From positions 1-21,091 of the forward strand of contig JAISTI010000231.1 of assembly GCA_031272685.1 (NCBI GenBank): a stretch of DNA of 21,091 nucleotides, in the 5' to 3' direction. The position numbers and the translations under genes were made by a program. Positions 1 to 21,091 of the stretch are shown here, in pieces (within the stretch, counting starts at the first letter, position 1; each line of letters starts with the position of its first letter). Under the pieces are notes generated by a model. That model did no database searches. It saw nothing but the letters and a program-made list of their open reading frames with translations, and was not told the origin of the DNA. The DNA comes from Propionibacteriaceae bacterium (GTDB taxonomy: Bacteria; Actinomycetota; Actinomycetes; Propionibacteriales; Propionibacteriaceae).

Positions 1-2469
1 TACAAGGGCTTCAAGGACGGGCGGGCCTACTACCTGAACGTCGCGCTCACCTCCACGGCGTCCGAGCTGGAGGACAACTCCACCGTGGCCAATGCCACCT
101 GGGTGCGCTCCGGGCAGGCCACGGTCGGCTCGGCCTACTGGTCGGGCACCGCCGACACCGACTATTACGGCATCAAGCTCACCAACCCCGGCGCGCTCAC
201 CTTGAGCTTGACGTATCCGAACAAGGGCGGCACCGCCACCGCGTACACCGTCGAGGTGACGGACGGCACGACCGCGCTTTTCCGCTACACCTTGACGCAG
301 GCGCAATATGACGGCGCCACCCTGCGCAGCAAGCCGCAATACCTGCCGGCGGGCAATTACTACATCGCGGTGAAGGCCAACAAGGCTAGCAACCCGCTGT
401 GGGGGCTGACGTATACCTTCACCGCGACGGCTACCGCGATGCTAGCCGAGAAAGAACCGAACGACGCCTCCACCACCGCGACCGCCATCAGCAGTGGGGT
501 GCCCATCGCCGGCTCGTCGAACCGCATCACCAGCCCCGACCAGGATTGGTACATCTTCAGCGCGGCCTACACCTCCCCGGCGAATTTCAAGCTGGATTTC
601 TCGGTGTCCGGCGATCCGGGCGACGCGGCTTACGACGTCGACGTCTACTGGCTGAACCCGACCACTTCGTCCTTGGTGCAAATTGGCAGCACCTACAACC
701 TCAAGCTCGCCGACGCCGGGCAATACCGGGCCACCGCGATCAACTTGCAGCAGAACGGCCGGTTCTTCATCCGGGTGCAGGCGGCGAACACGTATAAGAC
801 CTGGCAGGCGCCGTACACGCTGACGGCCGCTTTCAGCCAGCTCTACACCACGCTGGAGCCGGATAACGCCGACGACGGTTCTTACACGAACGCGCTGCCG
901 ATCGCGCAGGGCGCCACCGTCACCGGCTATCTCAAAGGCACCGGCAATGATGTGGACACCTACCAGGTGGAGGTCGCGAACCCGTCGCGGCTCTACCTGA
1001 GCTTCACCTACCCGGCGATGGACGCCAGCAAGGACGTCTACCGGCTGAAGGTGTACTCGGTGGAGAGCGGCACGCAAGTCGACCGCTACTACTGGGTGCT
1101 GCGCGGCGACAAAGCCGACGGCTCGTGGCTGAACAACGTCTACATGTACGTGCCGGCGGGGACGTACTACATCGAGATTTCCGGGCTAACCACTTGGCCC
1201 AGCGGCAATCAGCCCTACTATCTGCAAGTGGGCACCGGGGCGCAGAACGTGGAATTCGAACCGAACGCGACCAGCGCGACCGCCACGTTCATCCAGCTCG
1301 GCGAAGTGCTCACCGGCTCGCTGCTGAACGCGACGAAGTCTGGAGACCAATACGTCGATGACGACTGGTTCGCCTTCCAGATCACCGAAACCGATATCTA
1401 CACCATCAACCTCGCGCACGCGAACCTGGGCGTGGACGCCAACTTCGCGGTGATGAACCTCTCCGGCGCGGACACCGACACGAAGGTGAGCAAGGCCAAC
1501 GAGGCGAACTCCACCATTCAGCGCACGCTGAAGCCGGGCAAGTACTTCCTGAAGATCGAGGGCAACGACTCGCTGCCGTCTTGGGGCCAGTACTACCAGC
1601 TGGTCGTCGGAAAGGTTATGGTGGCCGGCACCGTCGCCATCAGCGGCTCTGCCGTGGTCGGCTCCACGCTCACCGCGATCACCAGCGGGTGGACGCCATC
1701 GAACGTTACCCTGTACTACCAGTGGTACCGCAACGGGGTCGCCATTCCGGGGGCGACCGGCCAGACCTACACGCTGACGGCCGCCGACCAAGGCGCCACT
1801 ATCACGGTGGGCGTCACCGGCGGGCACAACGACTACGCGCCGGCGGCCGGCGCGGCCTCGGCAGGGGTCATCGCGCCAGCTCCGTACCAAGCGCCGGCGG
1901 TGTCCATTACCGCGGGCAAGGTGACCATCACCGGCACCCCGGCCATTGGCAAGACCCTGAAGGCCAATACGGGAACCTGGTCGCCCGCCGGAGTGTCGTT
2001 CAACTACCAGTGGTATCGCAACGGCAAGGCCATCTCCAAGGCGTACGGCTCCACGTACAAGCTGGTGAAGGCCGACAAATACGCGAAGATCACCGTGGTC
2101 GTCACCGGCCTGTACCCCAACGCCTACAACGTCTCGGCGGTCTCGAAGGCGACCGCGAAGATCAAGTACGCGTCCACCACCACGGCCAAGCTCTCCAAGA
2201 CTTCCATCAAGAAGAGCGCGAAAGGCAAGGTGAGCGTCACGCTGAAGACTTCGCTAACCAAGAAGCCGACCGGCAAGGTGACGGTGACAGCCAAGAAGGG
2301 CACCAGCTCTAAGAAGGTGACGTACACCTTCAAGGCGGCCAAGAAGGGCAAGGCGACGATCACGCTGCCGAAGCTGGCCAAGGGCACTTGGAAGGTGACG
2401 GTGAAATACGCCGGCACCACCAAGATCTACAAGAGCACGTCCAAGACGCTGAAGCTGAAAGTCAAGTAG
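1..2469 (+). CDS. Secreted PPC/Ig-like repeat surface protein, 5' end outside window
   Basis: The frame is open from base 1, so the GTG at 85 is an internal valine and the true start lies upstream; 822 residues are visible. At least four PPC-like (pre-peptidase C-terminal) beta domains are seen, each opening with an acidic E-P-N/D-type motif (LAEKEPNDAS, TTLEPDNADD, VEFEPNATSA) and closing with G-x-Y-Y/F-I/L; they cover roughly residues 21-540. Two Ig-like modules with the YQWYRNG motif follow (about 542-720), then a Lys/Thr-rich Ig-like tail of about 100 residues ending LKLKVK. There is no LPxTG motif or C-terminal membrane helix, so the very basic tail may bind wall polymers; that is inference. 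PPC domains are common in secreted peptidases and adhesins; any catalytic domain would lie in the missing N-terminus. It is probably an exported adhesin or hydrolase, and the specific substrate is unknown. Confidence 0.85.
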   Translation, partial: YKGFKDGRAYYLNVALTSTASELEDNSTVANATWVRSGQATVGSAYWSGTADTDYYGIKLTNPGALTLSLTYPNKGGTATAYTVEVTDGTTALFRYTLTQAQYDGATLRSKPQYLPAGNYYIAVKANKASNPLWGLTYTFTATATAMLAEKEPNDASTTATAISSGVPIAGSSNRITSPDQDWYIFSAAYTSPANFKLDFSVSGDPGDAAYDVDVYWLNPTTSSLVQIGSTYNLKLADAGQYRATAINLQQNGRFFIRVQAANTYKTWQAPYTLTAAFSQLYTTLEPDNADDGSYTNALPIAQGATVTGYLKGTGNDVDTYQVEVANPSRLYLSFTYPAMDASKDVYRLKVYSVESGTQVDRYYWVLRGDKADGSWLNNVYMYVPAGTYYIEISGLTTWPSGNQPYYLQVGTGAQNVEFEPNATSATATFIQLGEVLTGSLLNATKSGDQYVDDDWFAFQITETDIYTINLAHANLGVDANFAVMNLSGADTDTKVSKANEANSTIQRTLKPGKYFLKIEGNDSLPSWGQYYQLVVGKVMVAGTVAISGSAVVGSTLTAITSGWTPSNVTLYYQWYRNGVAIPGATGQTYTLTAADQGATITVGVTGGHNDYAPAAGAASAGVIAPAPYQAPAVSITAGKVTITGTPAIGKTLKANTGTWSPAGVSFNYQWYRNGKAISKAYGSTYKLVKADKYAKITVVVTGLYPNAYNVSAVSKATAKIKYASTTTAKLSKTSIKKSAKGKVSVTLKTSLTKKPTGKVTVTAKKGTSSKKVTYTFKAAKKGKATITLPKLAKGTWKVTVKYAGTTKIYKSTSKTLKLKVK

Positions 2470-2476
2470 CCAGCCG

Positions 2477-2518
2477 CTACCGGGGCACCCGAGCCTGGCT
2501 GGGCTCGGGTGCCGGTAG
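2477..2518 (+). terminator. Strong GC-rich hairpin terminator
   Basis: A near-perfect inverted repeat starts 7 bases after the stop codon at 2469. The left arm CTACCGGGGCACCCGAGCC pairs with GGCTCGGGTGCCGGTAG with one bulged G and a loop of about five bases. No T-tract follows, which is common for actinobacterial terminators. It separates the repeat protein from trxB, whose start codon is only 9 bases beyond the hairpin, so trxB transcription probably starts within or just around the hairpin, or by read-through. Confidence 0.75.
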
Positions 2519-2527
2519 CATTGGGGC

Positions 2528-3454
2528 ATGAGCCGAGAAGTAGTTATCGTCGGGTCTGGTCCGGCCGGATACACCGCTGCTATCTACACCGCCCGGGCGG
2601 GGCTGGCGCCGCTGCTTTTCGAGGGCGCGCTGGGCGCTGGCGGCTCGCTGATGAACACCTCAGAGGTTGAGAACTTCCCTGGCTTTCCCGAAGGGGTGGA
2701 AGGCCCGGAGTTGATGCTGCGGATGCGCGCCCAGGCTGAGCGTTTCGGGGCTGAGCTGGTCACCGACGACGTCATCCAGGTGGAGCTGTCCGGCGCCGAG
2801 AAAACCCTCATCGACGGATCCGAGGCTGTGCATAGCGCCAAAGCGGTGATCCTCGCCATGGGCTCGGCCTACCGCACCCTCGGCATTCCCGGCGAGGAGG
2901 CGCTGACGGGGCGCGGGATTTCGTATTGCGCCACCTGCGACGGTTTCTTTTTCCGCGGCAAAGACATCGCCGTTGTCGGCGGCGGGGACACCGCGCTGGA
3001 AGAGGCCACTTTTCTTACCCGTTTTGCGAACTCCGTCACGCTCATCCACCGGCGGGATGAACTGCGCGCGAAACAGATCATGGTGGACCGGGCTCAGGCG
3101 AACCCCAAGATTTCTTTCCGCTGGAATTCGGTGGTGACCGGGCTGCGGGGCGAGAACAAGCTGGGTGGCGTGGTGCTCACCGACACCCTAAGCGGTGAGA
3201 AGGACGAGTTGGCGGTGGATGGGCTGTTCGTCGCTATCGGTGCCCAGCCGCGTTCCGAGCTGGTGCGCGGGCAGGTGGAGGTGGACGCCGACGGCTATGT
3301 GGTGGTGCGGCATCCTGGGTCGCAAACCTCGGTTCCGGGGGTTTTCGCCGCCGGGGATCTGGTGGACCGCACCTATCGGCAGGCGATCACCGCCGCCGCC
3401 GCCGGCTGCCGGGCCGCGCAGGACGCCGAGCGGTATTTGGACGACCTCAGCTAG
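2528..3454 (+). CDS. trxB: Thioredoxin reductase (NADPH)
   Basis: This 308-residue flavoprotein has the family's usual length. It passes electrons from NADPH through FAD and a redox disulfide to thioredoxin in the cytoplasm. Visible motifs are the N-terminal FAD Rossmann fingerprint GSGPAG (residues 9-14), the redox-active CATC (Cys134/Cys137), a second dinucleotide fold [11 protein letters not shown] (150-160) followed by the NADPH-phosphate-binding HRRDELR (174-180), and the C-terminal FAD motif FAAGDLVD. The ATG at 2528 fits the conserved N-terminus [10 protein letters not shown]; no convincing Shine-Dalgarno precedes it, only a GGGG at 2523-2526. No thioredoxin gene lies next to it. Its stop codon overlaps tail-to-tail with the minus-strand ygfZ remnant. 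Identification is firm. Confidence 0.96.
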
Positions 3455-3893
3455 CTTCGACCGCGTCGACGCCATCCACCTGCAACGCGATGTCCGTGGG
3501 CAGATCCAGATGCAGTTTCGCCAAACCGATCGGGCCGAGTTCGTGATGCCGCGCCGATGTGCCCATCGTGCCGACCACTTCACCGTTGTGGGTGACGGGT
3601 GCGCCAACTTCTGGAAGCCGCACCTGCGAGCCGTCCAGATGCAACAACGCCACCCGGCCTGGGGCATCGCCGAACCCGTCCTCCGCGCCGGGCCGCATTT
3701 CGGCAATCCGCAGCGCCGCCACCGCCCACTCGCCCGCCTCGGCCGCGCCAATCTGCCCAGCCGCCAATAGGCGTTGGCGCAGGTAGGGGTCGTCTTCCCT
3801 ACCGGCATGGTCACCGGGAACCGCGTTCATCCCCTGGAGTCTATTGCCTTCGCGTTCGCGCGCCCTACTGCCATCCCCCAAGCGTGTGCCCAC
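3447..3893 (-). pseudogene. ygfZ: Remnant of YgfZ/GcvT-like folate-binding protein
   Basis: This 148-residue frame matches only parts of the tetrahydrofolate-dependent YgfZ family, which helps maintain iron-sulfur enzymes. The C-terminal barrel is recognisable: ALLHLDGS, then LPEVGAPVTHNGEVVGTMG, then SARHHELGPIGLAKL and a final DIALQVDG. Just before it is a piece resembling the mid-protein helix (EWAVAALRIAEMRPGAE). The segment that should lie between them, which carries the hallmark K-G-C-Y/F-x-G-Q-E motif, is absent. The N-terminal roughly 200 residues are also missing, and there is no room for them because a tRNA starts 34 bases upstream. The family normally has 300-370 residues. The frame overlaps the end of trxB by 8 bases. 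I read it as a decayed copy with an N-terminal loss and an internal in-frame deletion; the exact break points are inferred from memory of the family. Confidence 0.75.
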
Positions 3894-3927
3894 TCAACTC
3901 GAATTGGGTTATCATGTACAGGCACAA

Positions 3928-4004
3928 GCCTCCATAGCTCAGTTGGTTAGAGCAGCGGACTCTTAATCCGCGTGTCCAGGGTTCGAGTCCCTGTGGGGGT
4001 ACCA
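3928..4004 (+). tRNA. tRNA-Lys (anticodon CTT)
   Basis: The full cloverleaf can be folded by eye. The acceptor stem GCCTCCA pairs with TGGGGGT (two G-U pairs), the D-arm is GCTC/GAGC, and the anticodon stem GCGGA/TCCGC encloses the loop CTCTTAA with anticodon CTT. The T-arm is CAGGG/CCCTG around TTCGAGT. The discriminator is A and the CCA end is encoded at 4002-4004. A TATCAT element at 3910-3915 could be its -10 box, with no clear -35. The genes on both sides are decayed, so this tRNA may mark a hotspot of insertion and deletion. Confidence 0.97.
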
Positions 4005-4035
4005 AGACGGACGTAAATCCCCTAGCCAGCCATGT

Positions 4036-4563
4036 ATGCCGTTTCCGAACGGCAAGTTGAGACTTGGCCAGGTCGCCGAATTGTCACCGAATCGAAGGCT
4101 CCCGGAGCGGAAGTGTCCGGCCCGTCACCCGGTGAGCACCGGTTTTCTGGCCGACCGCTGCAGCGGAAACATGCGGCTGGTGCGCCGCCCGGAAGTCAAC
4201 CAAGTTGTCGGACCGTTGAGTGATTTGCTGGCAGTAACCTTTGGGCCGTTGCCGGTGCTCGGCGAAGAACTGGCCCAGGTTCCTGGGCTGGCGGCTACCT
4301 ATATCTACGGTTCGTGGGCCGCACGCTACACCGGGGTTTCCGGAAGCATCCCGGCAGACGTTGATGTCATCGCAATCGGTGACGCCGACCAGGAGGCTTT
4401 GGATGAAGCCGCGCTTCGAGCCCAGCATCGGCTACACCGCGAAGTGAACATCAGAACCGTCACAAACACCCATTGGGAGAACCCGCCCGAACGCGACTTT
4501 TTCATCAAGTCGATCAAGGCGCAGCCGCTCGTTGAAATCCCTTGCCGCAGTCTTGCAGAATGA
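4036..4563 (+). CDS. MNT-type nucleotidyltransferase-domain regulator, probably damaged
   Basis: The 175-residue frame contains a minimal nucleotidyltransferase domain of the kind found fused to a winged-helix DNA-binding domain and paired with HEPN proteins. The active-site signature is visible: YGSWAARY (residues 91-98) followed by ADVDV with Asp108 and Asp110. The C-terminal FFIKSIKAQPLVEI matches the usual end of the domain. Upstream, LRLGQVAEL (8-16) and TGFLADRCSGNMRLVR (35-50) look like the first helix and the wing of an HTH domain, but the recognition-helix stretch between them (17-34) is Pro/Arg-rich and looks frame-shifted. The last residues CRSLAE run into the next gene through a deletion. 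An ATG at 4032 lies in another frame, and there is no clear ribosome site. As an antitoxin-like AMP/nucleotide transferase its partner would be the HEPN fragment that overlaps it. Domain identity is good; function is doubtful. Confidence 0.65.
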   Translation: MPFPNGKLRLGQVAELSPNRRLPERKCPARHPVSTGFLADRCSGNMRLVRRPEVNQVVGPLSDLLAVTFGPLPVLGEELAQVPGLAATYIYGSWAARYTGVSGSIPADVDVIAIGDADQEALDEAALRAQHRLHREVNIRTVTNTHWENPPERDFFIKSIKAQPLVEIPCRSLAE

Positions 4564-4810
4564 AGGTCTGCGGGTAACCAGCGCCGGAGGGCACATCGGC
4601 CTGTACGAAGCCGTCCGCGCTCAACCCGACCCGCCCCTGGGCAAATTGCTGCGCCCGTTTCAACGGATGCGCCGTCTGCGGAACTCCCTGGAATACCCAA
4701 ACTTCGCCGAGGCGGCCGTCACCCCTGAAGTCATCAACTCCGACTCTGCAGCCGCCAGCGCGATCATCGCAATGGCTCAACGCATGCTGGAAGAAATGGC
4801 CCCTTTCTGA
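4532..4810 (+). pseudogene. N-terminally truncated HEPN-domain protein (MNT partner)
   Basis: The frame reads 92 residues from a TTG inside the end of the MNT gene and stays open for some distance upstream without a convincing start. The sequence GLRVTSAGGHIGLYEAVRAQ, then PLGKLLRPFQRMRRLRNSLEYP, matches the C-terminal half of actinobacterial HEPN proteins that travel with MNT regulators. Those are normally about 140-160 residues, so the first helices are missing. The RLRNSLEYP stretch is the position of the family's Arg/Asn-containing motif; no classical R-x4-6-H ribonuclease motif is present. The simplest reading is a deletion that removed the last codons of the MNT gene and about 60-70 codons of the HEPN gene and joined the rest out of frame near 4530. 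The product is unlikely to fold as a full HEPN bundle. Confidence 0.6.
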
Positions 4811-4960
4811 ATAGCCGCAGCCACCTATTTGCCGCTGAAACCAACCCAAGCGAACCCCGGATTCTGCCCGACTGAGCGCAGACCTGCCGGCAAGCGGGAA
4901 TAGCCGCGACGCCCGCGGAGTGTAGGTAAAGGTCGGAATCTGCATGGGGACAGGGAGAAC

Positions 4961-7900
4961 ATGGTCCGGAAGGCTGCTGCCGCGCTTGTCGCGCTTGCCA
5001 TCGGCATGCTCGGGCAAGCGATCCCCAGCCCAGCCATGGCTGCCGCGTCCGAGCCGCAAGTGCTGGCGCAATCCGATTCCTTGGCGCTGGCCGTTCTGCC
5101 CGCCACATCCGATGACGGCCGAGTGCGTTTCGAATTCGCGGCGGTGGACGCATCCTGCCTTGTCATGCCGATATTGGTGGCAGACGGCACCACCGTCTCC
5201 CACGCCGGCGTCACTGTAAACTCCGACGCAGGGCCCAAGACCATCGAAGTCGAACCCACCCCCACCATGATCGCTCAGGTGCCGGACGGGATCGATTGTT
5301 CCGCCGTCACCCAAGCGGAGCTTTTCGTCGCGCAGACCGGCATCCTGTTCGCCAGCCCGTGGGAGGAAACCCCCCGGACGGCCGAGTCTTTCGCCCCCCG
5401 GCTCGCCGACGACAGCCAGGTGTTCGCCTTCGAAATCGAGGTCATTTCGGACAGCGACGCCGAGATGGTTATGCAGGTTCAGCCGAGCGTGCTCGCCGCC
5501 GCCGGAGACGGCTACAACCAACTCGCCCCCGTGGACGAGGACACCGGCGAGCCGCGCTGGTATCCGGTGAACCGGACGTCGGGAGCCACCAAGGCCGCCG
5601 AAGAACCGGCCGCCGAAGACGCGGCGGAAACCGCGGGCGGTGCGGCTCCAGAGGCCTCCGACGCTCTGGGGGGCGGGGAATCCGCCGATCCCCAGGAAGA
5701 CGGGCAGGGCACCGCAGCCGCGGCAGCGGCGGAGCCACAGATCCCCGCCCAAAGCCCCGCCCTGCGCTCAGCGGTCGCTCCCACCACGCAGTTCAACCCG
5801 CAGACCACGATATTCACCACGGCCGCCGGAGCCCTCGGCGGCTACCTCAGCGCCGGCACGGTGACAAGTTCGGGCGCTACCTGGCCCACGCTCAACGTCA
5901 ACCGGACTTCGATCGGGCAAGACGCCATGAGCACCGACCCCGAGCATTTCAACGCCTGGACCAGCCTGGGCGAAGCCAGCGTCGGAACCACCGTCAATCC
6001 CAACGGATCCGGCGGTACCTTCGCCTACACCTTCGCCAGCTCCGAAGTGCTGCACATTTGGCAGAAAACCCCGGCCACCCCGGCCGAAGCCAGCGCCGCG
6101 GGCGTTACCGGGCAAGCCACCTCCGCCACCCACACCGTCGCCTCCGCCACCACGCATGCCGGCGGCTACCTGCGCTACACCATGCCCCCGCGCGACAAGG
6201 AAGCCAGCGAGCTGACGGAAAACTGGATGAGCTACCTGTTCGAGTTCAACTGCGAAGTGACAACCGGCACCGCTTCTTCGACCTCCTGCGACGCCATTGC
6301 CGCCCAGGATCCAAAGCTGTACGTGCAATACGGCCATGCCGGCAAGTACTACACCGCCGCCCACCCCGAAGGCTTGCAGATGGGACTGCTGGTGACCTTC
6401 TCCGATTTCGATTTCGGCTCATTCACCGGCTCCAGCGGCTCGCGCTGGAACAGCAACCACCCCGGCGTGAACGTCTCCAACCTCGCCATGGCGGGCTTCT
6501 GGATGGACGGCATCCAATCCATGAACGTCTCCTACCAGTTCTTCTCCATCGGGGCCGACGGCCAGTTCGACAAGCTGCTCAACGTGGTGCCGACCGCGTC
6601 CCCCAGCCCGTCGGAAAAAACTTGGCTCACCATCGGCCCGCTGGTAAACCACTCGTCCGGTTCGGCTGCCGGCTCGGCCGCCTATTACACGCTGGCCGAG
6701 GCCGTGCAGAAGGTGACGGACGCCAACAACTGGGATTTGCAGACCGTCCCCTCCATCGGTACCAACATCGTCAGCATCCCCTCCGGCCTGAGCGGCCTGG
6801 CCGACTACGCCGGCATGTACACCTCATCCACCAGCGAGTCTTCAGTTTCCATCGGGATGACGGGGTTCGAACGGCAGGCGGTCTCGTTCCAGATCGTCGG
6901 CACGAAAAACACCTTCCGCTTCAAAGAGGGCAACAACAACTTCGGCAAATACATCGCCACCTCCTACATCCGGCCGGTCAACCCCGGCCAGCCGTCCAAA
7001 GCGGTGACGGGGGCAAGCACCCCGGGTGCGGACGAGCTGAACGTGAACGCCGCCGGAAACTCGGCGTCCATGCTGCTCAACGACGGCGTGCAGGTCTACT
7101 CCGACACCGCCGCCAGGCAGGGGGCGGCGCCTTCGCGGGTGAGCGCGGAGACGACCACCGCCGTCGCCAGCTATCCCAACGGCGTGCAAATCCGGATGCG
7201 GCAGACATACACCGCCAACGGCAACTATGGCTACACCCACCACATCTACTACGAGGTTCTGGTTTCCGGCCAGTGGGTCCAGTTCTTCCACGCCTCGGCT
7301 ACCAAGACGAACAGCAACCAGACGAACGGGACGAACGCGGTCCAATATGTGACGGAACCTTCCGCCGACCCGGATCTGCAAGTTTTCGTCAACCGCCTAG
7401 CCACCTACCAGGTCGCGCAGACAACCTCCGGCTGGTATACCGTCGTCGCTTTCAATTCCTACCGCTACACCGATCCCGGCCCGTATGCGGTTTCGGCAGA
7501 TGGGGCCAGCACCCAGTATGCGAACGGCACGGCCACCCCCGACACCGTGTCGAAAGCGGACGGGCAGATCACGGTAAACGGCAGTGCTCCCGACAGCGCC
7601 TATAGCGCATACATCACCACCGACGCGTACTACTCAGCGCAGGCCACCGGCACCGGCGCAAACGACACCTTTTCGGTGAACCGGCAGGCGAAAGTGTTCT
7701 ACTTCGACATCACCCAGCCGGTCTACCACCTGCCCAACGACTCGGTGGTCAAACCCGACGCCCTCGTCATCCAGGATGTGCTGCCCCTCGGCCTGCGCTT
7801 GAACACCGGATCCATCAACAGCGCCCTGGGTGAGGCCGCGACCACCTTTCCCTGCGCGACCGCCGCCTCCCAGACGGCCTGGACGCTGTGGCAGGGCGGG

Positions 7901-10672
7901 GTGCAAATGAGCGCCTCCTGCTCGGCGGCCGCGGTCACCACGCAGACCGCGTCCGGCCTCGGCACCCAGGGATACCGCCAAGTCGTCACGGTGACGCTGT
8001 CGGCGGCGCAGATTAACGCCCTGGTTTTCGACGGCACCTCGTACACCGTGCGCATCCCGGTGGTCGTCGACACCTATTCGCCGGTGCTGGAGCGCATGAC
8101 CCGCACCAGCCCCTTCCCGGCTTGGGAGCTGTTCAACCACGCCACCTCGTCCTGGCAGCTTGTGGACAGCGAAACCCCGGCGAACTCGTTCTCCTGGCAA
8201 GGATCCACCAACGAGACGAAAAACCAGATCTCTTTCATCGGGGATTTCACCGAGATCGAGTTCACGAACATCCTCGGCGAAGTCACCTGGGACGACCCGA
8301 CGTCCTCGTCCGGGGCGCAGCTCGAAGCCGCGGACATCAACGAGCTGCGGCAGAAGGCCTTCGAGAACCAGCCCGCCTATGTGGATTTCCTGCTCTATTC
8401 CAAAATCGGCAACGGCGCGTTCACCGACACCGGGAACTTCTACCGCCTGGGCAAGCCCGCCACTTCCGCGACGCCCTGGGGGCACGTCTCCGCGGTAAAC
8501 CTGCCCAAGCAAGACGCGGACGGAAACCTGATCACCTACAAGCTGGTGCTGCAAGCTCCCGCCCACTGGCAGGAAGTCAGCTCCCTGCGACAAGAGGAAG
8601 TGTTCGACCCGCCCTCGGACGGCTGGAACAAGCGCTTCGGCTTCACCCTGCGGCCGGTCGTCTCCGTGGGCGGCCACAAGACCTGGATCGACGCCGACCC
8701 CGAAAATCCGACGCACCCAGCCACCCTCACCGTCTATCTGACGCTGAATGGCGTCCGCCAGACGTCCATTTCCCTGGTAACCAGCGCGTCGAACAACTGG
8801 AATTACTCGTTCACGGCCCTCAGCCGCTACGGCCACATCGACGCCGCGACCGGCGAGCTGACCCAGGACGCCACCCAGCCGTGGGTGGAGTTGGAATACG
8901 GCGTCACCGAGCAAAACCTGCCGTTTTTCACGAAACTCGACGATGTGCGCGCCACACCGTACGACACCGGCGACGTGACCCACAACCTCACCAACACCTA
9001 TAAGACCATCGTCGAATTCACGCCGATCCGCGGGCAGAAAAACTGGGCCGATGAAGACGACTTCGAAGGCAAGCGCCCGGATGTGCTCGGCCTGCGGCTC
9101 TACCGCACCAAGGCGGGCCAAAGCCCCCAACTGGTCGCCACCTACTACACGGACGCCGAAGGCGGCGACGGGGCCGGCGGCGTGCCCGCCTGGGGTTTCG
9201 ATTTCGGGCTGTCCAGCTCCGTCACCACCACCGTCAACGGCGAGCAGGCGCGCACCAACACCATCGAGGCGGCGATCCTCGAAGAAGACGACGCGGCGAA
9301 CCTCTTCCAGGATTCCATGTTCGACGTCACGGACAATTACCTGGGCTATCCGAGCGGGGCGCGGCGGCTGTTCGCCAAGAACTACCGGATTTCGGCGCTC
9401 ACCGGCGAGATGGAGAATTACACCTATTCAGTTAGCGAGTTCGCCTTTGACGGCAACGGCCAGGAAGTGGCCACCATCCCCGGCTACGAGCTGGGCCAGA
9501 CCACGCTGACTCCCGAGCCGTACTTGGACGCGGAGGGCAACTACCACCCGCAGGAAGCGGGGGTTGCCGAGTATTCGTACTTTTTCGCGGTCACGAACCG
9601 CATCGTCACGGTGAACGTCACCACCCAGAAGCAGACGCTCAGCCTGCGCGTGGTGCTGGACCAAGACCGCGCCACCCCCGTGGAAGGTGTCGGATTCGAG
9701 GTCTACCAATATTCGGTGCTGACCCACTCCTGGGTCTACATCGACCAGGCTTACACCGACGCGGACGGCTATCTGGCCTTCTCCGGCTTGGGCGCCGGCG
9801 CCAACGACCCGGCGGCAACCGACACCGGAACCACTGACCCGGCCACCGGGCGCATCGCCCGCGACAACGGCGTGAAATACCGGCTGCGGCAATCTTTCAC
9901 CCCCACCCGGCTGCAGGAGAGCCGCTACGAGATCGAATTCGAACTGGTGAAGAACATGGCCGTCGCCGGGGCCAGCGTCACCGGCAACCCCTGCGCGGCC
10001 AATCCCTGCCCGGCGATCCCCGCCGCCAAATACACGGTGCTCAAGAACGGATCGATGAAGCTGTTCGAGGCCGGAGCGGTGGACGAGCCGATCGGCACGG
10101 TGATGGGCCACGCCAACCGGCTGCGCACCATCCAAGGCAACGCCATCGACGTGCTCGGCAACACCGCCGCCACCAACACCGCGGACGCCGACGGCATCAC
10201 CGCGGCGGTCACCCTGGAACGCGACGGCAACACCGGAAACTCGCACAACCTCGGCTCCACTTTCCTCACCGGGGCCAACTTCGCCCTGCTGGATCCGTAC
10301 CCGGCCACCGGCTCAAATGTGAACCGGCTGGCCACCCTGAGCAACCTGGTCGAGTACAGCTACTACAACACCGACATCGTGACCACCGCCCAAACGCAAA
10401 CCATCAGCGCCAGCGACGGCACCTCCAACAACGACCGGGCCGACGCCACCCGCCAAGAGGCCGCCCAAGGCGTGGCCACCGCAGACGGATACAACCACAT
10501 CGACCGAGTGATCAAGCTGACCATCGCGCTGTCGCGCAAGGGCGTCCCAGTTCCAGCCACCGGCGGCCAGGGCGCTGAATTGCTGCTGCTCGGCGGCTTC
10601 GCGGGCTTGGGCTTGGCCGGCGCCCGGGTGTGGCGCGGGAATAAGAAGGTGGCCTCCCGTCGTTTCGCCTAG
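4961..10672 (+). CDS. Very large Cna_B-type pilus adhesin (tip pilin) with VPATG signal
   Basis: The 1903-residue protein starts at an ATG with a good AGGGAG site 3 bases upstream (4952-4957). A signal peptide ends near AMA (residues 25-27). A folded segment follows, then an Ala/Glu/Gly-rich linker (about 206-268), then a large adhesin region (about 270-900) that I do not recognise. After that comes a D2-like fimbrial isopeptide domain (about 905-1090), two Cna_B domains with their isopeptide lysines in GHKTW (Lys1240) and GQKNW (Lys1360), and a SpaA-like prealbumin domain (about 1550-1680). The C-terminus has VPATG (1864-1868), a hydrophobic helix and the basic tail KKVASRRFA, a variant sortase signal. 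No VYPK pilin motif was noticed. Size, lead position in the operon and the adjacent pilus sortase suggest the tip or ancillary adhesin of a sortase-built pilus. The ligand is unknown. Confidence 0.85.
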   Translation: MVRKAAAALVALAIGMLGQAIPSPAMAAASEPQVLAQSDSLALAVLPATSDDGRVRFEFAAVDASCLVMPILVADGTTVSHAGVTVNSDAGPKTIEVEPTPTMIAQVPDGIDCSAVTQAELFVAQTGILFASPWEETPRTAESFAPRLADDSQVFAFEIEVISDSDAEMVMQVQPSVLAAAGDGYNQLAPVDEDTGEPRWYPVNRTSGATKAAEEPAAEDAAETAGGAAPEASDALGGGESADPQEDGQGTAAAAAAEPQIPAQSPALRSAVAPTTQFNPQTTIFTTAAGALGGYLSAGTVTSSGATWPTLNVNRTSIGQDAMSTDPEHFNAWTSLGEASVGTTVNPNGSGGTFAYTFASSEVLHIWQKTPATPAEASAAGVTGQATSATHTVASATTHAGGYLRYTMPPRDKEASELTENWMSYLFEFNCEVTTGTASSTSCDAIAAQDPKLYVQYGHAGKYYTAAHPEGLQMGLLVTFSDFDFGSFTGSSGSRWNSNHPGVNVSNLAMAGFWMDGIQSMNVSYQFFSIGADGQFDKLLNVVPTASPSPSEKTWLTIGPLVNHSSGSAAGSAAYYTLAEAVQKVTDANNWDLQTVPSIGTNIVSIPSGLSGLADYAGMYTSSTSESSVSIGMTGFERQAVSFQIVGTKNTFRFKEGNNNFGKYIATSYIRPVNPGQPSKAVTGASTPGADELNVNAAGNSASMLLNDGVQVYSDTAARQGAAPSRVSAETTTAVASYPNGVQIRMRQTYTANGNYGYTHHIYYEVLVSGQWVQFFHASATKTNSNQTNGTNAVQYVTEPSADPDLQVFVNRLATYQVAQTTSGWYTVVAFNSYRYTDPGPYAVSADGASTQYANGTATPDTVSKADGQITVNGSAPDSAYSAYITTDAYYSAQATGTGANDTFSVNRQAKVFYFDITQPVYHLPNDSVVKPDALVIQDVLPLGLRLNTGSINSALGEAATTFPCATAASQTAWTLWQGGVQMSASCSAAAVTTQTASGLGTQGYRQVVTVTLSAAQINALVFDGTSYTVRIPVVVDTYSPVLERMTRTSPFPAWELFNHATSSWQLVDSETPANSFSWQGSTNETKNQISFIGDFTEIEFTNILGEVTWDDPTSSSGAQLEAADINELRQKAFENQPAYVDFLLYSKIGNGAFTDTGNFYRLGKPATSATPWGHVSAVNLPKQDADGNLITYKLVLQAPAHWQEVSSLRQEEVFDPPSDGWNKRFGFTLRPVVSVGGHKTWIDADPENPTHPATLTVYLTLNGVRQTSISLVTSASNNWNYSFTALSRYGHIDAATGELTQDATQPWVELEYGVTEQNLPFFTKLDDVRATPYDTGDVTHNLTNTYKTIVEFTPIRGQKNWADEDDFEGKRPDVLGLRLYRTKAGQSPQLVATYYTDAEGGDGAGGVPAWGFDFGLSSSVTTTVNGEQARTNTIEAAILEEDDAANLFQDSMFDVTDNYLGYPSGARRLFAKNYRISALTGEMENYTYSVSEFAFDGNGQEVATIPGYELGQTTLTPEPYLDAEGNYHPQEAGVAEYSYFFAVTNRIVTVNVTTQKQTLSLRVVLDQDRATPVEGVGFEVYQYSVLTHSWVYIDQAYTDADGYLAFSGLGAGANDPAATDTGTTDPATGRIARDNGVKYRLRQSFTPTRLQESRYEIEFELVKNMAVAGASVTGNPCAANPCPAIPAAKYTVLKNGSMKLFEAGAVDEPIGTVMGHANRLRTIQGNAIDVLGNTAATNTADADGITAAVTLERDGNTGNSHNLGSTFLTGANFALLDPYPATGSNVNRLATLSNLVEYSYYNTDIVTTAQTQTISASDGTSNNDRADATRQEAAQGVATADGYNHIDRVIKLTIALSRKGVPVPATGGQGAELLLLGGFAGLGLAGARVWRGNKKVASRRFA

Positions 10673-10715
10673 TAGGAGGGAAATACCTCTCGGGGGGCTG
10701 TGGCAACAGTGCCTC

Positions 10716-10724
10716 GAAGAAGGG
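10716..10724 (+). promoter_or_regulatory. Ribosome binding site fixing the TTG start of the sortase
   Basis: GAAGAAGGG lies 7 bases before the TTG at 10732. No ATG or GTG in the same frame gives the basic MAKGKKRW N-terminus expected before the first membrane helix, so this site supports the TTG start. Confidence 0.6.
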
Positions 10725-10731
10725 AACGGCT

Positions 10732-11973
10732 TTGGCCAAAGGCAAGAAGCGGTGGCTGGACACGGCCATCACCTGGGCCATCGGGATTGCCTCGATGGCG
10801 GCCTTGCTGTACCCGCTCGCGTCGAATCTGTACGTGGTGGTGGAGAACGAGTACCTTTCCCAGCGGTATCGCGAGGAAGTGGCCAAGACCTCCGAAGCCG
10901 ACCTCGCCCTGACCAAGAGCTATGTTGACGCCTACAACGAAGCCATCCGCTCCGGGGCGGACGCCCAAGCCCTGCACATCGCCGAATTCGAAGGCGGACG
11001 GGTGGTCGAACAGCCGGACACCCAGTGGGTGCGGGCGAATCTCAAGCCGGACATCTCGCCGTACGACGAGGAACCAATCATAGGCGTGTTGGAAATCCCC
11101 AAGCTCGGCTTGGAAACCCCCATCCGCAAAGGGACTTCGGCGAACACCCTGTCAGATTCCGTCGGCATCGTGGACGGCACGTCAATCCCCTCGGAGAAGC
11201 TGGGGGTGCACTCGGTAATCGCCGGCCACCGGGGGATGCCCGGCGCCGTGCTGTTCCGGCACCTCGACCTGCTGGAGCCCGGAGATCAGTTCTTCATCCA
11301 GGTGGGGGATCTGCGCCTGGCCTACACGGTGCGCGAACTGCGGGTGCTCAGCCCCGATGAGGCCGCCGACTTCTCTGTCGACGCGGAACACAACTACGCC
11401 ACGCTGCTCACCTGCACCCCCTACATGGTGAACTCTCACCGGTTGCTGGTGACCGGCGAACTGACCGATGTGGGCAAGCCCGCCCCCGTGAGCCTGCCGT
11501 ACTGGTTCTGGCCGGCGCTCTGGCTGGCCCTGGCCGTGCTGGCCATCGCCTACATGCTGTGGATGGTGTTCCGGCGCGGGACGGTGCGCTTCTACTCCAA
11601 GCCGAGGTGGGATGCCAAACCAGTTCCGAAGACGGAATGGGACGTCTACGCCTACAACCACAAGGCGTTCAACCCGCAGACGGCCACCCGTGATGAGCTG
11701 ACCCAGACGGCGGCCGGGAAGAACAAGCGGGTGAACAAGGAGGCGCTCACCCCGGATGCCCACGGGCGGGTGAAGCTCGGCAGGCTGCGCCGCGGCCGCT
11801 ACTACGTGGTGCAGACCGCCGCCGGCCCGGCCCAGCCGCTGGATTTGGCGCCGCACTGCTTCCGGGTGCGGGCGTTCCGGGCGCATCCCTGGCGCCAGCT
11901 GCGCGCGGCCCAGCGCGTGTGCCTTGGCAACGAGCCGAAGAAATTGCCCCGGCCGCCGGGAATAAACCGCTAG
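10732..11973 (+). CDS. srtC: Class C (pilus) sortase with basic SpaA-like C-terminal extension
   Basis: This 413-residue membrane transpeptidase joins pilin subunits by cleaving LPxTG-like signals and linking them to a pilin lysine. TM1 is about residues 11-33. The catalytic barrel contains His166 (AGHRG), Cys228 (TLLTCTPY) and Arg237 (NSHRLLVTGE), the complete sortase triad. A second helix (257-280) before a basic stop-transfer RR is typical of class C. The usual lid motif Asp-Pro-Phe/Trp is not seen; ISPYDEE (109-114) sits just before the barrel in its place. The protein then continues for about 130 residues, where family members normally end. The part KEALTPDAHGRVKLG followed by RGRYYVVQTAAG resembles a SpaA/Cna_B beta domain with Gln in place of the E-box Glu. 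Topology puts this tail in the cytoplasm. The gene lies between tip and shaft pilin genes with gaps of 59 and 79 bases, consistent with one operon. Confidence 0.92.
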   Translation: MAKGKKRWLDTAITWAIGIASMAALLYPLASNLYVVVENEYLSQRYREEVAKTSEADLALTKSYVDAYNEAIRSGADAQALHIAEFEGGRVVEQPDTQWVRANLKPDISPYDEEPIIGVLEIPKLGLETPIRKGTSANTLSDSVGIVDGTSIPSEKLGVHSVIAGHRGMPGAVLFRHLDLLEPGDQFFIQVGDLRLAYTVRELRVLSPDEAADFSVDAEHNYATLLTCTPYMVNSHRLLVTGELTDVGKPAPVSLPYWFWPALWLALAVLAIAYMLWMVFRRGTVRFYSKPRWDAKPVPKTEWDVYAYNHKAFNPQTATRDELTQTAAGKNKRVNKEALTPDAHGRVKLGRLRRGRYYVVQTAAGPAQPLDLAPHCFRVRAFRAHPWRQLRAAQRVCLGNEPKKLPRPPGINR

Positions 11974-12040
11974 CCGAAACCGTTTCAACATCTTAGGAGA
12001 GAGGGCCATTCGCCCCCATAGAGTCACGCGGATGTGTGAA

Positions 12041-12047
12041 AAGGAGG
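12041..12047 (+). promoter_or_regulatory. Strong Shine-Dalgarno deciding a TTG start for the shaft pilin
   Basis: AAGGAGG lies 5 bases before the TTG at 12053. An ATG at 12032 in the same frame would place this site inside the coding region and add a charged MCEKEG leader, so TTG at 12053 is the more likely start and gives a normal signal peptide. Confidence 0.8.
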
Positions 12048-12052
12048 GTGTC

Positions 12053-15000
12053 TTGAACAAGGCAACCAAGGTATTGGCGTGCGTCAGCGCAGTGCTGCTG
12101 TTGGCGGTGGGCAACGCGATCACGGGGCAGAGCGCCCATGCTGACGAGAGCGTCAACATCGTCGTCCACAAAATGAAATACAAGTCGCTTTCGGACGATT
12201 CCGAAGACAGCCCGGCGTACAACCAGTCGCTGATCACCAACAACGGGGCCGAGAAGAGCCAGCAAGACCTGGAGGCGTTGGGCGCGACACCCGACGAGGC
12301 CGCAAAGTTCGAGCTGTACACGGTGCTCGGCAAGATGAAGGACGGGATCTACACCGACCTGGTCGCCCTCATCGAGTGGGGCAACTTCACCGGCCTGCGC
12401 AGCGCGCAGCAGGAGTTGGCCGGCGCCAAGCAAAACGCCTCCGGGCAGTTGGTGCTCCCGATCGAAGGGGCGGACTCGCCCATCAAGTCGCCGCTGACCC
12501 GGGCTTGGATTCGCTACACGATCGCCGACAACTCCGCCCAGACGGTCAATCTCTCGACCAAGTACTACGCGCAAACCAAAGACCCCACCAAGGCGTTTAA
12601 CCTGTTCATCGACGCGTTGCTCACCAAGATGAAGGGCGACCTCGACACCAACGCCCTGGTGACCTACTTTGGCGGCAGCGCCGACTTCCCGCTGCTCAGC
12701 AGCACCGGCGACCAATCCGGCGTCGAAGGCGCGGTCACCTTCTCCGGGCTCGCCAGCCCCGGGCGCTATTTCATTGTCGAAGACAACAGCTCATGGGACG
12801 GCGACGGCGAGGACAACACCTCCCGGAAGGTTTCCACCCCGATGGTGATCGACCTGCCGCTGACCAATCCCGACGGCACCGCCGCCAACGTCTCGAACAC
12901 CATCCACGTCTATCCGAAGACCGAATACCCCACCGGTGGCGCCTGGTTCGCCAAGGTGACCTCCGACTTCGACGTCGCCGGGGAGGAGTTCTCCGAACCG
13001 GAGGCCGCCGAGGGGGCCGGTTTCGCGCTCTACCGGGTCAAGGACGGGGTGCTGGAAAGCAAATGGAACGAGCTGAAGGGTTCCCAGCATGACGCCAGCG
13101 AGTTCGACACCGGTTCCAACGCGCAGTACGTGGACATGATCTCCAGCGGGGAAGACGACGGCCTGTGGCGTTCGGACGAGCAGGGCGTCGTGAGTATCGA
13201 GGATCAGGTCAAAGGCCGCTATTTCTGGCTGGAGGTGGAGCCGACCCAAGACGAAGATGGGCTCGACTACTCGCTGAACCGCTGGCCGGTCTACTTCACC
13301 ATCACCGACGCCACCGCGACCGGCCCGACCACGCACGCGGCCGAGGTTTTCTCGGTGTCCACACTGGTCGACTTCAACCACGACAAGGACGCCGACCTGA
13401 CCGGCGAGGAAACCGCGGATCTGAAGGCGCTGGTCAACTACCAGCAGAACACCATGGACGCCTTGCAGTGGCACTCCGACCGGGAGGTGGACGGCACCTC
13501 GTACGCGGGAATCCACACCGAAGGGAATAAGGTGAACGGCTCCATCGACTACACCGGCGAGGACGACCTGCATGTCACGCTGGCGGCGACCTTGAAATCT
13601 CCGCAGATGCTGGCCGATGAGCACTACGCCGTCTTCTATGACGTGTTCACCACCCAATGGCTCTCCCAGTATGAAGGCGGTTCCTTCATCCGCGAGGCCT
13701 ACTACGGTCCGAACAAGAAGACGAACCCGACCACCGATCCCAACTACCACATGCTGGATATCCGCACCCTGATCGGTTCGCTCAATGGCAGCACGTTCAC
13801 CAAGTACAGCGACGCCGTCGTCGGTGGCGAGCAGACCCACCGCACCAACCAGGTGTACTACTCCACCGGCGTCGCCGGCGCCGAGCCCGCCACCTACACG
13901 TACGTCACCGCTATCCACGGCGAAAACCACGAGGGCACCCGCAGCGTCATCAACCCGGTGCTGCGGGTGGAAACCGCCGAGACCGTGTACGTGTTCTCCG
14001 GAGTCGCGGACGCAGACGGCGACCCCGTCCAGGACACGGCGCCCGCGCACCAAATGACAAGCGTTGCCGGCAAAGACGTGGAGTGGCTGGGCGGCTTCTG
14101 GGACGGCTACCCGGCCCGCGACTGCGACCCGCTCGAAGAGCCGGCCAGTTGCGACGCCATCAACTCCCAGGCCACCGACTCCAATATCACCGGCGCCGCC
14201 CACCTGGCCTGGTATGACGATCCCGATGACCAGATGTCCTTTGAGAACGGCACACCCAGAGGCACTCAACTGCAGGCGATTCTGAACGTGCCGTACGTGC
14301 TCGAAAAGGTGGCTGAGGCTGAAGGCATCGAAGAAATCGACACGAACGCCACGGAGGTGGCCGCCTCGGCGAAGATCACCGGCCTCAGCGTGGACATTGC
14401 GTTCACGTTGAATCCGGAGCTGTTCGAGCGCGGCTTTCAGATCCACCAGTTCGGCCAGTTCGAATGGGGCGGCGGCAACAACGAGGCCACCATCGTGGAA
14501 AACCACGTCGCCTACGGCACCGCCGGGGCCAACGTGATCAAGACGGACTCGGAAGGCCGCCCGCTCGGCGGCGCGCAGTTCGTGCTGAAAAACTCTGAAG
14601 GCAAATACCTGGTGGCCCGCACCGCCGCCGGGGCGGCGGAAGCCGGACCGGTCTCCAAGGTCTCCGGTGTGTATGGCTGGGTTGGCGAAGAAGATATAGA
14701 GCAAGCCACGAAGCTGGTTTCCGCTTTCGACCAAGGTGCCGGCGGGAATATCGACTATGGCGAGCTGTATGAGACGGCTCAGCCCGATGAAGGCCCGGAG
14801 TTGCCCGTGGTGGTAGACGGCTCGCGCACCGGCGTCATCACCGTGCGCGGCCTGGAGCTGGGCACCTATGAGCTGGAGGAAATCCGCACGCCCACGAACC
14901 GGGAAGGCGGCACCTTCCGCATGCTGGGTTCGGCCGAAGAGCTGAACTTGAGCAACCACGACCTGTTCGGCAGCGCCGAGTCGGTGGCCTCCGACACCGC

Positions 15001-15316
15001 GGAAAGTGTCAACCACACGGCTTCGGACAAGGTGCTCGTGGGCCATTCGGCCACCGTGAAGCACACCTGGACCGGCGCGGTCGGCCAAGACCTGACCGAC
15101 AACGACTTGAAGGGCTCGGTGACCTCGGCAAACCCCGACCTGGATATCGCCGGCGCCGGCATGGCCGATGTTTCGCAGACCGGCGTGCAAAACGTGCAGG
15201 CGGCTCCGTTCCCGATCACCGGCGGGATTGGGTCGGCTTTGCTGATCTTGTTCGGAGGCTCCGGCTTGTATTACTGGTACAAGCGCCGCCAGAAGGCCCA
15301 AGAGGAAACCGCCTGA
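12053..15316 (+). CDS. Major (shaft) pilin, isopeptide-containing, FPITG sorting signal
   Basis: The 1087-residue precursor begins with a signal peptide (LNKATKVLACVSAVLLL, cleavage near SAHA/DES). The N-terminal pilin D1 domain ends in the pilin motif HVYPK, whose lysine (Lys289) is the expected acceptor for sortase-mediated polymerisation. A SpaA-like domain follows (about 290-430, E-box-like GRYFWLEVE). Next is a long region of about 380 residues that I do not recognise, which opens with an Asp-rich EF-hand-like loop (440-452). A C-terminal SpaA domain follows, with the lysine in NVIKTDSEG (Lys830) and the E-box TYELEE (near 940). The end is FPITG (1053-1057), a hydrophobic stretch and the tail KRRQKAQEETA. 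Pilin motif plus sorting signal make it the polymer-forming subunit of this cluster, exported and built by the upstream sortase. It is about twice the usual 450-550 residues of shaft pilins. Start chosen by the AAGGAGG site. Confidence 0.9.
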   Translation: MNKATKVLACVSAVLLLAVGNAITGQSAHADESVNIVVHKMKYKSLSDDSEDSPAYNQSLITNNGAEKSQQDLEALGATPDEAAKFELYTVLGKMKDGIYTDLVALIEWGNFTGLRSAQQELAGAKQNASGQLVLPIEGADSPIKSPLTRAWIRYTIADNSAQTVNLSTKYYAQTKDPTKAFNLFIDALLTKMKGDLDTNALVTYFGGSADFPLLSSTGDQSGVEGAVTFSGLASPGRYFIVEDNSSWDGDGEDNTSRKVSTPMVIDLPLTNPDGTAANVSNTIHVYPKTEYPTGGAWFAKVTSDFDVAGEEFSEPEAAEGAGFALYRVKDGVLESKWNELKGSQHDASEFDTGSNAQYVDMISSGEDDGLWRSDEQGVVSIEDQVKGRYFWLEVEPTQDEDGLDYSLNRWPVYFTITDATATGPTTHAAEVFSVSTLVDFNHDKDADLTGEETADLKALVNYQQNTMDALQWHSDREVDGTSYAGIHTEGNKVNGSIDYTGEDDLHVTLAATLKSPQMLADEHYAVFYDVFTTQWLSQYEGGSFIREAYYGPNKKTNPTTDPNYHMLDIRTLIGSLNGSTFTKYSDAVVGGEQTHRTNQVYYSTGVAGAEPATYTYVTAIHGENHEGTRSVINPVLRVETAETVYVFSGVADADGDPVQDTAPAHQMTSVAGKDVEWLGGFWDGYPARDCDPLEEPASCDAINSQATDSNITGAAHLAWYDDPDDQMSFENGTPRGTQLQAILNVPYVLEKVAEAEGIEEIDTNATEVAASAKITGLSVDIAFTLNPELFERGFQIHQFGQFEWGGGNNEATIVENHVAYGTAGANVIKTDSEGRPLGGAQFVLKNSEGKYLVARTAAGAAEAGPVSKVSGVYGWVGEEDIEQATKLVSAFDQGAGGNIDYGELYETAQPDEGPELPVVVDGSRTGVITVRGLELGTYELEEIRTPTNREGGTFRMLGSAEELNLSNHDLFGSAESVASDTAESVNHTASDKVLVGHSATVKHTWTGAVGQDLTDNDLKGSVTSANPDLDIAGAGMADVSQTGVQNVQAAPFPITGGIGSALLILFGGSGLYYWYKRRQKAQEETA

Positions 15317-15327
15317 ACGCGGGGCCG

Positions 15328-15350
15328 GGCTGCGGGAATAGCCCGCAGCC
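15328..15350 (+). terminator. Intercistronic hairpin between shaft pilin and lectin genes
   Basis: GGCTGCGGG and CCCGCAGCC form a perfect 9-base-pair stem around AATAG, 12 bases after the pilin stop codon. No T-run follows. In this position it may be a partial terminator or a 3' stabiliser that keeps the pilin message more abundant than the downstream lectin part. It ends 36 bases before the lectin start. Confidence 0.6.
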
Positions 15351-15386
15351 GCCCGTCGTTGGGGTTATAGCGAGAAAGAGGAAGAG

Positions 15387-17834
15387 ATGAACGTGCCCAA
15401 ACAACTGCTGTCCCTGGTGGCGGCCACGACCGTGCTGTCCGGGATGTGCGCCATTGTGCCCACCGCCGCGCAGGCCGACACCGCTGAGTTGCCGCTGGCC
15501 TTGAAGATTGACAAGTTCTCCGCGAAGAACTCCGCCAGCGACGAATCGAGACCGGTGCGTTACCAGACCTACAACGGCTGGTTCGAAAGCACCAGCGCGG
15601 ACGCGGTGCGGGAAAACGGCATCCGCCTGACCACCGGAGAATACTGGGGCGAAACTCGCGGCGGAGTCTTTTTGACCGATCCTATTCAGGCCGAAGAAGG
15701 CTTCTCCACCAGCTTCGAAATCGCCATGGGCGGGGGCACCCGGCCGGTGGCGGACGGCTTTACCTTCGTGGTGGCCAGGGACACCAACACCGTCGGCAAT
15801 CCCGGCGCGGCGCTCGGATACCAGGGGATCGGCAATTCCATCTGCCTGGAATTCGACACTTACCACAACGGGGATTGGGATGCTGGGCTCGGCGTCCCCC
15901 ATATCGGGATGGGCGTGAACGGCAACATCCATAACACTCATGTGGACTCAGACGGTGTGGACGTCGGGCACATCGTCCCCGACTACAGCTATGACTACAC
16001 CCTTTACGGCTGGGTGGAATACAACCCGGAGACCAACATCCTCGAATATCGGATTGCCAAGGACGAGAACGTCCGGCCCGCCGAGGCTGTCTACCGCACC
16101 GAGGTGGATCTTTCCGCCTATGTCGGCGACACCTACCACCTTGGTTTCACCGCCTCAACCGGCATGCTCGCCCAAGAGGTGACCGTAAGCCGTTGGTATG
16201 CCACCGCCGAGTATGTGGAGGGCGGCCTGCAATTGATCGAAGACTCATTGGTGGACCGCACCGGCCCCACTGTCGATGTGATCAGCCGGGAAGAAGGCAG
16301 ACTCGTCATCGAGGCTAGCGACGGTGACGGGGTGGGCGTCGACTACATCGAATACAAGCTTGCCAAGGACGACGGCTGGACCGTCTACAACCCCGTTTCC
16401 GCTCCGGAGATTGCCGCCGATGCCAAGGTGTGGGCGCGCGCCACCGATCTCATGGGCAACACCGGCGCCGTGGCGAAGAACAAATTCGCGGCCGACACGA
16501 CCCCCCCGGTCGTCACAGTCGCGCAACTAACCGACGGTGTGCTTACGCTGGAGGCCACCGACGAAGGCACCGGGGTGGACCGGATCGAATACCGCGGCCA
16601 GACAACCGGCCAGTGGCTGACTTACGACCCGTCCGCCCGCCCAGAGGGGCTGGAGTTCGCCCAAGGCCGCGCCATCGACAAGTCCGGAAATGTGTCGGGC
16701 TTGATGGTGCTGTTGCGCGCGGGCGCTGAACGGCTCACTTTCGATCTGTTGGACATGTACGGCGGCTACTGCGCGGGCTGGGATCCCAACCAGGTGGACA
16801 CTTACACCAATGGCACCAAGGGCCCTTCGCTGGCCTTGGGATTCAAAGACTGCCCGGTCAGCGTCGAACTCTCGTTGCAGGCCGGCGATCGGGTTGACTT
16901 GGTCTTTGCGCGCGGATCCGAGTATGCGGACTCGGTCGGCTTCATCGGATACGCGGACGGCGCCGAGGTTGCCAACTTCGAGTTCGGCTCTCTGAATGAA
17001 GTCGCGGACGGCGGCTTGGTGGCCGCCTTCATCGTGCCGCCGGGCGAAGAGCCGGACGAGGAGCTGGCCGATGGTGCTGGTGACGGTGAACCAGTTGACG
17101 AAGATCCGGTCGATGAGCAAGTCGATGTGGGGCCTGCCCCTGAAGAACCAGCCGCTGAAGAACCAGCCGCCGACGAGCCTGGCGCCGACGAGCCAGTCGT
17201 TGGCGAGCCCGGCGGCGAGCCCGCCGCCGAGCCGGCGCCCGGACAGTCAGCCGACCCGGCTCCGGGATCCCCCTCCAATGCGGAAAATGCGGCCGCGGCC
17301 GGGGCAACTGAAAAGCCCGCGCAGACCGAGAAGGGCACAACTAAGAAGGACACCGCCAAGAAGGACACCGCCAAGAAAGCGAAGGCCAAACTGGCCACCG
17401 TCAAGCTGAACGTGAACGGCGGCAAGAAGCTGGCATCGTCCAAGACCACCAAGAAGGTTGCCGTCGGCAAGGCGCTCGGAACTCTGCCCACGCCCACGCG
17501 CACCCACTACCGGTTTGCCGGCTGGTACACCGCGAAGACGGGCGGAACGCGGGTGACCTCCGCGTCCACCGTGGCCAAATCCGCGACGCTCTACGCCCGC
17601 TGGGTGAAAATGAAGAAGTACGCGGTGGTGCGTCCCGGCGCGCTCTATGTGCGCAGCGCCCCCTCCGAGCATCCCGATCTGTCCAAGGTCGTCGGCTCCA
17701 TTCCCCGGGGCAAGGCCGTCGCCATCAAAGGCACGGTGGATCGTCCCGGCAAAACCCGCGACTGGTACAAGATCACTTTCCGCGGCAAGATCCGCTACAT
17801 CGACGCCAACTACGTCAAAGTGGTCTGGCGCTGA
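15387..17834 (+). CDS. Secreted L-type lectin with SH3-like wall-binding C-terminus
   Basis: The 815-residue protein starts at an ATG preceded by AGAGGAAGAG. A signal peptide ends at AQA/DTA (residue 30). An L-type (legume-like) lectin domain covers about 35-275: ADGFTFVVARDT, then LEFDTYHN with Asp157 and Asn161, Asp163/165 and His172, which fit the Ca/Mn and sugar-binding positions of the fold. Two Ig-like modules follow (DRTGPTVDV near 290 and DTTPPVVTV near 370), then a unique segment with two cysteines (462, 489). After an acidic Pro/Glu-rich linker (about 554-630) comes a Lys-rich stretch, a Listeria-Bacteroides (Flg_new) repeat (about 670-739) and an SH3-like domain (744-813, LYVRSAP and DWYKI). 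There is no sorting signal, so anchoring is probably non-covalent through the basic or SH3 part. It is the last gene of the pilus cluster, 70 bases after the shaft pilin. Sugar specificity cannot be read from sequence. Confidence 0.88.
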   Translation: MNVPKQLLSLVAATTVLSGMCAIVPTAAQADTAELPLALKIDKFSAKNSASDESRPVRYQTYNGWFESTSADAVRENGIRLTTGEYWGETRGGVFLTDPIQAEEGFSTSFEIAMGGGTRPVADGFTFVVARDTNTVGNPGAALGYQGIGNSICLEFDTYHNGDWDAGLGVPHIGMGVNGNIHNTHVDSDGVDVGHIVPDYSYDYTLYGWVEYNPETNILEYRIAKDENVRPAEAVYRTEVDLSAYVGDTYHLGFTASTGMLAQEVTVSRWYATAEYVEGGLQLIEDSLVDRTGPTVDVISREEGRLVIEASDGDGVGVDYIEYKLAKDDGWTVYNPVSAPEIAADAKVWARATDLMGNTGAVAKNKFAADTTPPVVTVAQLTDGVLTLEATDEGTGVDRIEYRGQTTGQWLTYDPSARPEGLEFAQGRAIDKSGNVSGLMVLLRAGAERLTFDLLDMYGGYCAGWDPNQVDTYTNGTKGPSLALGFKDCPVSVELSLQAGDRVDLVFARGSEYADSVGFIGYADGAEVANFEFGSLNEVADGGLVAAFIVPPGEEPDEELADGAGDGEPVDEDPVDEQVDVGPAPEEPAAEEPAADEPGADEPVVGEPGGEPAAEPAPGQSADPAPGSPSNAENAAAAGATEKPAQTEKGTTKKDTAKKDTAKKAKAKLATVKLNVNGGKKLASSKTTKKVAVGKALGTLPTPTRTHYRFAGWYTAKTGGTRVTSASTVAKSATLYARWVKMKKYAVVRPGALYVRSAPSEHPDLSKVVGSIPRGKAVAIKGTVDRPGKTRDWYKITFRGKIRYIDANYVKVVWR
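17141..17170 (+). repeat. Tandem 15-base repeat in the acidic linker
   Basis: TGAAGAACCAGCCGC occurs twice in direct tandem, encoding the repeated E-E-P-A-A unit of the lectin linker. Imperfect copies continue to about 17230. Such repeats can change linker length by slippage. Confidence 0.75.
17343..17372 (+). repeat. Tandem 15-base repeat encoding KKDTA
   Basis: AAGAAGGACACCGCC is repeated twice without a gap, followed by a partial third copy AAGAA. It encodes K-K-D-T-A repeats in the basic part after the acidic linker. Confidence 0.8.
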
Positions 17835-17856
17835 GCGGCGTTGCCTTCGCCTGCTT

Positions 17857-17892
17857 CCAATACCTATCCGGATTGGCCGGGCGCATGCCGGC
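17857..17892. terminator. Possible weak hairpins between convergent genes
   Basis: The 75-base gap between the lectin stop and the end of the minus-strand protease holds two overlapping short inverted repeats: CCAAT/ATTGG around a 10-base loop (17857-17876) and GCCGG/CCGGC around GCGCATG (17876-17892). They could serve as a bidirectional terminator, but the stems are short and mutually exclusive. Confidence 0.25.
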
Positions 17893-17909
17893 TGGAGTCT
17901 GCGAGGCCG

Positions 17910-18701
17910 CTAGCTTCCTTCCTGGGAGGCAAGGGCGTGTCTTTCCCACGCCCAGGCCAGCAGGCAGGCGGCCACGGTCTCCACGGTGAGCAGGATGATG
18001 AGCAGCGGTGTGGGCTTTGGCACGAAGTAGGACAGCAGCGCGTTGGAGCAGCCGTGGAAGATGACGCAGGCCACCACCGAGCTGCTCACCCGGCGGATGA
18101 GCATCAGCAGGAAGGACAGCACCAGACCCAGGGACGCGAAGGAGAAGAAATCTGAGCCGGTCGACTGCGGGCTGCCCGGGATCAGGAAGAGCGGCAGATG
18201 CCACACCGCCCAAATTGCGCCGACGCCCAGGGTGGCCAGTGGGAGGAGCAGGCGCCGCTCCGCAGCCGGTTGCAGGAAGCCGCGCCAGCCGAGTTCTTCC
18301 AGCCCGCCACCGAGCAGCGCGGTGAACACGGCGCTGGCCGGCAGCAGGTACCAAGGCATCTCGGAGTTGATCGCGGAGGTGGCGGCCAGCACCAGGGTGT
18401 GGACGGCCAGCACGGCCGCGAGCACGGCGAGGGTGCGTGGCCAGTGTTCCGCCCCGAACGCGTAACGCAGCAGATCGCGGACGCCGCGCAACTCGCCCCA
18501 GGCATACTTCAGCCAGACGATCGCGATGGTGGGCCCGAACCCGCCGAGCATGAACAGCGCCCATCCTGGAACGGAGGCGAACACAATCGCGCCAGTGCCC
18601 ACTAGCAGATACAGCAGACCCCAACTGCCCCACGAAATCCCGAACGTGAGCCCGAGGAACCAAAGGACGCGGCCCAGGGGCTTGCCGGCGGAAAAACTCA
18701 T
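17910..18701 (-). CDS. CPBP-family intramembrane metalloprotease (CAAX/Abi type)
   Basis: The 263-residue protein is almost entirely hydrophobic, with about seven or eight membrane helices. The family's three motifs are present: EELGWRG with Glu135, Glu136 and Arg140, then AVWHLPLF with His168, and IFHGCSN with His216 and Asn220. These residues place the active site within the membrane. Members process prenylated or membrane proteins in eukaryotes; in bacteria they are tied to bacteriocin self-protection and sometimes surface-protein maturation. I chose the ATG at 18701 because GGGA lies about 9 bases upstream; a TTG at 18707 would add two residues. It faces the pilus operon tail-to-tail and is divergent from the alpha-glucosidase gene. 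A role in pilus biology is only possible by proximity. Confidence 0.9.
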   Translation of the reverse strand: MSFSAGKPLGRVLWFLGLTFGISWGSWGLLYLLVGTGAIVFASVPGWALFMLGGFGPTIAIVWLKYAWGELRGVRDLLRYAFGAEHWPRTLAVLAAVLAVHTLVLAATSAINSEMPWYLLPASAVFTALLGGGLEELGWRGFLQPAAERRLLLPLATLGVGAIWAVWHLPLFLIPGSPQSTGSDFFSFASLGLVLSFLLMLIRRVSSSVVACVIFHGCSNALLSYFVPKPTPLLIILLTVETVAACLLAWAWERHALASQEGS

Positions 18702-18774
18702 AGCCAATCATCCCACGCCGGAACATGGAACGGCGTCACCGTGCACAGACCGTGGCTCCACGCCCCACCCGGCA

Positions 18775-18780
18775 TACAAT
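18775..18780 (+). promoter_or_regulatory. Possible -10 box for the alpha-glucosidase gene
   Basis: TACAAT lies 27 bases before the ATG at 18808 in the divergent spacer. It matches the -10 consensus at five of six positions. No good -35 hexamer is seen about 17 bases further upstream. Confidence 0.35.
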
Positions 18781-18807
18781 CAAACCCACAAGTGAGAAAG
18801 CACCATC

Positions 18808-20451
18808 ATGCCTAACAGCTGGAAGACCGACGTTGTCTATCAGATTTACCCTCGCTCGTTTGCTGACGCCAACGGGGACGGCTTGGGCGACCTGGCCGGG
18901 ATAACCTCCCGCGTCGGATACCTCAAAGACTTGGGAATCGACGCCGTGTGGCTGTCGCCGTTCTATCCATCGGCGCTTGCCGACGGCGGCTACGACGTCG
19001 ACGACTACCGCGACGTCGATCCGCGCATCGGGACGTTGGAAGGTTTCGACGAGATGTGCGCCGCCCTACACGCGGCGGGCCTGAAGGTGATCGTCGACAT
19101 CGTCCCCAACCACTCCTCCAACCGGCACCGCTGGTTCCAGGAGGCTTTGGCGGCGGGCCCAGGCTCGGCGGCGCGCGACAGGTACATTTTCCGCGACGGG
19201 AAAGGCCCGAACGGCGATGAGCCGCCTACGGACTGGAAGGCGAACTTCGGCGGCTCAACCTGGACGCGCGTGCCGGACGGCCAGTGGTACTTCCACCTGT
19301 TCGCGCCCGAACAGCCCGACTGGAACTGGAACCACCCGGACGTCCACCGCGAGTTCATCGACACGATTCGCTTTTGGTCGGATCGCGGCGTCGACGGCTT
19401 CCGCATCGACGTGGCCCACGGCCTTGCCAAAGACTTCACGGAGCCGCTGCCCACGGCCGCCGAACTGGCGCTCATTCCAGCCGGCCCCAACCACCCGTTC
19501 CACGACCGGGACGAGGTGGACGACATCTACCGCGAATGGCGGCGCGTGTTCAACGAATACGACCCGCCCCGTTTCGCGGTGGGCGAGGTGTGGGTGGAAA
19601 TCCCCGAACGCCGGGGCCGCTACGCCCAGCCCGATTCGCTGGGGCAAGCCTTCAACTTCGACCTGCTCAGGGCGAACTTCTCGGCCGGGGAGTTTCGCGA
19701 GATCGTCGCCGAAAACCTGGAGGTGGCTAGCGTTTCCGGCTCCAGCTCGACGTGGGTGCTGAGCAACCACGACGTCGTCCGCCACGCCTCGCGCTACGGG
19801 CTGCCGCTGGCCGCGCCTGGCGACGGCTCCTTCCCGCCGCCGACGCTGAAGCGCGACACGGCCTGGCTGCTCACCGGGGGCGTCAACCCGCCCGAGGACA
19901 CGGCCCTGGGATTGCGCCGCGCCAAGGCCGCCACCCAGTTCATCTTGGGCCTTCCCGGCTCGGCCTACCTCTACCAAGGCGAGGAACTGGGCTTGCGCGA
20001 AGTGGCCCAACTCGATGCCGCAGCGCGCCAAGATCCCACCTTCTTGCGCTCCGAAGGCGCCGACGTAGGCCGCGACGGCTGCCGCGTGCCGCTGCCATGG
20101 GACGACCATGGCCCAAGCCTGGGTTTCGGCTCCGGCAAGCCACACCTGCCCCAACCTGAGTGGTTCAAGGGCTACGCGGTGGCAGTTGAGGAAGCCGACC
20201 CGGCTTCGACGCTCTCTTTCTACAAAGAGGCCCTCCGCCTGCGCTCAAAGCTGCTGCAAGGCGTAACGGATGAAGACTTCGCCTGGCTGGAGGCGCCAGA
20301 TGGTGTGTTGGCCTATGCGCGCGGCACATGGCAAGTCTGGACGAACTTCACCGACGTGCCAGTTGACCTGCCCGATGGCGCCATCTTGTTGGCATCGTCC
20401 CCTGTATCCGGTCTGCTCCCCAGGGCCACCACCATCTGGCTGTCCAAATGA
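18808..20451 (+). CDS. Alpha-glucosidase, glycoside hydrolase family 13
   Basis: The 547-residue cytoplasmic enzyme has no signal peptide and the usual length of GH13 oligosaccharide hydrolases. The N-terminus VVYQIYPRSFADANGDGLGD is classic for alpha-glucosidases and oligo-1,6-glucosidases. The conserved regions are all present: DIVPNH (97-102), GFRIDVAHG with nucleophile Asp201, VGEVWVE with acid/base Glu260, and STWVLSNHD with the transition-state Asp322. The overall look matches actinobacterial alpha-glucosidases that release glucose from maltose, short maltodextrins, sucrose-type or isomalto-oligosaccharides; which of these cannot be decided here. No transporter or LacI-type regulator lies next to it in the window. 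The start ATG is preceded by GTGAGAAAG about 7-8 bases away, and a TACAAT box lies upstream. It stands alone on its strand, divergent from the CPBP protease. Confidence 0.95.
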   Translation: MPNSWKTDVVYQIYPRSFADANGDGLGDLAGITSRVGYLKDLGIDAVWLSPFYPSALADGGYDVDDYRDVDPRIGTLEGFDEMCAALHAAGLKVIVDIVPNHSSNRHRWFQEALAAGPGSAARDRYIFRDGKGPNGDEPPTDWKANFGGSTWTRVPDGQWYFHLFAPEQPDWNWNHPDVHREFIDTIRFWSDRGVDGFRIDVAHGLAKDFTEPLPTAAELALIPAGPNHPFHDRDEVDDIYREWRRVFNEYDPPRFAVGEVWVEIPERRGRYAQPDSLGQAFNFDLLRANFSAGEFREIVAENLEVASVSGSSSTWVLSNHDVVRHASRYGLPLAAPGDGSFPPPTLKRDTAWLLTGGVNPPEDTALGLRRAKAATQFILGLPGSAYLYQGEELGLREVAQLDAAARQDPTFLRSEGADVGRDGCRVPLPWDDHGPSLGFGSGKPHLPQPEWFKGYAVAVEEADPASTLSFYKEALRLRSKLLQGVTDEDFAWLEAPDGVLAYARGTWQVWTNFTDVPVDLPDGAILLASSPVSGLLPRATTIWLSK

Positions 20452-20541
20452 GCTTGGACGCCGTGGCGGGCTCGGCTAGGATCGCGCCCACCGCGTCGGA
20501 CCGGACAAGCGGGGACAGCATCGAAGGCAAGGTCTTCATAA

Positions 20542-20563
20542 AACGTGATTGTCGCATCACGTT
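20542..20563. repeat. Perfect 8-bp inverted repeat, operator- or hairpin-like
   Basis: AACGTGAT and ATCACGTT are separated by TGTCGC. The symmetrical arms could bind a dimeric regulator or form a small hairpin. A half-site ATCACG recurs at 20875-20880, just at the end of the DUF4143 gene. Confidence 0.55.
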
Positions 20564-20625
20564 AAGCGAATGCCCAAGATGGATCGAAACATGCTCCAGG
20601 ACAGGGTTGGAACAACGAACATATG

Positions 20626-20657
20626 GTGTTCCTCGGGCCTGCGGCCCTCGTCAACAC
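20626..20657. repeat. Two-stem inverted repeat with internal loop
   Basis: The outer arms GTGTT/AACAC and inner arms GGGCC/GGCCC pair around the loop TGC, with a 4 by 5 base internal loop between the two stems. The layout looks like RNA secondary structure rather than a protein-binding site. Confidence 0.55.
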
Positions 20658-20666
20658 TCAATCGCT

Positions 20667-20697
20667 CGCAGGCTCACGAGCAAGCTCTCGGCCTGCG
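20667..20697. repeat. Bulged 11-bp hairpin
   Basis: CGCAGGC pairs with GCCTGCG and CGAG with CTCG around the loop CAAGCT, with TCA bulged on the left arm. The motif GCCTGCG also occurs within the preceding hairpin (20637-20643), so alternative pairings between the two elements are possible. Confidence 0.6.
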
Positions 20698-20744
20698 TCG
20701 TTGTGGACCTGCTTGAACGATTCTCAAAACAATCCGATCCGTTG

Positions 20745-20767
20745 AAGACCCTTGTCAGTAGGGTTTT
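20745..20767 (+). terminator. Small hairpin followed by T-run
   Basis: AAGACCCT pairs with AGGGTTTT (one G-T pair) around TGTCAGT, leaving a T-rich 3' side. It resembles a weak Rho-independent terminator on the + strand, about 290 bases after the alpha-glucosidase stop. Confidence 0.4.
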
Positions 20768-20875
20768 GCTGTCGAAAATCGGCCAGAAAAGGCTCGCTGA
20801 GCGGCAGAAAATGACCGATTTGCGGGGCCCGATTCGGAAAGGGTACGAAAGAACTCAAGACACATGACTGTCAGA

Positions 20876-21091
20876 TCACGCGTTCCAGAGGATATCGAGC
20901 GGGATTGCGGCGATGCGGTCGCCGAACGGTGCGGCGGTTCGGCCGGTGTGCAGTAGCAGTCCGCTGGCGAAGCGGCTGCCGAGTTTGTCTCGCAAGGTTG
21001 CCAGGTGGCGGGTGTCACGCGCGGTTACTGACGCGGTGGCTTTCACTTCTATCCCCACGACGCGCCCGTCCCCAGCCTCCAGAATCAGGTC
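20876..21091 (-). CDS. C-terminus of a DUF4143-type AAA ATPase, 5' part outside window
   Basis: The minus-strand frame is open to the window edge, giving 71 visible residues that begin DLILEAGDGRVVGIEVKA. The sequence GIEVKATASVTARD, then LATLRDKLGSRFASGLLLHTG and PFGDRIAAIPLDILW is the typical end of DUF4143 in the large family of bacterial ATPases with an N-terminal AAA domain. The G-x-E-V-K-A element resembles the core of PD-(D/E)xK nuclease folds. The role of the family is poorly known; it is widespread and often variable among strains. The ATPase part should lie beyond position 21091. The identity is fairly firm from this distinctive ending. Confidence 0.8.
   Translation of the reverse strand, partial: DLILEAGDGRVVGIEVKATASVTARDTRHLATLRDKLGSRFASGLLLHTGRTAAPFGDRIAAIPLDILWNA

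Follow-up and report, generated by a model that had tools for sequence, protein, structure and literature searches.

The window, i.e. the whole stretch of 21,091 nucleotides analysed here, is a single contig (JAISTI010000231.1) of a Propionibacteriaceae bacterium whose assembly is rated 66% complete. A class C (pilus) sortase gene with a predicted cytoplasmic extension (10732-11973, forward strand; 413 aa, TTG start) sits between two pilin-type genes with sorting-type signals (4961-10672 and 12032-15316). The 5' neighbour, on the forward strand, encodes a large surface protein of 1903 aa with Cna_B domains (Pfam Cna_B, 48.6 bits), the translation of which ends in a sorting-type signal composed of PATGG, a hydrophobic stretch and a basic end; this protein is probably the tip pilin. 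The 3' neighbour, also on the forward strand, encodes a pilin of 1094 aa that contains GramPos_pilinD1 and SpaA domains according to Pfam and shows a VYPK pilin-type motif and a PITGG sorting-type signal in its translation, so that its role is probably that of the backbone pilin. A protein of 815 aa encoded 3' of the pilins (15387-17834, forward strand) has a legume/L-type lectin domain, OmpL47-type repeats, a Listeria-Bacteroides repeat and an SH3 domain, and is probably secreted, without an obvious sorting signal. The cluster is adjoined by a gene for a CAAX protease-like membrane protein (17910-18707, reverse strand; Rce1-like, 48.9 bits), and the frame that overlaps this gene (17815-18726, reverse strand) looks spurious.

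The sortase is assigned to its class by the NCBIfam model NF033745 (174.3 bits for the ORF, cut-off 160) as well as by the Pfam Sortase family. Its first membrane helix (residues about 11-37, 10762-10842) is preceded by a basic N-terminus, the catalytic domain occupies residues 120-244 (11089-11463; PF04203, E 1e-19) with His166, Cys228 and Arg237 in invariant columns of our sortase alignment A1, and the second membrane helix (residues about 253-283, 11488-11580; best hydropathy window 262-280) ends in Arg-Arg. The two hydropathy peaks thus flank the catalytic domain as N- and C-terminal helices. Class C sortases polymerise pilins, and their catalytic domain is extracytoplasmic, where it must meet its substrates. 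Past the second helix there are about 132-133 residues with a net charge of +19, in agreement with the tail of about 130 residues in the original prediction, although the tail begins slightly before the residue 284 given there, at about residue 281-282 (nt 11572-11575). Its GC content by codon position (0.67/0.52/0.89) is like that of the sortase body (0.64/0.42/0.87), therefore the tail seems to be coding in frame. We divide it into a SpaA/CnaB-like (prealbumin-like) domain, residues about 281-382 (11572-11877), and a C-terminal segment, residues 383-413 (11878-11970), which is part helix and of low confidence in the AF2 model. The two helices found by hydropathy, together with the basic flank, agree with the predicted cytoplasmic position of this domain, and we regard the anatomy of the tailed sortase, i.e. 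two helices and a SpaA/CnaB-like tail, as well supported.

Taken alone, the tail has SpaA as its best Pfam family (PF17802; E 0.046, 14.3 bits, below the cut-off of 23.1), and SpaA is not listed at E values up to 1 when the whole sortase is scanned against Pfam. A profile of 18 pilin domains, which is slightly circular in that it holds a domain first spotted through the window tail (L162) and its other rows were chosen with a profile having the window tail as one out of 11 sequences, gives the tail 14.3 bits and the reversed tail -1.8; the Pfam score is free of this circularity. From 2000 shuffled tails 1180 were reported at all by the same profile, the best with 6.4 bits, and none had the score of the real tail. 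Among PDB sequences (E up to 10) there are three matches, all of them CnaB/pilin chains (8bdw at E 0.075, 3rkp and 3kpt at E 1.9). A search of 396 Actinomycetota genomes with the tail (E 0.01) gave matches in 8, the window's own included, and the two best non-self matches are multi-SpaA proteins (G310, E 4.6e-4, and G139, E 1.9e-3). The other five of the seven non-self matches (L034-L038) were not accepted, L034 and L035 judging from their frames and L036-L038 solely because the frame was short or contained a stop. On these sequence comparisons, the SpaA likeness of the window tail is greater than chance would give.

The alignment covers the whole domain, from an A strand straight after the helix to a strand beyond the E box. 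The AF2 model of the tail is a prealbumin-like beta sandwich with the predicted core strands present, but it is not independent because pilin SpaA rows stood in its alignment; the domain corresponds to model residues 1-102, a helix follows at model residues 106-117, and pLDDT is 39-65 in the last four blocks. A single-sequence model (pLDDT 38) is too poor to judge the fold. The CnaB-type matches listed for the AF2 model in fold searches are mostly surface proteins by title. All in all, the tail looks like a whole SpaA/CnaB domain of about 100 residues. The original prediction had seen in it only the last strands of such a domain: the likeness itself was borne out by Pfam, the profile and the shuffles, but its limits were drawn too narrowly, as both alignment and model reach the A strand. 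For the same reason the idea of a captured fragment of a pilin gene survives in part, since a pilin origin fits a tail that resembles pilin domains most, but what was captured would be a whole domain rather than a fragment. A model without a beta sandwich, or a protein with a single membrane helix, had been named beforehand as speaking against the prediction; the usable model shows a beta sandwich, and the protein has two membrane helices.

Within the window's family, a sortase match (E 1e-15) was found in 50 out of 198 genomes, its own included, and among the matches listed the alignment extended beyond query residue 315 in the window alone; in the genomes of the class, matches at 1e-20 were found in 7 out of 394, again with its own included. 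After the addition of 20 further stretches, picked mainly for long frames, there were 92 distinct Actinomycetota sortase ORFs, a set that is part of the Actinomycetota matches and may include some sortases of other classes. The second helix is detectable in 78 of these and is followed by a median of 22 residues, in keeping with the earlier statement that class C sortases usually end soon after it. At least 80 residues follow in three ORFs, that of the window (133) and two with apparently low-complexity tails (343 and 461), and a SpaA-like tail is found in one out of the 92 ORFs examined, i.e. the window's. The class C sortases of the window's own family have the catalytic domain and the two helices in common with the window sortase, but those examined have short or apparently low-complexity tails. 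Nine other Actinomycetota tails (at least 50 residues behind the second helix) were considered as cryptic SpaA domains, and none scored above -0.8 bits. The two very long tails belong to class C-like sortases (L208, 461 residues, and L041, 343 residues), and that of L208 has a Lys/Arg/Ala-rich start. Another sortase-like ORF (L062) has no second helix and runs on into apparent TPR repeats.

The same architecture occurs in a group of pilus sortases of Lactobacillales, many of them plasmid-borne (Bee type). With the window protein as sole query, relatives were not found in the first scans of genome contigs and viral contigs, and a second scan of viral contigs gave 6 loci with sortase relatives whose alignments end at query residue 336 or before, short of most of the tail. 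A scan of genome contigs with a sortase alignment gave at least 593 relatives among at least 598 stretches; 80 loci were kept, and among the matches listed three alignments extend past residue 350, all of them from Enterococcus (L100, L144 and L165). In the 102 sortase ORFs of 78 of the kept loci, at least 85 residues follow the second helix in 8 cases, four being SpaA-like Enterococcus tails (L100, L144, L165 and a degenerate L126) and four reading as charged or low-complexity. The Pfam SpaA scores of L100 (24.3 bits) and of the plasmid sortase L204 (24.8 bits) are both above the cut-off of 23.1, L144 matches at E 0.001 and L165 at E 0.0042, and the L126 tail has no match to SpaA in Pfam. Of the 12 Lactobacillales tails tested in Pfam, all but L126 match SpaA with an E value of 0.008 or lower, and for 10 of them SpaA ranks first among the families. 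Five other long sortase tails from Bacillota, which served as controls for cryptic SpaA domains, were all without a SpaA match in Pfam.

When 72,556 plasmid records were searched, L100 had 593 matches and L144 had 575; at 80% or higher query coverage, which requires part of the tail, there are 77 records for L100 and 96 for L144, few of which were read singly. We read 24 sortase CDSs from plasmids matched by the pBEE99 pair or by L100 and L144, and 23 of them (many being near copies) have a tail of 108-124 residues without a stop; the remaining one, from L. formosensis, has 11 residues. The tailed sortases come from Enterococcus, Lactococcus, Carnobacterium, Leuconostoc and Levilactobacillus. 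Plasmid pBEE99 of E. faecalis (NC_013533.1) has a five-gene pilus cluster, presumably the Bee locus, whose last two genes encode class C sortases, both of them tailed. Like the window protein, they are sortases of a pilin cluster in which the second helix is followed by a basic tail lacking the isopeptide Lys and Glu; the tails have 108-116 residues, and their E values against Pfam SpaA are 0.0036 and 0.008. They form a tandem pair annotated only as 'class C sortase', whereas the window has one sortase. A profile built from ten Lactobacillales tails recovers SpaA-type ORFs adjacent to other sortases at E values as low as 2.1e-15, but its match to the window sortase (E 0.28) is not significant. 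In the plasmid clusters L193, L194, L196 and L204, tandem class C sortases each have their own, quite different SpaA-like tail.

SpaA/CnaB domains are commonly regarded as extracellular parts and often cross-link themselves, although the isopeptide Lys and the catalytic Glu are absent from some members. We aligned 11 cytoplasmic tails (92-133 aa) with 18 pilin domains (rows of 65-121 aa). The E-box column contains Glu in all 18 pilin domains and in one out of 11 tails (L189), and the Gln in place of Glu that had been noted earlier is confirmed by the alignments, with Gln361 of the window (11812-11814) in this column. The column of the isopeptide-forming Lys has Lys in 9 out of 18 pilin domains (3 gaps and 6 other letters, several rows being truncated there) and in none of the 11 tails; the window has Ser289 (11596-11598), with a Lys next to it at 290. 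In A4, a smaller alignment, the residue of L126 in this column is Lys, so its placement there is uncertain. All 11 tails are positively charged overall (+8 to +20), as opposed to a net charge of -7 to +5 in all 18 pilin domains. As far as alignments can tell, the window domain is thus without the Lys and the Glu in the columns needed for an internal isopeptide bond, and it is strongly basic. The BcpA domain (3rkp, 3kpt) and CnaB2 of Lactobacillus plantarum (8bdw) belong to surface proteins, while the window copy is predicted to be cytoplasmic, is basic, and has Gln for Glu and Ser for Lys.

In the Lactobacillales, synonymous change between the Bee and Lactococcus sortases is saturated and the frames are still open. 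For four close clusters pooled, pN/pS is 0.28 in the tail and 0.30 in the body; the excess of synonymous changes in the tail has p 0.018 on 14 changes, which is a small sample and refers to Lactobacillales clusters, not to the window's lineage. In a tree of 160 catalytic domains, made with a quick method and without bootstrap, ten tailed Lactobacillales rows fall within a 13-row set (SH-aLRT 99), the other three rows of which are without the domain. The window sortase is placed outside this set on a long branch, the nearest rows being Bacillota sortases, and the highest identity of its catalytic domain is 43%, to a Bacillus sortase. A tree constrained to a single clade of tailed sortases has a log-likelihood lower by 41 and is not rejected (AU p 0.165), hence a single origin followed by divergence, a transfer, and two separate recruitments are all compatible with the data. 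It is conceivable, though we would not count on it, that cytoplasmic recruitment of a pilin-type SpaA/CnaB domain took place on two or more occasions, in an actinomycete and in Lactobacillales, with loss of the isopeptide chemistry and gain of a strongly basic charge in each case, and that the domain constitutes a distinct, unnamed intracellular module that organises the pilus polymerase. Since neither the other Actinomycetota sortases examined nor three sortases in the Lactobacillales set have the domain, class C sortases in general manage without it. The tailed architecture is real, and it is a variant of class C sortases, not a separate kind of system.

What the domain does can be approached by comparison with Enterococcus faecalis. 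The basic tail of its sortases is short, i.e. not a folded domain of about 100 residues. The window tail is likewise a basic C-terminal part, and according to a passage in PMC4829219 (citing Kline 2009) the positively charged C-terminal region of the E. faecalis sortases is needed for their placement and distribution and for pili. This reported role leads us to favour a basic docking domain for the window tail as well. An excerpt of PMC4894902 suggests that sites of sortase A and SecA colocalise with anionic lipids. According to a portion of PMC10107303, pili on the E. faecalis surface are peripheral even though the septum is likewise enriched in sortases, so that where the sortase sits may not dictate the position of pili. 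By analogy, a folded basic domain just inside the membrane would be most readily understood as a bigger version of such a device for localisation and docking. We therefore picture a membrane-embedded class C sortase that would polymerise the flanking pilins, with a SpaA/CnaB-like domain that presumably folds on the inner membrane face and forms a basic docking platform, which may retain the enzyme at sites of pilus assembly or export via anionic lipids and/or a protein partner. The domain would have descended from a pilin-type domain and been reused inside the cell once its cross-linking chemistry was lost. That a basic, isopeptide-dead docking domain keeps the pilus polymerase at assembly or export sites is our preferred reading, to which we give a little under an even chance.

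The platform might also dock a protein rather than a lipid, pairing sortases with each other or tying the sortase to SecA/SecYEG. CnaB-type domains often mediate protein contacts, and both tandem sortases are tailed in the plasmid stretches of pBEE99, L. petauri, C. maltaromaticum, E. faecium and Leuconostoc carnosum. However, the window has one sortase, and in a 3.4-kb stretch of Levilactobacillus brevis a single class C sortase is accompanied by a class A enzyme; we consider this explanation possible but rather doubtful. An entirely different view is that the tail is an inert remnant, a pilin domain fused to the sortase by chance and tolerated in the window's organism. Such an accident would account for a domain seen in one out of 92 Actinomycetota ORFs examined, with a non-significant match to the Lactobacillales tail profile and no tailed close relative that could show selection in the window's lineage. 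It fits poorly with the intact frame and codon-position GC of the tail, with the core strands predicted in the AF2 model, and with the position, charge and residue losses that the tail shares with those of Lactobacillales, which in turn stay open across saturated synonymous change. Because comparable domains have been retained by class C sortases in the Lactobacillales, an accident without function is not a likely general explanation, and for the window we hold it to be improbable.

Two further explanations would take away the cytoplasmic domain altogether, and we believe neither to have any but the slightest chance. The tail could lie outside by virtue of an unusual topology and act as an ordinary pilin domain, as the surface-protein titles of most listed CnaB-type matches might suggest; but there are two clear helices, a basic N-terminus, an Arg-Arg followed by a basic domain after the second helix, and a basic charge in 11 out of 11 tails, and the catalytic domain must be outside to reach its substrates. 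The SpaA likeness could also be a chance resemblance of a basic disordered tail, as the sub-threshold Pfam score would allow, yet none out of 2000 shuffles had the score of the tail, the PDB matches are CnaB/pilin chains only, and the two best non-self genome matches are multi-SpaA proteins. A role in docking nascent pilins or as a decoy, both suggested in the original prediction, gained no support from anything tested. Returning to a docking domain at the inner face of the membrane, an intracellular version of SpaA/CnaB on pilus sortases, those of pBEE99 included, suggests some organisation of pilus polymerases on their cytoplasmic side, and how sortases reach and stay at assembly sites is a question that can now be addressed via one defined domain. 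A description of this architecture was not found in the open-access literature searched, outside of which most subscription papers lie, and an earlier mention is possible.

A minor point concerns the catalytic part of the window sortase. The active-site lid of class C sortases carries an Asp-Pro-aromatic motif. In the lid region of the window protein (residues 94-95, 11011-11016), Pro95 is kept and Gln94 is found where 9 other aligned sortases have Asp, so that, judged against the motif generally associated with the class, the lid may be altered.
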